Shown: piece after piece, positions 1 through 64,000 of the stretch
Layout of the letters: every line of letters starts with the position of its first letter
Position numbering within the stretch: position 1 is the stretch's first letter
DNA from: Bacteroides cellulosilyticus
GTDB taxonomy: Bacteria; Bacteroidota; Bacteroidia; Bacteroidales; Bacteroidaceae
DNA: 64,000 bases
NCBI RefSeq assembly: GCF_020091405.1
Contig: NZ_CP081903.1
Coordinates: forward strand, 3,720,501 to 3,784,500
Direction: 5' to 3'
Notes under the pieces: generated by a model
Database searches by the model: none
Seen by the model: only the letters and a program-made list of their open reading frames with translations
What the model was told of the DNA's origin: nothing
Position numbers and translations under genes: made by a program

Positions 1-293
1 GTTTAGCATCCGGCTTTTCTTCTTCCAATCAGATTATGGGCGTACGCAAGACTACTGACTTTTTGGAAAAAGGAACATGGTTCCTGGCAGGATTTATGGT
101 CGTAATGAGTATTGCTACTGCCTATGTTGTTCCCTCTTCTTCCGGTAAAGGCGGTGATGTGATTCTGGAACAGGCACAGAAAGAAGAGAAAACCAATCCG
201 TACAACATGCCTACTGGTACAGCTGCTCCGCAGACAGAAGCTCCAGCAGCTCCTGCAACTACTGCTCCGGCCGCTGAAGATTCAGCTAACTAA
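1..293 (+). CDS. secG: Preprotein translocase subunit SecG, 3' part
   Basis: The window opens inside this gene: an open frame runs from base 3 with no start and ends at TAA 291-293. The residues before and after the first in-frame Met (base 36) read SGFSSSNQIMGVRKTTD, the loop typical of SecG in Bacteroidetes. One membrane helix follows (around AGFMVVMSIATAYVV) and then an Ala/Pro/Thr-rich tail. SecG is the small inner-membrane subunit of the SecYEG channel and helps protein export. The first half of the protein, including its first helix, lies upstream of the window. A rho-independent terminator follows at 331-371, so the MFS gene downstream is a separate unit. Confidence 0.85.
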   Translation, partial: LASGFSSSNQIMGVRKTTDFLEKGTWFLAGFMVVMSIATAYVVPSSSGKGGDVILEQAQKEEKTNPYNMPTGTAAPQTEAPAAPATTAPAAEDSAN

Positions 294-330
294 AGTTATG
301 TGCGGATGAACCGCAAAAAGAAATAAGAGA

Positions 331-371
331 GAGGTTGACGCCGAAAAGGTGTCAGCCTCTTTTCTTTTTAT
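331..371 (+). terminator. Rho-independent terminator after secG
   Basis: A 12-bp stem with two wobble pairs (331-342 with 348-359) and a GAAAA-type loop is followed by a T-rich run (361-371). Confidence 0.8.
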
Positions 372-383
372 GCCAGATTTAAT

Positions 384-391
384 TACCTTTG
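384..391 (+). promoter_or_regulatory. -7 element of the MFS gene promoter
   Basis: TAccTTTG matches the Bacteroides -7 consensus TAnnTTTG. It sits 45 bp before the ATG of the MFS gene and just after the secG terminator. Confidence 0.6.
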
Positions 392-435
392 TCGGGATTA
401 TGCAATCTGATTAATAATTAATCTAATATAGTACA

Positions 436-1827
436 ATGACAGAACAATTAAAACTTAAAATGAATGACTCTAAGGCTACCCGCTGGGGAGCATTGGTGAT
501 TGTTGCCTTTACGATGATGGCAGCTTACTATGTAAACGACGTGGTAGCACCGCTGAAAACGATGTTGGAGTCGGATCTTGCCTGGACAAGTAGTGATTTT
601 GGATTCTTCACGGGTGGATACAGTTTCCTGAATGTATTCTTCTTGATGTTGATCTGGGGAGGATTAATTCTCGACCGTTTTGGAATCCGTTTTACCGGTA
701 AATTGTCAACCATCCTGATGGTGGGAGGTACGGCACTTGAGTATTATGCCATGACAGGACTTGCCGGTCCGGATGCACAGATCTTCGGTCTGAATGAGAT
801 TTTCGGTTATAAAGCAGGGGTATTTGTCGCGTTTGCCGGTTATTCTATTTTCGGTGTAGGTGCGGAAGTTGCAGGTATCACAGTCTCTAAAATTATAGCC
901 AAATGGTTTAGAGGTAAAGAGTTGGCTACGGCTATGGGCGTGCAGGTAGCATTGGCACGTATCGGTTCGCAAGCAGGTTATGCAGTGGCTATTCCTTTGG
1001 CACGTGCTTTCGGCATTACGACTCCGGTATTGGTAGGTTTGATTTTGCTGTTGGGAGGTTTGGTTGCTTTCTTTATCTTCTCAGTGATGGATAAGAAGCT
1101 GGACAAGCAGATGGAAGCGGCAGCCATAGCGGCAGGTACCGAGGGGGAGGAAGAGAAATTCTCCTTTAAGGATGTGAAGAATATCCTCGTTAATCCGGGC
1201 TTTTGGTTGATAGCTTTGCTGTGCGTATTGTTCTACTCTTGTGTATTCCCTTTCCAGAAGTTTGCTTCCGAACTGATGATTATCAAATATGGCATCAATG
1301 AAAACGTAGCAGGAACTTTTGCCGGACTACCGGCGTTGGGAGCACTGATCCTGACTCCTATATTCGGCGGATTTATAGATAAGCGTGGTAAGTCGGCTTC
1401 TATTATGATATTGGGAGCTGCCATGCTGATAGGTGTGCACTTTATTTATGCTATTCCTGCCATTAACTATTGGTTGGTAGCTATTGGTTTGATGATTATT
1501 CTGGGTATTGCTTTCTCTTTGGTGCCGTCTGCTATGTGGCCTGCAGTTGCCAAGATATTCCCGGTGAGCCAGTTGGGTACAGCTTATGCATTGATCTTCT
1601 TCATCCAGAATATTGGTTTGTGGGGGATTCCTACGCTGATTGGTAAAGTACTTGATGTCTATTGTATCGTAGGCAAGAAGGCAGATGGAACAAATCTGTA
1701 CGATTATACGATACCGATGTGCATCTTTACCGGTATTGCCTGCTTATCTCTTGTGGTAGCCTTTATGTTGAAGAGAGCAGATAAGAAGTATGGCTATCAA
1801 CTGGAGGAACCTAATATTCAAGGATAA
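436..1827 (+). CDS. MFS transporter, 12 membrane segments
   Basis: This 463-residue protein is almost entirely hydrophobic segments, about twelve, with a charged cytoplasmic loop near residues 215-245 (EGEEEKFSFKD) splitting two six-helix halves. A major facilitator motif A is visible in the loop after helix 2 (LILDRFGIRFTGK, about residues 75-88) and repeats in the second half (FGGFIDKRGKSAS). It is a secondary transporter of the inner membrane. The substrate cannot be read from sequence; the general arrangement resembles uncharacterised MFS proteins common in Bacteroides. It has its own promoter at 384-391. The PqqD-like gene begins 13 bp after its stop, so the two are probably cotranscribed. 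Confidence 0.8.
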   Translation: MTEQLKLKMNDSKATRWGALVIVAFTMMAAYYVNDVVAPLKTMLESDLAWTSSDFGFFTGGYSFLNVFFLMLIWGGLILDRFGIRFTGKLSTILMVGGTALEYYAMTGLAGPDAQIFGLNEIFGYKAGVFVAFAGYSIFGVGAEVAGITVSKIIAKWFRGKELATAMGVQVALARIGSQAGYAVAIPLARAFGITTPVLVGLILLLGGLVAFFIFSVMDKKLDKQMEAAAIAAGTEGEEEKFSFKDVKNILVNPGFWLIALLCVLFYSCVFPFQKFASELMIIKYGINENVAGTFAGLPALGALILTPIFGGFIDKRGKSASIMILGAAMLIGVHFIYAIPAINYWLVAIGLMIILGIAFSLVPSAMWPAVAKIFPVSQLGTAYALIFFIQNIGLWGIPTLIGKVLDVYCIVGKKADGTNLYDYTIPMCIFTGIACLSLVVAFMLKRADKKYGYQLEEPNIQG

Positions 1828-1840
1828 GTAAAAACAACTC

Positions 1841-2230
1841 ATGGATATGGAAACACCTGAAGGAAAAGTCAGTCTGCTGGATGCTATTCCGGTTCGTTGC
1901 GACCACATCCTGACCGAATGGGAAGGAGATTACGCTGTAATCTCCTATCCTCGGTTCAAGTATGAGTGGATGCGCAGGCTTTTGTTGCCGAAGAGTATGT
2001 CTCCTGATATTCATGTCCGCCTTGAAGAACACGGCAGCGCTGTGTGGCGGCTGATAGACGGACGGCGTACGGTGCAGGAGATTGTCTCACTGCTTGCCGA
2101 TCACTTCCATCCTGATGAGAATTACGCTTCACGGGTCACGACCTATGTGATGCAACTACGGAAAGATGGATTTATAAAATTACTCTCCTCTGTCTACTTT
2201 AACCAAACCTCCCGTATTGGTATCGAATAA
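1841..2230 (+). CDS. Orphan PqqD-family (RRE-fold) protein
   Basis: This 129-residue soluble protein has the PqqD pattern: an N-terminal strand region (HILTEWEGDYAVISYPRFK), the anchor LEEHGSAVWRLIDGRRTVQEI (residues 65-85) and a winged-helix end (YVMQLRKDGFIKL). PqqD-like proteins bind peptide substrates for modifying enzymes, but no radical-SAM enzyme or precursor peptide is seen nearby. It follows the MFS gene by 13 bp, which suggests a joint role. Its last 51 bp overlap the 3' end of the DUF4831 gene on the other strand. The function is unknown. Confidence 0.7.
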   Translation: MDMETPEGKVSLLDAIPVRCDHILTEWEGDYAVISYPRFKYEWMRRLLLPKSMSPDIHVRLEEHGSAVWRLIDGRRTVQEIVSLLADHFHPDENYASRVTTYVMQLRKDGFIKLLSSVYFNQTSRIGIE

Positions 2231-3244
2231 TACTTTTATCACAGAATTCTTGTTGAACAGGACAGGGGCGAGGTATTCTACTACACCGAATTGCGTAACA
2301 GGAATTTCTGCATTATACAGTTCCTCATTGTGATAGTCTAATGTAACACGTGCTCTGCCCGGTACGTTGTAGGCAATGCCGTCCACTTGTTTCTTGGGAT
2401 CGGCTTCGGGTATATTAATGCTTTTAAGATCGGCTATTGTAATGTAGACCGGTTCACCTGCCAAGTCGTTGTTGGCCACGATACCCAGTTTCTTAGAGAA
2501 GCGGAAGGCAACTTCATGCTTCATCTCTTTGGGGACGATGCGAATGGTGTATATCTTCTCTTCTGTGGTCACTTTACCTGCAAACATTTCCGTCATGGCA
2601 CGTTCCTGTAAAGTCAGGTTGTCCAGCATGAGCTTCAGCTGCGCACCGTCTTTGGGCATATTGTCTGCTTCACCGCGCAACAGGGCATTCTTACTTTCGC
2701 GGATACTGTAGATTTCTTTGGCTACCAGTTCCGCCATTTTAGCCGTTGAGTTTGCCATCAGGATTTCTTCTGTGAGGAAGTCTCGGGGATTGACGTTCGG
2801 AGTGTTACCTGTAACTTTGGGTTGAATGGTCGGAGTTGTCTTACGTTGTCCGCTACCCAGCGGCATGTTGATGGAGTAGACAATACCATCCTTACCCAAC
2901 TCGATAAGCGGGGCTACGGTTTTGTCTTTCATCTTCACGAAATATACGTTTTCTTTATCGGGTACACCGATTACTTCTGTCTGCATCTTGTCCAGTGTCC
3001 AATAAGTTTCCGGTTCGGAAGAGACGTTGTTCAGCCGCAGATAGCGTTCGGCATACTTGGAGAATTCTCCGGGAGTGTAGGTATGTTTGGTGGCTTGTAC
3101 GGTAAGTTCGATTTCCGTTTTCGGAAGTACGTAAGTTACGCCGTAATCCTTGCCACGCGTGACACCTGCCGTCACTTCTGTTTGCGCTATGGCAGAAACG
3201 GAGAACAACAGGGCTGAGAGTAATACTATATTCTTTTTCTTCAT
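2180..3244 (-). CDS. DUF4831 family exported protein
   Basis: This 354-residue protein has a cleavable Sec signal (MKKKNIVLLSALLFSVSAIAQ) and reads as a DUF4831 member: a conserved early GVTYVLPKTEI segment and a largely beta-strand body, presumably periplasmic or on the cell surface. The family has no known activity. The gene is monocistronic, with a -7 element at 3279-3286 and convergent overlap of 51 bp (2180-2230) with the PqqD-like gene, so both stop codons lie within the other's coding sequence. Lack of a lipobox argues against a lipoprotein. Confidence 0.75.
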   Translation of the reverse strand: MKKKNIVLLSALLFSVSAIAQTEVTAGVTRGKDYGVTYVLPKTEIELTVQATKHTYTPGEFSKYAERYLRLNNVSSEPETYWTLDKMQTEVIGVPDKENVYFVKMKDKTVAPLIELGKDGIVYSINMPLGSGQRKTTPTIQPKVTGNTPNVNPRDFLTEEILMANSTAKMAELVAKEIYSIRESKNALLRGEADNMPKDGAQLKLMLDNLTLQERAMTEMFAGKVTTEEKIYTIRIVPKEMKHEVAFRFSKKLGIVANNDLAGEPVYITIADLKSINIPEADPKKQVDGIAYNVPGRARVTLDYHNEELYNAEIPVTQFGVVEYLAPVLFNKNSVIKVLFDTNTGGLVKVDRGE

Positions 3245-3278
3245 AAGTCGCGTTATTTAAACGATTTCGGTTGAGGGA

Positions 3279-3286
3279 CAAAGTTA
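3279..3286 (-). promoter_or_regulatory. -7 element of the DUF4831 gene
   Basis: On the minus strand this reads TAacTTTG, 35 bp before the ATG at 3244. Confidence 0.55.
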
Positions 3287-3371
3287 ATGAAGTTATTTTT
3301 GTCAAGAGTAGAATTACGGAATATTAACAGAATCGACCATCTAAGGGAGGTATCGGTGCTTTTCGCTTCAT

Positions 3372-3503
3372 AAGATGGTATGTTTTATCTCATTAGATAG
3401 TATGTTTTACCTCGTTAGATAGTATGTTTTGTATCATTAGATAGTTTGTTTTGCCTCAATAGATGATGTAATTTGCCTTAAAGAAGTATGTTTTTGCTCT
3501 GAA
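3372..3503. repeat. Array of six diverged 22-bp repeats (array A)
   Basis: Units start at 3372, 3394, 3416, 3438, 3460 and 3482. Units 2-4 begin TAGATAGT and carry TTTGTTTT or ATGTTTT in the middle; the flanking units are decayed. It fills much of the 390-bp gap between the promoter of the DUF4831 gene and the 3' end of the lactonase gene. The remainder of the gap holds only the terminator at 3517-3552. Confidence 0.75.
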
Positions 3504-3516
3504 AAGGTATCGGATA

Positions 3517-3552
3517 TAAAAAAACAGGGAGAAGCAAATGCTTTTCCCTGTT
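3517..3552 (-). terminator. Terminator of the lactonase gene
   Basis: A 14-bp stem with one wobble (AACAGGGAGAAGCA with its partner ending TTCCCTGTT) is followed on the minus strand by seven T residues (3518-3524). Confidence 0.75.
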
Positions 3553-3634
3553 ACTATCTGTGACCCTAAATCTAAATCAGGATTACGATGACAAATATAC
3601 GAAATTAAAAACCGGAAGTCAAGCTTTTACCCGG

Positions 3635-4750
3635 TTATTTTACGAATTGGATGCAAACAGGTTTATCAATACTGATGTCTTGATGCGTATCTGATAACAG
3701 ACCTGTTACGGGATCTCGTTGGAATACCTGAATGACATGACTGTCGCGGCAGGCGGCCAACAGATATTTCCCGTTCGGGGTGATAATAAAGTTACGCGGA
3801 TGAATCCCCGTCAACTGATAGCCGACCTTTGCCAACATACCGGTTTCCGGATTTACTTCGAAGATGGCAAGACCGTCACCTTTCAGGCGATTGCTGGCAT
3901 ACAGGTATTTCCCGTCGGGACTGAGATGTATATCGGCACTGCCACGTGCACGAAGTGTGTCGGCTGCAATGGTCTGTATCTTTTCCAGTTTGCCATCCAA
4001 GTAGCTGAAAGCGGTGATATTACCGGATAATTCGCTGATAAGATACGCGTACTTGCCGTTCGGGCTGAAAGTGAGATGACGCGGACCGGAATTAGGATCT
4101 ACGTCAATGGCTTCGGCAGAAGGGTGGGGGATAATACTCTTCGGATGTATGACAAAGCGCAGGATACGGTCGGCACTGAAGTCAGTGGCAAAGATATATT
4201 TTCCATCCGGAGAGAAGACAGTGCAATGCACGTGGGGTGTTGCCTGTCTTTCAGTGTCCGGTCCGCCGGTACTACCTTCAAAAAGCGTATCGACAGGCTC
4301 TAATGAACCGTTCTTTTTCAGCGGGAAGACAGACATGCTACCTCCGCTATAGTTGGCTGTGAGTACTTCTTTTCCATTGGTGGCAACGTAGCAGGGATCG
4401 GCTCCCATAGTGGGCTGGCGGTTCAACAAACTGAGTTTCCCTGTTTCCTTATCGAAGGAGAAAGCATTGAGAGCAGCTGTTGTGTCATTCATTTCGCTGA
4501 CGGCATAGACAAACTTTCCATCTTCCGAAGGGATGAGATAAGACGGGTTGAGCACTTCGATAGAACTGAGTGAGGTGGCAAGTCCCGTTTCCTGGTTGAA
4601 GCGGAAGGTGTAAATACCTTTGCTGTTTCCATCGGTGTACGTACCTACCAGCATGGCGAGTTCGTCACTTCCGTTGTTTACGTTTCCCGCTTTGCGGGGT
4701 GCGCAGGCTGTCATTGCTAATCCAAGCATACAGAAAAGAAGTTTTCTCAT
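3635..4750 (-). CDS. Lactonase-family seven-bladed propeller lipoprotein
   Basis: The protein (371 residues from the chosen start) resembles 6-phosphogluconolactonase/YbhE-type propellers: repeated blades with SPDGKY or SPNGKY turns (for example FSPDGKYIFATDF, LSPDGKYLYASNR, ITPNGKYLLAACR) and the conserved GPRHLTFSPNGKYAYL. The start at 4750 is chosen because it opens a lipoprotein signal (MRKLLFCMLGLAMTAC) with Cys as lipidation site; the longer frame adds 28 unrelated residues encoded by a repeat. Lipid export makes a cytosolic pentose-phosphate role unlikely; lactonase action on an extracellular sugar lactone is an inference. It lies 94 bp downstream of the GH3 gene on the same strand and is probably cotranscribed. 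Confidence 0.8.
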   Translation of the reverse strand: MRKLLFCMLGLAMTACAPRKAGNVNNGSDELAMLVGTYTDGNSKGIYTFRFNQETGLATSLSSIEVLNPSYLIPSEDGKFVYAVSEMNDTTAALNAFSFDKETGKLSLLNRQPTMGADPCYVATNGKEVLTANYSGGSMSVFPLKKNGSLEPVDTLFEGSTGGPDTERQATPHVHCTVFSPDGKYIFATDFSADRILRFVIHPKSIIPHPSAEAIDVDPNSGPRHLTFSPNGKYAYLISELSGNITAFSYLDGKLEKIQTIAADTLRARGSADIHLSPDGKYLYASNRLKGDGLAIFEVNPETGMLAKVGYQLTGIHPRNFIITPNGKYLLAACRDSHVIQVFQRDPVTGLLSDTHQDISIDKPVCIQFVK

Positions 4751-4768
4751 GATACTATAATTTTTATT

Positions 4769-4857
4769 TGATGAAGAATGAGGAATGAAGAATGACCTTG
4801 CGGCATATTCAAATAACTCAGCAAAATTCTTCATTCCTTATTCCTCATTCTTCATTA
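4769..4857. repeat. Interspersed repeat pair in inverted orientation
   Basis: The motif GAAGAATGAGGAATGAAG (4774-4791 region) recurs in inverted form at about 4829-4857. The pair could form a hairpin between the GH3 and lactonase genes. The right copy supplies the last codons and the TGA stop of the GH3 gene (4845-4847). Confidence 0.6.
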
Positions 4858-7676
4858 AAATCCACTTCCGCCACTCCTACACGATCGTCATTCAGTACAA
4901 TGCGCAAGTCGCTGGCAGTAGTTCCTTTGAACGTATATGAAATCAACTTTCCGTATTCGCTGACTGTACCCGAATAAACTGTCAGGAATTGTCCGCCGCC
5001 ACTTGAAAGCTGGATTTCAAACTCCGCCGGCAGACCGTTGCCTCTGCTGAATGCAATGGAAACGCCATCTACCTTGGAGCCGTTCTCCAAGGCAAAGGTA
5101 ATATAATCTCCTTTATTTCCTTCCCAAACAGTATTCATTTTTTTATCGAGCACGTTCATTACACTTTCCGGATTGGTGCTGGCAGTTACGGGAGCATCCG
5201 TTTTTGCCTGTGCTTGCATGGGGGCGTTTGGATCTTCTACTGTTAATTTTCCACTCAGGCGGATGTCTTCGGAAGAAGCACCTACCATAATGCTGAAGTC
5301 TCCCGGTTCCACCACCCATTCCATGTGCTTATCCAGTAATTCCAGCTGTTTGCGGTCGAGGGTGAAAACTACCTCTTTCGTTTCTCCCGGTTGCAGGTGG
5401 ATACGCTCAAAGCCTGCCAGATTCTTTTCGTAAGTGGTAACGCTGCTCAGGATATCGCGAACATACAGCTGAACCACTTCATCGCCTGCACGTTTTCCGG
5501 TATTTGTTACTTTGCAGCGTACGGTTGCCTTTTGGTTCGGTGTAATTACTTTCGGACTAATTTCGATGTCGGAATACTCAAAGGTGGTGTAACTCAGACC
5601 GTATCCGAATGAATAGAGTGCACCGTTGACGCGTGACATGTTTCCATCCGGCCCCGGATTCTTTCCACCGTCAATCTGTGAAGAAGGTTTGCAGGGGAAG
5701 TTGAAAGGAATTTGTCCGACACTTTTCGGGAAAGTGACTGTCAGTTTTCCGCCCGGATTATAATCTCCGAAGAGCACATCGGCTACTGCTGTTCCACCTT
5801 TGGAACCCGGATACCATGCTTCTAAAATAGCGGGAACGAACTTGTCTGCCCAATTGATGGATAGCGGGCGACCGTTAATCAGCACCAGTACGACGGGCTT
5901 TCCGGTTGCTTGTACAGCTTGAAGTAGTTTCAGTTGTCGTCCCGGAAGATCGAGGCTGCTGCGAGATTTGTTTTCACCGCAGGTACGCTGTCCGCCTCCT
6001 AATACGACTACGGCTACATCTGCCTGACGTGCATTTTCTACTGCTTTATCGATTTCAGCTTGTTCGCTATCTGTCATCGGATAGTCGATAAGTTCACTTT
6101 CCGGCCAGTTGGCGTCTACAAGGTCACAGCCTTTGGTATAGAGCACTTCTGCTTTGCCTTCAGTTTTTTGGCGAATGCCTTCCAGCACTGTGTTTACTTC
6201 TACTGCCAAAGGACCGTAGTGTGTCAGTGCGTATCCCTCTTCGTCCGCATTGGGGCCGCAAACTGCTATCTTCTTCACGTTGTTGATATCCAATGGCAAC
6301 ACGTTGTTTTCATTCTTCAATAAGACGAGGCTTTCGCGTGAGGCTTGCAGTGCAAGAGATTCATTTTCAGCTTTCTCTACTTCTCTATCGGCTCCTGCAA
6401 GGTCAGTCTGATAGGGAGCATCGAACAGCCCTACGAGGAATTTTACACGCAGAATGTCACGTACACGGTCGTTAATCACTTCTTCGCTTAGTCCGCCCTC
6501 TTTTACCAATTCGCGCAAAGGCAATACATATGAATCCGGTGACCGGAAGGTGCAACGTACATTCAGACCGGCTTCTACACTTTGACGCACGGCTTCTTTC
6601 ATATCTTTGGCGGTGCTGTGTTTGGTATAAAGATATTCAACGGCATCACTGTCCGAAACCACATACCCCCGGAATCCCATCTCGCCACGCAGGCGTGTAG
6701 TCAGCCAATAATAACTGCCTTGTATGGGGACACCATCGTAATCATTGTACGAACTCATCACTCCCAATAGTCCCGCTTCCTTTATCACCCGTTTGAAGGG
6801 GTAGACATGTATCATTTCCACTTCGCGTGGTGACATTTGCGGGTCTACACGTGCCATACCTTCGCGGGCGCCCTTGTTGTTACTGTAAGCAACGAAATGT
6901 TTTCCGGTTGCTGCTACCTGATGGTTATGTTGCATGCCGCGTACCATTTCAATACCCAGTTCGGCAACGAGGTAAGGAGATTCCCCATATACCTCCTCAT
7001 AGCGTCCCCAACGCTGGTCACGACCGACATCGAGAATGGGAGCATACACATTGGTATATCCCAGCATACGGGCTTCCCGTCCGGTGATTAATCCTACCTG
7101 GCGTATCAGTTCGCGGTTCCAGGTATGTCCCAATCCTAGTTGTGTGGGGAAATTGGTTGCACGGTAACTTTCTACTCCGCGGATACCTTCGTTCGTAAAA
7201 TCTACGGGGATGCCGAGACGCGTTTCTTCTATGAAGAAGCGTTGTACTTCATTCAGTGCCCAGGCATGGCGGGATGCCGGCCATACATAGGGATTATCCG
7301 ATGGGGGAAGTCCCCATTGTTGGAAACCGTTCAAGTGTTCGTCGATGGCACCGATACCGTCTTTCCAAAGCATTTGTTTCCATTCAGGGGTGGGGAGGTC
7401 GTCCTTTAGTACACGTTTGTAACCGTAGAGGGTTACCATCTGGCATGTCTTTTCTTCCAGTGTCATCTGGCTGAGTAGATCTTCGATACGTGCATCCAGT
7501 GAGGCATTTGGATCTTCGTATACATCCTTCACTCCGTTTTTGTTGAAATCAATCCAGCCTTTTTTGTACATTTCGCTTTTGACGGGTTTGTACACAGCCG
7601 GTATCTTCACGGCCTTTTGTGCGCAGAGCAGAGTACTGCCTCCGAGCAGTAGTGTCATTGCAATTAGTTTCTTCAT
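4845..7676 (-). CDS. GH3 beta-glycosidase with C-terminal discoidin-like domain
   Basis: A Sec signal (MKKLIAMTLLLGGSTLLCAQ) precedes a complete GH3 N-terminal barrel whose GYVVSDSDAVEYL motif (about residue 340) carries the nucleophile Asp. The GH3 C-terminal domain follows (SLVLLKNENNVLPL; GKPVVLVLINGRPLSINW), then a fibronectin-III-like domain (VTNTGKRAGDEVVQLYVRD) and a last ~110-residue F5/8 type C-like domain (NPESVMNVLDKKMNTVWEG). It most likely removes beta-linked glucose or xylose from oligosaccharides in the periplasm. Start 7676 is preferred over 7715 because the -7 element (7713-7720) overlaps the longer start. The protein is 943 residues. Sugar specificity cannot be settled from sequence. 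Confidence 0.88.
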   Translation of the reverse strand: MKKLIAMTLLLGGSTLLCAQKAVKIPAVYKPVKSEMYKKGWIDFNKNGVKDVYEDPNASLDARIEDLLSQMTLEEKTCQMVTLYGYKRVLKDDLPTPEWKQMLWKDGIGAIDEHLNGFQQWGLPPSDNPYVWPASRHAWALNEVQRFFIEETRLGIPVDFTNEGIRGVESYRATNFPTQLGLGHTWNRELIRQVGLITGREARMLGYTNVYAPILDVGRDQRWGRYEEVYGESPYLVAELGIEMVRGMQHNHQVAATGKHFVAYSNNKGAREGMARVDPQMSPREVEMIHVYPFKRVIKEAGLLGVMSSYNDYDGVPIQGSYYWLTTRLRGEMGFRGYVVSDSDAVEYLYTKHSTAKDMKEAVRQSVEAGLNVRCTFRSPDSYVLPLRELVKEGGLSEEVINDRVRDILRVKFLVGLFDAPYQTDLAGADREVEKAENESLALQASRESLVLLKNENNVLPLDINNVKKIAVCGPNADEEGYALTHYGPLAVEVNTVLEGIRQKTEGKAEVLYTKGCDLVDANWPESELIDYPMTDSEQAEIDKAVENARQADVAVVVLGGGQRTCGENKSRSSLDLPGRQLKLLQAVQATGKPVVLVLINGRPLSINWADKFVPAILEAWYPGSKGGTAVADVLFGDYNPGGKLTVTFPKSVGQIPFNFPCKPSSQIDGGKNPGPDGNMSRVNGALYSFGYGLSYTTFEYSDIEISPKVITPNQKATVRCKVTNTGKRAGDEVVQLYVRDILSSVTTYEKNLAGFERIHLQPGETKEVVFTLDRKQLELLDKHMEWVVEPGDFSIMVGASSEDIRLSGKLTVEDPNAPMQAQAKTDAPVTASTNPESVMNVLDKKMNTVWEGNKGDYITFALENGSKVDGVSIAFSRGNGLPAEFEIQLSSGGGQFLTVYSGTVSEYGKLISYTFKGTTASDLRIVLNDDRVGVAEVDFNEE

Positions 7677-7712
7677 GATATTTATATTTTCGTGTATATT
7701 ATCTTCTGTTGC

Positions 7713-7720
7713 CAAAGGTA
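7713..7720 (-). promoter_or_regulatory. -7 element of the GH3-lactonase operon
   Basis: On the minus strand it reads TAccTTTG, 37 bp before the ATG at 7676; this decides the start of the GH3 gene. Confidence 0.65.
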
Positions 7721-7837
7721 CAGGTTTTAGTCTAAGGAGTGAGGATAATATCGTTCATTACAATAGTCCTTATTGTCCGGACGACTTGTTTTATTCTAAA
7801 AAAGACTTGTGAAGTTTCTATTTATGGAAACATTTGC

Positions 7838-7845
7838 TACCTTTG
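7838..7845 (+). promoter_or_regulatory. -7 element of the toxin-antitoxin operon
   Basis: TAccTTTG lies 20 bp before the ATG at 7866. It overlaps the longer potential start at 7809, which is therefore rejected. Confidence 0.65.
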
Positions 7846-7865
7846 CAGTGTTCAATCATAAACAC

Positions 7866-8210
7866 ATGGAGGCAAAAGAAAGATTTAAAGTTGTTTACTC
7901 GGCTGGTGCCAAAGAATTTCTGCAAAGGATAACTTCAAAAGCAAGGGAAAAGATTATTAGTAATGCACGTAAAGCAAGTTATACAATTGATCCCAAACTG
8001 TTCAAAAAGTTAACAGGCACTGATCTTTGGGAGTTTAGAACATTATATGATGGTAAGCAATATCGTCTATTGGCTTTCTGGGATAAAACGAAAGAGGTGG
8101 ATACATTAGTAATTGCTTCTCATGGGTTTATTAAGAAAACAGATAAAACGCCTATCAAGGAAATAGAGCGAGCAAGTAAGATAATGAAAGAATATTTTGA
8201 ACTCAAATAA
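7866..8210 (+). CDS. RelE/HigB-type toxin
   Basis: This is a 114-residue basic protein of the RelE/ParE fold as found in HigB-like toxins: an early FKVVYSAGAKEFL strand-helix, TGTDLWEFRTLYDGKQYRLLAFWD in the central sheet (the arrangement LWEFR..YDGKQYR is characteristic) and an IASHGFIKKTDKTP loop leading to a final helix. Members cleave mRNA on the ribosome. The start follows the promoter at 7838-7845; a longer frame from 7809 would begin upstream of transcription. The antitoxin gene starts 8 bp after the stop. Toxin-first order is usual for HigBA. Confidence 0.82.
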   Translation: MEAKERFKVVYSAGAKEFLQRITSKAREKIISNARKASYTIDPKLFKKLTGTDLWEFRTLYDGKQYRLLAFWDKTKEVDTLVIASHGFIKKTDKTPIKEIERASKIMKEYFELK

Positions 8211-8218
8211 GTGTAGTT

Positions 8219-8533
8219 ATGAAAGAAATGAAATTTTATACGCAAGAGGAGATTGAGGATGAGTTGATAGGTAAAAGAGGTACTCCGGAGCGTGACAGGT
8301 ATGAGGAACAGTTAGATCTATTTCTCATAGGAGAAGCTATTAAGCAAGCGAGGCAAGCCAAAAACTTAACTCAAGAAGACTTAGGTAAACTTGTTGGCGT
8401 ACAGAAAGCTCAAATATCAAGGATTGAAAACGGTAAGAACTTAACCTTTGCTACAGTGATAAAGCTTTTCAAGGCAATGGGATTGAGTGCCAGGTTAGAA
8501 GTAGATAGCTTGGGAAAGATAGCCTTGTGTTAA
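8219..8533 (+). CDS. HigA-like XRE-family antitoxin
   Basis: The 104-residue protein has a helix-turn-helix of the XRE/Cro type at about residues 38-90 (AIKQARQAKNLTQEDLGKLVGVQKAQISRIENGKN). The N-terminal part (EIEDELIGKRGTPERDRYEEQ) is typical of antitoxins that pair with HigB/RelE toxins. It should bind and neutralise the toxin from 7866-8210 and repress the shared promoter. Two alternative Met codons (8219 and 8228) are only nine bases apart; the first is given. Confidence 0.82.
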   Translation: MKEMKFYTQEEIEDELIGKRGTPERDRYEEQLDLFLIGEAIKQARQAKNLTQEDLGKLVGVQKAQISRIENGKNLTFATVIKLFKAMGLSARLEVDSLGKIALC

Positions 8534-8580
8534 GGTTTTAATATTTGCAAAGAAAAAGCATTCGATAAAAAAAGAATTCT

Positions 8581-8588
8581 TATCTTTG
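8581..8588 (+). promoter_or_regulatory. -7 element of the tmRNA gene
   Basis: TAtcTTTG lies 31 bp before the mature 5' end of tmRNA, which leaves a short leader to be removed by RNase P. Confidence 0.65.
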
Positions 8589-8619
8589 CCCCACGATTTC
8601 TAAAAACCGTATGTATTCT

Positions 8620-9017
8620 GGGCTTGACTGGATTTGACAGCGGGTAGAAATAGTAAGTAAGCATGCAGTGCGTCGTTGATTTGCACTTTAATCTCAGTCT
8701 TCAAAATTTTATCTGGCGAAAGACAATACGCTCTTGCTGCTTAATCGAATCATAGTAGATCGAGCTTAATCCCGGTACCAGGTGCTGGGACGAGACATCA
8801 CTCGGAAGCTGTTGCTCCGAAGCATTCCGATCCAGTGGTGCAGTTACATCGGGGATAGTTCTTGTCGGCCTTGAGGCGAGAATGAAACTTTAAAGGATAA
8901 GGCAATGGTTGATGGCTTTGGTTCTGCCGTTGCTCGAAAATCTAAGCAAAGATAAGCATGTAGAAAGCTTATGATTTCCTCGTTTGGACGAGGGTTCGAT
9001 TCCCTCCAGGTCCACCA
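8620..9017 (+). ncRNA. ssrA: Transfer-messenger RNA (tmRNA)
   Basis: The 5' end GGGCTTG (8620-8626) pairs with CAGGTCC (9007-9013) to form the acceptor stem, and ACCA follows (9014-9017). The T arm is GAGGG-TTCGATT-CCCTC just before it. The tag reading frame begins at GGC 8715 and ends at TAA 8742-8744, encoding GERQYALAA after the alanine carried by tmRNA. It rescues stalled ribosomes and tags their products for proteolysis. The length is 398 nt, in the usual range for Bacteroidetes. A strong terminator follows. Confidence 0.95.
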
Positions 9018-9060
9018 AAAGAATGAAAGCTCTGAAATAATCAGAGCTTTCATTCTTTTT
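9018..9060 (+). terminator. Terminator of tmRNA
   Basis: A near-perfect 18-bp stem (AAAGAATGAAAGCTCTGA with its complement, loop AATAA) ends in a T run at 9055-9060. It also lies just behind the 3' end of the convergent GH2 gene. Confidence 0.85.
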
Positions 9061-9087
9061 ATCCAGTTTTTTGTCTTCTGAATACTC

Positions 9088-12000
9088 TTATCTATAAACT
9101 TCCTTCAATAGATTCAGTAGCAACTGTTGTCCTACCACATTAGCCCGGTTTTCACTTTTCGTATTGAATGTATTCATAGATTCATTCATACCATCCAAAT
9201 CGACAGGTGCGGTATACTCCTTGATTCCTTTGATACAGGCAGGGATATCCAGCGTAGTGATAATTACTTTTCCACTTCCTGCCGGTATCACCTGTAAGGC
9301 TGAATATACCTCTTTCTTATGGTCGGAAACACAGCCTACAAGTGTCTCACCATTGAAACACCGCAAACCGATACGACGCCGGTTGTACGTGGCAAAGCAT
9401 TGATATTCCCAGTTGAAAGCACTATTTGCCGGCAGGTTCATAAAGATAGGATGCTCCCGGTTGAAGAAATTACCTCCATACCATGATTTACCCAGAATCT
9501 TCGAACCACGATAGTCCAGTACCTCTTTATCTGCCAGGAATTCTGCCCAACGTTCCGGATTGTCTACAATAATCAGAGTATGTCCTTTATATACCCATTC
9601 CATGATGTCGCTCATGCCACTGCCCCATTGCGTAGGTTCATAAGCGCCGACCAGCAGATAATCTCCTTCAGGGGTGCCACCTTTGTAAACCGGAACCTCC
9701 ATGCCGACACCACGTAAGAAGTTTACCAGAGCTCCCGTCGTATCGGCTACACTGCCCCGTGTTGTGATGCCTTTCGTATTCAGTTCAACCGCAAACAACA
9801 GATCATCTCCCTTTACCAATTCTGTTTTACCTTTCAGTAAGGAAGCTTCTATACGGGTATAACCTTTACTCTTCGGTATAAATGCCCAACCGCTTTGCAG
9901 GCATTGACCGTAGTTATTTCCACCTTTCACTGTCACCCGTTCCTTATGACTGGCCACTACGTTTCCACTTTCATCTTTGGCTACCAGATTCAGTATATAA
10001 GAACCTTTCAGATTCTTTTCGTTCACAATGTAAGTGTCTACCAACGTTGTATCTCCTGTACTCACTACCTTGCGGTTCATTTTGACAGCCAGATAAAGAG
10101 GAGCATTGTAGCGGGCCATGACTTCCGGATCTCCTTTCGGGAAACGATAATTGTCGACGATGCCCGAATGATTCTCAAGTTTCATACTTTCCCAACCATT
10201 TACGGCATACGCATCTACTGTATTACTGATCCGTATATTCTCTATGATCCTTCCCTGATAATAGAAAGAAACATTTCCCATGGAACGCGTCAGGTCATCC
10301 ACTGTGGGGAAAGCTTTGTCGAACCCTTTCTCTTTCAGAAAACGGTCGTAGGCGTCATACCATTGCAGATAATCGTCCGCTTCCCAACTATTCATCTTGC
10401 CGCTTTTCAGGATATCTTCGCGGATGAGTTGCAGGCGTGGAGGAGTACCGATTGCCCCGTCTTCACCCCAGTATACAATTTCTTTCTTATGATCGGAGAA
10501 ACGGTGATAGTTATCTTTACTCAGATATAAGTTGTCATGATAACATCCGGGACCGCCTGCGTGATGCCGGTCATACCATCCATAGTCGTAGAAGGTAGTG
10601 TCATAAGGCATCAGATGCAGTTTGAAACGCGTGTTGTGTTCCTCTGCCGGATTTTCTCCGTTGCTTGAATTATAAGTCAGGATGCGGGTAGGGTCCAAAG
10701 CATGTGCCATGCGCATCTGGTCATAATCTTGAGTCTGGGGATAAGCGCCACGTTCATTATGCAGATTGTAGATGATGAGTGACGGATGGTTACGGTCCCG
10801 CTTTATCATGCGTGCCAGTTTCTCGTTGCGGTAGGCAAAATAGAAATTACTCTGCTTGTCGTTGTCATTGAAGTTTTTGATGGGGTACTGATTACCTCCG
10901 GGTTCTTCAAAATAGAGTAATCCCAATTCATCAGCATAGTCCAGAATGTTGGTTTGCCCGATATTCCGGTGAAAGTTCAGCATGTTTAATCCCAGTTCTT
11001 TGGCAATCGTAATTTGCCGTTTGGCCAGTTCATCGGAAGGAGTGATACCATTATAAGGCCAGAATCCCCACGAGATAGCTGTCCGTAATACGATTCGTTT
11101 GCCGTTCAGGAAGAATTGCCGGTCTCCTTTTATATCTTTTATTTCGAACCAACGGAAACCGAAACGCTCAGTTACGGCATCGTCGTTCAGAGAAATTCTC
11201 AGGTCATAGAGACGGGGCGAGTCTACACTCCATAAGTGCGCATTGGGCACTTTGATTTGATAAGTTTGCAGGTTCTCACCTTCTTTCAGCGATTCCAGGC
11301 GGATATTCTTGCGGTATACGGTCTGTCCGTTGGGATGTTCTTTGATTTCCAGACATAGTTCCTTGTTTGTGACAGAAGCTCCGGTTTCATTGGCTGCCCT
11401 GACTTCTACTTCAATGGTATGCGGTTCCGGTTGGTTTTTGATAAATACATCTTTCACATAAAGCTTTCCGGTAGCTTCCAGTTCCACTTTTCCCGTAATA
11501 CCACCGAAGCCGTGTGAGGGATTGGTGCGATATACTCCCCAGGTATAAACCTGTGAGTCTTTCCAATTGAAGTTCCCGTTAGGATCTGTAATCCGGAAAG
11601 TGATTACATTCTTCTTGCCCGGTTCTATAAAAGGAGTGATGTCGATGGAGAAAGGAGTACTGTTCACTAAATCATATCCTGCCAGTTGATGGTTGACAAA
11701 TATTTCAGCGCGGAACCTCACGGAGCCGATCTTCATTGCAATCCGCCTGTCTTTCCATTCGGCAGGAATGTCTACTTCAGTTTCAAACCAGGAAACTCCC
11801 GTATAGTTTCCTGTCACTCCGAATGTCTGTCCGTTCCATCCCCACAGGTGCTCTTCTACTGTGGCAGGCAGATTGATACCTGTTTTATCGGGATGTTTCA
11901 ATAATTGCCAGCCCCCTGTCGGAGTGTTTGCAGGCAATGCTTTGATATCTACCGGTGGAAGATATAACTCATCATTCTGCCAGGCAGCTGCACGGTCTAA

Positions 12001-12111
12001 GGTGATGTTCCACGGGTGGGAGGACAAGTCGAGGTTTACTCTTTCCTGAGAGGAGCCGATGAAAATGTTCAGGGCTGCTCCCGCAATGAATAACAGGGAT
12101 TTTCGGTTCAT
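9088..12111 (-). CDS. Secreted GH2-family glycoside hydrolase
   Basis: This 1007-residue protein has a Sec signal (MNRKSLLFIAGAALNIFIGS), a GH2 sugar-binding domain (WFETEVDIPAEWKDRRIAMKIG, then FVNHQLAGYDLVNSTPFSID), an immunoglobulin-like domain and a TIM barrel. The acid/base Glu is in IYNLHNERG (about residue 452) and the likely nucleophile Glu in VYWGEDG (about residue 550). A ~300-residue extension follows the barrel. It probably acts on beta-galactoside or a related side chain of pectin, as suggested by the adjacent pectin methylesterase; the substrate is not proven. It starts 70 bp after the CE8 gene on the same strand, so the two form an operon. Confidence 0.83.
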   Translation of the reverse strand: MNRKSLLFIAGAALNIFIGSSQERVNLDLSSHPWNITLDRAAAWQNDELYLPPVDIKALPANTPTGGWQLLKHPDKTGINLPATVEEHLWGWNGQTFGVTGNYTGVSWFETEVDIPAEWKDRRIAMKIGSVRFRAEIFVNHQLAGYDLVNSTPFSIDITPFIEPGKKNVITFRITDPNGNFNWKDSQVYTWGVYRTNPSHGFGGITGKVELEATGKLYVKDVFIKNQPEPHTIEVEVRAANETGASVTNKELCLEIKEHPNGQTVYRKNIRLESLKEGENLQTYQIKVPNAHLWSVDSPRLYDLRISLNDDAVTERFGFRWFEIKDIKGDRQFFLNGKRIVLRTAISWGFWPYNGITPSDELAKRQITIAKELGLNMLNFHRNIGQTNILDYADELGLLYFEEPGGNQYPIKNFNDNDKQSNFYFAYRNEKLARMIKRDRNHPSLIIYNLHNERGAYPQTQDYDQMRMAHALDPTRILTYNSSNGENPAEEHNTRFKLHLMPYDTTFYDYGWYDRHHAGGPGCYHDNLYLSKDNYHRFSDHKKEIVYWGEDGAIGTPPRLQLIREDILKSGKMNSWEADDYLQWYDAYDRFLKEKGFDKAFPTVDDLTRSMGNVSFYYQGRIIENIRISNTVDAYAVNGWESMKLENHSGIVDNYRFPKGDPEVMARYNAPLYLAVKMNRKVVSTGDTTLVDTYIVNEKNLKGSYILNLVAKDESGNVVASHKERVTVKGGNNYGQCLQSGWAFIPKSKGYTRIEASLLKGKTELVKGDDLLFAVELNTKGITTRGSVADTTGALVNFLRGVGMEVPVYKGGTPEGDYLLVGAYEPTQWGSGMSDIMEWVYKGHTLIIVDNPERWAEFLADKEVLDYRGSKILGKSWYGGNFFNREHPIFMNLPANSAFNWEYQCFATYNRRRIGLRCFNGETLVGCVSDHKKEVYSALQVIPAGSGKVIITTLDIPACIKGIKEYTAPVDLDGMNESMNTFNTKSENRANVVGQQLLLNLLKEVYR

Positions 12112-12181
12112 ATTATATAATAGGTGTAAGTGATTCGTCTTTTTGAGAAGGCTTCTGCCTTACTATCGCGCGATGCGCTCG

Positions 12182-13714
12182 CTATTTCAAATAACTGAAA
12201 GGTTTCCATCCTTTCAATACGAACGTCGGATTCATATAATCCGCAATGAGGGCTGCGTCTTTTTGCGCATCCAGTTGGCGTGAATAGGCATGGCGTTGTG
12301 ATACATCCACCGGTTTGCCTGTTTCCATATCGCAAGTGTTGAACTCATACATCTGGGAACTTTTCTCACCAATAGCACTCCACCCTTGTGGGATAATATT
12401 TTTCACCTTACAGTTGATTACCACAAACTCTGCGTCCGGGTAAGCGGTTCCGTGATTACTCTTGGTGCGTCCGTAGTCGGCCTTCTTTCCGTCGGGGGCG
12501 GCAAAAGTACATTCTACAAAGATATTACCATGATTTCCCGCTGTGTTTCTTACCCAGGAGAATGCTCCTCCGTTGTTGCGGAAGTTACTGCGGTAGGCAA
12601 ACAGACTGCCACGTCCCAGGATGGTGTCACCACCTCCGTCCAGCTCACACGACTCCATATAGATTGTTCCGTTTGCCTGTAGTGCATCTCCGGAACCGAT
12701 GATGTGTACACTGTAGAGGGCAATACGTTCACCGTTCAGTAGCAGACCTTCAGCTTGTCCATGCAGATCGGTAGCTATGGTCAGGTCTTCCAGCTGGATG
12801 TCGCTGCAATTATCCAGCATGAAAGCGGCTCTTCTGGACGGGAATGTGCCCGGCCATTCGTTGGTTTTCACTGTCAGGGGATGAGGATTGAAAACTTCGT
12901 TATTGGCATAGTGTACCCGGGTCCGCTCCATTCCTGCACCTTTAATCTTTACATTTGTTTTGTTCCGGGCATATACCAGTTCTTCGTAGTCACCGGCTTG
13001 TATCAGAATTACGGTTTGTTTCTGACTGAAATCGGGAATAAAGTCGAGTGCTCCTTGTACGGTGTTGAAATCACCTTGTCCGGTTGCATCTACAATCAGT
13101 GTGTCTGTAGAAGCGGGAGCGGAGTCTTTAGTTTTGAAACTCCAGTTATGCTCTTTACTGATACCGTGGAAACTGTGGTCGGGTAAAGTCAGAACACCTT
13201 CGTCTATGGTGACATAATAACTATGGTTATAGTCGAGCATATTGTTGTGCAGATAGATGGTTGCCGTCGAATCGCGCACGATGATGGGATGGAAATGAAA
13301 CGCATCTGTAAATCCACCGATGATGTTCAGCTGGTAATCGGGTGGGGTAGGCTCTGCCGTACCTGAAGGGGTACCGGGGCGGGTATCTCTGTTGGTAGGC
13401 ATGTGGGTGCGTGTATAGTCGTAAGGTATCTTGGTGTAATCACATTCCGGTCCATACGTACGGCTTTCGGTAGGTCCGGGAGGAATACTCAGATCCAGGC
13501 TGTCTACTATCTGGTGTGACATCGCATCATAAATGCGTATCATTCCGGAGTCACCTACTATGGGGGTGTCCGCGAAAGCCAGTACCAGATGGGTATCCGG
13601 ATTTACATTTTTTGCACCGGCAGCCGGAAACAGTTCGGCGTTTGGTGATACAGGTTGGTTGCAGGCCGACAGAAAAGGCAGTACAGCCAGCATAACAAAC
13701 AAAGGTTTCATCAT
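12182..13714 (-). CDS. CE8 pectin methylesterase lipoprotein with Ig-like N-terminus
   Basis: A lipoprotein signal (MMKPLFVMLAVLPFLSAC) is followed by an Ig-like domain (residues ~25-160; PAAGAKNVNPDTHLVLAF) and a right-handed beta-helix esterase (residues ~185-490) that opens with VDATGQGDFNTVQGALDFI, the classical CE8 start. The catalytic region reads GSGDALQANG (about 340) and GGGDTILGRGS (about 361). This keeps both Asp residues of the CE8 pair, but with ILG in place of the usual FIFG. The enzyme should remove methyl groups from homogalacturonan at the cell surface. The promoter is at 13760-13767, in the gap behind the hybrid regulator gene. Confidence 0.82.
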   Translation of the reverse strand: MMKPLFVMLAVLPFLSACNQPVSPNAELFPAAGAKNVNPDTHLVLAFADTPIVGDSGMIRIYDAMSHQIVDSLDLSIPPGPTESRTYGPECDYTKIPYDYTRTHMPTNRDTRPGTPSGTAEPTPPDYQLNIIGGFTDAFHFHPIIVRDSTATIYLHNNMLDYNHSYYVTIDEGVLTLPDHSFHGISKEHNWSFKTKDSAPASTDTLIVDATGQGDFNTVQGALDFIPDFSQKQTVILIQAGDYEELVYARNKTNVKIKGAGMERTRVHYANNEVFNPHPLTVKTNEWPGTFPSRRAAFMLDNCSDIQLEDLTIATDLHGQAEGLLLNGERIALYSVHIIGSGDALQANGTIYMESCELDGGGDTILGRGSLFAYRSNFRNNGGAFSWVRNTAGNHGNIFVECTFAAPDGKKADYGRTKSNHGTAYPDAEFVVINCKVKNIIPQGWSAIGEKSSQMYEFNTCDMETGKPVDVSQRHAYSRQLDAQKDAALIADYMNPTFVLKGWKPFSYLK

Positions 13715-13759
13715 TGTTATCTCTTAATTTAGTAGTTCTTTGGGAAATTATATAGAGTG

Positions 13760-13767
13760 CAAATATA
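13760..13767 (-). promoter_or_regulatory. -7 element of the CE8-GH2 operon
   Basis: On the minus strand it reads TAtaTTTG, 45 bp upstream of the CE8 start. Confidence 0.55.
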
Positions 13768-13809
13768 GGCCATCCTCCCAATTTCGTTTTATAATATCTG
13801 TGCGATTCA

Positions 13810-16800
13810 TTACAATTTCAGTTCATCAGGATGTTTTTTCAGTTTATATTCTTTGGGAGTACAATTCATGGTCTCTTTAAACACTTTGCTGAAATACTGG
13901 GGAGTTGCAAATCCACTCATATATCCCACTTCGGAAACTGTATATTGATCTTGTTCCAATAACTGAACGGCCCGTTTTATGCGCATACTTTTCATGAAGT
14001 CTACAGGTGAAACTCCCATCAGGGATTTCATTTTCCGATAGAATACTGTACGGCTCATTCCCATAGCTTCAGCCAGGTCGTCTATCTTGAAGTCCGGATT
14101 ATGAATGTTTTCTTCTATACTCTGAAGTATATTCCGGATAAAGTCATCATCAAAATGAGTTACCTGAGGAGTGGCAGATTCTATCTGGTCTGTTATATTC
14201 GTTATTTTTTCTCTCTTTATTTTAGAGGTGTAATAATCATATAGCATTTGCCGCTGCTTGAGCAGGGAGTCTACTTTCGCTTTCAGATAGGTGGAACTGA
14301 AAGGTTTGGTAATATATTCGTCCGCACCATACTCCAATCCCTGAATCTGATCGCTTAATGAAGACTTGGCTGATAATAGAATAACGGGGATATGACAGAT
14401 GTTGCTGTTTGCTTTTACTCTTTTCAAGAACTCTATTCCATCCATTTCGGGCATCATAATATCACTGATCACGATATCCGGCATTTCAGCCAGGGCTTTA
14501 TCTAATCCTTGCTTTCCATTTTCCGCTTCAAAAACCACATAATCTTTGCTTAGCACATTGCATATAAAATGACGTAGTTCTTCATTATCTTCAATAATCA
14601 GAATCCGGGTTTCTTTATCTTCATCTTCCATGAGGTTTCCGTCATTCTCTCTCTGCAATTCAGAATTCTCACTGTCATTCAGGATAAATTCTACATTGCT
14701 GTCTGCACTGAAGGTCTCATAGTTTCCTGGCAACCTGACGGAAAAGGTACTGCCTTCGCCTAATTTACTGTCTACTTTTATGGTGCCATGCAGCAGGTTC
14801 AGCAATTCTTTCACCAGAGACAGTCCAATGCCTGTCGAGAGGTTCGGATCAGCCTCGTCTAAAGTTTCAAAACGAGTGAACAGTTGATTGATCTTTTGGG
14901 CATTAATACCACGTCCTTCATCTTTTACCTGTAAGTACAGGTGATCTTGTTCGCCGGTTACGGATAAGATTATCCTTTTCTCATTGGATGTATATTTGAA
15001 TGCATTGGATAACAGATTAAAGAGAATCTTCTCCAGTTTATCCACATCTGTGTACATCACGAAAGAATTGAGATTGCAGTGTAACTGGAATTCTATATGT
15101 CGTTTGTGGGCCATGGAAGTGAAATTCTCATAGATTTTCATTATCAAAGGAATCACATCCAACTGTTCTACCATCACTTTCATCTTATCATTCTGTATCT
15201 TACGAAAATCCAGTATCTGATTGATTAGCCGTAGCATTCTGTCTGTATTTCTTTTGGCAACCTGCATGTTCTCCAGGCCTGCGTCAGATAGTTTCTCATT
15301 ACTGATGACTTCATCTATCGGACTGGCTATCAGTGTAAGTGGAGTGCGAAGCTCGTGAGAAATATCAGTGAAAAAGCGTAGCTTCAGATTGGAAAGCTGT
15401 TGTTCGAAATCTACTCTGCGCTGCAAATTAGTGATGCGGATTACGATATATATTACGATGAGCAGTACAGCAATACCTATGGCAATATAGAGCAATATCG
15501 CCCAGATTGTTTCGAAAAAGGTGGGTTCGATATGTATGGGTAAAGAAGTTACGTTATCTACCCATACTCCATCCCCGTTAGTCGATTTTACCTGAAACAG
15601 ATAATCGCCTGCCGGTATATTTACCAGACTGGCTGAATGACTGTTTCCCAATTCAATCCACTGGTCATTCAATCCCTGAATGCGGTATGCATATTTTATG
15701 GCCGGAGAGTTTACGTAATCCAGAGCGGCGAATGTAATGGTGAAGTTCCGTTCGTCTGCCTTTAAGGATTGTATTTCTGTACTATTGAATACTTCTTGCC
15801 GGCGGGATGTATTATTTAGATAAATATCCAAATGCGAGAATACGATGGGAGGTACAAAATCGCTCTTATACAAGTCTTTGGGAGTAACACATAATGCACC
15901 GAATTCCGAACCGAATATTAACTTCCCGGAAGAACATAAAACGGGCTTTGTCTCAGCCATTTGTATCTGATCGTTGTACTCTTCCAGCAGATTCATATCG
16001 GCATCCAATTTTGATAATTTATTCTCTGAAGCAATCCATAGATTGCCTTCGGAGTCTTCGATTGCTGAAAGGGATAAATCGGGTACTTGCCCATTCGTCG
16101 CGTTATAATGTTTGAAAGCCAGCTTTTCGGATAGTCTGCTACTGTCATCCAACAGATTAATTCCTCCGCTCAGTGTTATGACCAATAATTTGCCATTATG
16201 GGTTTGGGTAATATTCAGTACGTCATTGTTGCTCAAACTGGAATAGCGTTCCTCACAAACGTTATGGTAAAAGCGAATGGCTTCCGGTCTTGCAAAATCA
16301 GAGGAGCAAGAGAGCAGCCCTCCTGTGGTCCCAATCAGGATAACTCCATTATCTGCCTCGTACAGGCAACGTACTTTCTCACATACATGAATCGGGTAGT
16401 TATTGAGAATATTTCCGGAGTGAATGAAACGCAGACCGGCACTTTCCGGTAAATGCTCTATCAGGTTGAGGCCTCCTCCAAAAGTTCCTATCCATATACG
16501 TCCTGCTGAGTCTTGCAAAATGGAGTAGATGGAATTGGAAGATATACTATACGGATTGTTTTTATCCGATAGGTGATGGGTAATCCGGTAACTGTTGTCT
16601 CTTTCGGGACGCAATAGATAAAGCCCGTTGTCTTTGGTTCCCAACCAGATGTTATGTTCTTTATCTTCGTAGATGCAATATACATCTATATTGAAGGTAA
16701 CGGTAGGATCAGGTACTATTTTGCCTTCCCTTGAAAGATTTCCAATCCATTGTCCCGACGGATCGTAGAGACATACGTTGCTCGATTGCTTTTTGTGATT

Positions 16801-18114
16801 GCGTTTCCACCCCACCCACAAGCGCTTCTGATGATCTTCCATCAAAGCACGTGCTTCTTTATGGCTGTCGAATCTATATTCGAATTTCTTCCGGTGGAAT
16901 GATAGGTATCCAAACCCATCTCCTTTGGTATACCACAGATTCTGATGACGGTCGATAACATAACTGAAGGCCTGGAATGAAACAGGCTTCCGCATTCCCA
17001 TTTCATAAGTAGATGCCTGCTCTAAGCAACGGTTTACCGGATTGTAAAAGCATAACTCACCTCCTGCGGGTTTGAGCCAGATACAACCATATTCGTCTTC
17101 ATGCACAAAAGTACAAGGTTTATAGAAAGGGACTTCCGAGTATCTGGGATAATTCAATAAAGTGGCGGTTTCATTCTTCTTATCTAATAGGATTACTCCA
17201 TCGTTGGCACCCAGTAGCCATAGATTCCCCTTTTTGTCCTCAAATACGTCTGAATCTATTTCTATGGGCATTTCATGGACTGTGAATTTTTCATTTGCCG
17301 GATCGTAAAGTATAATGCTCCTATTCTGCAGAATTACAATTTTATTATCCGCTAAACTTTTTAATCCTGTGATCTCTGATATCGGTTGTTCGGGAACACA
17401 TGGCAATACATCCTGGCTTTGAGTATCATACCGGGTGAAGAAGCCTTTGGAAGTGGCCAGATAAATTCCACCGGGAACTTCCACCATAAATTCGAAAGGC
17501 ATTAGATTAGATATGCTTTTCTGACCTACAATAAGAGCGCCTTTGTTAGTCAGAATCCATTCATCCCCCTCCTTATCTTGGGTAATGCCATAGATCGTGT
17601 CTCTTTCATTTCTTCCGGAATATAACTCGACGGACTCTGTCGCCGGAAACTTATTTTCATCTATGCGATACAGTTCATTCTGCATACCGACGGCCCAGGT
17701 AATCCCATTTCCCAATGCATACAATTTGTTAACTGAATTGGTGAGACTTTTGTTGAAAAGGAAAGGGTCCTGGTATTCGTATGTCCGGGTATTGAATAAG
17801 TAACAGCGTTTATCATAAGTCAGGCACCAGATGTTATTCAACGAACTCTTTTTAATTTTGGTAAAGCGATGATTGCTTATGCGGATAGGACTTTCCGGGT
17901 AAGTTTTATAATTATAGAATGAGTATCCGTCGAAACGTTCCAATCCGTTCCAGGTAGACATCCATATATAGCCATTATCATCCTGGATAAAATTATGGAC
18001 GCTTTTTTGAGACAATCCGTCTTGCACTGAATAGTGCTTCATATTGATCAGACTTTGTCCGAACAACATAGGGGCGAATAAATAGAGTAGTATGGTGATG
18101 ACCTGCTTTAACAT
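13810..18114 (-). CDS. Hybrid two-component system regulator of pectin genes
   Basis: At 1434 residues this has every part of a Bacteroides HTCS: Sec signal, periplasmic sensor of Reg_prop repeats (about 25-745; repeated GLSQKSVHNFIQDDNGYIW and GNLWIAS motifs), Y_Y_Y domain (about 765-850), one membrane helix (about 868-892), HisKA with phospho-accepting His in FTDISHELRTPL (about 920), HATPase (DEGRGIN about 1064; GIGLSLVKEL about 1096), receiver domain (IIEDNEEL; phospho-Asp in ISDIMMPEMDG about 1214) and a C-terminal AraC helix-turn-helix (about 1340-1420). It should sense a pectin oligosaccharide in the periplasm and switch on the flanking CE8-GH2, PL10-CE8 and propeller glycosidase genes. 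The ligand is unknown. Confidence 0.92.
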   Translation of the reverse strand: MLKQVITILLYLFAPMLFGQSLINMKHYSVQDGLSQKSVHNFIQDDNGYIWMSTWNGLERFDGYSFYNYKTYPESPIRISNHRFTKIKKSSLNNIWCLTYDKRCYLFNTRTYEYQDPFLFNKSLTNSVNKLYALGNGITWAVGMQNELYRIDENKFPATESVELYSGRNERDTIYGITQDKEGDEWILTNKGALIVGQKSISNLMPFEFMVEVPGGIYLATSKGFFTRYDTQSQDVLPCVPEQPISEITGLKSLADNKIVILQNRSIILYDPANEKFTVHEMPIEIDSDVFEDKKGNLWLLGANDGVILLDKKNETATLLNYPRYSEVPFYKPCTFVHEDEYGCIWLKPAGGELCFYNPVNRCLEQASTYEMGMRKPVSFQAFSYVIDRHQNLWYTKGDGFGYLSFHRKKFEYRFDSHKEARALMEDHQKRLWVGWKRNHKKQSSNVCLYDPSGQWIGNLSREGKIVPDPTVTFNIDVYCIYEDKEHNIWLGTKDNGLYLLRPERDNSYRITHHLSDKNNPYSISSNSIYSILQDSAGRIWIGTFGGGLNLIEHLPESAGLRFIHSGNILNNYPIHVCEKVRCLYEADNGVILIGTTGGLLSCSSDFARPEAIRFYHNVCEERYSSLSNNDVLNITQTHNGKLLVITLSGGINLLDDSSRLSEKLAFKHYNATNGQVPDLSLSAIEDSEGNLWIASENKLSKLDADMNLLEEYNDQIQMAETKPVLCSSGKLIFGSEFGALCVTPKDLYKSDFVPPIVFSHLDIYLNNTSRRQEVFNSTEIQSLKADERNFTITFAALDYVNSPAIKYAYRIQGLNDQWIELGNSHSASLVNIPAGDYLFQVKSTNGDGVWVDNVTSLPIHIEPTFFETIWAILLYIAIGIAVLLIVIYIVIRITNLQRRVDFEQQLSNLKLRFFTDISHELRTPLTLIASPIDEVISNEKLSDAGLENMQVAKRNTDRMLRLINQILDFRKIQNDKMKVMVEQLDVIPLIMKIYENFTSMAHKRHIEFQLHCNLNSFVMYTDVDKLEKILFNLLSNAFKYTSNEKRIILSVTGEQDHLYLQVKDEGRGINAQKINQLFTRFETLDEADPNLSTGIGLSLVKELLNLLHGTIKVDSKLGEGSTFSVRLPGNYETFSADSNVEFILNDSENSELQRENDGNLMEDEDKETRILIIEDNEELRHFICNVLSKDYVVFEAENGKQGLDKALAEMPDIVISDIMMPEMDGIEFLKRVKANSNICHIPVILLSAKSSLSDQIQGLEYGADEYITKPFSSTYLKAKVDSLLKQRQMLYDYYTSKIKREKITNITDQIESATPQVTHFDDDFIRNILQSIEENIHNPDFKIDDLAEAMGMSRTVFYRKMKSLMGVSPVDFMKSMRIKRAVQLLEQDQYTVSEVGYMSGFATPQYFSKVFKETMNCTPKEYKLKKHPDELKL

Positions 18115-18322
18115 AGTATCTGTATTTTTCTGTCATACAAATATCGGGAAAAGATATCAGATACCAATAAACTGATGATTTATTGCAATGATTAAACCTG
18201 AAATTATAAAAAGAATACCCTATGTTCAGAATTTATAAAGGAAAAGCTGAATATTATAATTCGATGTTTTATGAAATGCCTTCTTTTGCAAAGAATTATC
18301 TAACAAAATAAAAACAGGAATC

Positions 18323-20446
18323 ATGAAACGGATTTTTATTTTCAGAAAGGCGCATGCCGCCGTTATTCTGCTGTGTTGTCTGATGGCATTCTCTTCGGCA
18401 ATGGCACAGCAAATGCCGAGACGCAATGTTTTACGCGAAACAAACAATGAATTTTTCAAGACTGAAGAAGCACGTCGCATAGGCAATCAGGTGCTGGCGT
18501 TTCAGCGTTGTACCGGTGGTTGGCCGAAGAATATCGATATGACTCAGAAGATGAGCAATGAGGAATTAGCGCAAATCTTAAAGGAGAAGTCACGCCGTGA
18601 CGATTCGACAATTGATAATAATGCGACCACTATGCAGATGATTTATCTGGCTCGTTTATACAGGCAAACAAAGGATGTGCGCTACCGTGACGCCTTCCGT
18701 CTGGCGGTGGAGTATCTTCTGAGCGGTCAGTATGAAAATGGCGGATGGTCACAATTCTGGCCGGAAATGCGCGGATACCAGGTACATATTACTTTTAATG
18801 ATGATGCGATAGTGAATACACTGGAAATACTGCATGACATTATGACTGCTGAATTTCCTTATGATGGTGACCTCACCGACAAGGCAATGCGTCAACGGCT
18901 GTCGAAAGCTTTTGATAAGGGAATTGAATGTATTCTGGCAACACAGATCGTAACTGATGGACAGCTTACGGTATGGTGTCAGCAGCACGACCGGGAAACC
19001 TTGAAACCGGCATCGGCACGTGCCTACGAGTTGCCCTCGTATTGCTCGTCAGAGAGTGCTGCCATCGTGCGCTTGCTTATGACGTTGCCTAAACCCGATG
19101 CACGTGTTAAGCGGGCTGTCCACGGAGCTATGAAATGGTTTGATACGTATAAACTCACCGGTTTGCGATGTGAACGGTCGGCAGGAGAGCATGGTGTACG
19201 GGATACCCGTCTTGTGGAAGATTCGCAAGCCGGACCGATATGGGCACGTTATTATGATTTGAAGTATTGCGAACCTTATGTTTGCGACCGTGATGGTTTG
19301 CCACGACGTCGATTGGAGGAAATCGGAGTGGAACGCCGCAATGGTTACAGCTGGTATAACAGTCGTCCGGCCGAGCTTTTCAATCTGTATGATACCTGGG
19401 CTGCCAAATATGATCCGAAGCACAAAGTAAATGTTAGTCTGAATTCCAAAGGAGCTAATGAAAAGGGAATTATCGAAATGTATCGTCGTCCGGTGATGGA
19501 TCGTACAGCTTTCGATGTGGTGGTGAATCCGGGACAAAGTATTCAGGATGCCATTGAGAAAGCACCTGAGACACCGGTAAGTCCTTTCAAGATTCTTATA
19601 TTAAAAGGTAACTATAATCAAAAGGTCATCATAGACCGTCCGAACATTGTATTGGTAGGTGAGAACCGTGACAGTACAGTGATTGTTTTAGCCGAGACAG
19701 CTAAGACAAGGACCATCACTCAATATCATGGAAAACCTGTAGGCAATGGTGTGATTGTGCTGCAAGAGGGGGCCGATGACTGTGTAATTAGCGGTCTGAC
19801 GGTATATAACAATTATGGAACTACTGTTGAGAACACTACCACCCACCAGATGTCTATCTTTGGACGTGCTACACGTACCATTGTTATTAATTGCAATGTA
19901 TGGGCTGATGGTAATGATGCACTTTCACTTTGGGCGCCGAAAGGCAATGGAATGTATTATCATGCCGATCTTTATCTGCGTTGTCCCGGAGTGGATTTTC
20001 TTTGTCCGCGCGGATGGTGTTATGCCACTCGCTGCCGGTTTTACGGCGATGGCCGTGCACTGATCTGGCATGACGGTCGGGGTGATAAGAGTAAGAAACT
20101 GGTAATCACTAATTCGTCCTTTGATGCTGAATCGCCCACTATTCTCGGACGTTGGCATCATGATTCGCAGTTCTTTATTATCAATTGTCAGATGTCGGAA
20201 CAGATTCTGGACTGCAATATTGGTTATGCTTATTCGGACAAAGTGCTCGATCCTTGTCCGTGGGGACAGCGTGTTTATTACTATGGTTGTCATCGTCAGG
20301 GAGGTCATAGCGGTTGGTTGGACAATAATCTGCAACAGGCGGAGAGTGCACCGGCATTTTACGGCATCACTGCCCGATGGACGTTCGACGGTAAGTGGGA
20401 TCCCGAGCAGCGAATACGCGATTTGTGGTCTGTGCTGGCCTATTGA
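18323..20446 (+). CDS. PL10 pectate lyase fused to CE8 pectin methylesterase
   Basis: A Sec signal ending near SSAMAQQ precedes a PL10 pectate lyase module (about residues 35-360; CTGGWPKNIDM, STIDNNATTMQMIYLARLY, YENGGWSQFWP are family hallmarks) and then a CE8 beta-helix (about 395-700; VVVNPGQSIQDAIEKAPE and GVDFLCPRGWCYATRCRFYG, with the catalytic Asp in VDF). One polypeptide could thus demethylate homogalacturonan and cut it by beta-elimination. The gene diverges from the hybrid regulator across a 208-bp gap (18115-18322) in which only a weak -7-like CTTTTG stretch precedes it. It ends at a REP-rich region where the IS110 element has landed. Confidence 0.88.
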   Translation: MKRIFIFRKAHAAVILLCCLMAFSSAMAQQMPRRNVLRETNNEFFKTEEARRIGNQVLAFQRCTGGWPKNIDMTQKMSNEELAQILKEKSRRDDSTIDNNATTMQMIYLARLYRQTKDVRYRDAFRLAVEYLLSGQYENGGWSQFWPEMRGYQVHITFNDDAIVNTLEILHDIMTAEFPYDGDLTDKAMRQRLSKAFDKGIECILATQIVTDGQLTVWCQQHDRETLKPASARAYELPSYCSSESAAIVRLLMTLPKPDARVKRAVHGAMKWFDTYKLTGLRCERSAGEHGVRDTRLVEDSQAGPIWARYYDLKYCEPYVCDRDGLPRRRLEEIGVERRNGYSWYNSRPAELFNLYDTWAAKYDPKHKVNVSLNSKGANEKGIIEMYRRPVMDRTAFDVVVNPGQSIQDAIEKAPETPVSPFKILILKGNYNQKVIIDRPNIVLVGENRDSTVIVLAETAKTRTITQYHGKPVGNGVIVLQEGADDCVISGLTVYNNYGTTVENTTTHQMSIFGRATRTIVINCNVWADGNDALSLWAPKGNGMYYHADLYLRCPGVDFLCPRGWCYATRCRFYGDGRALIWHDGRGDKSKKLVITNSSFDAESPTILGRWHHDSQFFIINCQMSEQILDCNIGYAYSDKVLDPCPWGQRVYYYGCHRQGGHSGWLDNNLQQAESAPAFYGITARWTFDGKWDPEQRIRDLWSVLAY

Positions 20447-20533
20447 CAAATAGAATAAACCTCTTGGCAAGAGAAAAGGGAGATACTGATGCTTTGTCGT
20501 GCCTCTGTTAGTTTCATTTAGTTTCTTCATTTT

Positions 20534-20665
20534 GAAACAAAAGTGCCTTGCCTGTGGAACAGAGGTTTCTCAAGCAAGAAATAAAAGTGTCTTACCTAAG
20601 AAACAAATGTCTCACAATAAGGAAACAAATGTTCCTATGAAGTGGAACGAAAGCTTTCTCGTAAC
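20534..20665. repeat. Array of six 22-bp repeats (array B)
   Basis: Units start at 20534, 20556, 20578, 20600, 20622 and 20644. The left half is conserved (GAAACAAAWGT or GGAAC variants) and the right half varies. It lies in the non-coding stretch between the PL10-CE8 gene and the IS110 element. Confidence 0.8.
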
Positions 20666-20681
20666 TGTGCAGAAATGAGTT

Positions 20682-20756
20682 TTCACCACAGAGTAACACA
20701 GAGTCTCACGGAGTTCTATTTTTTTGATTTCAAATTGATTAAACTCTGTGAGACTC
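20682..20756. repeat. REP-like hairpin, left part, interrupted by the IS
   Basis: The left arm (20682-20715, starting TTCACCACAGAG) is complementary to a right arm that is cut in two: 20741-20756 (AAACTCTGTGAGACTC) before the IS and 22079-22099 (TCTGTGTTACTC...) after it. Joining them restores a stem of about 34 bp with a few mismatches. Confidence 0.8.
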
Positions 20757-20794
20757 CTTTAGATTTGCATTACTAAAACTTAGGGTTGAAATAT

Positions 20795-20802
20795 TACCTT
20801 TG
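20795..20802 (+). promoter_or_regulatory. -7 element for the IS110 non-coding RNA
   Basis: TAccTTTG in the left end of the IS is placed to start transcription near 20809, directly before the structured region. Confidence 0.55.
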
Positions 20803-20808
20803 TAGTTA

Positions 20809-20970
20809 ATAAGAGTTAACCAAGGGAAGCGGGTGACCTATTGTGAGATCTAGGCAGAAGCCCTATACACAGAACTAGTCCTGCCTCCCTTTTCAGTTGA
20901 ATCGTCCCAATTAGAATTTTAGGTCGTTGGCCTATTAAAGGATTTAGTGAGTTCAACCTATGGTTAACTT
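20809..20970 (+). ncRNA. Predicted IS110 bridge RNA
   Basis: Two imperfect hairpins with large internal loops lie between promoter and recombinase gene. The first is closed by 20822-20833 with 20880-20891, the second by GTTGAA 20896-20901 with TTCAAC 20952-20957; GTTAACCA 20815-20822 could alternatively pair with 20961-20968. Loop 1 holds TGTGAGA (20842-20848), identical to the target left of the insertion (20747-20753), and ACACAGA (20867-20873), complementary to core plus right target (22079-22085). Loop 2 holds TTAGAATT (20911-20918), identical to the right end of the IS (22072-22079), and TAAAGGA (20936-20942), complementary to core plus left end (20755-20761). Order and strands agree with target and donor guides described for the IS621 bridge RNA. 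The RNA ends are estimates. Confidence 0.82.
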
Positions 20971-20990
20971 CAAATAAGTAATGCGAAGTT

Positions 20991-21992
20991 ATGAAAAAGA
21001 AATGGTTTATTGGCATTGACATCAGTAAAAAAACACTTGATGTTGTTATTTACGATCCCGCAAAGAAACATGCGGATGAGACAAACTACAAGCAAGTCTC
21101 GAATAATAAAACGGGTTATCAAGCATTGTTTGCCTGGATGAAGCAGAAGCGTATTTCTCCTAAACAGACTGTCATCTGCTTGGAGAATACAGGCATTTAC
21201 AGCTATGATTTATGTCTGTTTTTAGAGTCATGTAAACAAGATTACAGTTCTTTCACTCCTCTGGATTTAAAGCGTTCTCTGGGGCTTGTCCGTGGAAAGA
21301 ATGACCGTGTGGATGCCGAGCGGATAGCTTACTACGGTTACTTGCATCGGGATGAATTGACCTATTCCAAACTTTCCGGCAGTGCTGTCCTTATCTTGCG
21401 TGACTTGTCGTCCGAAAGGAAACGCCTGGTTAAGCATCTGACTGAAAACAAGGGATTTATCACGGACAGAAAAGACCGGGAGTCCACCTCTACGAGCAGG
21501 CGGGCAGAAGAAATGGTTAAGATTCTGGAAAAACAAATTCAAAGCGTAGAAGATGAGATGCACGGGATTGTCAGCTCTGATCCGACTATGAACTTAAACT
21601 ATCAGCTTCTTAACAGCATTAAAGGGATTGGTAGTGTTAATGCCATCAATACAATCATACATACTAATAATTTCAAGGCATTTGAAACCGCACGGCAATA
21701 TGCCTGTTATCTGGGTATTGCCCCTTTTGAACATTCTTCAGGAACCAGTGTGAAAGGGAAAACAAGGGTATGTGCTACGGGAGCCAGACTATTGAAAGCG
21801 GATCTATCGCAGGCTGCAAGATCGGCCGTTGTATGGGATAAGGAACTCAAAGAGTATTATGAAAGGAAAAGAAAAGAGGGAAAAGAACATGGAGTAGTGC
21901 TGAATGCGGTAAAGTTTAAACTTGTGTGCAGAATGTTTGCAGTAGTCAGAAGAGGGACACCCTTTGTTGATTTAATCACGTATAAAGAATAA
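20991..21992 (+). CDS. IS110-family recombinase (transposase)
   Basis: This 333-residue protein has the N-terminal RuvC-like DEDD domain (FIGIDISKKTLDVVI with first Asp; CLENTGIYS with Glu; KNDRVDAERIAYYGY with the last acidic pair) and the C-terminal Transposase_20 domain (LNSIKGIGSVNAINTIIHT; CYLGIAPFEHSSGTSVKGK, with the conserved catalytic Ser region). All key residues are present and the frame is intact, so the element may be active. The bridge RNA is encoded just upstream, as in the IS110 group proper. Confidence 0.92.
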   Translation: MKKKWFIGIDISKKTLDVVIYDPAKKHADETNYKQVSNNKTGYQALFAWMKQKRISPKQTVICLENTGIYSYDLCLFLESCKQDYSSFTPLDLKRSLGLVRGKNDRVDAERIAYYGYLHRDELTYSKLSGSAVLILRDLSSERKRLVKHLTENKGFITDRKDRESTSTSRRAEEMVKILEKQIQSVEDEMHGIVSSDPTMNLNYQLLNSIKGIGSVNAINTIIHTNNFKAFETARQYACYLGIAPFEHSSGTSVKGKTRVCATGARLLKADLSQAARSAVVWDKELKEYYERKRKEGKEHGVVLNAVKFKLVCRMFAVVRRGTPFVDLITYKE

Positions 21993-22031
21993 ACGAGCAG
22001 GGAAGCATTACGCTCCACTACTCGTTTGGTT
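21990..22031 (+). terminator. Terminator of the IS110 recombinase gene
   Basis: A 7-bp outer stem AAACGAG/CTCGTTT (21991-21997 with 22021-22027), a bulged inner stem and a following GGTTTT tail begin inside the stop codon. Confidence 0.6.
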
Positions 22032-22187
22032 TTATTAACAGTGTTTTTAGACCGAATTATTTGCTCAGGTCTTAGAATTCTGTGTTACTCTGTGGTGAAT
22101 TAATTCATTCATAACCTTACAGAAAGGAATTATGCCTATATGTTTTGCTACAGGACAATCAATAGAATTGAAACTTTGTAATCTCTG

Positions 22188-22207
22188 TTTACGTAAAGGT
22201 TTACGTG
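22188..22207 (+). promoter_or_regulatory. Candidate operator: direct repeat of TTTACGT
   Basis: TTTACGT at 22188-22194 and 22200-22206 are spaced 12 bp apart, about 55-75 bp upstream of the predicted transcription start of the propeller glycosidase gene. A further inverted match (CACGTAAA) lies at about 22260. Confidence 0.35.
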
Positions 22208-22249
22208 CCTTTTTACTTTCTTTCCTTTTCCTTTTACATGCAATTCTCC

Positions 22250-22257
22250 TACTTTTG
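22250..22257 (+). promoter_or_regulatory. -7 element of the propeller glycosidase gene
   Basis: TActTTTG lies 41 bp before the ATG at 22299. Confidence 0.55.
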
Positions 22258-22298
22258 ACCACGTAAATCTGTTTAAAACCAATTCTAATATTATATTT

Positions 22299-23960
22299 AT
22301 GGAAAGAAGCCTCTTTAAATTTGCTCTACTGGGAGTCATGCTCTTGATCAGTCATTCCTCTTTTTCACAAATAACGGAACGGGAACGTCCTGCGGAATGG
22401 AAACAATTAGTGAAAGGCGCCCGCTTTATGGATCGCTTCCTGCCGATGAAGGGAAATGTACTTTCATCCGATACATGGGGTGCTGACTGTGTGCTTCCAC
22501 GTTATGTAGATAATGGCATTGAAGACGGTATCTGGTCCTATTGGGGTGGAAATATTCGAAAAGGCGAAGACGGTAAATATCATCTATTTGCCTGCGGCTG
22601 GCTGGAATGTTCACCTAAAGGACACATGGAATGGCCTAACTCATACGTATTTCATACCGTAAGCGATAATCTGACAGGGCCTTTCAAGCCTGTTCGTATC
22701 ATAGGTAAAGGGCATAATCCTGAAATATTCCGTGCTAAAGATGGCCGGTATGTTGTCTATGTAATTGATGGACGTTATGTATCCGATGATCTGAATGGAA
22801 AATGGGAATATGGAAAGTTTGATTTCAATGCACGCGACCGCCGTATTATCGAAGGCCTGTCTAATCTTTCATTTGCCCAGCGTGAAGACAGCTCTTATGT
22901 GATGGTTTGTCGTGGTGGTGGTATCTGGGTCAGCAGAGATGGACTATCGGAATACAATCAACTGACCGACAAACGGGTTTATCCGGATGTAGACGGTCGG
23001 TTTGAAGATCCCGTAATCTGGCGCGATCATATTCAGTATCACCTGATTGTTAATGATTGGCTGGGACGTATTGCTTTCTATCTTCGTTCGAAGAATGGAG
23101 TGAACTGGGTGGTCGATCCGGGTGAAGCTTATATGCCGGGAATTGCTGTACATGCAGACGGACAGGTGGAAGACTGGTTCAAATATGAACGCCTTAAAGT
23201 GTATCAGGATAAATACGGACGTGCTGTTCAGGCTAATTTCGCGGTAATCGATACGCTTAAAAACGAAGATAAACCTTTTGATCACCATAGTTCAAAGAAT
23301 ATCAGTATTCCCTTGAATCCTGGACTGTTGCTTACCATACTGGACGAGAAACCTATCACCTCGGGTACAAAAACAATTCGTGTGAAGGTACAGGCGGAAG
23401 AAGGCTTCAATCCCCAGACGGATATAGATGTGAATTCCTTGCGTTTCGGTGCTTCTGAAGAAGTGAATTATGGCAGAGGCTGTCAAGTATTGACCACAGA
23501 AAGTGCGGGCAAGGATTTGATTGTAACTTTCAATGGCAAAGGAAATGGCATCACTAAAGATGAGTTTGCCCCGAAATTAATTGGAAAATACAAAGATGGA
23601 AGAATGCTTTATGGGTATGCGCGTTTGCCATACATTGATTATATAGAACCGATCCTTTCAGCTCGTGCCCCAGTCTTTACCAAATCCGGGAAGGGACTGG
23701 AATGTACAGTGGAAGTACAGAATTTCGGTCAGGTCGGCTCGAAGAAAGCGATGGTGGAAGTAGGGTATAAAAGGGAAGGAAAAACAATAAAAGTAGCTTC
23801 CGGTATGGTTTCGGCATTGAAGCCTTATGAAAAAACAGACATATTGCTTTCTGCTAAAGATAGGTTTGAGGAGGGAAAGGAATATGATTTGATAGTGACA
23901 CTCTATTCCGGCAAAAAAGTATTGTCAACATTTAATCTGAAAAAGAAAGTGTTGGAGTAA
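22299..23960 (+). CDS. Secreted five-bladed propeller glycosidase-like protein
   Basis: This 553-residue protein has a Sec signal (MERSLFKFALLGVMLLIS...SFSQ). The next ~300 residues have blade motifs of the GH43/GH32/GH117 type: DGKYHLFACGW, VFHTVSDNLTGPFKPV, GHNPEIFRAKDGRYVVYV, DVDGRFEDPVIWRDHIQYHL. Acidic residues in NPEIF and FEDPVIW sit where clan GH-F-like enzymes place catalytic or modulating carboxylates. The last ~200 residues form beta-rich Ig-like domains. Placement next to the hybrid regulator and pectin enzymes suggests a role on pectin side chains, for example arabinan or galactan. I do not recognise the exact family. Confidence 0.6.
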   Translation: MERSLFKFALLGVMLLISHSSFSQITERERPAEWKQLVKGARFMDRFLPMKGNVLSSDTWGADCVLPRYVDNGIEDGIWSYWGGNIRKGEDGKYHLFACGWLECSPKGHMEWPNSYVFHTVSDNLTGPFKPVRIIGKGHNPEIFRAKDGRYVVYVIDGRYVSDDLNGKWEYGKFDFNARDRRIIEGLSNLSFAQREDSSYVMVCRGGGIWVSRDGLSEYNQLTDKRVYPDVDGRFEDPVIWRDHIQYHLIVNDWLGRIAFYLRSKNGVNWVVDPGEAYMPGIAVHADGQVEDWFKYERLKVYQDKYGRAVQANFAVIDTLKNEDKPFDHHSSKNISIPLNPGLLLTILDEKPITSGTKTIRVKVQAEEGFNPQTDIDVNSLRFGASEEVNYGRGCQVLTTESAGKDLIVTFNGKGNGITKDEFAPKLIGKYKDGRMLYGYARLPYIDYIEPILSARAPVFTKSGKGLECTVEVQNFGQVGSKKAMVEVGYKREGKTIKVASGMVSALKPYEKTDILLSAKDRFEEGKEYDLIVTLYSGKKVLSTFNLKKKVLE

Positions 23961-23999
23961 TCTGAGAAAGCTATCGGTCCCGATGATTTGATAAGGGGA

Positions 24000-24109
24000 T
24001 AAATATTCCGCTTACAAGGTATTAACTTCCTGTCGACAAGGTCTCAACTTCTTGTCAACAGGAAGTTAACTTTTTGTATGCAAGGAGTTGAGACCTTGTA
24101 ATGTATTGA
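24000..24109. repeat. Array of 22-bp repeats forming interleaved inverted repeats (array C)
   Basis: Units start at 24000 (weak), 24022, 24044, 24066 and 24088, most reading TTAACTTNNTGT at the left. Two inverted repeats interlock: 24022-24033 with 24058-24069 (12 bp, perfect) and 24036-24054 with 24081-24099 (19 bp, one mismatch). They lie in the 3' flank of the propeller glycosidase gene. Confidence 0.8.
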
Positions 24110-24111
24110 TA

Positions 24112-24158
24112 AATAAAGCCTTTCTTAACATAGGTCTCTTAGTAAAGAAGGCTTTATT
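24112..24158 (+). terminator. Stem-loop after array C
   Basis: AATAAAGCCTTTCTT pairs with AAGAAGGCTTTATT (24145-24158) with one bulge. There is no long T run after it, so its role as a terminator is uncertain. Confidence 0.45.
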
Positions 24159-24217
24159 CATAAGTGAAGAATCAAAATTATATCGTCAATATCTTTCGGA
24201 AACTTTCATTAAATTCC

Positions 24218-24225
24218 TATCTTTG
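24218..24225 (+). promoter_or_regulatory. -7 element of the serine hydrolase gene
   Basis: TAtcTTTG lies 26 bp before the ATG at 24251 and shows that the longer frame from 24164 is not the real start. Confidence 0.65.
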
Positions 24226-24250
24226 CAGAAATCCGTATTACCTAAATAAG

Positions 24251-25288
24251 ATGAAACGATACCTGCTGTTACTTTTCTTTAGTCTGGCTTTGGTTTACCT
24301 GAAAGCCCAATCAAATATAGATACTCTGCGGCTGTCCGATTATCTTTCTAAAATAGAGCAGAATGGGCAATGTATAGGTTCCCTTGCTATAATGAAAGAT
24401 GGAAAAAATATTTATACCCGTAGGCTGGGGAAAGATCTTCTCCGGAATAAACAGGAGATCGAATATCCGCTTTACCGGGTGGGATCGATCACCAAGATGT
24501 TTACGGCAGTTCTTATCTATCAGGAGATTGAAAAGGGACGATTGAAACTGGAAGATAAATTATCTGATTATTTTCCGGAAATACCACGTGCCGGGGATAT
24601 TACGATTTACCAGTTGCTGGAACATACGGCTGGACTGGGAAACTATGTTATGAGGAACGGTACATATAGCTGGATGCTTTCATATATTCCGAACTCTGAC
24701 ATTATGGAAGAGATTATCCGTCAAGGTATCTTGTATGAACCGGGAACGGATTTCAAATATTCCAATAGCGGTTACTATCTGTTGGCTAACATTCTCAGAA
24801 AGATTCATAAAAAGGCTTATTGTAAAATTCTGGATGAGGAAATTATCCGTCCTTTAGGATTGCTTGTTTCTGCTTCCGGAATAATCAGTGATAGCGATGA
24901 AGCCCTTCCTTATGAGAAGAATGCTGCCGAAGAATGGGTGGAAGTACCGGACTTTTATTTTCTGAATGTCATGGGAGTAGGGGATATTCTTTCGCCACTG
25001 GAAAATATCAATCTTTTCTTGCATGCATTATTTACCGGAAAACTGATTTCAAAAGAACACCTGCAAATCATGAAACCTTATGGAGATGACCGACATGGAA
25101 GGGGAATGATGTATATGCCTTATCATGATCATAAATACTATGGACATACCGGGGACACTTTTGGAGTTCATTCCATTGGCGTATATAATGAACAGGAAGA
25201 TATATCGATAGCTGTGAGTGTCAATGGAAGTACTATTCCTTTCAGTGAATTCTTATTGGGGATATTTGATTCTATTTATGGAAAGTAG
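24251..25288 (+). CDS. Beta-lactamase-family serine hydrolase
   Basis: This 345-residue exported protein (signal MKRYLLLLFFSLALVYLKAQ) has the three motifs of class C beta-lactamase-like enzymes: SxxK in VGSITKMFTAV (about residue 79), YxN in FKYSNSGYYLL (about 170) and HTG in YYGHTGDTFGVH (about 298). Members act as D,D-peptidases, esterases or beta-lactamases in the periplasm; nothing marks it as a true beta-lactamase. Two L,D-transpeptidase genes follow on the same strand, which suggests a cell-wall role. Confidence 0.82.
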   Translation: MKRYLLLLFFSLALVYLKAQSNIDTLRLSDYLSKIEQNGQCIGSLAIMKDGKNIYTRRLGKDLLRNKQEIEYPLYRVGSITKMFTAVLIYQEIEKGRLKLEDKLSDYFPEIPRAGDITIYQLLEHTAGLGNYVMRNGTYSWMLSYIPNSDIMEEIIRQGILYEPGTDFKYSNSGYYLLANILRKIHKKAYCKILDEEIIRPLGLLVSASGIISDSDEALPYEKNAAEEWVEVPDFYFLNVMGVGDILSPLENINLFLHALFTGKLISKEHLQIMKPYGDDRHGRGMMYMPYHDHKYYGHTGDTFGVHSIGVYNEQEDISIAVSVNGSTIPFSEFLLGIFDSIYGK

Positions 25289-25348
25289 ATAAAGAGTCAA
25301 CAATAACAGGGAGGTAGTCGTTATTAGGTTATAGTTAAATTTCATTTT

Positions 25349-26377
25349 ATGAAACATTCCGTTCTTTTTGTCTGCGTGGCTGTTGGTTTGATTTTTGCCG
25401 GATGTCGTAACCGGCAGGAACCACCTGTGCCGGTAGTTGTGCAGGAGGCTGAACCTAAAGATACGGCTGTGCTGGAATTTCCTCATCCTAAAGAGAAACA
25501 GTTGACCGCTGCTGATATTTCTCTTACCAAAGAATTGCTCTATGACCAGCATACCCTCGAAGATACCTATCCATATAAGGATACGGTACGCTCTTTCAAA
25601 TGGGATGTCATCCGGAACTGTCTGGCTTATATCGAGAATATGCAGCGCGATACTACTGCAAGGTGGGTGGTGTTGCAGAATTATAAGAATCTGAATAAAG
25701 AAGCTCCCCTGGTACGTAAGTTCGTGCGGAATGTGTATCGCCGTGTATCTGATACATTGGGCGTGGAGCGCTATCAATCGGTGCCGCTGTATCTGCCCGC
25801 TGATACTTTGGTGCCCGAACGTTATGGTAGAGACGGTACTATCGCTTATCTGAAAGGCGAGGAGGGAAGTTTTTACCGGATATTACCCGCCACTTTTGAA
25901 GAAGAATGGCTGGCACCACGCAGTTATCTGAAACAATTGCCGGATAGCACCGTCTTTAATCATGTGATTTTTGTCGACCGCCTGGATCAGAATATTACTA
26001 CTTTGGAACATGTCTCGGAAGGTGAGTGGAAGATACGTAGCATGAATCCCGCCACTACCGGAATGCATGCTCCACCCTATGCTCAGGAAACCCCATTGGG
26101 AATGTATCTGCTTCAACAGAAGAAAACGCGTATGGTGTTCCTGAAAGATGGTTCGGCGGAGACAGGAGGCTATGCCCCCTATGCCAGTCGTTTTACGAAC
26201 GGAGCTTATATTCACGGAGTGCCGGTGAATGCGCCGCGTACAAGTATGATTGAGTATAGCTGGTCGTTGGGAACCACTCCACGTTCGCATATGTGTGTGC
26301 GCAATGCTACTTCACATTCCAAGTTCGTTTTCGATTGGGCGCCTACCGAACGATCTTTGGTTGTGGTGATTGAATAG
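25349..26377 (+). CDS. L,D-transpeptidase (YkuD) lipoprotein
   Basis: The 342-residue protein has a lipobox (LIFAGC) and a C-terminal YkuD domain: YIHGVP (His) followed by PRSHMCVRN with the catalytic Cys at about residue 315. The usual SxGC(I/V)R appears here as SHMCVR, with Met in place of Gly. It should form 3-3 crosslinks or anchor proteins to peptidoglycan. It begins 60 bp after the serine hydrolase gene. Confidence 0.82.
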   Translation: MKHSVLFVCVAVGLIFAGCRNRQEPPVPVVVQEAEPKDTAVLEFPHPKEKQLTAADISLTKELLYDQHTLEDTYPYKDTVRSFKWDVIRNCLAYIENMQRDTTARWVVLQNYKNLNKEAPLVRKFVRNVYRRVSDTLGVERYQSVPLYLPADTLVPERYGRDGTIAYLKGEEGSFYRILPATFEEEWLAPRSYLKQLPDSTVFNHVIFVDRLDQNITTLEHVSEGEWKIRSMNPATTGMHAPPYAQETPLGMYLLQQKKTRMVFLKDGSAETGGYAPYASRFTNGAYIHGVPVNAPRTSMIEYSWSLGTTPRSHMCVRNATSHSKFVFDWAPTERSLVVVIE

Positions 26378-26464
26378 TGAATCCTCATTTTTAACTATCT
26401 GTGTGATAGGTGTCTGGAGAAAAAATTGTAATTTAGCAGCCGTTATTTCTCTGGCTAAAGTTTT

Positions 26465-27175
26465 ATGTTGCGATTTATTGTATTCATTTTATTCTTATTT
26501 CTTCCTTGTACCTTGTTTCTGGGCGGCAAGTCGTCAGATAACATTCCAGACTCTGCTGAAAGGACTGCTGCATCTGATGTTGAGGCTTATGCGAGCTTAT
26601 ACCGTTCCATGCAGTTGGAAGGAGTTGTCAACTGGAAAGCTTTCCGGCAGGCTGTAGCAGGTTATTATAAAATAGACAATCGCAAACGGGAGGTGTTGAC
26701 ATTGATAGACTTTTCCCGTCCTTCTACCGTAAAACGTCTTTTTGTATTTGACATGAGGGAACGTAAAGTACTTTTCTCATCGGTTGTTTCCCACGGAAAG
26801 AATAGCGGTGATAATTATGCCACTTCCTTTTCCAACGAATATGGTTCCTACAAAAGTTCACTGGGGTTCTATCTTACAGAATCTACTTATCAGGGAAAGA
26901 ATGGGTATTCGCTTATTTTGAATGGTTTGGAAAAAGGAATCAACGACCGGGCCCGTGAGCGTGCCATTGTGATGCATGGGGCGGCTTATGCCGATCCTTC
27001 GGTAGTCAGCAGAGGAGGACGTTTGGGAAGAAGCTTTGGCTGTCCGGCTGTTCCGCAAAAACTTTCCCGTCCTATCATTGATGCCATTAAAGGAGGAAGT
27101 GTGATGTATATCTATGCTGAAACTCCTGATTATCTGGCACACAGTTCAGTCTTAAAAGATGCAGACGGACTGTAG
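26465..27175 (+). CDS. L,D-transpeptidase-like (YkuD_2) protein
   Basis: This 236-residue protein has an N-terminal signal (MLRFIVFILFLFLPCTLFLG) and the pattern of the murein L,D-transpeptidase catalytic domain family: LTLIDFSRPSTVKRLFVFDM, VVSHGKNSGDNYATSFSN, IVMHGAAYADP (His) and LGRSFGCPAVP with Cys at about residue 192. It is the second transpeptidase-like gene in a row, 87 bp after the YkuD lipoprotein gene, and belongs to a different subfamily. Activity is inferred from the complete His/Cys pair. Confidence 0.8.
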   Translation: MLRFIVFILFLFLPCTLFLGGKSSDNIPDSAERTAASDVEAYASLYRSMQLEGVVNWKAFRQAVAGYYKIDNRKREVLTLIDFSRPSTVKRLFVFDMRERKVLFSSVVSHGKNSGDNYATSFSNEYGSYKSSLGFYLTESTYQGKNGYSLILNGLEKGINDRARERAIVMHGAAYADPSVVSRGGRLGRSFGCPAVPQKLSRPIIDAIKGGSVMYIYAETPDYLAHSSVLKDADGL

Positions 27176-27240
27176 TTTAATTCTTTTCATTACGAAGCAT
27201 ATTTTTGACGTTTGTCAATTCCTGTAATCTTATCTTTTCA

Positions 27241-27248
27241 TACCTTTG
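27241..27248 (+). promoter_or_regulatory. -7 element of the MATE gene
   Basis: TAccTTTG lies 26 bp before the ATG at 27274. Confidence 0.6.
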
Positions 27249-27273
27249 CGTGCAATTTTCAGAGGATTAATTT

Positions 27274-28623
27274 ATGGCAACATCAAGAGAAATGACGGCA
27301 GGACGCGCATTGCCGTTGATATTCAATTTCACTATGCCTCTGTTGATGGGAAACCTGCTACAACAGACATACTCTCTGGTCGACGCGGCAATCGTAGGAA
27401 AATTCTTGGGTATTAATGCACTGGCCTCGGTAGGAGCAAGTACTTCGGTAGTTTTCCTTATTCTTGGTTTCTGCAATGGATGTTGTGGAGGTTTCGGTAT
27501 TCCTGTGGCGCAGAAATTCGGAGCGCGGGATTATAGTACGATGCGTCGTTATATATCGGTCAGTTTGCAACTGGCGGCGGTGATGTCGGTAATGATTGCA
27601 GTGGTTACGAGTATTCTGTGTGGGGATATCCTGCTGATGATGCGTACACCGGATATCATATTCCAGGATGCCTACTATTATTTATTGATAACGTTTATCG
27701 GAGTTCCCTGTACTTTCTTTTATAATTTGTTGTCCAGCATTATTCGTGCTTTGGGCGATAGTAAGACGCCTTTCTGGTTTCTGCTGTTCTCAGCTGTACT
27801 TAATATTTTGCTTGATTTGTTCTGTATCTTGGTGCTGGATTGGAGAGTGGCGGGAGCTGCCATCGCTACGGTCTTTTCACAAGGCGTATCGGCTGTGTTG
27901 TGCTATGGATACATGATGCGCCGTTTCGATATATTGCGGGGAACACCGGATGAGCGGAAGTTCAACGGTGCTCTGGCACGGAGATTGATGTATATCGGTG
28001 TACCTATGGGATTACAATTCTCGATTACCGCTATCGGAAGTATCATGTTGCAAAGCGCCAACAATGCATTGGGAACTGCTTGTGTAGCAGCTTTTACGGC
28101 TGCCATGCGCATCAAGATGTTCTTTATGTGCCCGCTTGAAAGTCTGGGCATTGCTATGGCTACTTATACTGGACAGAATTATGGTGCGGGCAAGCCCGAA
28201 CGTATTTGGATGGGAGTAAAGGTAAGTGCGTTAATGATGATTATTTACTGGGCATTTACGTTCTGCGTATTGATGCTGGGTGCACGTACGTTTGCCTTGC
28301 TTTTTGTGGAAGCGTCTGAACTGGAAATCTTAAAGGACACGGAGTTGTTCCTGCATATTTCCGTGTCCTTCTTCCCGGTTTTGGGACTGCTTTGTATTCT
28401 GCGATATACCATCCAGGGAGCGGGATATACCAATCTTGCTATGCTTTCCGGAGTTTCCGAAATGATAGCGCGTGTGCTGGTCAGTCTTTATGCAGTGCCC
28501 GCTTTCGGCTATCTCGCGGTCTGCTTCGGTGATCCGACGGCATGGATTGCGGCTGTCCTGTTCCTGGTGCCGGCATTTATTTTTGTATATCGGAGGTTGC
28601 TCCGGATGAGGAGAGAACAGTGA
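27274..28623 (+). CDS. MATE-family efflux transporter
   Basis: The 449-residue protein has twelve membrane segments in two similar halves. It opens with RALPLIFNFTMPLLMGNLLQQTYSL, the usual MATE start (P and the Q-x-Y/L-S-L-V-D segment), and VDAAIVGKFLGINALASVG. It exports drugs or metabolites in exchange for Na+ or H+ at the inner membrane; the substrate is unknown. Its last 47 bp overlap the 3' end of the GH97 gene on the other strand. Confidence 0.88.
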   Translation: MATSREMTAGRALPLIFNFTMPLLMGNLLQQTYSLVDAAIVGKFLGINALASVGASTSVVFLILGFCNGCCGGFGIPVAQKFGARDYSTMRRYISVSLQLAAVMSVMIAVVTSILCGDILLMMRTPDIIFQDAYYYLLITFIGVPCTFFYNLLSSIIRALGDSKTPFWFLLFSAVLNILLDLFCILVLDWRVAGAAIATVFSQGVSAVLCYGYMMRRFDILRGTPDERKFNGALARRLMYIGVPMGLQFSITAIGSIMLQSANNALGTACVAAFTAAMRIKMFFMCPLESLGIAMATYTGQNYGAGKPERIWMGVKVSALMMIIYWAFTFCVLMLGARTFALLFVEASELEILKDTELFLHISVSFFPVLGLLCILRYTIQGAGYTNLAMLSGVSEMIARVLVSLYAVPAFGYLAVCFGDPTAWIAAVLFLVPAFIFVYRRLLRMRREQ

Positions 28624-30604
28624 GTATAATTCCCGTACCTCCTCCCGGTGCCTGTGCTATTTGCAGGGTCGATTCACCGGTTACTTCCTGTTCTTCTATT
28701 ATCATCGGATACGGGTTGGTACGATAATCAGCCTTATCTCCATCTCTGTAGATAACAGCCTTATATCGTTTTCCTTTATCCAGAAAGGAGAGGGGGAGTT
28801 GCATCTCCCGAGGTTGTTCATTAGTGATGCTTCCTATGAACCAACGTCCGCTGCTTCCGCGTTCTTTACGGGCAATTGTCACATATTCGCCTATTTTAGC
28901 TTCGGGTACTATGGTTTGTTCCCAAGTAGTAGGGCAGGCGGTGATAAATGAAAACGGTTCAGGGTTCCGTTCGTAGTTTTCTATTTCATCGGAGGCCATT
29001 TGCAGGGGACTGTATAACACAACGGATAAAGCCAATTGTTTGGCAAGCGTTGTTTGTACACGCGTCTGAGGCAACACCGGATTTTCGAAGCGGAAAGTGC
29101 CGGGGGTGAAATCCATGGGACCTGCCAGCCCACGGGTGAAGGGAATGATGGTAGTGTGTACGGGAGGATTGCCGCCATCTTTGTCCCAGGCATCCCATTC
29201 CTGCCCTCGTACACCTTCTTGTGTCATCAGATTTGGGAAGGTGCGTTGCAGTCCGGTGGGCATCACGGGTTCGTGATTGTCAATCATAATATGCTTGTCG
29301 GCTGCCAGTTCAATAACTTTCCGGTAGTGACGTACACCAAACTGGCTGCTGTGTCGCTCTTTGCCATCCAACAGTTTGCCTACATAGCCTGTTTTGACTA
29401 TTTGCACGCCGTGATCTTTATATAAATTGAAGGCTGCTTCTATTTGGTTTTCATAATCAGATACCCAGCCGTCCGTTTCATGATGGCCGATAAGCGTTAC
29501 GCCTTTGGAAGCGGCATAGTCGGTGATCTGTTTCAGGTCAAAGTCAGGATACGGTTCGGTAAAGTTGAAATGATAAGTATCCCAACCTTTGTTCCAACCT
29601 TCAATAAGTACTCCCTGAAAACCGTGTCGGGCGGCAAAGTCTATATGCCGCAGTGCATTGGCAGTGGTAGCGCCGTGGCGTGGGCCTGTGTGCCAGGTGT
29701 GTTTATGCATGTGGTAAGTCCACCAGATTCCAATGTATCTTCCGGGTTGTATCCAGGATGTATCTTGAATGCGGCAAGGCTCGTTCAGATTCAGCATAAG
29801 GCGCGACAGGAGTAAATCACCTGCGCTTTCAGCAACAATCATCGTACGCCAGGGAGTGACACCGGGAGCTTTCATAAAAACTTTTTCTCCCGTAGACCAT
29901 GGAGTGAGATTGGCTTTCAGGGTCATACTACCTTCTTTAGGGATAAGATTCATGGCTGCATAATCTGTCAGATTGGCTTCATGGATACTCAGGAAAAGTC
30001 CGTCATTGGTTTCCATAGTGAGCGGTGTGCTTACCCAACCGAGTTTACTGACAGGAGCTGCCTCGTAGAGTGCTTCATAAAAATGTGCTTCATGAGGTAT
30101 GGACCAGGCTTTATGATCACCGGTCAATGCAAACTCTGTAAGTTCATCCATGATCACAAAGTCTTTTAATGCTTCCTGTTCCGGAAATTCGTAGCGGAAG
30201 CCGAACCCGTCATTGAACAGCCGGAACACAACATTGAATTTTCGTTTGTGTGCGGATGTTTCCTGTACATGAATGGTCATCTCATGATAGTTGTTTTCTA
30301 CAATCCGGTCTTCTCCCCAGATTTGTTCCCATGTCCCGCTGAATGAATGATGAAGAGCTTCTGTTATTTCCAGATGGTCAGCAAGTGTATCTTCTTTCAG
30401 GATAAATCCGAGGCGTGACTTATCGAGTATGGGCTTTCCATTTCGTGAGAGTTCATAATAGAGTTTTCCGTTTTCTGTTTCTACATGCAGGCAGAGATTA
30501 CCATCGGGAGAACCTACAGAGAGTTGCGATGCCGGATTGCAACCTGTGCAGAGGAAAACGATAAAGCTTACCCATAGCAGAGAATAATTAGGAAGTCTTT
30601 TCAT
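28577..30604 (-). CDS. GH97 alpha-glycosidase lipoprotein (SusB-like, inverting type)
   Basis: A 675-residue lipoprotein (FLCTGC) with the three GH97 parts: N-terminal beta-sandwich (LSVGSPDGNLCLHVETENGK), a barrel starting near YIGIWWTYHMHKHTW and a C-terminal beta domain. Where retaining GH97 enzymes have the nucleophile Asp (VKVDF), this one reads VKTGYVG. Glutamates are kept at LIGHHETDG, DNHEPVMPTG and MTQEGVRGQEWD. In the family this pattern marks the inverting, SusB-like alpha-glucoside hydrolases. It is the last gene of the Sus-like locus and its ATG overlaps the stop of the preceding gene (ATGA), so translation is coupled. Confidence 0.87.
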   Translation of the reverse strand: MKRLPNYSLLWVSFIVFLCTGCNPASQLSVGSPDGNLCLHVETENGKLYYELSRNGKPILDKSRLGFILKEDTLADHLEITEALHHSFSGTWEQIWGEDRIVENNYHEMTIHVQETSAHKRKFNVVFRLFNDGFGFRYEFPEQEALKDFVIMDELTEFALTGDHKAWSIPHEAHFYEALYEAAPVSKLGWVSTPLTMETNDGLFLSIHEANLTDYAAMNLIPKEGSMTLKANLTPWSTGEKVFMKAPGVTPWRTMIVAESAGDLLLSRLMLNLNEPCRIQDTSWIQPGRYIGIWWTYHMHKHTWHTGPRHGATTANALRHIDFAARHGFQGVLIEGWNKGWDTYHFNFTEPYPDFDLKQITDYAASKGVTLIGHHETDGWVSDYENQIEAAFNLYKDHGVQIVKTGYVGKLLDGKERHSSQFGVRHYRKVIELAADKHIMIDNHEPVMPTGLQRTFPNLMTQEGVRGQEWDAWDKDGGNPPVHTTIIPFTRGLAGPMDFTPGTFRFENPVLPQTRVQTTLAKQLALSVVLYSPLQMASDEIENYERNPEPFSFITACPTTWEQTIVPEAKIGEYVTIARKERGSSGRWFIGSITNEQPREMQLPLSFLDKGKRYKAVIYRDGDKADYRTNPYPMIIEEQEVTGESTLQIAQAPGGGTGIILTVLSSSGATSDIQK

Positions 30605-31023
30605 GATTTCTTTCTTATTTTTATATAGTCCAGTTCAAAGCATCCGCCTTTGGACGTACTGTTCTGAATGATTATATAATTAATACCGTTTTGCAGGGAT
30701 ATTTCTGTCTCCGCAGTTTGCCAGGCTGTTTTGTCAGCCTGTGCAGGAAGTTGCAACCATTTCTCTATCGCCACATCATTGACGGTGATCAAAGCCACTG
30801 CGTCTGCTACTCCTGTATTTCGATATCTGATTTCCAGCGGATAGTCCCCCGTTTGGGGAACTTCCACTGCAAAGAGTACATTGGCGCCGGGGTTTTCCAG
30901 TCCTGTGACGTAGCCGGCACCACTGTAAGTATTCTCTTGTTTGCCATCGTTATCCTGTCTGGAATCGGATTCCTTGCAGGATAACAGGAGACAAGCCATT
31001 AGTAATAGATTGTAGTACTTCAT
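30601..31023 (-). CDS. CBM35/CBM6-like carbohydrate-binding lipoprotein
   Basis: The 140-residue protein has a lipoprotein signal (LLLMACLLLSC) and then a beta-sandwich typical of CBM6/35 modules: GAGYVTGLENPGANVLFAVEVP, YPLEIRYRNTGVADAVALITVNDV and a final CFELDYIKIRKK. The usual first strand of such a module (IEAE...) is missing here and is instead found at the very end of the upstream GH27-like protein. The gene starts directly after that protein's stop (TAAATG) and overlaps the GH97 start by 4 bp. It probably binds the glycan at the cell surface. Confidence 0.72.
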   Translation of the reverse strand: MKYYNLLLMACLLLSCKESDSRQDNDGKQENTYSGAGYVTGLENPGANVLFAVEVPQTGDYPLEIRYRNTGVADAVALITVNDVAIEKWLQLPAQADKTAWQTAETEISLQNGINYIIIQNSTSKGGCFELDYIKIRKKS

Positions 31024-32424
31024 TTACTTGATTGATTTTGCTCCACCCCTTACGGAAGCTGTTTCTGCTTCTATTTTCAGGGTGTTGTGTTGAATACGGA
31101 TTACTTTACATTCATGGGGTCGCAATTCTACGATGTATGTTCCCGACATACCTCCCAAGTCTTTGCGTTCCCATAAATCCCGTACATTGACGGCTTGCCC
31201 GTCTTCAATGCCCAGTTCACGATGGAAGTCAATGCTGCGTGTCTGTGGAGTACTTTCACGGTTGAATAATCCTACCACCCAATCTCCGTTAGGCAACTGG
31301 CCGATCCAGCGGGAACTGTTCGCAGCATCCCGAAAGTCGTAACTCAATGGTTTGGCGGCAAAACCGAGACTGTTCAACTCGTTCATTTCCGGATTCTGGT
31401 AAACCCAGGCGTGATCTCCAATCGTATCATACTGGTCGGCAATGGCAAGTGCAGAACCTCCCATAATCATCAGCGAGAAAAGGAAGCGGCGCTCGTTGTC
31501 ATTTGCCAGTTTATTCATACGCATAAAGTCACCGTCCAGTATCATTTGCCCTCGTGCACCGACATCGGCAAAACCAATGAATCCGTCGAAAGCATTGCCG
31601 AATTGCGGCCAGTGGTCTTTCTGCTGCCCGCGGCGGCGGTTGCTGACAAAGTCCCAGTCACCGTCGAAGCAGTCATCGTCAATGCGTATCATATCCCCGT
31701 ATTTCAATTCCGTCTTGGCATGATTATAACAATGAGGCATCACAAGACTGAGGAAAAGATCATCTCCGGCAGCTTCGGCAATCCATGCCAATGCTTGTTC
31801 GTAGCGGCGGGTGCCATAGTTGGTTTCATAGTTTTCCAGGAAATCTATGCGAAGATAGGTGACGCCCATTTCCTTGAAATAGCGGACATAATTCTGAATC
31901 CATTCTTTGGCTCCCGGCTTATCCACATCCACCCAATACAGAGGATCGTTGAACGATTTGTATCCCACAATGTCTCGGGTACGGTAAGAAGTTCCTTTTA
32001 CAGGCAGGTTCTGTTCATAGGCGGCACGGGTCAGCCACATGGGGTTGTAATAGACTCCCATCTTCATGTCCCGTTCTTGCAGGTATCGGGCCCAGTAGCT
32101 GAAACCGTTTTTCCAGTCACTGTTGTACTTGGTGATATAGCCGTTCTCATTGACGGTTTGTGCAGCTTCTATCCATCCGTCATTGCAGATCATGTCGTAA
32201 CCGTAGGGCTTGAAAGTCTTCTCCATCCAGTCGATGTTTGCTTTCCAGCGCTCCTCACTGAGAGGAACGTTGGTTACAAAACACTCTTCGTAGGCAATCC
32301 AGTATCTGGGTCCCGTGCCGTGACGGGTGAAGGGACTGTCACGGGCTACGGAGGAGTGAGGACAAAATGACAAGAAGATGGTTGCGAGTCCGAGTATCCA
32401 TTTTGTATAGTTCATGGCAATCAT
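31024..32424 (-). CDS. GH27-like clan D glycoside hydrolase
   Basis: The 466-residue exported enzyme has a clan GH-D barrel: MICNDGWIEAAQTVNENGYI, GVYYNPMWLTRAAYEQ, nucleophile Asp in TYLRIDFLENYE (about residue 195) and acid/base Asp in MIRIDDDCFDGDWD (about 248). A beta domain with PHECKVIRI follows. The last residues (LKIEAETASVRGGAKSIK) look like the first strand of a CBM35 that then breaks off. GH27 contains alpha-galactosidases and isomalto-dextranase; which applies is not clear. It starts 9 bp downstream of the SusE/F-like gene. An alternative start Met lies at 32415. Confidence 0.75.
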   Translation of the reverse strand: MIAMNYTKWILGLATIFLSFCPHSSVARDSPFTRHGTGPRYWIAYEECFVTNVPLSEERWKANIDWMEKTFKPYGYDMICNDGWIEAAQTVNENGYITKYNSDWKNGFSYWARYLQERDMKMGVYYNPMWLTRAAYEQNLPVKGTSYRTRDIVGYKSFNDPLYWVDVDKPGAKEWIQNYVRYFKEMGVTYLRIDFLENYETNYGTRRYEQALAWIAEAAGDDLFLSLVMPHCYNHAKTELKYGDMIRIDDDCFDGDWDFVSNRRRGQQKDHWPQFGNAFDGFIGFADVGARGQMILDGDFMRMNKLANDNERRFLFSLMIMGGSALAIADQYDTIGDHAWVYQNPEMNELNSLGFAAKPLSYDFRDAANSSRWIGQLPNGDWVVGLFNRESTPQTRSIDFHRELGIEDGQAVNVRDLWERKDLGGMSGTYIVELRPHECKVIRIQHNTLKIEAETASVRGGAKSIK

Positions 32425-32433
32425 GTTTTGAGG

Positions 32434-33675
32434 TTAATTGATTTTTTCAACTTTGAGTTTCAGGGTCTTTGTATTGACTGTCAGTTTGTACTTTCCGTCG
32501 CTTCCTTCGGGGATGCCCCAGAAGTGGTCGCGCAGGTTGCCTTCCATTTCTGAACATTTAAACATGGGGTATTCTCCGGGTGTCACAATCTTGACATTTC
32601 CGTTGTAATCCACGCTTTCGGGTACCAGATAATTGACTTTATCCCAGTCTCCCTTTTCAAGGATGAACTTGAACTGCTTGTTTTCGTCACTGTAATTCAA
32701 GTCGACTTCCGCTGTATAGATATCCTCTTCATCCGGGGAAGGTATAAGTCCGGTCGGATTACCCGAATCCCAGCCGAAAGCGGTACCCAAGCCGTAGATG
32801 GTTTTTACAACCTTTTCAACTTTCAGAATCATGGTTTCGGTGTTTACGGTTAGTATATACTTCCCGTCCGCTCCTTCGGGGATGCCCCAGAAGTGGTCGC
32901 GCAGGTTGCCTTCCATTTCTGAACATTTAAACATGGGGTATTCGCCGGGTGTCACAATCTTGACATTTCCGTTGTAATCCACGCTTTCGGGTACCAGATA
33001 ATTGACTTTATCCCAGTCTCCCTTTTCAAGGATGAACTTGAATTGTTTGTTTTCTTCACTATAAACCAGGTTTACTTCTGCCTTATATACATTGGCATAC
33101 AGTGGGTCGGGTACTAATCCGGTTGCACTGCCCGAATCCCATCCGAAAGCACTTCCCAAGCCATAAATCGTCTTTATCTCCGGTTCCGGCTCTTCGGTTT
33201 CGTCACTGATTTTTTCGAGGGTTAGTTTCAGCTTCTTTACGTTCACTGTAATCCGGTAGGTACCGTCGCTTCCTTCGGGTATTCCCCAGAAGTGGTCGCG
33301 CAGGTCGCCTGTCATTTCGGAACACATCAGCATGTCGTATTCTCCGGGAGTGATGACTTTTACGGCGGTGCCGTCATCTGTCGAGGTGGGTACCAGGTAA
33401 CGTACTTTGTCCCAATCGCCTTTTTCAAGGATGAACTTGAATTGCTTGTTCTCTTCGGAGTATTTGATAACTTTATCTATGGTGAATGTATTCGGTTCAG
33501 TCAGCTTCAGTTCGGTGGGAGCATTGGAATCCCAACTGAAGATGGTGCCGAGTCCGTACAATTGTGTGTAGTTCTCTACGGGTTCCACTACAACGATTTC
33601 TTTATCTTTCTCACATCCGGTCAGCAGGGGGAGGAGGAGGAAGATGAAAATGAGTTTATTTATTACTTTCTTCAT
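32434..33675 (-). CDS. SusE/SusF-like triple-repeat surface lipoprotein
   Basis: Start 33675 opens a lipoprotein signal (FLLLPLLTGC), giving 413 residues; the longer frame is rejected. Three domains of ~120 residues follow, each beginning YGLGTxFxWDS and containing NKQFKFILEKGDWDKVxYLVP and RDHFWGIPEGxDGxY, as in SusE/SusF starch-binding domains. Aromatic residues (W in WDS, W in HFWG) are candidates for glycan stacking. Repeats two and three are almost identical at DNA level over about 180 bp. The protein should hold polysaccharide at the cell surface. It is separated from susD by 304 bp that contain repeat array D. Confidence 0.82.
   Translation of the reverse strand: MKKVINKLIFIFLLLPLLTGCEKDKEIVVVEPVENYTQLYGLGTIFSWDSNAPTELKLTEPNTFTIDKVIKYSEENKQFKFILEKGDWDKVRYLVPTSTDDGTAVKVITPGEYDMLMCSEMTGDLRDHFWGIPEGSDGTYRITVNVKKLKLTLEKISDETEEPEPEIKTIYGLGSAFGWDSGSATGLVPDPLYANVYKAEVNLVYSEENKQFKFILEKGDWDKVNYLVPESVDYNGNVKIVTPGEYPMFKCSEMEGNLRDHFWGIPEGADGKYILTVNTETMILKVEKVVKTIYGLGTAFGWDSGNPTGLIPSPDEEDIYTAEVDLNYSDENKQFKFILEKGDWDKVNYLVPESVDYNGNVKIVTPGEYPMFKCSEMEGNLRDHFWGIPEGSDGKYKLTVNTKTLKLKVEKIN
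32521..33060. repeat. Near-identical direct repeats inside the SusE/F-like gene
   Basis: About 180 bp at 32521-32695 recur at 32890-33060 with only a few substitutions, an offset of 369 bp or 123 codons. The third domain (33200-33460) is clearly more diverged. Confidence 0.85.
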
Positions 33676-33774
33676 GATAATCTTATTATTTGTTATGTGA
33701 TTAAATAACTTCGGTGATAGACTTTGCACGGAAAACAGCGTAACTAAACTATGCTGTTCCTATAGGTTGTCATA

Positions 33775-33950
33775 TCATCATCCGTATTGATGATAGTCAT
33801 CATCCGTATTGATGGTAGCCATCATCCGTATTGATGGTAGTCATCATCCGTATTGATGGTAGGAATCATTGGCATTGATTGTGGGAATCATTGGCATTGA
33901 TTCTAGGAATCATTGGCATTGATTGTAGGAATCATTGGCATTGATTCTAT
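33775..33950. repeat. Array of eight perfect-length 22-bp repeats in two subfamilies (array D)
   Basis: Four units with core CATCATCCGTATTGATGG (33775-33862) are followed by four with core GAATCATTGGCATTGATT (33863-33950). Each unit contains a short palindrome (ATCATC/GATGAT or AATCA/TGATT). The array lies between susD and the SusE/F-like gene, inside the presumed operon. Confidence 0.92.
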
Positions 33951-33979
33951 GCCGAGTCATATACTGAGGCATGCTCATT

Positions 33980-35710
33980 CTAATTGTAACCCGGGTTCTG
34001 CTCAAGTGTATGATCCGCTCCCATCATATCCCGTGGGATAGGGAAGATATCCCAGTGTGAATCTGCATCGGGTTTCTTGTCCCACCATTCTTCCGTACAG
34101 TACAGTCCCCAGCGGATAAGATCGGTCCGGCGGCGTCCTTCGGCAAGGAATTCACGTCCCCATTCATCGTAAAGCTCGTCTTGCGTCAGGGTTACTGCAC
34201 CTTCGGGCTTGTACAGGTATTCTGCCCATGTATCTTGCGGATAGTTACGTTTACGTACCGTATTCAGCAGCCGGGCAGCTCCGTCCACATCGTTTGCTTT
34301 GAACTTACATTCCGCCAATGAGTAGTAGATTTCCGCCAGACGAATTTCATTGTAATCGGCTTCGCGCTTCCCTGCGTCTTCGTCGCTGTAGATGGGATAC
34401 TTCACAAAATGCCATCCGGAGTTATGGTCGCCGGTATTCATGTTTGAAGTGCGGTCGGCGGGAAGTTGATCCGGAGCGAGTTCGTGAAATACTCCTACCT
34501 GGTCGCGGATGTAGATTTCATATCCTCCTACGGGAGAAGTCACTTTCTTTTGGGTGCCGTCATCGGCGATATAAGGCAGGTAGCCATAAAGGAACATACC
34601 TTCACGGGTACTGTTGCCCAGATTCCGGTACATGGTCAGGCGATAATCTTTCGGATATTTCTTGAATTTGCTGACAAACTTGCCGAGTTTGAAGTTATAT
34701 TCATTATTATTCAGGTCGAGACTGGGTTGCAAGGCATATTTGGTATTGAAGTCTCCTTGCTTGAAAGCGCCGAAGTAGAAACGTGCATTGACAGGGACAG
34801 CCCACCAGTATGTATCGCCCGTATAGTGCCAGTAACTACGCCCGTAGGACGACGGGAAAGCAAAGATGGTTTCGTTGCATCGGTCGTTTGTCCAGTCGAA
34901 TACTTCGTCCCAGGTCTTTCCCAGTTCGTAGAAGCCATAGTCACCGTCCAGAATGTTTTGGGCGTATGTGGCGCATTCCGTATATTTAGAAGTTCCGATC
35001 CATTTCTCCGCGTTCAGATAGAGGCGCACTAACAATGCGGCTGCACCGGCTTTGGTCCACTGTCCTTGTGCTATCCCGTTGCCGGCATTACCGTTCTTGG
35101 CTGGTAGTGCTTCGATAGATGTTTTCAGTTCCGTTTCGATAAAGTTGAACAGTTCCTGCGGTGTCACTTGTCCGACGGAGTTCTTGCTCTGGTCCAGGCT
35201 GACAGCTAACGGTACATTGCGGAAAGCATCCAGCAGACGGATGTAGAACCATGCGCGTAAAGCCTTGTTCTGTGCGATGAAGTTATCCATCTCCGACTGT
35301 GACATGTTGAATTTGGCAGGGTCCAGCTTTTGCAGGTCATCTATGACGGAATTGGCCTGCATGATTCCGGTGAAACAGTTTTCCCATTCACTTTTGATGG
35401 ATTCATTGTCGGCAGCCCAGGTATGGTAGTGCAGGTATTGCCATTTGGCATTGTCATACCACCAGCCATCGCGTGCCCAGGTACCCAGTTGATCGGCACA
35501 ACACTCCTGCAACACCTGGCGCGGCCCGATGCTGTAGAATCCATGTTCGAAGGGGCGGAATGTGGCTTTGATAATATCATCCTTTGTATTGTAATAGTTG
35601 GTAGACATGATTTGGTCGTATACCGTTTCCGTAAGGTCGGTGCATGCGCTGAGGGAGCCGAGAAGCAATACTCCTGCCAGCGAACCGGTTAATATATTCT
35701 TGAGTTTCAT
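33980..35710 (-). CDS. SusD/RagB-family glycan-binding lipoprotein
   Basis: The 576-residue protein opens with MKLKNILTGSLAGVLLLGSLSACTDL (lipobox LSAC) and shows SusD features: an alpha-helical TPR-type scaffold, FIAQNKALRAWFYIRLLDAFRNVPL, LNAEKWIG and the C-terminal RLAEIYYSLAECKFKANDVDGAARLLNTVRKRNY, then DELYDEWGREFLAEGRRRTDLIRWG. It forms the lid of the SusC transporter and binds the polysaccharide. It lies 28 bp downstream of susC. Confidence 0.94.
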   Translation of the reverse strand: MKLKNILTGSLAGVLLLGSLSACTDLTETVYDQIMSTNYYNTKDDIIKATFRPFEHGFYSIGPRQVLQECCADQLGTWARDGWWYDNAKWQYLHYHTWAADNESIKSEWENCFTGIMQANSVIDDLQKLDPAKFNMSQSEMDNFIAQNKALRAWFYIRLLDAFRNVPLAVSLDQSKNSVGQVTPQELFNFIETELKTSIEALPAKNGNAGNGIAQGQWTKAGAAALLVRLYLNAEKWIGTSKYTECATYAQNILDGDYGFYELGKTWDEVFDWTNDRCNETIFAFPSSYGRSYWHYTGDTYWWAVPVNARFYFGAFKQGDFNTKYALQPSLDLNNNEYNFKLGKFVSKFKKYPKDYRLTMYRNLGNSTREGMFLYGYLPYIADDGTQKKVTSPVGGYEIYIRDQVGVFHELAPDQLPADRTSNMNTGDHNSGWHFVKYPIYSDEDAGKREADYNEIRLAEIYYSLAECKFKANDVDGAARLLNTVRKRNYPQDTWAEYLYKPEGAVTLTQDELYDEWGREFLAEGRRRTDLIRWGLYCTEEWWDKKPDADSHWDIFPIPRDMMGADHTLEQNPGYN

Positions 35711-35738
35711 ATTTCTATTGTTTTTTAAGGTTATACAT

Positions 35739-38700
35739 TTAGAAGTCTAATTGGACACCGAACATGACCTGTGTAGTGGAAGGATAGTACCGGCGGGTAC
35801 CTTCCGTACCGTTCAGGTTCACACCCGGAGTCAATCCGTTGGTCTGGTAAGTCGAAGGATCTACGCCATTGAAACCTGTAATGGTAGCAAGATTCTTTCC
35901 GGTGACGTAGAGGCGGGCACTGTCCAGCCACTTGTTGTTGATTTGGAAAGTGTAGCTCAGGGTTACCATATCGAGCTTCACATAGTCGCCGCGTTCTATG
36001 AAATAGTCGGTCAGCACATTCTTACCTTTCTTAATGGCCGCATTCTTGGTATATGCTTTTTTCAGCACATTGCTTTGCATACTGGGAATGCCCCAGTAGA
36101 AGTCGTGTACATTGAAGAGGTCGAAGCCGAAAGCACCGCGAAGGAAGATGGTTAATCCCCAGTTCTTATACGTCAAGGTATTGGTCATGGAGGCTGTGAA
36201 TTTGGGAAGTCCGTTACCGGTTACCCGCTTGTCTTCTTCTTTGGCATCGGATATTTTAATCATCTCCGTATTGTCTTTGTTCCATACTACCCAGTCGCCA
36301 TCGGCATCGATACCGGCATACTTCCAGGTGTAATAATTACCCAGGCGTTGTCCTTCTTCTATACGTTGCAACTTGCCCGGTTGATTCGGGCTTTCCATAT
36401 TCGCCAGGTCGTAATAATTCTGTCCGGTGAACTCGTTGTTGGAGAACTTGAGGAACTTGTTCTCATTGGTGGCGCCTACCAGATTGACGGTATAGGTGAA
36501 ATCTTTCATCTTCACGGCCTGAATATTCAGGTCGACTTCGATACCGGTGTTGCGCATGGTACCTACATTGACAAAAGTGGTAGAGAACAAGTAGGGAGGA
36601 ACGGGCACATTGTAGTCGCCCAGCAAATCTTGTTGCTTACGGTTGTAGTAATTGACCGAACCGCTCAATATTCCTTTAAACAGACTGAAGTCCACGCCGA
36701 TGTTCCAGTTTTTACCTTTTTCCCACTTCAGTCCCGGATTAGGATTCTTACCTGCACCCCATACGGTGAAGTATTGGCCGTTGTAGTAGTAACTGCCGAA
36801 ACTGCTCATGGTAGACAAGGACAGGTAATTGCCGAAATCCTGATTACCGGTTACACCGTAGTCACCACGTATTTTCAAGTCGTCAATCCATATGATGTCT
36901 TTCATGAAAGCCTCTTCACTGATACGCCAGCCGGCAGATACGGCGGGGAAGTAACCCCATTTATTGTCATCTCCGAAACGGGAGGAACCTTCGTATCTCA
37001 GAGAAGCGGTCATCAGGTAGCGGTTCTTGTAGTCATAACTCAGGCGGCCGAAGAAAGCAATCAGTTTGGAGTCGCTTTTGTTGGTGCCCATTTCGTTGCG
37101 TCCTTCTTCCTTGGCCCATTCACCGGAACCGAGGTTGTTGTACAGAAGCCCGTCGGAAGAGAAATCTTTATTGGCGGCATTCAGACCTGAATTCTGGAAG
37201 TATTGATACGAGTAGCCTACCATGGCGCGGGCACGGTGTCCCTTCAATTCCATAGCGTAGTTGCCCAGCCATTCAAGACTATGCTGGCGGTATTTGCTGT
37301 AAGTGCGGCTGGCTTCTCCTTTATAGTCGTTCTTCATTGCCAGGCGGCTTGTGGAAGGACGGAACCAGTAGTCGAAATTATCCGATTGCTGGTCGGCAAA
37401 AGTCAGTTGCGTACTGAGGGAATGAATGGAATGACCGTCTTTGGCGAGTAGAGGAAGTAAGTTTAGCTTTACAGTGGCATCCCAATCCAATAGTTTGGTT
37501 TCACCACCGTTTTGTTCCAGCTTCAGTTCTTCTACAGGATTCCATAAGGCTTCCTGTCCGGTGAAGTCAGAGTAAAGATTCGGGTTTTCCGGATCAAACA
37601 GTGGGGTAGTGGGGTTGGCGTCCATAGCTATCTTGAAGGCATCCCAGGAGGAATTTTCACGGTAAGCGATACGCGGTGCGATATTTACGGAGAAATCTAA
37701 CAGCCCGTTTTTTGTGGTATGGTTGATAGAGGCGCGTGCACCATACTCTTCGCGACTGGAACGTATATCGATACCGGTCGCATTGCGGTAATCCACACTG
37801 ACACGGTAATTACTCTGGCTGGTACCTCCTGACAGTGTGACGGTGTGCTGATGGGTGAAACCGGTGCGGGTAATCTCGTCAATCCAGTTGGTAGCTCCAC
37901 CCAGGTCACTGGTCGGATTGTTGGGAACACGGTATTCGCGGAACTCTTCGGCAGTCAGTTGGTCGAGTTCATGCAGAGGAATACTGGCGGTCAGCATACC
38001 ATTATAGGTGGCATGGAATTTACCGTCGCGTGATCCCTTCTTGGTGGTGATGACGATTACGCCGTTGCTACCCCGTGTACCGTAGATGGCGGAGGCTGCA
38101 CCGTCTTTTAGAATATCCATGGAGGCGATATCGTTGGGATTGATATTGGTCAGGTTGCCGCCGGGAATGCCGTCGATTACGATCAGCGGGCCCAATCCGG
38201 CAGCACGTGAGGAAATGCCGCGAATCTGGATACTTGCCTGGTTGTTAGGGTCGGCGGCAGCTGTGTTGGTTACGGATACACCGGCCACTTTTCCCTGTAT
38301 CATCATGGAAGGGTCCAGACTGCTGATATGGAGAAAGTCCTTGCTGGAGATGTGTGATACGGCAGAGGTAAGTTCTTTCTTATCCAGCGTTCCGTATCCG
38401 ATAACGACTACTTCGTTCAGAGCTTGTACATCGTCTTCCATACGAATATTGATAGTCTTACGCCCGTCTACTTTCACTTCCTGCGTTTTGTAGCTGATGA
38501 AGGAGAAGCGTAGGGTACTTGTGGGGCGGACGGTCAGCGAATATTTACCGTCGACATCGGTTATGGCTCCGTTGGTGGTTCCTTTTTCTGCAACAGATAC
38601 ACCGATCAGAGGTTCATTGTTAGTGTCCGTCACTATTCCCGATACTTTGATGGTTGTGTTTTGGGCATTCAGTAATGCAGGGAGCAGGAAGAACATTCCA

Positions 38701-38753
38701 AGGAGTACATGAAAGTACATTTTCCAAGGATAAATCTTAGTTTTCTTTTTCAT
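35739..38753 (-). CDS. SusC/RagA-family TonB-linked outer-membrane transporter
   Basis: A 1004-residue protein from the chosen start, with signal MKKKTKIYPWKMYFHVLLGM...LLNAQ, a carboxypeptidase-regulatory-like domain (VSGIVTDTNNEPLIGVSVAEKG), the region EVVVIGYGTLDKKELTSAVS typical of SusC, a plug (MIQGKVAGVSVTNTAAADPNN, STRGSNGVIVITTKKG-like) and a 22-strand barrel ending VMFGVQLDF. It imports oligosaccharides with TonB energy. Start 38753 is chosen because the -7 element at 38805-38812 overlaps the longer frame. Confidence 0.94.
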   Translation of the reverse strand: MKKKTKIYPWKMYFHVLLGMFFLLPALLNAQNTTIKVSGIVTDTNNEPLIGVSVAEKGTTNGAITDVDGKYSLTVRPTSTLRFSFISYKTQEVKVDGRKTINIRMEDDVQALNEVVVIGYGTLDKKELTSAVSHISSKDFLHISSLDPSMMIQGKVAGVSVTNTAAADPNNQASIQIRGISSRAAGLGPLIVIDGIPGGNLTNINPNDIASMDILKDGAASAIYGTRGSNGVIVITTKKGSRDGKFHATYNGMLTASIPLHELDQLTAEEFREYRVPNNPTSDLGGATNWIDEITRTGFTHQHTVTLSGGTSQSNYRVSVDYRNATGIDIRSSREEYGARASINHTTKNGLLDFSVNIAPRIAYRENSSWDAFKIAMDANPTTPLFDPENPNLYSDFTGQEALWNPVEELKLEQNGGETKLLDWDATVKLNLLPLLAKDGHSIHSLSTQLTFADQQSDNFDYWFRPSTSRLAMKNDYKGEASRTYSKYRQHSLEWLGNYAMELKGHRARAMVGYSYQYFQNSGLNAANKDFSSDGLLYNNLGSGEWAKEEGRNEMGTNKSDSKLIAFFGRLSYDYKNRYLMTASLRYEGSSRFGDDNKWGYFPAVSAGWRISEEAFMKDIIWIDDLKIRGDYGVTGNQDFGNYLSLSTMSSFGSYYYNGQYFTVWGAGKNPNPGLKWEKGKNWNIGVDFSLFKGILSGSVNYYNRKQQDLLGDYNVPVPPYLFSTTFVNVGTMRNTGIEVDLNIQAVKMKDFTYTVNLVGATNENKFLKFSNNEFTGQNYYDLANMESPNQPGKLQRIEEGQRLGNYYTWKYAGIDADGDWVVWNKDNTEMIKISDAKEEDKRVTGNGLPKFTASMTNTLTYKNWGLTIFLRGAFGFDLFNVHDFYWGIPSMQSNVLKKAYTKNAAIKKGKNVLTDYFIERGDYVKLDMVTLSYTFQINNKWLDSARLYVTGKNLATITGFNGVDPSTYQTNGLTPGVNLNGTEGTRRYYPSTTQVMFGVQLDF

Positions 38754-38804
38754 GGTACAGTGATTTAAATGAGTTAATAGGTTCAATGAATTTTTTCCTT
38801 GGGA

Positions 38805-38812
38805 CAAATGTA
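38805..38812 (-). promoter_or_regulatory. -7 element of the Sus-like operon
   Basis: On the minus strand it reads TAcaTTTG, 51 bp before the susC start. The 144-bp gap up to the SusR-like gene should hold the regulator site, but no clear repeat is seen. Confidence 0.6.
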
Positions 38813-38956
38813 TTTCGGATAGGCGGGAGAAAAAAGCAATGAAGACGGGATATAGAATGATAAAAGGAGAAATGCTCTGATATTCAAATCAATGCATTCC
38901 TCCTTTCAACGGAAAATTAAGGTCTGTTTTAGAGCCTTTTTAGAGATATTGCGTGG

Positions 38957-40552
38957 CTAAATTCCTTTCTTTATTTGCATAATGTATTCTTCGAACTCTT
39001 CTTTCGGCACAATTGTTTTTCCTTTTACTCGTGCCTTATATACATATATAGTATTAATAGATAGGTTGAGGAACTTAGCAATCCGCTCGTTCTCGGTCAC
39101 TCCCATACGAATCAGGGCAAAGATGCGCAACTCTGGTGGCAAGTTGCCTGCCTCATCCAGAATCACCTGGTCTTCCGGGCGGAAGAATTTATTGTATTCC
39201 GTCAGGAAATTCGGGAAGAGCTTCAGGAAGGTCTGGTCGAAGGATGAGAACATATTCTCCCGTTCAGACTTTATATCGAACTCCTTATGCGTGATTTGCA
39301 GATCATTGAATTGGCGTGCCTTCAATTTACGATCCTGTTTTTTCAGCAGATTCTCTACTTTGTCCAGATAATCGGATTTACCATAAAGAGATTGGAAGAT
39401 ATATTGGTCCTTGATCTCGTTGGACTCTTGTAGTTTTCCATTCACTTCTGATATTTCATTGAATTGCTGCTGAATGGATTGTTTAGCAGTTCTCAGCTTT
39501 TTCATTTGTTTATAAATGATGGACAGGGTGACTAAAAGTGAGATGACCAGCAGGCTCATTACTGCCAATGATATTGTCACTTCCCTTTTCCGCTCTTCTA
39601 TCATTGTCAGGCGCTGCTTTTCAATGATGGGGAGTATAGTGTTTATTTCCATCTTACGGTGTCGGGCATTGTAGAAGTTCGTTTCTTCCAGTGCAATCTG
39701 AATGTATTTGCTGGCACGCAGAACGTCTCCCTTTCCGTACAGATAACTTGCCAGTTCCTTCTTTGCCGTCGTTTCCCGTGTAGCCGACCGTATATCCTGT
39801 ATAGCTGATAGTGCCATGTAGTAAATGGCATGTTCAAAATCTCCCATCCCTATGTACATACGTCCCAGCATGGAGTAGATGATTGCTTTTTCATGTGGAC
39901 AAACGTCGTAATCATTTAGCATTTGCTTGTACATCTGTATTTTCTTCTCATTGTCGCCCACACTGAATTTGAAAGCCTCTATCTTCTGGTGATAGAAGGA
40001 ATTCTCGGGAGTATAGAGCAGGGCGGAATCACAATAGAGTGTTATCTTCTGGTTATAGTCTGCATTGAAAGGCGTTCCTTCATTGTAACTACTCATGTCG
40101 GAGTATAATCTCATGCATAGTTGATAGTAATCGGACTTGATAGAATCCGTAACATCTCCCACATGGATGGATTTCATCATGTCGTATGCTTCTTTGAATA
40201 GTCCGGTGGAAAGATAGCAATAAAGTAAGTTACAATCCGCCTCAGCCGACAGGTTCTTATCTACTAACTGGCGTGATATTTCTTCCGTTTGTATGGCATA
40301 AGAGTAAGCTGAATCGTATTGATAAGTGATGTATTCATTGAACAGACGGTTGCAGAGATTATACTTTTCCTGCTGGTTCTTGACGTATCGGAATTGCTGT
40401 TTTATGTCTTCTAACTTCTTTTCTTTCTGTTGGTAGTAGATTTCACGGTGTTCTATCTCGCTATCAAGGACAGAGAGTATAGAATCCACACGTTCTTTGG
40501 CGGACAGTCCAATAATCTGGCAGAGGAGCAAGAGGCTGAATAGGTATTTCAT
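38957..40552 (-). CDS. SusR-like membrane-bound transcription regulator
   Basis: The 531-residue protein has a Sec signal, a periplasmic TPR-like helical domain (residues ~25-310), one membrane helix (VTISLAVMSLLVISLLVTLSI, about 325-345), a coiled coil and a C-terminal LuxR-type helix-turn-helix (LRIFALIRMGVTENERIAKFLNLSINTIYVYKARVKGK, about 475-515). This is the architecture of SusR, the maltose-sensing activator of starch genes. It is transcribed in the same direction as susC from its own promoter (40581-40588) and likely activates the downstream operon. Confidence 0.82.
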   Translation of the reverse strand: MKYLFSLLLLCQIIGLSAKERVDSILSVLDSEIEHREIYYQQKEKKLEDIKQQFRYVKNQQEKYNLCNRLFNEYITYQYDSAYSYAIQTEEISRQLVDKNLSAEADCNLLYCYLSTGLFKEAYDMMKSIHVGDVTDSIKSDYYQLCMRLYSDMSSYNEGTPFNADYNQKITLYCDSALLYTPENSFYHQKIEAFKFSVGDNEKKIQMYKQMLNDYDVCPHEKAIIYSMLGRMYIGMGDFEHAIYYMALSAIQDIRSATRETTAKKELASYLYGKGDVLRASKYIQIALEETNFYNARHRKMEINTILPIIEKQRLTMIEERKREVTISLAVMSLLVISLLVTLSIIYKQMKKLRTAKQSIQQQFNEISEVNGKLQESNEIKDQYIFQSLYGKSDYLDKVENLLKKQDRKLKARQFNDLQITHKEFDIKSERENMFSSFDQTFLKLFPNFLTEYNKFFRPEDQVILDEAGNLPPELRIFALIRMGVTENERIAKFLNLSINTIYVYKARVKGKTIVPKEEFEEYIMQIKKGI

Positions 40553-40580
40553 AATATGTATGTGGGTTAAGAAAGTACTG

Positions 40581-40588
40581 CAAATTTA
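40581..40588 (-). promoter_or_regulatory. -7 element of the SusR-like gene
   Basis: On the minus strand it reads TAaaTTTG, 28 bp before the start at 40552. Confidence 0.6.
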
Positions 40589-40765
40589 GAGATTTATTTT
40601 AAATATTGCCTGTGAGTAAGAGAAAATAGTCGTTAACTTATTTATAGGAACTGATATTAATTAAGAGCATATCTGTAAAGTTCAGTATAATATCAGAGAA
40701 TTGAGTGATTTCAGTCTTTCAAAGATTTTGTTGATAGGCAATAAGAGTGTCATTGGGAAAAACAT

Positions 40766-40773
40766 TATCTTTG
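40766..40773 (+). promoter_or_regulatory. -7 element of the PAS-dinB transcript
   Basis: TAtcTTTG lies 20 bp before the ATG at 40794, which rules out the longer frame from 40701. Confidence 0.65.
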
Positions 40774-40793
40774 GGGGCATAAAAGTAAAAGGT

Positions 40794-41150
40794 ATGAACC
40801 GTAACTTTATAACAAAAACTATGTACGAATGGGCTAATGAAATGAACTGTGCCGTAACCGTATGTGACACAGAAGGAGTCATCCTTTATATGAATGAGAA
40901 AGCATGCTGCACGTTTACCAAACATGGCAATCTGATAGGCAAGAATCTATTTGATTGTCATAACCCGCAATCGCAGGACAAGATACGCGAACTGCTTGAA
41001 ACGGGAGGTATCAATGCTTATACCATTGAGAAGAACGGAGTCAGGAAAATGATTTATCAGACGGCATGGAAACAGGATGGTGTGGTGGGAGGCCTGGTAG
41101 AGATTTCCATGGAGATACCCGGAGAGATGCCACACTATGTGAGGAAATGA
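40794..41150 (+). CDS. Small stand-alone PAS-domain protein
   Basis: The 118-residue protein is essentially one PAS domain: EWANEMNCAVTVCDTEGVILYMNEKACCTF, the helix GNLIGKNLFDCHNP, then NAYTIEKNGVRKMIYQTAWKQDGVVGGLVEISMEI. It has no output domain and no signal peptide, so it is probably a cytoplasmic sensor or binding protein. The start is set by the promoter at 40766-40773. DinB follows after 26 bp on the same strand, so a link to stress response is possible but unproven. Confidence 0.72.
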   Translation: MNRNFITKTMYEWANEMNCAVTVCDTEGVILYMNEKACCTFTKHGNLIGKNLFDCHNPQSQDKIRELLETGGINAYTIEKNGVRKMIYQTAWKQDGVVGGLVEISMEIPGEMPHYVRK

Positions 41151-41176
41151 ATCGTAAAATGGAAAGGTGATTATGC

Positions 41177-42280
41177 ATGATGTGTTGCGAAGGCACTGAA
41201 CGAAAAATCATACATATAGATATGGATGCGTTTTACGCATCTGTAGAACAGCGTGACAATCCAGAGTTGCGCGGAAAACCTATTGCAGTGGGTTATGCCG
41301 AAGAACGTGGTGTAGTGGCAGCTGCCAGTTATGAGGCGCGTCGCTTTGGAGTTCGTTCGGCTATGCCATCCACGAAAGCAAAGCGGCTTTGTCCGCAACT
41401 TATCTTTGTGCCCGGACGGATGGAGGTGTATAAGGATGTTTCCCGCCAGATACATGAAATTTTTCATGAATATACGGATATCATTGAGCCGCTTTCGTTG
41501 GATGAGGCTTTCCTGGATGTGACAGAGAATAAATCCGGCATTCCATTGGCTGTGGACATTGCCAAGGAAATCAAACAGAAGATACAGAGAGAACTTAATC
41601 TTGTAGCATCCGCCGGTATATCTTATAATAAGTTCCTGGCAAAGATTGCTTCGGACTATCGCAAGCCGGATGGACTGTGTACCATCCACCCTGACCAGGC
41701 GCTGGATTTTATAGCCCGTCTTCCCATCGAGAGTTTCTGGGGCGTAGGCCCGGTGACGGCAAAGAAGATGCATTCATTAGGGATTCACAATGGAGAACAG
41801 TTGCGAGCCTGTTCACAGGCCATGTTACTGCGTGAGTTCGGAAAAGTCGGTTCATCGTATTATGATTGTGCAAGAGGTATTGATCTTCGTCCGGTGGAGT
41901 CGGTGCGTATTCGTAAATCTATCGGCTGTGAACATACATTGGAGAAAGATATCTCGCAACGTTCATCGGTTATCATCGAGTTATATCATACTGCGGTGGA
42001 ACTGGTTGGGCGTCTGGAACATAAAGATTTTAGAGGAAACACACTGACGCTGAAAATCAAATTTCATGATTTCAACCAGATAACCCGTAGTATTACGCAA
42101 TCCAAAGAATTAATAACTCTTGATGTGATTCTTCCCTTGGCGAAACAATTACTGAAAGAAGTGGATTATGAACACCATCCTATCCGGCTGATAGGCCTCT
42201 CTGTTTCTAATCCGCGGGAGGAGACAGAGGAGAAGGGCGTTTGGGAACAGTTGAGTTTTGAGTTTAGTGATTGGAAATGA
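41177..42280 (+). CDS. dinB: DNA polymerase IV (Y family)
   Basis: The 367-residue protein contains all Y-family signatures: IIHIDMDAFYASVEQRDNPEL (catalytic Asp), SYEARRFGVRSAMP, EPLSLDEAFLDVT (catalytic Asp-Glu), ASAGISYNKFLAKIASD and a little-finger domain ending SFEFSDWK. It does error-prone synthesis across damaged DNA. The C-terminal clamp-binding motif could be the last QLSFEF. It follows a PAS gene by 26 bp. No LexA-like site is evident. Confidence 0.93.
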   Translation: MMCCEGTERKIIHIDMDAFYASVEQRDNPELRGKPIAVGYAEERGVVAAASYEARRFGVRSAMPSTKAKRLCPQLIFVPGRMEVYKDVSRQIHEIFHEYTDIIEPLSLDEAFLDVTENKSGIPLAVDIAKEIKQKIQRELNLVASAGISYNKFLAKIASDYRKPDGLCTIHPDQALDFIARLPIESFWGVGPVTAKKMHSLGIHNGEQLRACSQAMLLREFGKVGSSYYDCARGIDLRPVESVRIRKSIGCEHTLEKDISQRSSVIIELYHTAVELVGRLEHKDFRGNTLTLKIKFHDFNQITRSITQSKELITLDVILPLAKQLLKEVDYEHHPIRLIGLSVSNPREETEEKGVWEQLSFEFSDWK

Positions 42281-42365
42281 ACTTGATTTATTAAACCGAT
42301 ATACAAATGGATGATTTTGTACCCAACTACGGATAATCAGGTACACTGTTCTGGCGGAACTTGTG

Positions 42366-42373
42366 TACTTTTG
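42366..42373 (+). promoter_or_regulatory. -7 element of the heparinase-type gene
   Basis: TActTTTG lies 37 bp before the ATG at 42411. Confidence 0.6.
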
Positions 42374-42410
42374 CCTCATCATATAACAGATAATCTAACT
42401 TTTAAATATC

Positions 42411-44339
42411 ATGAAGAAGAACACGCTTTTCCGTATTTTCCTTTCTTTCTGCCTGCTTGTTGTAGCAGGTGTCTCTGCACATGCATATACTGAACGGAAT
42501 CTTTTGCAAAAAGCTGCCGGTAGTGAAGAACAACTGAAAGAGGTATTGGTGATGAATCAGAAATGGGTACCTTATCCTGCTTATACCGACCGTGCCGGTT
42601 GGGATGCTTTGCTGGGTACCAATAAAGAAAATCTGATTCGTGCCGGAGAGAAAATGCTTAATTACGGATGGAAAGTAATCCGCGCCACCGATTATCTGGA
42701 ATATGAACGTAGCGGCGAACGGAACATTATGCAAAATCCCTATGAGGCCAACCGGAAAGCAATCAACGTCCTGATGCTTGCCGAACTTGCCGAAGGAAAA
42801 GGACGGTTTATCGACCAACTGATAAATGGAGCTTTTTATAGTTGCGAGATGACTTCCTGGGTACTTTCTGCCCATCTGGTACGCCAGAGCACCAAACGCT
42901 CTTTGCCCGATTATCGCGAACAGGTGATTGATCTGGGTTCGGGAAACTTCGGTTCCATGTTGTCGTGGGTATATTACTTCTTCCATGATTCTTTCGATAA
43001 AATAGATCCTGTAATCTCTCAGCGCTTGCGTCATACTTTGCAGGAACGCATTCTCGATCCTTATATGAACAATGACCGGGAATGGTGGATGGCTTTCCAA
43101 TGGAAACCGGGAATGATTATCAATAACTGGAATCCTTGGTGTAACTCCAATGTATTGCAATGCTATCTTTTATTAGAGAATGACCGTGACCGCCTGGCAA
43201 AGGCTGTTTGGCGCAGCATGCAGTCGGTAGACAAGTTCATCAATTTTGTAAAGGCTGACGGTGCTTGTGAAGAAGGACCGTCTTATTGGGGACATGCAGC
43301 CGGGAAAATGTATGACTATCTTCAGATACTTTCGGATGGAACAGCTGGAAAAGTATCTCTTTTCAATGAACCAATGATTCGCCGGATGGGAGAATATATC
43401 AGTCGTACGTATGTAGGAAACGGTTGGGTAGTGAACTTTGCGGATGCTTCTGCCAAGGGTGGAGGCGATGCACAGTTGATTTACCGTTATGGCCGTGCGG
43501 TCGGCAGTGAGGAAATGATGCAGTTTGCTGCCTATCTGTTGGATGGTAAGCGTCCTTCTGTGCCTTTGGGCAATGACACTTTCCGCTCCTTGCAGTCCAT
43601 ATTATGGAATGGAGAACTGGAAAAGACGACTGCTGCCCATACCATACCTGCTTGTACCTGGTATCCTGAAACGGAATTCTGCTATCTGACCAATAAGTCC
43701 GGCTGGTTCCTGGCTACGAAAGGCGGATTCAATAATGAAAGTCATAATCATAATGATGTAGGCACATTTTCATTGTATGTCAATACGATACCTGTGCTGA
43801 TTGATGCGGGGGTAGGAACTTATACACGTCAGACATTCAGTAACGAACGTTATACCATCTGGACCATGCAAAGTAATTACCATAACCTGCCGATGATAAA
43901 CGGAGTACCCCAGAGTTTCGGACAGAATTATAAGGCTACGGATGTTGTCTGCCAACCGAAAAAACGTTTCTTCTCAGCGAACATTGCGACTGCTTATCCG
44001 GAGGAAGCCGAGGTAAATAACTGGACACGTGCCTATTCATTGGGTGATAAGCAACTGACGATTACCGATAATTTCTCCTTGAAATCAGCGAAAGAACCTA
44101 ATCAGGTGAACTTCCTTACTTGGGGAAAGGTGGATATTTCCGTGCCCGGAAAGGTGACGATAGATGTACAGGGACAGAAAGTAACTTTGGAATATCCCGG
44201 TGAATTCATAGCAACCGTTGAAACGATCAATTTGCCTGATACACGTCTTTCTAATGTTTGGGGAACGGAGATTTACCGTATTGCCTTGAAAGATAAAGAT
44301 GCGCGATTAACAGGTAAGTATAAGTTTGTTATTAAATAA
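42411..44339 (+). CDS. Heparinase II/III-family polysaccharide lyase
   Basis: The 642-residue exported protein has an N-terminal alpha-toroid domain (residues ~30-370; NNWNPWCNSNVLQCYLLL, DGACEEGPSYWGHAAGKMYDYL with likely catalytic Tyr and Glu) and a beta-sandwich domain opening with the family signature ESHNHNDVGTFSLYVNTIPV, where the His residues are predicted metal or substrate ligands. It should cleave a uronic-acid polysaccharide by beta-elimination. It stands alone, with its own promoter and no SusC/D or sulfatase nearby, so its substrate cannot be inferred from context. The PL family number is not assigned. Confidence 0.82.
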   Translation: MKKNTLFRIFLSFCLLVVAGVSAHAYTERNLLQKAAGSEEQLKEVLVMNQKWVPYPAYTDRAGWDALLGTNKENLIRAGEKMLNYGWKVIRATDYLEYERSGERNIMQNPYEANRKAINVLMLAELAEGKGRFIDQLINGAFYSCEMTSWVLSAHLVRQSTKRSLPDYREQVIDLGSGNFGSMLSWVYYFFHDSFDKIDPVISQRLRHTLQERILDPYMNNDREWWMAFQWKPGMIINNWNPWCNSNVLQCYLLLENDRDRLAKAVWRSMQSVDKFINFVKADGACEEGPSYWGHAAGKMYDYLQILSDGTAGKVSLFNEPMIRRMGEYISRTYVGNGWVVNFADASAKGGGDAQLIYRYGRAVGSEEMMQFAAYLLDGKRPSVPLGNDTFRSLQSILWNGELEKTTAAHTIPACTWYPETEFCYLTNKSGWFLATKGGFNNESHNHNDVGTFSLYVNTIPVLIDAGVGTYTRQTFSNERYTIWTMQSNYHNLPMINGVPQSFGQNYKATDVVCQPKKRFFSANIATAYPEEAEVNNWTRAYSLGDKQLTITDNFSLKSAKEPNQVNFLTWGKVDISVPGKVTIDVQGQKVTLEYPGEFIATVETINLPDTRLSNVWGTEIYRIALKDKDARLTGKYKFVIK

Positions 44340-44345
44340 AAAAAC

Positions 44346-44353
44346 TATATTTG
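44346..44353 (+). promoter_or_regulatory. -7 element of the YccF gene
   Basis: TAtaTTTG begins 7 bp after the stop of the lyase gene and 29 bp before the ATG at 44382. Confidence 0.6.
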
Positions 44354-44381
44354 CGTATTAGAATATAAGAAACGCAAAATT

Positions 44382-44756
44382 ATGGGATGTTTTATGAATT
44401 TATTATGGCTGGTGTTCGGAGGTATTTTTACCGCTATAGAATATCTTGTTGCCAGTTTATTGATGATGATTACCATTATCGGTATTCCGTTCGGTATGCA
44501 AACTCTGAAAATGGCTTCACTTGCATTATGGCCTTTTGGCAAAACGGTGCGGAGCGGTGAACGTTCGGGTGGTTGTCTGTATATACTGATGAACGTGTTG
44601 TGGATACTTCTGGGCGGTATCTGGATTTGCCTTTCTCATCTGGCATTCGGTGTGGTGCTGTGCATCACCATTATTGGTATCCCCTTCGGACTACAGCATT
44701 TCAAACTGGCAGGATTGGCTTTGACGCCTTTTGGAAAAGACATTGTAAGCGACTGA
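44382..44756 (+). CDS. YccF-family inner-membrane protein
   Basis: This 124-residue protein holds two copies of the ~55-residue YccF domain: NLLWLVFGGIFTAIEYLVASLLMMITIIGIPFG...ALWPFGK and NVLWILLGGIWICLSHLAFGVVLCITIIGIPFG...ALTPFGK. Four membrane segments are expected. The GIPFG and WPFGK/TPFGK motifs are diagnostic. The function is unknown. A terminator follows at 44767-44794. Confidence 0.9.
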   Translation: MGCFMNLLWLVFGGIFTAIEYLVASLLMMITIIGIPFGMQTLKMASLALWPFGKTVRSGERSGGCLYILMNVLWILLGGIWICLSHLAFGVVLCITIIGIPFGLQHFKLAGLALTPFGKDIVSD

Positions 44757-44766
44757 TAAAAGAAAA

Positions 44767-44800
44767 GGGCGAAAAACCTTTCGGTTTTCCGCCCTCATTC
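44767..44800. terminator. Bidirectional terminator between YccF and the 47-residue gene
   Basis: A 12-bp stem with one mismatch (GGGCGAAAAACC with GGTTTTCCGCCC) and a TTTC loop has T-rich flanks on both strands, so it can end both convergent transcripts. Confidence 0.8.
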
Positions 44801-44820
44801 ATTTTATTTAAAGGTGTTAT

Positions 44821-44964
44821 TTACATGGTAGCCTGCTTTGCGAGCAGTTTTTGAAGTTTGCCATTCAAAGCCTGGCACATAGTTCCGTTTCCCATTGCTT
44901 GATAGCGTTTAATACGGTACTGTAACATAAAAATTTCATTTGCATTCTTTTTCATAATTGTCAT
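44821..44964 (-). CDS. Small conserved-looking basic protein, 47 residues
   Basis: The frame reads MTIMKKNANEIFMLQYRIKRY and ends LQKLLAKQATM with stop TAA at 44821-44823. It is helical, basic and has no signal peptide. A perfect -7 element (45031-45038, TAtcTTTG), a 5' leader hairpin (44973-44993, 8-bp stem) and the terminator at 44767-44800 frame it as a genuine transcription unit. A second start Met is at 44955. The function is unknown. Confidence 0.65.
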   Translation of the reverse strand: MTIMKKNANEIFMLQYRIKRYQAMGNGTMCQALNGKLQKLLAKQATM

Positions 44965-45030
44965 CTTTTTGTGCTTTCCGCGTTTCGGAAAGCGGGTTTT
45001 ACATCTTTTTCTTTTCTCTTATTAACGCTG

Positions 45031-45038
45031 CAAAGATA
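45031..45038 (-). promoter_or_regulatory. -7 element of the 47-residue gene
   Basis: On the minus strand it reads TAtcTTTG followed by GCAG, about 65 bp before the start codon. The leader between contains the hairpin 44973-44993 (GCTTTCCG/CGGAAAGC). Confidence 0.65.
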
Positions 45039-45191
45039 CGAATTGTTCACGAGAAATATGTTTTAAAACATAAAATAATGCGCTTTTTATTCGCTTTTCT
45101 TTAGAAATCCCTAGTTTTGCTATGTGCATATTACAAAAATATGACTAAAAATGGAATAAATGATCTTTGTACGATCTATTAATAATTTGTA

Positions 45192-45199
45192 TACCTTTG
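45192..45199 (+). promoter_or_regulatory. -7 element of the LytTR gene
   Basis: TAccTTTG lies 43 bp before the ATG at 45243, with a TTTG 22 bp upstream (45166-45169) as a possible -33 element. Confidence 0.65.
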
Positions 45200-45242
45200 C
45201 AGCATCTTACACATAATCAACCCTTACAAACAGGAAGTCATA

Positions 45243-46187
45243 ATGATAAATAAACTGTTGACACTTTTACGAAGCCCTTATCCATCATTGGTGAAGAGAT
45301 GGAAAAGCGTGATAATACCTTCACTTATAGTGTTTCTGATCCTTTTTGTGTTGCAGCCTTTTGGCATTTCTATGATGGGAGGCTATAAATTCTGGGTAGT
45401 GTTAGGTTATGGAGTGGTTTCTTCATTGGCACTGAGTATCTCCACGTATTTGTTTCCAGCTTTGTTTCCCCGTTATCATAGTGAGAAGAACTGGACATTA
45501 GGCCGCGAATTGTTAGGGACCTTGGGAGCTTGTTTGCTGATTGCGATAGGTAACTGTTTCTATACGGCTTGGGTATTTGGTTCATTCATACTGAGCTGGA
45601 AAGGATTTCTGATAAGTTTGGCTTGGGTGGCGGTTCTTGCTCCTTTCCCTATTGTCTTCTTTTTGATGTGGAATCGTAATTTGCAGCTGGTACGTAATCT
45701 GAAGGAGGCAACGGAGATTAACTACGCTCTTGCGAAAAGAGAGAATACCCAGAAGGAGAAGATTCGGACAAGGAATGAGGAACAGATAGGAGAAGGTAGG
45801 GCAGTAGAAGAAGTAGCAGAAGAAGAAACTCCTATGCAGTTGGTTTTCTCCGGCGGAACGAAAGAAATGCTGGAAGTGGATGCCCATACCTTATTTTATG
45901 TAGAAGCAGAAGGAAATTATATTAGAGTAGCTTACAGTAGTGCGGATAAGATGCAGCAAAAGCTGGTGCGGGCTACTATGAAGCAGGCGGAAGAAGCAGT
46001 TGCTGCCTGTCCGTTTATTGTCCGTTGTCATCGGGCCTTTCTGGTGAACATACACACTGTGGTAAAAGTAGATGGAAACTCACAAGGATACCGTTTGAGA
46101 CTGGAAGGATGTACGGAAGAAGTTCCGGTTTCCAGAGGCTATGCAAAAGAGATAAAAACGCTGATAGAAGGGGATACGGAAGGGTAG
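45243..46187 (+). CDS. Membrane-anchored LytTR transcription regulator
   Basis: The 314-residue protein has four membrane helices (residues ~20-150) and a charged linker. A LytTR DNA-binding domain follows (about 200-305): DAHTLFYVEAEGNYIRVAYS, RATMKQAEEAVAACPFIVRCHRAFLVN and VPVSRGYAKEIKTLI. No receiver domain is present, so the signal is presumably sensed in the membrane. Three direct repeats directly after its stop (46190-46251) may be its binding sites for control of the TonB receptor operon. A terminator ends the gene at 46250-46281. Confidence 0.88.
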   Translation: MINKLLTLLRSPYPSLVKRWKSVIIPSLIVFLILFVLQPFGISMMGGYKFWVVLGYGVVSSLALSISTYLFPALFPRYHSEKNWTLGRELLGTLGACLLIAIGNCFYTAWVFGSFILSWKGFLISLAWVAVLAPFPIVFFLMWNRNLQLVRNLKEATEINYALAKRENTQKEKIRTRNEEQIGEGRAVEEVAEEETPMQLVFSGGTKEMLEVDAHTLFYVEAEGNYIRVAYSSADKMQQKLVRATMKQAEEAVAACPFIVRCHRAFLVNIHTVVKVDGNSQGYRLRLEGCTEEVPVSRGYAKEIKTLIEGDTEG

Positions 46188-46189
46188 TC

Positions 46190-46251
46190 ATTCGTCACAG
46201 AATAAAGAAAAATACAGCCATTCGTCACAGGAGGAGTGCTGTTTGTCACAT
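46190..46251 (+). promoter_or_regulatory. Candidate LytTR operator: three direct repeats
   Basis: ATTCGTCACAG occurs at 46190-46200 and 46220-46230, and a relaxed copy GTTTGTCACAT at 46241-46251. Spacings of 30 and 21 bp put all three on about the same face of the helix. They lie 50-110 bp upstream of the predicted start of the receptor transcript. Confidence 0.5.
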
Positions 46252-46281
46252 ATCCGGGTAGTCTGTCCCGGATATTTTTTT
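46250..46281 (+). terminator. Terminator of the LytTR gene
   Basis: A perfect 9-bp stem ATATCCGGG/CCCGGATAT (46250-46258 with 46267-46275) is followed by six T residues. Confidence 0.88.
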
Positions 46282-46298
46282 GCCTGAAATTCTTAGTC

Positions 46299-46306
46299 TA
46301 TGTTTG
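46299..46306 (+). promoter_or_regulatory. -7 element of the TonB receptor gene
   Basis: TAtgTTTG lies 31 bp before the ATG at 46337, with TTTG at 46279-46282 as a possible -33 element inside the terminator tail. Confidence 0.6.
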
Positions 46307-46336
46307 CTGACGGAAATCGTAAAGAACATAGATAAA

Positions 46337-48277
46337 ATGAAAAGATTGATTCTACTTTTTAGTGTAAGTGTATTGCTGATGGTGCAGCACTTGGAGGCGC
46401 AGACAGCTGTGACGGATACCGTTTTCTTGCAACTATACAATGATAGTGTAGATTTGAAGGAAGTGGTAGTGAAAGGTAAAAGAACGCCTGTTGCCAACAG
46501 TCGTTGGAGTGATATGAGGCCGGTGGAACTGGTGACCGTGGGAGGTGCAAACGGTGATTTGTATCAGGCATTGCAGACACTGCCGGGCACGCAGGTACAA
46601 GGAGAAAGTGGCCGGCTGCTGGTGCGCGGCGGAAGTAGTGATGAAACACAGACATACATTGACGGAATGCACGTCTTGAATCCTTATACGGCTACAGGTA
46701 TAAACTCACCGGCGCGCGGGCGTTATTCCACTTTTATGTTCAGTGGTGTCAATCTGGAATCGGGCGGGGCTCCGTTGGAATACGGGGATGCACTCTCGGC
46801 TGTGTTACCATTGGAGACAAAGGATAAGAGCCCTATCAATAAGTTAGGCATCAATGCCTCTACGGTAGGCTTCGGTGGAGGAGGTACACGGGCTTTCGAT
46901 AAAGGTTCACTTTCGGTGAACCTGGATTATCAGGACTTATGTGTCTATGATCATATCTATTCAGGACGTACGGATTTTGAAGATCCCTACCGGATGATGA
47001 CCGGATCGGCACAATTCCGCTATCATCCCGATGATGCTACGCTTTTCAAGATTTATGGCGGCTATGATCATACTGACTTTTCCAATTATGAAGGCGCTGA
47101 ACGTAGACTGTTCGATCTGAATGAGAATAATTTCTATCTTAATACAACTTTCCGTAAGCGTACTTCCGGTGGATGGAACTGGTTTGCAGGTGCAGCATTC
47201 TCTTTCTTTGAACAGAAGATAGGTAATGTATCACTTTCGGCAGATCATTGGATGGAACAACAACAGGAACTTCATGCAAAGGCAAAAGTGTTCAAGCGTA
47301 TTTCTCCGGCTTTTCGTCTGGATATGGGAGTGGAGAGCTTTATCCGCCGGTATGAGAATCGTTATCAATATCAGATGAAAGAGGCGGAGGGAATAGATAG
47401 CCATCATGAAATCAATCCGACGATCAGTGCAGGCTTTCTTTCGGCAACTTACTATCCGGTGGAGCAATTGAAGGCGGAACTTTCTGTCCGCACAGAATAT
47501 ACTTCATTGAATGAAAAGGTGAATTTCTCACCCCGTCTGGCTGTTAATTACTATTTGGGAGATGTAGTGCTCTCAGCTACGGCGGGACGATATACACAGT
47601 TGCCGGTTAGCAGATTACTGGCTCAGGAAAACAAGTTGAAATCGGAATCATGCATTCAGTATAATCTGGGTGCGCAGTATGAGGGTGATGGACGTTTCTA
47701 CAAGGCTGAACTTTATTATAAGAAATATGACCGTCTGGCATTGGTGGAAAAGGGAACGGTAAATGCAGCGGAAATGCTGACTTCCGGTGGTCATGGTTAC
47801 AGTAAAGGTTTCGACTTATTCTTTAATGACCGTGTTCTGTTGAAGAATCTGGAATACCAGCTTTCCTATACGTATAATATTGCTAAGCGGAAGTTTCAGG
47901 AATATACGGAACTGACTACTCCGCAATATGCCACTCGGCACAATGCATCCGTAGTGCTGAAGTATTCCATTCCGCGAATCGGCACGATAGTCGGTCTGAC
48001 GAACCGTTTCAGCAGTGGGCGTCCCTATCATAATCCGGATTTACCGGGCTTGATGAATGATCATGTGAAGCCTTATAACAGTCTTGATCTCGGACTGACA
48101 TTCCTGCCTAGTAAGAAGGTGATTATCCATGCTTCTGCTACCAATATCCTTTGTCGGAAAAATGAGTTTGGGCGGGTGAATAATAAAGCTATTCTGGCTT
48201 CAAACGATCATTTCTTCTATATCGGGGTGTTTATCACACTTGGGAAGAAGGCGGCTTATGATGTTTCTAATTTCTAA
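46337..48277 (+). CDS. TonB-dependent receptor
   Basis: Start 46337 opens a signal (MKRLILLFSVSVLLMVQHLEAQ), giving 646 residues. A TonB-box-like segment (VDLKEVVVKGKR) precedes the plug (DLYQALQTLPGTQVQGESGRLLVRGGSSDETQTYIDGMHV), and the rest is a beta barrel ending in FITLGKKAAYDVSNF. It is shorter than SusC proteins and lacks a SusD partner. The ligand is unknown, perhaps a metal complex or peptide. It has its own promoter and a candidate LytTR operator upstream, and the DUF2141 gene follows. Confidence 0.85.
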   Translation: MKRLILLFSVSVLLMVQHLEAQTAVTDTVFLQLYNDSVDLKEVVVKGKRTPVANSRWSDMRPVELVTVGGANGDLYQALQTLPGTQVQGESGRLLVRGGSSDETQTYIDGMHVLNPYTATGINSPARGRYSTFMFSGVNLESGGAPLEYGDALSAVLPLETKDKSPINKLGINASTVGFGGGGTRAFDKGSLSVNLDYQDLCVYDHIYSGRTDFEDPYRMMTGSAQFRYHPDDATLFKIYGGYDHTDFSNYEGAERRLFDLNENNFYLNTTFRKRTSGGWNWFAGAAFSFFEQKIGNVSLSADHWMEQQQELHAKAKVFKRISPAFRLDMGVESFIRRYENRYQYQMKEAEGIDSHHEINPTISAGFLSATYYPVEQLKAELSVRTEYTSLNEKVNFSPRLAVNYYLGDVVLSATAGRYTQLPVSRLLAQENKLKSESCIQYNLGAQYEGDGRFYKAELYYKKYDRLALVEKGTVNAAEMLTSGGHGYSKGFDLFFNDRVLLKNLEYQLSYTYNIAKRKFQEYTELTTPQYATRHNASVVLKYSIPRIGTIVGLTNRFSSGRPYHNPDLPGLMNDHVKPYNSLDLGLTFLPSKKVIIHASATNILCRKNEFGRVNNKAILASNDHFFYIGVFITLGKKAAYDVSNF

Positions 48278-48293
48278 TTTAATTAAAAAAAGG

Positions 48294-48329
48294 TCCGTGT
48301 TCGTCCGCCTAATCCGTGTCGTCCGCGTA
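48294..48329. repeat. Short tandem repeat upstream of DUF2141 gene
   Basis: TCCGTGTTCGTCCGCCTA (48294-48311) is followed directly by a copy lacking one T (TCCGTGTCGTCCGCGTA). Confidence 0.6.
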
Positions 48330-48360
48330 TCTATTTATAAACTCTTTAAAAACAATTCAA

Positions 48361-48774
48361 ATGAAAGCAATGATTATTAGTTTCGTATGTGTTTTGACTT
48401 TTGCAACTCAAAGTCTGTCTGCACAAAATCTTACTCTGGAAGTACGTGGTATTGAAAATGTGGCTGGTAAACTCTATGTTGCCATCTACAACTCTCAGGA
48501 GACATTCATGAAGAAGCCGCTTGCCGGTTTTGCAGTAGAGGTGAAGGATAAAGTTGTGTCTATCCCCTGTAAAGGACTCCCGACAGGAACTTATGCCTTC
48601 TCTATGTATCAGGATGAGAATGGAAATGGTAAATTGGATACCGGTGCTTTCGGTATTCCTGTGGAGAAGTTTGGTTTCAGCAATGATGCCGAAGGCGTTA
48701 TGGGCCCCCCTTCTTACGAAAAATGCAGTTTTACCTTCTCTGAGGATACAACTTTAGTGGTACATCTGAAATAA
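48361..48774 (+). CDS. DUF2141 exported protein, first copy
   Basis: From Met 48361 the 137-residue protein has a Sec signal (MKAMIISFVCVLTFATQSLSAQ) and a DUF2141 beta fold: LEVRGIENVAGKLYVAIYNS, VSIPCKGLPTGTYAFSMYQDENGNGKLDTGAFGIP and a conserved GPPSYEKCSFTF. The DENGNGKLD loop resembles a calcium-binding turn. It follows the TonB receptor and probably belongs to that operon. A second DUF2141 gene is at 56472-56846. Confidence 0.85.
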   Translation: MKAMIISFVCVLTFATQSLSAQNLTLEVRGIENVAGKLYVAIYNSQETFMKKPLAGFAVEVKDKVVSIPCKGLPTGTYAFSMYQDENGNGKLDTGAFGIPVEKFGFSNDAEGVMGPPSYEKCSFTFSEDTTLVVHLK

Positions 48775-48790
48775 ACTTCAGATAATTCTT

Positions 48791-48798
48791 TAACTTTG
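48791..48798 (+). promoter_or_regulatory. -7 element of the transglutaminase-like gene
   Basis: TAacTTTG lies 29 bp before the ATG at 48828. Confidence 0.6.
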
Positions 48799-48827
48799 TA
48801 GCTCACACCTTAATTAATGTAAGTATT

Positions 48828-51491
48828 ATGAGACGAGCTACACAACTTTTCGGAATATGCTGGCTACTTTGTCTGCTTGCTGCCTGTGGAGAATCCCATT
48901 TCATGACCGATGCCTCGTATCGTTCGCGCGTGGAGCAGGACTTTCAGCAAAAGAAGGCTCTGATGCCGCAGGGAGAACTATTTACGATACTGGATGATGC
49001 TTCGCTGAGCACTTATGAGCAGGAAGCCTTGGAATTCCTTTATGCCTATATGCCACTGGCGGATATTACTGATTATCCCGGTGAATTTCACTTAATGAAT
49101 ATCCGCGCATCCCAGCGTGCCGCAGAGGAAATGCCTTGGGGAAAGACCATTCCCGAAGATTTGTTCCGCCATTTTGTACTTCCGGTGCGGGTGAACAACG
49201 AACAACTGGATAGTGCGCGGGTAGTGTTCTATAAGGAGTTGAAAGACCGTGTGAAATCCCTTTCTTTGTATGATGCCATCCTGGAAGTGAACCATTGGTG
49301 TCATGAGAAAGCCGTCTATATGCCTTCCGATGCCCGTACCAGTTCACCACTGGCAACAGTGAGTACTGCTTACGGGCGTTGTGGCGAAGAATCTACCTTG
49401 CTGGTGGCGGCACTTCGCTCGGTAGGTATTCCGGCACGGCAGGTTTATACACCACGATGGGCACATACGGACGATAACCATGCATGGGTGGAAGCCTGGG
49501 CAGATGGTAAATGGCATTTCTTGGGTGCCTGCGAACCGGAACCGGTACTGGATCTTGGTTGGTTCAATGCCCCTGCCAGTCGCGGAATGTTGATGCATAC
49601 AAAGGTTTTCGGACGTTATGAAGGAAAAGAAGAAGTAATGTCCGTTAACCCCACGTATACGGAAATCAATGTGATTGATAATTATGCGCCTACAGCGCAA
49701 GCCAAGGTTATGGTGAAAGATGAAGCGGGAAATCCGGTTCCTGACGCCTGCGTGGAGTTCAAACTCTACAATTATGCGGAATTCTATACCGTAGCAACGA
49801 AACATACCGACGATGGTGGTGTGTGCGGACTGACTGCCGGAAAAGGGGATATGCTTGTCTGGGCCTCCAAAGATGGCCGTTTCGGTTTCTCTAAACTTTC
49901 CTTTGGCAAGCAAGCGGAGCTGACCGTAACCCTTGATAAGGAAGCGGGTGACAGTTTCACGGTAGATATTGATATCGTGCCTCCCGCAGAAAGTGCCAAC
50001 TTACCCGACGTGACGCCGGAACAGCGGGCGGAAAATGACCGCAGACTGGCAATAGAAGACTCTATTCGTAATGCTTATGTGGGTAAGTTCATCTCGGAAG
50101 AGGCAGCACGCAATTTTGCGAGAGATTATAAGTTAGATCGGGATGCAGTAGCCAAAATTCTGATTGCAGCCCGTGGAAATTACAGAGTGATTCGTGAGTT
50201 CATGACTCGTCTGCGTTCTGATAACTCCAGGAAAGGAGGGATAGACCTTTTGCAGCAGATTTCGGCAAAAGACCTTCGTGATGTTCGTCTGGATGTGTTG
50301 ATAGATCACATGCAGTCTCGTGTGCGTACGACGAATGCCGGATATTTCCGTAAATATGTGCGTAACCCGCGCGTAAGCAATGAAATGTTGACTCCGTATA
50401 AGACTTTCTTTGGCAAGGTGATCTCGAAAGAAGATGTTGAGGCTTATGTGGCAGAGCCTATGAAGATGGTTGCATGGGTGGCAAAGAACATCCAGGTGAA
50501 CAAGGTATGTAATCTGGGGGCACCTCCTGTATCTCCCGAAGGTGTGTGGAAAGCACGTTTGGCCGATGCCCACAGTCGTGATATCTTCTTCGTGTCCATG
50601 GCGCGCAGCATGGGAGTTCCCGCACGCATTGATGAGGTGACGGGTAAAGTACAGCTGATAACTGACGACGGAGCCATAGATGTGAACTTCGAAGTAGCCG
50701 GACAGGCACCTGCGCAGAGGGGCAGGCTTGCAGCTAAATATACACCGATTCAGTCATTGGATAATCCGAAATATTATTCTCATTTCACTATTTCCAAAGT
50801 AACTCCGCAAGGTAATTTACAGTTGTTGTCTTATGATGAGGGTGACACAGACATGGGTGGCGGCGTTACATGGAGCAGTTTGCTGAAGGAGGGAACATCT
50901 CTGGATGCCGGAGATTATATTCTGGTAACCGGTACCCGCCTGGCAAGTGGTGGTGTATTGGCGCAAATGACATCATTGAATGTGAAAGCAGGTGGACGTA
51001 CAGAAACGAAACTGGTGATGCGTGAAAATAAAGATGAAGTACAGGTTATCGGAAACTTCAATTCGGAGAGCTTGTTCACAACATTGGAAGGCGGCAACAA
51101 GCAAAGTCTGCTTCAAGCCTGTGGCCGTGGATACTTCGTTGTCGGTATTCTTGGGGTGAACCAGGAGCCTACAAACCATGCCTTACGGGATATCTCTGCT
51201 TTGAAAGCCGATCTGGAGAAATGGGGTAGAAAGCTTGTATTACTCTTCCCGAATCAGGAACAGGCCGGCAAATATCGTGCTGCTGACTTCTCCGGTTTAC
51301 CCAATACTGTGATTTATGGAATCGACACAGAAGACATAGCTCAGCAGATTGTGAAGAATATGAAGCTGAAACGTAAAGATACATTGCCCATATTTATCAT
51401 TGCCGATACCTTCAATCGCGTGGTATTTGTTTCACAGGGTTATACCATCGGCTTGGGTGAGCAGTTAATGAAAACGGTGAAAGGACTATAA
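48828..51491 (+). CDS. Transglutaminase-like lipoprotein
   Basis: This 887-residue lipoprotein (LLCLLAAC) has a transglutaminase-like core at about residues 150-250: YGRCGEESTLLVAALRSVG with the catalytic Cys, DDNHAWVEAWADGKWHFLGACEPEP with the His and a following Asp. A carboxypeptidase-regulatory-like domain comes next (ITDxAGNPVPDACVEFKLYN-type, ~295-390). A second, degenerate transglutaminase-like region with RSMGVPARIDEVTGKV lies around 580-620, and a thioredoxin-like segment at the end (~800-887). It may hydrolyse or cross-link peptides at the cell surface. The exact reaction is unknown. Confidence 0.78.
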   Translation: MRRATQLFGICWLLCLLAACGESHFMTDASYRSRVEQDFQQKKALMPQGELFTILDDASLSTYEQEALEFLYAYMPLADITDYPGEFHLMNIRASQRAAEEMPWGKTIPEDLFRHFVLPVRVNNEQLDSARVVFYKELKDRVKSLSLYDAILEVNHWCHEKAVYMPSDARTSSPLATVSTAYGRCGEESTLLVAALRSVGIPARQVYTPRWAHTDDNHAWVEAWADGKWHFLGACEPEPVLDLGWFNAPASRGMLMHTKVFGRYEGKEEVMSVNPTYTEINVIDNYAPTAQAKVMVKDEAGNPVPDACVEFKLYNYAEFYTVATKHTDDGGVCGLTAGKGDMLVWASKDGRFGFSKLSFGKQAELTVTLDKEAGDSFTVDIDIVPPAESANLPDVTPEQRAENDRRLAIEDSIRNAYVGKFISEEAARNFARDYKLDRDAVAKILIAARGNYRVIREFMTRLRSDNSRKGGIDLLQQISAKDLRDVRLDVLIDHMQSRVRTTNAGYFRKYVRNPRVSNEMLTPYKTFFGKVISKEDVEAYVAEPMKMVAWVAKNIQVNKVCNLGAPPVSPEGVWKARLADAHSRDIFFVSMARSMGVPARIDEVTGKVQLITDDGAIDVNFEVAGQAPAQRGRLAAKYTPIQSLDNPKYYSHFTISKVTPQGNLQLLSYDEGDTDMGGGVTWSSLLKEGTSLDAGDYILVTGTRLASGGVLAQMTSLNVKAGGRTETKLVMRENKDEVQVIGNFNSESLFTTLEGGNKQSLLQACGRGYFVVGILGVNQEPTNHALRDISALKADLEKWGRKLVLLFPNQEQAGKYRAADFSGLPNTVIYGIDTEDIAQQIVKNMKLKRKDTLPIFIIADTFNRVVFVSQGYTIGLGEQLMKTVKGL

Positions 51492-51518
51492 GAAAAGCAA
51501 CAATAGAGTGGGAGAGGC

Positions 51519-52490
51519 TTATTTGCAAGCCTCTTCCATTTTTTGTATCACTTCCGGTGAGGGTAACCCCTCTGTCATTCCTGTCAGCAATAAACTGAAG
51601 TTATCGGCTAACACTTCTTCCGGGTCAATGATGTACTGAGTATTACGTCCCATTTTGTCATAAAAATCAGAGGCTTCGTTAATAGAGTAAACCACTGTCT
51701 TACCTTCTTTCTCAATCGCTTTGCAGGTATTCTTGTCGATGGGAACGAGGCCAATGTTGAGGTATTGGAAGAAGCTACCTCTCTCATAAGGGCTGGTTGA
51801 ATAAATAACCATGCAGCAATCTTTCTTTTCACCGTTGATGGTAAAAGTAGCATAGCTGTCGTGGCGGATAACATCCGGATTGGAGATAAACCGTTCTTTC
51901 AACTCTTCGGGAAATTCTATTTCCTTCGGAAGAATATTAAAACCGATGATGCTGTACATTTTCTTGCGGAAATCCGGATTGTTCCGGGTAAGGACGTGAA
52001 ATGCTTCATGTGCCAGCAATTTGATTGCATATTCGGGATGTTCGAGCAACCTGTCAATAAGTACGATGTAAGTATCTCGGGTGTATCCTCCCGCGCCACC
52101 TTCTTCTTTTATCGTTGATTTTATTAATCTGACTTCTTCAGGGAAAGGGAGTCTCAGGCTTTTTTCACGGATAATCTGATTGATGGATTGAGACGATTTC
52201 CGAAGCAAAGCCGTTTCCTCGTCATTCCAATTACGGGTCTGTGCGCCGGCAAACTGCAAATATCCCTGTTTTCCGCCTTCGATACCAACAGTGTGTGAAG
52301 CCAAATCAAATGAGCTCCATCTGCGGATATGCTCATCTTCTTTCTGAAGTAGGAGTGCGGCTTCTTCCTGTTTCAGGAAAGCAGGCGCAATGGTGTCGGA
52401 AGTAGAGTTTAGGGAACTTTGTTTTTTAGCTTCATGCGCACATGAAATGCTGAGGAGAGTAAATAAAGTGATTACACTTAATGCCTTCAT
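51519..52490 (-). CDS. Putative HExxH metallopeptidase lipoprotein
   Basis: I do not recognise a named family. The 323-residue protein has a lipobox (LLSISC) and a clear zinc motif, HEAFH, in KLLAHEAFHVLTRNNPDF (about residues 159-163). A possible third ligand is Glu in IIDPEEVLADNFSLL (about residue 288), 125 residues later, as in gluzincin-type peptidases. The segment YTRDTYIVLIDRLLEHPEYA precedes the motif. It could be a periplasm-facing or surface peptidase. It starts 15 bp after cutC and is cotranscribed with it. Confidence 0.6.
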   Translation of the reverse strand: MKALSVITLFTLLSISCAHEAKKQSSLNSTSDTIAPAFLKQEEAALLLQKEDEHIRRWSSFDLASHTVGIEGGKQGYLQFAGAQTRNWNDEETALLRKSSQSINQIIREKSLRLPFPEEVRLIKSTIKEEGGAGGYTRDTYIVLIDRLLEHPEYAIKLLAHEAFHVLTRNNPDFRKKMYSIIGFNILPKEIEFPEELKERFISNPDVIRHDSYATFTINGEKKDCCMVIYSTSPYERGSFFQYLNIGLVPIDKNTCKAIEKEGKTVVYSINEASDFYDKMGRNTQYIIDPEEVLADNFSLLLTGMTEGLPSPEVIQKMEEACK

Positions 52491-52505
52491 ATTGACTGTT
52501 TTAAA

Positions 52506-53267
52506 TTAATTCTTAATAGGATCGGTCAACGTCTTGATTGTCTTTTTTACACGTTCTACAGTAGTGATAGGGCGTTGATATTCTTCTATGTTCACAGTAC
52601 CCCCCATCGAAACAGTTCCGTTCCTATGCAGCATTTTGCTTTCGATGGTCTCTCTTGCTGAGAAGTGGAACTCCCGGATACCGGTTTCCATGGCGATGTG
52701 AGCGATATTATTTTCATTTATTCCGCAACCTGCCAATAGGATAATACGCCCGTCTGCCTGCTGCTGCAATTTCTTTAATAAAGGGATACCCTGTTCGGCC
52801 GTGGCCTGTGCACCGGAAGTAAGAATACGGTTACAACCTAACTCTATGATTTGCTCCAGCGCTTCCTGCGGATTGCGGCATACGTCGAAAGCACGATGGA
52901 ACGTTATGGACATGCCTTGTGATACTTCGATCAACTGCCTCATTAAGGACAGGTCTACATCTCCTTTAGCGGTAAGACAACCGAATACAACTCCGTCTGC
53001 TCCCAATCGACGGGCGTTGTCGATATCCTTCAGCATAATGCGTTGCTCGATAGGGGAGTACAGAAAATCTCCGCCACGGGGACGGATGATGACGTGCAAA
53101 AGAGTCTTTGTTAAGGCTTCCCGGGCAATGACGATATCTCCGTAGGATGGGGTAGTACCTCCTTCCGGTATTCCGGCACATAGCTCCACCCGGTTTGCTC
53201 CCCCTGCCTGTGCGGCAAGGCAACTCTCTACGGAGTTGGCACAAACTTCAAATTGATATGGCTCCAT
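52506..53267 (-). CDS. cutC: CutC-family protein
   Basis: The 253-residue TIM-barrel protein matches CutC: FEVCANSVESCLAAQAGGANRVELC, GGTTPSYG, HVIIRPRGGDFLYS, ADGVVFGCLTAKGDVD, ITFHRAFDVC and LLAGCGINENN. It was named for copper homeostasis in E. coli, though a direct copper role is disputed. The ATG at 53267 is preferred over a TTG nine bases upstream. The promoter is at 53301-53308. The metallopeptidase gene follows in the same transcript. Confidence 0.92.
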   Translation of the reverse strand: MEPYQFEVCANSVESCLAAQAGGANRVELCAGIPEGGTTPSYGDIVIAREALTKTLLHVIIRPRGGDFLYSPIEQRIMLKDIDNARRLGADGVVFGCLTAKGDVDLSLMRQLIEVSQGMSITFHRAFDVCRNPQEALEQIIELGCNRILTSGAQATAEQGIPLLKKLQQQADGRIILLAGCGINENNIAHIAMETGIREFHFSARETIESKMLHRNGTVSMGGTVNIEEYQRPITTVERVKKTIKTLTDPIKN

Positions 53268-53300
53268 AATTGACAATCAGGATTACTTGGTTTGTGGATG

Positions 53301-53308
53301 CAAAAATA
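53301..53308 (-). promoter_or_regulatory. -7 element of the cutC operon
   Basis: On the minus strand it reads TAttTTTG, 33 bp before the ATG at 53267. Confidence 0.55.
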
Positions 53309-53334
53309 AGAAACAGTTTCGTGAATAACAAAGA

Positions 53335-53376
53335 AAACAAAAAGAGGCAGGGATTTTTTGTTTCCCCACCTCTTTA
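53335..53376 (-). terminator. Terminator of the zapA-rny operon
   Basis: A stem AAAGAGG/CCTCTTT extended by GGGA/TCCC with a small internal loop is followed on the minus strand by TTTTTGTTTTCTTTG. Confidence 0.75.
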
Positions 53377-53399
53377 TCACTAATTTCAATCTTTACAAT

Positions 53400-54935
53400 T
53401 TATTTCGCATAACTTACTGCGCGTGTCTCACGGATTACCGTGATCTTCACTTGTCCCGGATACGTCATCTCATCCTGTATCTTCTTCGCGATTTCACCGG
53501 AAAGGTTTTCAGTCTGCTTGTCGTCAATCTTATCGGCACCAACAATTACGCGCAACTCACGACCTGCCTGGATAGCATACGTCTTCGTCACACCCGGATA
53601 GGCCATTGCCAACTGTTCCAGATCGTTCAGTCGCTTGATGTAAGCTTCAACAATTTCGCGGCGTGCTCCCGGACGGGCACCTGAGATAGCATCACATACC
53701 TGTACGATGGGTGCCAGAAGGCTCGTCATCTCCACTTCATCGTGGTGGGCACCGATAGCGTTGCAGATATCCGGTTTTTCCTTGAATTTCTCAGCCAGCT
53801 TCATACCATAGAGTGCATGCGGCAATTCCGGTTCTTCATCGGGCACTTTACCGATATCATGCAGCAATCCGGCACGTTTTGCTTTCTTGGGGTTCAGACC
53901 CAGTTCCGATGCCATCACAGCGCAGAGGTTGGCTGTTTCGCGGGCATGCTGCAACAGGTTCTGACCATAAGAAGAACGATATTTCATCTTACCGATAATA
54001 CGGATCAGTTCAGGATGCAAACCATGGATACCGAGGTCAATCGTAGTACGTTTACCGGTTTCGATGATTTCTTCTTCCACTTGCTTGCGTACCTTAGATA
54101 CAACTTCTTCGATACGTGCCGGGTGGATACGTCCGTCAGTCACCAACTGATGCAGTGCCAGGCGGGCAATTTCACGACGTACAGGGTCGAAAGCCGATAA
54201 TACGATAGCTTCCGGCGTATCATCTACTACAATTTCCACACCTGTTGCGGCTTCAAGTGCACGGATATTGCGGCCTTCGCGACCGATAATGCGTCCCTTG
54301 ATTTCGTCTGATTCAATGTGGAATACGGTCACTGAATTTTCAATGGCAGTTTCCGTAGCTACACGCTGTATGGATTGTATTACGATACGTTTTGCTTCTT
54401 TGCTGGCAGTCAGCTTGGCATCGTCCATGATGTCGTTGATGAAGGACTGTGCCTGCGTCTTGGCCTCTTCTTTCAAAGATTCGATCATGCGTTCTTTAGC
54501 TTCTTCGGCCGAGAGTCCGGAAATGGTTTCCAGTTTTTCGATCTCTTGCTGTTGCAGTTTATCCAGTTCGTCTTTCTTCTTGTCGATAATAACCAACTGG
54601 GCTTCCAGGTTTTCTTTCACCGCTTCAGCTTCCGACTTCTTACGCTGTATCTCTTCCTGGCGTTGGTTCAGCACCAACTCACGTTGTTTCAACTTGTTCT
54701 CCGCTTGCTGAATTTTCTGGTTGCGGATCGCTACTTCTTTCTCCAAGTCTGCTTTTTTGTTCAGGAACTTCTCCTTCACTTCGAGCAGCTTATTCTTCTT
54801 AATCACTTCCGCTTCAGTCTCGGCTTCTTTCAGGATGTTGTCATATTTGGACCTCAAGCCGTGCTTGAAGAACATGTACGACAGAAATCCACCGATAATG
54901 AAACAGGCAATGGATACTAGTATTGTTACTGTCAT
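53400..54935 (-). CDS. rny: Ribonuclease Y
   Basis: The 511-residue protein has an N-terminal membrane helix ([20 protein letters not shown]), a long coiled coil (~30-190), a KH domain ([31 protein letters not shown], ~210-270) and an HD domain with [10 protein letters not shown] (~357) and GAHHDEVE. This is the full RNase Y order. It starts mRNA decay at the inner membrane. The gene lies 138 bp downstream of zapA, with a strong hairpin in between. Confidence 0.96.
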
Positions 54936-54960
54936 TTCAATTTGTTTTAAGTATATATAA

Positions 54961-55030
54961 ATAAAAACGCACTGCAGAAAAGTCGCCTCCGTTCTCTGAA
55001 GGTCACTTTTACACAGTGCGCGGTTTTTTT
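54961..55030. terminator. Long stem-loop between zapA and rny
   Basis: CGCACTG (54968-54974) pairs with CAGTGCG (55014-55020), and inner segments AAAAGT/ACTTTT and CCT/AGG continue the stem. T or A runs flank both sides (54961-54967 and 55023-55029). On the minus strand it ends in TTTTTAT, so it may act as a partial terminator ahead of rny. Confidence 0.6.
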
Positions 55031-55073
55031 ATCTTTTGCTGGCTCTGGTGCTATTGAAAAGTCTTCCGGACGT

Positions 55074-55364
55074 TTACAGTCCTTTAAAGTATGTTTCCAA
55101 CACCTCGGTCAGTTCTTCTATCTTGTCGGCATACGGGCGGGTGTCGTTTCGGTTTTTCATTTTCAGGTTCTCCAAGGCAAATTGATAGGCCACCATGGCT
55201 ATAATCTTCTCAGGAGTCACATTCTGGTAATGTTCTCGATACGCATTGAGCCGTATATCCACCTGTTTGGCGGCTTCTCTCACCATTTCTTCCTCTTCAC
55301 GCGGTATGGTGAGGGGATAGGTGGTGCCAGCCATCTGTAGGTTTATCTTTATCTTATCGTTCAT
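55074..55364 (-). CDS. zapA: Cell division protein ZapA
   Basis: The 96-residue protein starts MNDKIKINLQMAGTTYPLTIPREEEEMVREAAKQVDIRLNAYRE, the normal ZapA N-terminal domain with I-x-G-x-x-Y-x-L, followed by a coiled-coil tail (NLKMKNRN...ELTEVLETYF). It bundles FtsZ filaments. Start 55364 is taken because upstream codons fall in the previous gene's end. It is the middle gene of the coiled-coil-zapA-rny operon. Confidence 0.88.
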   Translation of the reverse strand: MNDKIKINLQMAGTTYPLTIPREEEEMVREAAKQVDIRLNAYREHYQNVTPEKIIAMVAYQFALENLKMKNRNDTRPYADKIEELTEVLETYFKGL

Positions 55365-55372
55365 ACATCTCG

Positions 55373-55666
55373 TTATTCGTTCAACAAAGCGATGCATTTA
55401 TCGACTTCACGCACTAATTTGGACAATCGCAGTTTCGTCTCTTTTACGTCGCTGCCGTTAAGGCTGATTGTCATTGCTGTTTTTAGGTTCGTATAGTCAT
55501 CTTCCAAAGCTTCATATTCAGCATGTACCTGTTCGCATTCTTCTTGTTTGTTTTTTAGAAGTTGCTTTAGTTCAGCATTTTCGCGCCTCAATTCGTCATG
55601 TAAAAAGACTAAATGACGCAGTCTCGCTTCAAAGGTACTTAATCGCTTCTTTTCTTCGTCAGTCAT
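55373..55666 (-). CDS. Coiled-coil protein upstream of zapA
   Basis: The 97-residue protein (start MTDEEKKRLSTFEARLRHLVFL) is largely one coiled coil with ENAELKQLLKNKQEECEQVHAEYEALEDDY and a final KLRLSKLVREVDKCIALLNE. It is 8 bp upstream of zapA in an operon, the place held by coiled-coil ZapA partners (ZapB/ZauP-type) in other bacteria. A division role is therefore inferred from context only. Confidence 0.7.
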   Translation of the reverse strand: MTDEEKKRLSTFEARLRHLVFLHDELRRENAELKQLLKNKQEECEQVHAEYEALEDDYTNLKTAMTISLNGSDVKETKLRLSKLVREVDKCIALLNE

Positions 55667-55686
55667 TACTATACCAAAATTGTACA

Positions 55687-55694
55687 CAAAAATA
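55687..55694 (-). promoter_or_regulatory. -7 element of the zapA-rny operon
   Basis: On the minus strand it reads TAttTTTG, 20 bp before the ATG at 55666. Confidence 0.6.
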
Positions 55695-55807
55695 CAATTA
55701 ACTTGGAGATTACAAAAACTTTTCAGGAAAAAATGTTGCCTGTGTGTCGAAATAACATGAAAACGGTACTTATGCGGACTGAAAAGGGCTTGTCGGGCGG
55801 TGCCTAA

Positions 55808-56062
55808 AAACTAATCTCTGTCTTGCAAGAAACTAATCCCGGCACTGCGATAAACTAATATTTTCCTTGCATATTATTATTCATACAATAATTATTATAG
55901 TTTCTTACAATAATTGTTGTAAGAAAGAAATATAACTATTGTAGGAAACTTTTATATCTGTTGTACGAATAATAATATGCAAGGAAAATATTAGTTTATC
56001 GCAGTGCCGGGATTAGTTTCCTGCAAGGTCGGGATTAGTTGGTTATAGTTGCGGAATTAATT
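55808..56062. repeat. 22-bp repeat array arranged as a giant hairpin (array E)
   Basis: On the left, units at 55808, 55830 and 55852 share AAACTAAT; on the right, mirrored units end ATTAGTTT. The two sides form a perfect 54-bp inverted repeat (55829-55882 with 55967-56020) with an 84-nt AT-rich loop that itself contains TTACAA/TTGTAA. Pairing continues with mismatches outward to ACTAATC. No gene or promoter was seen in it. Confidence 0.92.
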
Positions 56063-56114
56063 CTTTTTGGAGCGAATTTTAATCAAAGTCAGGAGAACCG
56101 ATACGCGGACTATC

Positions 56115-56270
56115 ACCATTCCCCTCCTCCAGTTGGAGAAGGGGTGCCCAGAGGGCGGGGTGGTAGGTGAGAAAAAAGTCCCTTATTTCTATTAATAATC
56201 AGGTACTCGGTTGTTTCCTACCACCTCCCCCTTTCAGGGTACTCCGCCTTCCGGAAGGAGGAGAATGGAG
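56115..56270. repeat. REP-like GC-rich inverted repeat
   Basis: A left arm (about 56115-56168, ending GGGGTGGTAGG) is imperfectly complementary to a right arm (about 56215-56270, starting CCTACCACC). It completes the 777-bp non-coding gap between the coiled-coil gene and the DUF2141 gene. Confidence 0.7.
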
Positions 56271-56382
56271 ATAGTACTGTTGATTATTTGATTCTTTTTT
56301 CTCTCCTATAAATTAATTCCAAAGTATTTGCGCATCTCTGAAAACTTTCTTTCTGTTGTTTATAAATTAATTTATTAAATAA

Positions 56383-56413
56383 TTTGGTTTATAAAATAAA
56401 CTACTTATATTTG
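56383..56413 (+). promoter_or_regulatory. Complete promoter of the second DUF2141 operon
   Basis: TTTG (56383-56386), a 19-bp spacer and TATATTTG (56406-56413) match the Bacteroides -33/-7 promoter exactly. The ATG follows at 56472. Confidence 0.75.
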
Positions 56414-56471
56414 CATCGGAGTTCGAACCCGAAATGTATGATTATTGTAGAATTTTAATTGATGTACAGTT

Positions 56472-56846
56472 ATGAAAACAATTGGTTTTAAATGGGTTGC
56501 ATTATTTGTTGCATGCGTATGTGCTGTCTCGGTATCAGCACAGAGCGACTTGACAGTGAAAGTGAAGAACATTCGTTCTGCAAAAGGAAAGGTGATGATT
56601 GCTGCCGATAAGGGGCAATATGCAATGGTGGATGCTACGGGTGATACAGTAACACTTGTATTGAAAGAAGTACCTGAAGGAAAATGCAAATTGTATGTAT
56701 ACCACGATGAAAACGGTAATTATCAATTGGACAGAGTAGACGGTGTACCGACAGAGAATTGTGCGATTGTGGATTTAGACATGACAGTTGAAGCAAAAAC
56801 AATTGATGTCGAGTTGGCCGATCTGCGGAATAAAGCTAAAAAATAA
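56472..56846 (+). CDS. DUF2141 exported protein, second copy
   Basis: The 124-residue protein has a Sec signal (VACVCAVSVSAQ) and the DUF2141 pattern: LTVKVKNIRSAKGKVMIAADKGQYAM, VLKEVPEGKCKLYVYHDENGNYQLD and GVPTENC. Its DENGNYQLD loop matches the DENGNGKLD loop of the copy at 48361. The function is unknown. It has a perfect promoter and is followed after 4 bp by the first of several membrane-protein genes. Confidence 0.82.
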   Translation: MKTIGFKWVALFVACVCAVSVSAQSDLTVKVKNIRSAKGKVMIAADKGQYAMVDATGDTVTLVLKEVPEGKCKLYVYHDENGNYQLDRVDGVPTENCAIVDLDMTVEAKTIDVELADLRNKAKK

Positions 56847-56850
56847 TTTT

Positions 56851-57477
56851 ATGGAAGAGAAAGACATTATTATGGAAGACAAAGAATTGAACGAGCAAGA
56901 GAGTTTGAAACTTATCACTCAAATGATACAGAATACCCGACGTAATTTAGATACGGGTAGTGGAAATATGTTTTTGTTATGGGGATATGTTTCTGCAATA
57001 GTTACGTTGGTAGTTTTTGCAGGAATCTATTGGACGCGAAATCCTGTTTGGATGTGGGGCTTTTGGGGAATTCCGGTTTTAGGTTATCTCTTTAGCTTCA
57101 TACTGGTACGTAAGCAACGTAAGCTCGCAAAGTCGTATGGCGATAAGGTATTGAATGAAATGTGGCAAATCATGGGGCTGCTTTGTATTGCGATTGTACT
57201 TGGAGCAACGTTTACCAATCATTATGAGATAATTCTGCCGATATGCGCAATCCTTATTTCTCTAAGTAGCATTATAACCGGGAGCATAATTCGCTATACA
57301 CTCTTTTCCGGCTTCCCTGCTTTTGGGATTGCATTGGGACTGAATATGTTATTCAGCATTCTGGATAAGACTTCTTCCTATTTGTCATTGTTAGAATTTG
57401 TATTGGTGATTGTTTTTGCATTGATTATTCCCGGGCATATTCTGAATTATTGTGCAAGAAAGGATAATAAACGATGA
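56851..57477 (+). CDS. Four-to-five-helix membrane protein, paralog 1
   Basis: The 208-residue protein (start ATG 56851) opens with a soluble acidic helix ending ESLKLITQMIQNTRRNL. Five or six membrane segments follow (for example FLLWGYVSAIVTLVVFAG, YEIILPICAILISLSSII) with a final IIPGHILNYCARK. No known domain is recognised. It is paralogous to 58217-58798 over its whole length and shares the M-I/M-Q-N helix with 57474-58031. Its ATG lies 4 bp after the DUF2141 stop and its TGA overlaps the next ATG by 4 bp, so these genes form one operon. Confidence 0.7.
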   Translation: MEEKDIIMEDKELNEQESLKLITQMIQNTRRNLDTGSGNMFLLWGYVSAIVTLVVFAGIYWTRNPVWMWGFWGIPVLGYLFSFILVRKQRKLAKSYGDKVLNEMWQIMGLLCIAIVLGATFTNHYEIILPICAILISLSSIITGSIIRYTLFSGFPAFGIALGLNMLFSILDKTSSYLSLLEFVLVIVFALIIPGHILNYCARKDNKR

Positions 57478-58031
57478 GTACCGGATCATTAACAGCAGAA
57501 AAAGCTGATATATTTGAAGAGGGTAATATAGAGGCTATTACCCGAATGATGCAAAATCGCAAGAAGAATCAACTTTGGCTGGCAGTTACCTCACTAATGG
57601 TATTTTGCCTGTATTGGCTTTCTAATGTGGTGTTATGGGTACCTTGGAGTCATAGCACGCAATTGGGTATCATTTTGATGTTAACTGTAAATCCCGTCTT
57701 TTGGGGAGTAGGCATATATGTTTGTCTGGCTTGCGAAAGTGGAGTAAGGAATCTGATGAAGAAAGCTCTTCTGTTAGCCTTGATTGCGGTAGGAATATCT
57801 TTGCTTTCCGACTATCTGTTTTTTGCAGTATATATGAAGTCGAAGGACGTATGGCACATTACTACATTCTATGGTTATGCCTGGTTAGCCATACTGGCTT
57901 TGGGTGAAGCGTGCTTATTAAAGAAAAAATTGATGACTAAACAATATCCCGTAACGAAAAGGTTGTTTCTTGTGTTGGGCGTTGTCTTATTATTGTTGTT
58001 ATTTTCTTTATTTTATCTATTAACAGAATGA
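57474..58031 (+). CDS. Membrane protein, paralog 2
   Basis: The 185-residue protein begins MSTGSLTAEKADIFEEGNIEAITRMMQNRKKN, a variant of the LITQMIQNT helix of its neighbours, followed by about five membrane segments and the end LLLLLFSLFYLLTE. It starts inside the stop of the preceding gene (ATGA). It is more diverged than the other two paralogs. The function is unknown. Confidence 0.65.
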   Translation: MSTGSLTAEKADIFEEGNIEAITRMMQNRKKNQLWLAVTSLMVFCLYWLSNVVLWVPWSHSTQLGIILMLTVNPVFWGVGIYVCLACESGVRNLMKKALLLALIAVGISLLSDYLFFAVYMKSKDVWHITTFYGYAWLAILALGEACLLKKKLMTKQYPVTKRLFLVLGVVLLLLLFSLFYLLTE

Positions 58032-58035
58032 AAAA

Positions 58036-58122
58036 ATGGGAGCTTGGGTGATATATATGCTTGCGGGAAATTGGGCTTTAATGCTCTATTTGATATTAAA
58101 TGTATATGATTGGGAAAAGTGA
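58036..58122 (+). CDS. Possible 28-residue membrane peptide
   Basis: The frame MGAWVIYMLAGNWALMLYLI-LNVYDWEK begins 4 bp after the stop of the preceding gene and ends at TGA 58120-58122. It is one hydrophobic helix. Position and composition fit a translated small protein of the same operon, but there is no other support. Confidence 0.3.
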   Translation: MGAWVIYMLAGNWALMLYLILNVYDWEK

Positions 58123-58216
58123 TATATTAAAGAAAGGGAATCTTTGTGCTTTGGTAGGTAGCAGACAGAAGAGAAAGAATCCGGAATGTATATGATTAAA
58201 ATAATTTGTATTGAAT

Positions 58217-58798
58217 ATGGACAATAAGAAATTGAATGAGCAAGAGAGTTTAGAACTCATCACTCAAATGATACAGAATACAAAGTTCAAGATGGTGAAA
58301 AACGCCGGAACTCCTTTTTTAGTATGGGGCTACATGACTGTGGTGACCTCTTTGCTGGTTTGGTATCTCCTGAAAGAAACCGGCAATTATAACTGGCAGT
58401 TTTTATGGTTTCTGATGCCGGCTGTTTCTTACCCGGTCACTATCTACAGTCAGAGGAAAAAGCAAAGGATGGCAAAAACATATATCGACCGGATAGTAGG
58501 ATATGTATGGGTAGTCTTCGGGCTATGCGGATTGCTGATTTCATGTGTATCTATGATCTATTGGAGTCTGCCTATACTCTTTGTAATCCTGTTGATGATG
58601 GGGATGGGAACTACTTTAACCGGGCTGATTATAAACATGAGGCTGGTTACGGTAAGCGGTGTGCTGGGTATATTTGCATCATTGGGTTGTTTGTATATAG
58701 ACAAGTTTGACCAGATTTTGCTTTTTGCTTTAGCCTTTGTCTTCATGATGGTTATCCCGGGACACTATTTGAACATAATGTCAAAACGAGGAGTTTAA
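58217..58798 (+). CDS. Membrane protein, paralog 3
   Basis: The 193-residue protein starts MDNKKLNEQESLELITQMIQNTKFKM. Over the first 55 bases its DNA is nearly the same as 56881-56935, although the rest is much more diverged. Five membrane segments follow, ending VIPGHYLNIMSKRGV like IIPGHILNYCARK in paralog 1. The function is unknown. The winged-helix regulator gene begins 38 bp after its stop. Confidence 0.7.
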   Translation: MDNKKLNEQESLELITQMIQNTKFKMVKNAGTPFLVWGYMTVVTSLLVWYLLKETGNYNWQFLWFLMPAVSYPVTIYSQRKKQRMAKTYIDRIVGYVWVVFGLCGLLISCVSMIYWSLPILFVILLMMGMGTTLTGLIINMRLVTVSGVLGIFASLGCLYIDKFDQILLFALAFVFMMVIPGHYLNIMSKRGV

Positions 58799-58803
58799 TG
58801 TAT

Positions 58804-58811
58804 TATCTTTG
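58804..58811 (+). promoter_or_regulatory. -7 element of the winged-helix regulator gene
   Basis: TAtcTTTG begins 5 bp after the stop of paralog 3 and 33 bp before the ATG at 58837. Confidence 0.6.
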
Positions 58812-58836
58812 CACTATAAAAAAATAGAAAGAAAGC

Positions 58837-59121
58837 ATGTTTAAAGAACTGAACCCCTTACTGCATTCCGAACTGCGCTTGGCGGTGATGTCGTTGCTTA
58901 TTGGTGTCGAAGAGGCAGACTTTGTCTTTATCCGGCAACAGACGGGAGCAACGGCGGGCAACCTCAGCGTGCAGATTGATAAACTCAATAAAGCGGGGTA
59001 TGTGGAGGTGACGAAGACGTTCAAGGGAAAGATGCCTTGCACTATCTGTAAGATTACGCCACAGGGAGTAGACGCTTTTGAAGAGTATGTGGAAGCACTG
59101 AAAACATATATTATAAAATAA
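58837..59121 (+). CDS. Small winged-helix transcription regulator
   Basis: The 94-residue protein is one winged helix of the HTH_27/ArsR-MarR-like type: MFKELNPLLHSELRLAVMSLL, FVFIRQQTGATAGNLSVQIDKLNKAGYVEV (recognition helix) and a KTFKGKMPCTICKITPQGVDAFEEYVEALK wing and dimer helix. Such regulators commonly sit beside genes of membrane proteins like those upstream, and probably repress them. The stop codon overlaps the GNAT start (TAATG). Confidence 0.8.
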   Translation: MFKELNPLLHSELRLAVMSLLIGVEEADFVFIRQQTGATAGNLSVQIDKLNKAGYVEVTKTFKGKMPCTICKITPQGVDAFEEYVEALKTYIIK

Positions 59122-59615
59122 TGAAAGCAGACTTTATGATCAGAGTAGCTCTGCAGTCGGATACTGTTGAGCTGAAACAATTATTTCAGAATACCGTTCT
59201 CGCGATAAATAGACGCGATTACTCACAGGCGGAAGTTGAAGACTGGGCATCGTGCGGAGATAACCTTGCTAATATAAAAGATATGATAAAGACCCACTAT
59301 TTTATTGTAGCTGTTAATCAACAGTCGGAAATCGTAGGTTTTTCATCTATCACTCCGCAAGGTTATTTACACTCTATGTTTGTGCACAAGGATTTTCAAG
59401 GCAAAGGCATTGCTATAATGCTTTTGAATGAAATAGAACAGTATGCAATTACAAATGGGATTATGCGGATTACATCAGAAGTGAGTTTAACAGCCCGCCC
59501 TTTCTTTGAAAAAAGAGGTTATATAGTGGAGGAAGAGCAAAAGCGCAAGGCTAATCAGCTTTCTCTTACTAATTTCTGGATGGCTAAACAAATGATATAT
59601 CCGGAAAACTTATAG
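59121..59615 (+). CDS. GNAT-family N-acetyltransferase
   Basis: The 164-residue protein has the GNAT acetyl-CoA motif A: YLHSMFVHKDFQGKGIAIMLLNEIEQYA (Q/R-x-x-G-x-G/A appears as QGKGIA), preceded by VAVNQQSEIVGFSSI and followed by SLTARPFFEKRGYIV. It is a soluble transferase of unknown substrate. Its first ATG overlaps the stop of the regulator gene; an alternative Met is 15 bp later (59136). Confidence 0.85.
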   Translation: MKADFMIRVALQSDTVELKQLFQNTVLAINRRDYSQAEVEDWASCGDNLANIKDMIKTHYFIVAVNQQSEIVGFSSITPQGYLHSMFVHKDFQGKGIAIMLLNEIEQYAITNGIMRITSEVSLTARPFFEKRGYIVEEEQKRKANQLSLTNFWMAKQMIYPENL

Positions 59616-59711
59616 AATAGACAGAAATCAGATTGAAGTTTTCCGATACTATTCTCTTTTTCTTGTAACATTCTGGAGTGGCCCGTATCTAAAGGAAAAA
59701 CTTTAGAATAT

Positions 59712-60554
59712 ATGGCGATGAAAAGATTACTTTTGACCCTGATGTTATTGGGAACTTCTCTTTTGATTTTTGCACAGGATTATCCTTTTTCGGTAGTAAA
59801 ATCGGGAACAGGAAAACAAGCGGTTATATTTATACCCGGTTTTGCATGCTCGGGTGATGTCTGGGCAGAAACAGTCAGCGTACTGAAAGACAGTTATACC
59901 TGCTATGTGCTGACTATGGCGGGCTTCTCGGGCGTTGCACCTGAAGAGTGTCCATCATTCGAAAGATGGAAAATGCAGATTGCAAAGTTTATCAAAGAGG
60001 AGCGGATAGAGAAACCTATTCTTGTGGGGCATAGTATGGGAGGTGGTTTGACACTTGCAATTGCGGCTGAATTCCCGGAGCTTACAGGAAAAATTGTGAT
60101 TGTAGATGCCTTGCCTTGTCTGATGGCTTTGACAGTTCCTGATTTTAAATCTGCTCCTGATAATGACTGCACTGATCTGATTGACAGGATTACAGCTATG
60201 GATGAGGAGCAATTTGTGCAAATGCAAAGAATGAGTGCGGCAACGCTTACCACTGATTCATTGAGATTTGCCGAAATAGTAAACTGGGGATTGGCATCTG
60301 ACAGAAAGACGTATGCTAAACTCTTCTGTGATTTCTCGAATACAGATTTAAGGGAATGTATAAAGAATATAGTTGTTCCTTCTCTCGTACTTTTGGAGCC
60401 TTATTTCAAACATATAGATACGGTCATTAAGAATCAATATAAGAATTTGTCAGTAGCACAAATCAGATATGCAGATAAAGGCTTGCATTTTGTGATGTTT
60501 GATGATAGGGAATGGTTCATTCATCAAATTTGTGAATTTATAAAAGAGCGTTAA
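59712..60554 (+). CDS. Exported alpha/beta hydrolase
   Basis: The 280-residue protein has a Sec signal (LLLTLMLLGTSLLIFAQ), then an alpha/beta fold: VIFIPGFACSGDVWAE (oxyanion region), PILVGHSMGGGLTLAIA with nucleophile Ser at about residue 108, and KGLHFVMFDD with the catalytic His. It is likely an esterase or lipase-like enzyme in the periplasm. The sigma-factor gene begins at the very next base after its stop (TAAGTG), an unusual tight link. A second possible start Met is six bases in. Confidence 0.82.
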   Translation: MAMKRLLLTLMLLGTSLLIFAQDYPFSVVKSGTGKQAVIFIPGFACSGDVWAETVSVLKDSYTCYVLTMAGFSGVAPEECPSFERWKMQIAKFIKEERIEKPILVGHSMGGGLTLAIAAEFPELTGKIVIVDALPCLMALTVPDFKSAPDNDCTDLIDRITAMDEEQFVQMQRMSAATLTTDSLRFAEIVNWGLASDRKTYAKLFCDFSNTDLRECIKNIVVPSLVLLEPYFKHIDTVIKNQYKNLSVAQIRYADKGLHFVMFDDREWFIHQICEFIKER

Positions 60555-61031
60555 GTGGAATTTGAAGATATATATAGGAGGTACTGGAATAAAATATTCC
60601 GCTTATGCATGGGGTATGTAAATGACTGCAGCTTAGCTCAGGACATGGCTCAGGAAACTTTTATTAAAGTCTGGCAATATCTGCCTACCTTCAGGAATGA
60701 AGCCAATATTGATACTTGGATATTTCGTATTGCAACCAATAACTGTCTGCGTCAGCTGGAACGGAAGAAGCAAATCTTATCTACGCAGTTTCCTGCCGAT
60801 TTATTTGAAGATGAAAAGACGGATATTGAGCCGCAGATTCAGTTACTATACAAGTTTATTGCAGAACTTTCGGAGATAGACCGCATTATCATTTCGCTGG
60901 AACTGGAAGATGTCAGGCAAGCGGATATAGCGCAAATCATTGGATTGTCGGAGAGTAATGTCCGTGTAAGAATTCATCGTATAAAAGCCCAGTTAACAAG
61001 AAAATTCAAAGAATATGGAGAGCAATATTGA
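60555..61031 (+). CDS. ECF-type RNA polymerase sigma factor
   Basis: The 158-residue protein has sigma region 2 (IYRRYWNKIFRLCMGYVNDCSLAQDMAQETFIKVWQYLPTF, with W/D-rich core) and region 4 (ELSEIDRIIISLELEDVRQADIAQIIGLSESNVRVRIHRIKAQL). The start is a GTG directly after the hydrolase TAA, so translation is probably coupled. It overlaps the next gene by 17 bp. The target promoters are unknown. Confidence 0.88.
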   Translation: MEFEDIYRRYWNKIFRLCMGYVNDCSLAQDMAQETFIKVWQYLPTFRNEANIDTWIFRIATNNCLRQLERKKQILSTQFPADLFEDEKTDIEPQIQLLYKFIAELSEIDRIIISLELEDVRQADIAQIIGLSESNVRVRIHRIKAQLTRKFKEYGEQY

Positions 61032-61608
61032 TATAAAAGAATTGTGGAACAGGCAGGCTGTTCCGGCTGCCGATCAATCTGAAATATTGAATAAGATCAG
61101 CCGTTTCAGAAAGAGCGGTCTTAAAAAGGGGATATTTCTTGATGTTATCTTAGTGTTGACTATCCTTTTTATGATATTTATCTGGATCTATTTCAAACCG
61201 CAATTCTTGAGTACTAAGATTGGAATCATTGTGGGAATCTTGCCGATGTGTATTGTGGTGGTAGTCAATCGGAAGATAACTTCTTTGTATAGGTCATTGG
61301 ACGAGAAACAGTCGAATATCGATTATCTGAATAATTTGCTTATGCTGAAAGGGAAAGAAACTTTCATGCAGACTAAGGTAATGAGTTTATATTTCATTTT
61401 GCTATCCTCCGGTATCTTTCTTTATATGTATGAATATACTCTTAATTCATCTTTTACATTCAGACTGATAGTGTATTCTGTTTTGTTTTTATGGATTGCC
61501 CTTAATTGGTTTGTTCTGCGTCCTGTAATGATTAAAAAGAATAGGTGGAAGATGGATTGCTTGATCAGACAGATCGAAAAGATTAAGTCGCAAGTGGATG
61601 AATTTTAG
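61015..61608 (+). CDS. Membrane protein, putative anti-sigma factor
   Basis: The 197-residue protein opens MESNIDIKELWNRQAVPAAD, where the short cytoplasmic ELW-type segment is typical of Bacteroidetes anti-sigma partners. It continues with two pairs of membrane helices (VILVLTILFMIFIWIYF, IIVGILPMCIVVVV, YFILLSSGIFLYMYE, LIVYSVLFLWIALNWFV). It overlaps the sigma gene by 17 bp. An anti-sigma role is inferred from context; no ZAS zinc motif is visible. Confidence 0.6.
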   Translation: MESNIDIKELWNRQAVPAADQSEILNKISRFRKSGLKKGIFLDVILVLTILFMIFIWIYFKPQFLSTKIGIIVGILPMCIVVVVNRKITSLYRSLDEKQSNIDYLNNLLMLKGKETFMQTKVMSLYFILLSSGIFLYMYEYTLNSSFTFRLIVYSVLFLWIALNWFVLRPVMIKKNRWKMDCLIRQIEKIKSQVDEF

Positions 61609-61658
61609 TTTCTAAAAAAAAGTTGTACATTTACTCGCTCAAAATAAAAAGATGCAGT

Positions 61659-62243
61659 ATGAAAATTTTAGTTACTTACGCCGTACAGGGTGAGTTTACG
61701 GAGTTAAAGTTTCCCGGATTGATAGGAGAGGAAGAAGTTCACATCGGTTATATTCGTACAGGAGTAGGCAAAGTGAAGTCAGCTTATTATGTTTCTGAAG
61801 TGCTCAATCAGGCTAAGCCGGACTTGGTGATCAATGTAGGTACGGCGGGAAGCATTGATTGCCAGGTAGGAGATATTCTGGTGTGCCGTCATTTTATAGA
61901 CCGTGATATGCAGAAGTTAGCCGATATGGGCTTGGAATATGAGATTGATTCTTCTACTTTGCTGGCAGAGAAGGGATACTGTATGCATTGGGCAGGAGAA
62001 GGCATTTGTAATACAGGTGATACTTTTCTGACGGAACTTTCGGATGTGAAAGGCGATGTGGTCGATATGGAAGCTTTTGCGCAAGCCTTTGTTTGCCGTG
62101 CCAAGAATGTGCCTTTTATTGCTGTGAAGTATGTGACGGATATCATAGGACAGAACTCCGTGAAGCATTGGGAGGATAAACTGGCTGATGCTCGTAAGGG
62201 GTTGGGGGAATTCTTTGAACAGATAGGTGGAGCGGTAAAATAA
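61659..62243 (+). CDS. Nucleoside phosphorylase-family nucleosidase (MTA/SAH-type)
   Basis: The protein (194 residues from Met 61659) has the PNP/UDP phosphorylase fold of MTA/SAH nucleosidases: GYIRTGVGKVKSAYYVSEVL, PDLVINVGTAGSIDCQVGDILV and the end motif VVDMEAFAQAFVCRAKNVPFIAVKYVTDII, with the conserved Met-Glu for ribose binding and Asp for the base. It is shorter than MtnN (about 230 residues). The exact nucleoside is not certain. Confidence 0.8.
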   Translation: MKILVTYAVQGEFTELKFPGLIGEEEVHIGYIRTGVGKVKSAYYVSEVLNQAKPDLVINVGTAGSIDCQVGDILVCRHFIDRDMQKLADMGLEYEIDSSTLLAEKGYCMHWAGEGICNTGDTFLTELSDVKGDVVDMEAFAQAFVCRAKNVPFIAVKYVTDIIGQNSVKHWEDKLADARKGLGEFFEQIGGAVK

Positions 62244-62247
62244 GCAT

Positions 62248-62607
62248 CTACTTCAGCGTCTTAAACGAAAGGATATGATAGGTTACTCCTGCTGCAATAA
62301 TCAGGAGTATTACTTTTACCCATATATACGGTATGATAAAAAACACGCAGTAGAGCATGGTGATCCACATCAGCGAGATGGAAATTATCTTTGCACGTAG
62401 AGGGATGGCTTTGTTTTCACGAAAGTTGCGGATATAAGGGCCGAGATGCTTATGATTTAATAACCAGTTATACAGGCGAGGCGAACTTTTAAAGTAGAGT
62501 GCAGCCGTGAGTAGCAGAAATGGAGTAGTGGGTAGCAACGGCAGAAAAATGCCGAGGATACCAAGTGCCAAAGAGAGTGTACCAAGTGCTATATAAAGGG
62601 TTTTCAT
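62248..62607 (-). CDS. YbaN-family (DUF454) membrane protein
   Basis: This 119-residue protein has the DUF454 hallmark GIFLPLLPTTPFLLLTAALYFKSSPRLYNWL and LGPYIRNFRENKAIP, with three membrane segments. The function is unknown. It converges with the nucleosidase gene with only 4 bp between stops. Its -7 element (62612-62619) lies so close to the ATG that the mRNA is probably leaderless. Confidence 0.88.
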   Translation of the reverse strand: MKTLYIALGTLSLALGILGIFLPLLPTTPFLLLTAALYFKSSPRLYNWLLNHKHLGPYIRNFRENKAIPLRAKIISISLMWITMLYCVFFIIPYIWVKVILLIIAAGVTYHILSFKTLK

Positions 62608-62611
62608 GCCG

Positions 62612-62619
62612 CAAAAGTA
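62612..62619 (-). promoter_or_regulatory. -7 element of the YbaN gene, start-proximal
   Basis: On the minus strand it reads TActTTTG and ends only 4 bp before the ATG at 62607. Confidence 0.55.
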
Positions 62620-62682
62620 CTCTTTTTTTGTTTACGGAGAAAGTTCTGTTTGCTTTGTTATCTGACATTCACTTTAAATGCT

Positions 62683-62690
62683 TATGTTTG
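62683..62690 (+). promoter_or_regulatory. -7 element of the NAGPA-domain gene
   Basis: TAtgTTTG lies 26 bp before the ATG at 62717. Confidence 0.6.
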
Positions 62691-62716
62691 CGAAGAATTT
62701 TCAATAAAGTCAAAAC

Positions 62717-63574
62717 ATGTATTTGAGAAAGTCCGTCTTCACGCTATTGCTGATACTGTGTAATGTATTTGTTGTGGTGGCACAGACCACTGCAGATTCT
62801 TTAGCACTTGTTACTGCTCGTTGGAATGTAACTTCTATGGGAAAAGATGTACTTTGTCGCGAAGCGGAGTTCGTTTCTTTGTATGGTGTTCCGCAGCATG
62901 TTGCTATTCTTGAAATCAAACCGGAACAACATCGGTTTGACATTTTAATTCATTCTCCTAAAGAAGAAACCAGTAATGCTGCCCGTCGTTCCGGTGCAGT
63001 GGCGGCTATTAACGGTTCTTATTTCAATATCAAGCAAGGAACTTCTATCTGCTATTTGCGGAAAGACGGGGTGGTGGTGGATACTACTGCGACCGGTGTA
63101 CTCAGTACTGTATCCAATGGTGCCGTGAAAATAGATAAAGGGAAACTGGACATCATAGCTTGGAAGAAACAGGATGAGAAAACTTGCGAACAGAAAGAAG
63201 GGAGTATTCTCGTTTCCGGTCCGTTGATGCTGCTGGATGGAAAAGCTTGTGATTTGTCTGCTTGTAACCGGTCATTCGTTCAGACTAAACATCCACGGAG
63301 TGCCGTAGCTCTGATGAAGGATGGAACGGTATTTCTGATTGCGGTTGCGGGCCGTTTCGAAGGTAAGGCGGAAGGTATCAATATCCCTGAGTTGACACAT
63401 CTTCTTCGTGTATTGGGTGCAAGGAAAGCTTTGAACCTGGATGGTGGTGGTTCTACTACACTCTGGAGTGCTTCCGCACCGGATAATGGAATTGTAAACA
63501 AGCTTACTGACAATAAACTTTATGATAATAAAGGGGAGCGTAAGGTTGCCAATTCACTTTGTGTTTATGAATAA
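62717..63574 (+). CDS. Exported phosphodiester glycosidase (NAGPA-domain) protein
   Basis: The 285-residue protein has a Sec signal (LLLILCNVFVVVAQ) and a NAGPA domain: SGAVAAINGSYFNIKQGTSICYLRKDG, HPRSAVALMKDGTVFLIAVAGR and the diagnostic LGARKALNLDGGGSTTLW. The human counterpart removes GlcNAc from phosphodiesters; bacterial members such as those in Bacteroides act on phosphodiester-linked sugars in the envelope. It has its own promoter. The substrate is not known. Confidence 0.88.
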   Translation: MYLRKSVFTLLLILCNVFVVVAQTTADSLALVTARWNVTSMGKDVLCREAEFVSLYGVPQHVAILEIKPEQHRFDILIHSPKEETSNAARRSGAVAAINGSYFNIKQGTSICYLRKDGVVVDTTATGVLSTVSNGAVKIDKGKLDIIAWKKQDEKTCEQKEGSILVSGPLMLLDGKACDLSACNRSFVQTKHPRSAVALMKDGTVFLIAVAGRFEGKAEGINIPELTHLLRVLGARKALNLDGGGSTTLWSASAPDNGIVNKLTDNKLYDNKGERKVANSLCVYE

Positions 63575-63611
63575 AAGCGGAAGATTTAAACTGTAATCCT
63601 TAGAATTTTTG

Positions 63612-63619
63612 TACTTTTG
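63612..63619 (+). promoter_or_regulatory. -7 element of the queD gene
   Basis: TActTTTG lies 70 bp before the ATG at 63690. The 64-nt leader shows no recognised preQ1 riboswitch motif. Confidence 0.55.
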
Positions 63620-63689
63620 TGCCGTGCCGAGGTGACATTAGGTGCGACAACAGACAAAGTATTTTCTTAATTAGCGTATTAACAAGAAT

Positions 63690-64000
63690 ATGTATACAGT
63701 TATCAAACGCATGGAAATATCAGCTGCCCATAGCCTGAAACTTTCCTATCGCAGCAAATGTGAGGATCTGCATGGTCACAATTGGATTATCACAGTCTAC
63801 TGCCGTTCCCGGAAACTCAATGCCGATGGAATGGTAGTTGATTTCAGTCACATCAAAGAAACGGTGAAAGGAAAGCTCGATCACCGTAATTTGAATGAAG
63901 TTCTTCCATTCAATCCTACCGCAGAGAATATAGCCCGCTGGATATGTGAGCAGATATCTACTTGCTTTAAAGTCGAGGTGCAGGAATCTGAATCCAATGT
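63690..64000 (+). CDS. queD: 6-carboxytetrahydropterin synthase (QueD), 5' part
   Basis: The frame opens MYTVIKRMEISAAHSLKLSY and runs off the window end, 103 codons being visible. It has the QueD zinc-binding histidines in SAAHSL and DLHGHNWII, the catalytic Cys in SKCEDLHGH, and the conserved GMVVDFSHIK, LDHRNLNEVLPFNPTAENIARWI. The family makes 6-carboxy-tetrahydropterin from dihydroneopterin triphosphate in queuosine synthesis. The full protein is about 110-120 residues, so little is missing. Confidence 0.9.
   Translation, partial: MYTVIKRMEISAAHSLKLSYRSKCEDLHGHNWIITVYCRSRKLNADGMVVDFSHIKETVKGKLDHRNLNEVLPFNPTAENIARWICEQISTCFKVEVQESESN

Follow-up and report, generated by a model that had tools for sequence, protein, structure and literature searches.

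The question raised by this locus is how an insertion sequence of Bacteroides cellulosilyticus selects the site at which it inserts, and whether that choice is encoded by the element itself. The window, that is the whole stretch of 64,000 nucleotides that was analysed, carries an element for which the original prediction had claimed membership of the IS110 family and a bridge RNA whose guides can be read directly against its own target and donor sites. Such an RNA is known from IS621 of E. coli, for which the consulted sections of Durrant 2024 (PMC11208160) and Hiraizumi 2024 (PMC11208158) describe a two-loop layout, and from IS1111/IS110 elements, in which the seekRNA, a guide from the non-coding region, selects the target according to the part of PMC11187229 consulted. 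The analysis presented here indicates that the element in the window is very probably an IS110-group insertion sequence with recent activity and an IS621-like mode of action.

The element, its ends and its core

The element, its surroundings and its gene are as follows:
20680..20756, no strand assigned: left part of an interrupted palindromic intergenic repeat of ~85-100 bp, ending in TGTGAGAC and the core TC; empty copies are present elsewhere in the genome
20747..20754, + strand: left target, TGTGAGAC
20755..20756, + strand: core dinucleotide TC, left copy, from comparison of both junctions with empty sites
20757..22078, + strand: IS110-group insertion sequence, in six identical genomic copies
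20991..21992, + strand: DEDD recombinase of 333 aa with conserved D10, E65, D105, D108 and S250
21991..22027, + strand: hairpin AAACGAG...CTCGTTT followed by a T-rich stretch, terminator-like as seen in the sequence
22072..22078, + strand: right end, TTAGAAT
22079..22080, + strand: core TC, right copy, from the same comparison
22081..22099, + strand: right target TGTGTTAC and the rest of the repeat

Empty copies of the repeat read TGTGAGAC-TC-TGTGTTAC, while the left junction is TGTGAGAC-TC-CTTTAG and the right junction TTAGAAT-TC-TGTGT. TC is the only overlap among the strings that both junctions share with the empty site, and the core was therefore assigned as TC and the element as 20757-22078, an intact IS110-group insertion sequence of 1,322 bp without the core. 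The predicted identity thus stands, whereas the predicted interval, 20755..22080, had included both copies of the core. It is unlikely that the core is in fact a CT like that of IS621, one base away and with core positions mismatched between donor and target: a CT is present across the target as well (GACTCTG) and CU adjoins the hairpin in the left guide, but TC alone is common to both junctions and the empty site, all 25 unique right guides (see below) have a register that places NC at the core, and in the homologue L199 the first core base is G at the left junction, as in both of its target guides, and A at the right junction. Junctions and empty sites accordingly give TC in place of the CT dinucleotide that is a feature of the IS621-like subgroup.

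Six full copies were found in the genome (6.94 Mb, one contig) among 74 places matching part of the queried stretch, and these copies are without any difference across the 1,322 bases compared. The recombinase frame, predicted to be intact together with its acidic residues, is indeed open and the same in all six, and its product matches PF01548 (DEDD_Tnp_IS110, 76.5 bits) and PF02371 (Transposase_20, 72.7 bits), both above the cut-off. D10, E65, D105 and D108, taken as the DEDD acids, and S250, taken as the catalytic serine, are invariant among 24 homologues and align with IS621 and ISCro4; the protein matches ISCro4 (9t56) and IS621 (8wt6) along nearly its whole length, although the IS621 recombinase is a distant relative (profile match E 6.7e-35). 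The six identical copies suggest that the element is functional, and by analogy with IS621 its recombinase may be programmable. The same genome contains two distant IS110-family matches, at G000:C1:3192687-3193631 (34% identical) and 5846730-5847098 (24%, part of the query).

Four guides in a folded leader

The leader between the left end and the gene contains the following features:
20815..20968, + strand: bridge RNA, closing stem GTTAACC (20815-20821) with GGTTAAC (20962-20968); fold z -2.28
20823..20890, + strand: target-binding loop, stem 20823-20833 with 20880-20890, inner hairpin 20851-20865; from fold and covariation
20842..20848, + strand: left target guide TGTGAGA, followed by a U wobble at 20849; equals the target at 20747-20753
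20867..20873, + strand: right target guide ACACAGA, able to pair with core and right target (TC-TGTGT); reverse complement of TCTGTGT at 22079-22085
20896..20957, + strand: donor-binding loop, stem 20896-20901 with 20952-20957, inner hairpin 20920-20934; from fold and covariation
20911..20917, + strand: left donor guide TTAGAAT, equal to the right end of the element; TTAGAATT at 20911-20918 equals 22072-22079
20936..20942, + strand: right donor guide TAAAGGA, able to pair with TC-CTTTA (core and left end); reverse complement of TCCTTTA at 20755-20761

Reading of the sequence and location of the motifs bore out every coordinate that had been given for the four guide segments, as well as their order and strand. 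The complementarity of the loops to target and donor thus follows LTG-RTG-LDG-RDG, as is characteristic of the IS110 group. Among 20,000 dinucleotide shuffles of the 222-nt leader none gave four ordered matches of at least 7, as compared to 74 with matches of at least 6 and 5,198 with matches of at least 5, and the guide pattern is therefore not attributable to chance. The base following the left target guide, noted earlier as a U facing C of the target, does allow a U.G wobble; past the seven exact bases U,C,U face C,T,C of the target as wobble, mismatch and wobble, and the left guide of this element therefore hardly pairs with the core, unlike the left guides of the homologues L062 and L063, which do. 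A bulged-C version of the left guide, one base shorter than the target, was dropped as unnecessary; the spacing from anchor to left guide varies among relatives. In the left donor guide the next two bases, U and U, face T of the core (match) and C (wobble). The A at 20874, after the right target guide, could pair with the donor T that precedes the core, a position corresponding to the handshake guides described for IS621-type bridge RNA in a consulted section of PMC11208158.

The leader folds into two stem-loops within the closing stem, with a z of -2.28 (2 of 200 shuffles were as good). Covariance folding with homologues had been suggested as a check, and in an alignment of 20 elements 24 of the 27 pairs are changed on both sides. 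In this alignment 89.0% of cells are paired as compared to 72.6% when shuffled and 47-52% when slid by one, with a covariation score of 0.534 versus 0.231, albeit that this alignment had itself served in part to derive the structure, which favours the real over the slid versions. A covariance model, R1, was built on the 20 elements. It finds the RNA in the six copies and gives no other match in the genome at E<=1; among 74 further loci it has hits with E<1e-6 in 60, a set that includes near-duplicates of the 20. No bridge-RNA family was matched in Rfam; three matches far under the gathering scores were taken as chance. As in the IS110 group, the left end is long and non-coding and carries a two-loop RNA 5' of the gene. 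For the right-end bridge RNA of the IS1111 group, R1 matches the left-end leader only in each copy, bearing in mind that it was built from left-end RNAs and may miss a very different right-end RNA, and that only ~86 nt lie between gene and end.

Guides change with targets and ends among homologues

The recombinase matched 3,993 proteins, of which the best 120 were listed, and DNA of homologues was taken from whole genomes with a match, the own genome being included in each count: 42 of 158 genomes of the genus, 29 of 399 of the family (E<=1e-40), 12 of 393 of the order (1e-55) and 7 of 395 of the class (1e-60). Further homologue DNA comprised 79 named loci, from the best 80 of 188 matches. Plasmid and phage records gave no DNA match to the element at megablast sensitivity, and viral contigs gave one weak homologue.

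Homologues whose loops do not covary with their targets had been named as evidence that would count against the guides; instead, different loop sequences go with matching, different targets. The nearest homologue, L062 (74% identical), has guides for TGTGTTC-TC / TC-CGTGG and is inserted in TGCGTTC-TC-TGTGG, while L063 (56% identical) has guides for GTCGAAC-TC / CC-ACGTT and is inserted in TATCGAAC-TC-ACGTT. The left guide, parsed in 56 of 152 distinct element loci and giving 32 unique guides, scores a mean of 8.17/10 against its cognate target and 4.74 against non-cognate targets, and the right guide, parsed in 66 of the 152 and giving 25 unique guides with a right end, 5.94/7 and 3.84; for neither did any of 20,000 permutations reach the cognate value, where the permutations count each guide once, otherwise ignore kinship of the elements and include misparsed rows. 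For 27 of the 32 left guides no other target outscored the cognate one (at least one of the five misses, L199, is due to a wrong loop anchor), and for 19 of the 25 right guides the cognate was best, with six missed; the same best register, out of five allowed, was obtained for 25 of 25 right guides. An earlier parse of the left guide had given 22 unique guides, 7.84 versus 4.77, and the cognate target as best in 17.

The donor guides similarly agree with the ends, here as listed rows without permutation. Of the 12 rows that have a right end, 10 show a left donor guide equal to it at 7/7 (L098 and L118 score 5), the exact matches comprising four different sequences, TTAGAAT, CTATATT, CTAGATT and CTATAAT. 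The right donor guide reaches at least 6/7 in 22 of 26 rows as the best of many positions, is lower in L145, L150, L166 and L176, and follows the left ends CCTTTA, CTTTTA and CATTTA. Marine and freshwater Bacteroidota relatives are found repeatedly at AACGTGTTTC or AACGTTTTGC-like sites (L143-L145, L148-L151, L153, L154, L156, L159, L163, L168; L115-L119, L122, L123, L215), apparently repeats of their own genomes.

Site choice in the genome

Other copies of the element in targets lacking the predicted pattern would have spoken against guidance by the loops. All six genomic copies lie in TGTGAGAC-TC-TGTGT, at the same point of one arm of the palindromic repeat, in six loci that are alike only within the repeat. 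We compared 53 sites, namely the 6 occupied and all 47 empty ones that match TGTGANACTCTGTGT either exactly (8) or with a single mismatch (39). Sites reading TGTGAGACTCTGTGT are filled in 6 of 9 cases, leaving three perfect sites without an insertion, as compared to 0 of 44 for the remaining sites (Fisher p=3.7e-6). The sequence CGTGAGACTCTGTGT, found mostly as the opposite arm of such repeats, has C for T at the first base matched by the guide, and sites of this kind are filled in 0 of 9 cases (p=0.0045 versus TGTGAGACTCTGTGT). The genome, for example at L007-L023, contains a family of these palindromic intergenic repeats of ~85-100 bp (ACCACAGAGTAACACAGAG...CTCTGTGTTACTCTGTGGT); a Y1 transposase (PF01797, REP-associated) that might explain the repeat was sought in this genome, and none was found at E<=0.001.

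It is very improbable that the six copies stem from segmental duplication or recombination between repeats and not from six insertions. The copies are identical and the repeats similar, as such an origin would have it, but comparison of the flanks over 1.4 kb on each side showed that similarity ends with the repeat, reaching no further than 119 nt to the left and 53 nt to the right, and the repeat copies around the six insertions differ from one another. As flank similarity is confined to the repeat, the six copies look like separate insertions, whereas gene conversion of the insertion sequence alone may lie behind their identity.

Direct recognition of the palindromic repeat by the recombinase, with guide-like segments that are relics or arose by coincidence, is less probable still: the targets are palindromes and REP elements attract several insertion sequences (consulted part of PMC1525189), yet the four guides arise in none of the 20,000 shuffles, the guides of relatives change with their targets beyond all 20,000 permutations per guide, and T to C at the first guide-matched base leaves sites unused (6/9 versus 0/9).

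Points against an IS621-like reading are the poor pairing of the left guide with the core, the TC core, the misses among cognate targets (5/32 left, 6/25 right) and the three empty perfect sites.

A predicted promoter split across the ends and the proposed mechanism

Promoters of Bacteroides have the -33/-7 consensus TTTG / TAnnTTTG. The left end of the element starts with TTTAGATTTG, which is a TAnnTTTG box, and the following features bear on transcription of the leader:
20760..20767, + strand: TAGATTTG, -7-type box (TAnnTTTG) at the left end, 20 nt from the right-end TTTG once the ends join
20795..20802, + strand: TACCTTTG, a second, internal -7-like box just 5' of the bridge RNA, seen in the sequence
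22060..22063, + strand: TTTG, the -33-type half of a promoter that circle formation would assemble

The TAnnTTTG box is present in 41 distinct relatives, the element in the window included, and in 16 of these a right-end 7-mer equals the element's own donor-loop 7-mer. When the ends of these 16 are joined, TTG stands exactly 20 nt before the box in 16 of 16, as compared to 0 of 16 for the integrated left flank, several of the 16 being close kin. In L093 and L098 the spacing is also 20, though the right end is not exactly the donor guide; nine other rows have an end-like 7-mer not equal to the donor guide and lack such a TTG, and 14 rows are without a candidate end. A cruder first test had placed a box pair at the junction in 15 of 37 rows (14 at 20 nt) and in the integrated flank in 5 of 37. 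Given the constant 20-nt spacing on joining, we therefore predict that the circle would assemble a Bacteroides-type promoter. The internal box TACCTTTG could drive basal transcription of the integrated copy; similar boxes are visible in several relatives.

The proposed course of events begins with circularisation of the element, which would join TTAGAAT-TC-CTTTAG and set the right-end TTTG 20 nt before the left-end TAGATTTG, creating the promoter from which the leader would be transcribed and fold into the bridge RNA. In the cell the first loop would pair with the repeat arm TGTGAGAC-TC-TGTGT, with the left guide on the bottom strand and the right guide on the top strand, and the second loop with the joined ends, upon which the RuvC-like/serine recombinase would swap strands at the TC core and thereby insert the element in the repeat.

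Relation to known systems

The element belongs to an already known kind: it has the testable features of the IS110 group and differs from IS621 in core, promoter type and targets. The circular intermediate with abutted ends, a further feature of the group, is represented here by the predicted junction promoter only. As in IS621, judged by the consulted sections on that element, the bridge RNA lies in the left end upstream of a related recombinase, the guides follow the order LTG, RTG, LDG, RDG with the same strand choice, and insertion is in REP-type repeats. A promoter at the RE-LE junction is likewise shared, in IS621 a sigma70 promoter across the joined ends and here a predicted one of two Bacteroides-type halves. 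In contrast to IS621, the element is from another bacterial group, its recombinase is distant, its guides and repeat are different, its core is TC and not CT, and its stem closes both loops, whereas the IS621 RNA is described with a 5' stem-loop. The new details are the TC core instead of CT and the predicted Bacteroides-type promoter split across the two ends.

With seekRNA elements of the IS110 type the element shares a non-coding region upstream of the gene and natural reprogramming between relatives (consulted part of PMC11187229), but it is from another bacterial group and its donor loop is evident. Several insertion sequences, ISPpu9, ISPpu10 and ISPa11 among others, insert specifically into repetitive extragenic palindromes (Tobes and Pareja 2006, PMC1525189, in the part consulted); here the repeat family is different, and the guide match accounts for both arm and position. 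Among open-access papers on IS110 elements with bridge RNA and Bacteroides or REP, a scope with subscription papers mostly and preprints wholly outside it, we recognised none on this element. It provides a clean, self-checking natural case of bridge-RNA targeting outside the E. coli elements in which the mechanism was worked out, with specificity measured directly in one genome from six insertions, nine perfect sites and 44 near-miss sites, and it makes available a recombinase whose core differs and whose promoter signals suit Bacteroides.

Relatives with several target loops

The covariance-model search gave bridge-RNA-like matches downstream of, or additional to, the usual place in some relatives. 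Judging from sequence comparison, the element in the window is probably the simple single-guide form of a Bacteroidota IS110 lineage with duplicated and split bridge-RNA modules, whose multi-loop members, with two or more target-binding loops that differ in their guides and some with two recombinases and a separate downstream donor-loop RNA, would be natural multi-guide bridge recombinases, as copies of the same element match different loops. Among the open-access papers listed on the subject we recognised no description of multi-guide relatives; if these multi-loop relatives, split RNAs and paired recombinases are confirmed, nature multiplexes bridge RNAs.

Two tandem recombinase frames, 240-492 nt apart, are present in nine loci (eight from Prevotella or Prevotellaceae). 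IS110 elements with two recombinases, of ~2.7-2.9 kb, were seen at L127, L132, L142, L146, L152, L160, L162, L169 and L176/L241, and also at L233, L234 and L237, and within one genus 8 of 249 genomes contain relatives of the first frame, of which two share no more than 36-38% identity. By eye, the layout comprises an RNA with a target loop only 5' of ORF1, usually another between the frames (its loop is anchored in 9 of the 11 elements reaching that far, the exceptions being L162 and L234), then a complete two-loop RNA, and after ORF2 a separate RNA with a donor loop similar to the ends of the element itself. L146 and L152 represent a single element (98% identical; 2.73 and 2.78 kb) with different flanks and with sharp ends outside both frames, L146 being without some 46 nt within the last RNA.

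Among scorable insertion sites of multi-loop relatives most, not all, fit one loop or another. In the two-recombinase group, where right scores of 6/7 carry little weight alone as they also occur in unused loops, the site of L152 fits the first loop (left 8/9, right 7/7; second loop 5/9, 4/7) and that of L146 the second (9/9, 6/7; first loop 5.5/9, 4.5/7). The second loop is also fitted by the sites of L169 (8/9, 7/7; first loop 5.5/9, 6/7) and, on the left only, L237 (8.5/9), and the first by those of L142 and L241 (9/9 each, with 6.5/7 and 6/7) and, on the left only, L238 and L240 (8/9), both from the genome of L241. For L162, L132, L234 and L239 no loop reaches 7/9 on the left, the first loop of L234 scoring 6/7 on the right, and L160 is without a left score; L233 gave 7/9 and 6/7 for the first loop in one scoring, the loop being unanchored in another. 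Permutation for the first loop only, over 13 loci on the left (several of them representing one element) and 7 on the right, gave p=0.0002 and 0.00085, respectively.

A group with a single recombinase includes L101, L103, L106 and L107, with two tandem target loops, and also L172 and L104. The sites of L106 and L107, which have the same loops, and of L103 fit the upstream loop with 9, 8 and 8 of 9 (other loop 5.5, 5 and 6.5), while that of L101 fits the downstream loop (9; other loop 5). In L172 and L104 the downstream loop alone is anchored and fits the site (9 and 8); L102, L109, L110, L112 and L114 were unscorable or gave no match. In this group a second two-loop RNA lies downstream of the gene, followed in several by a small ORF.
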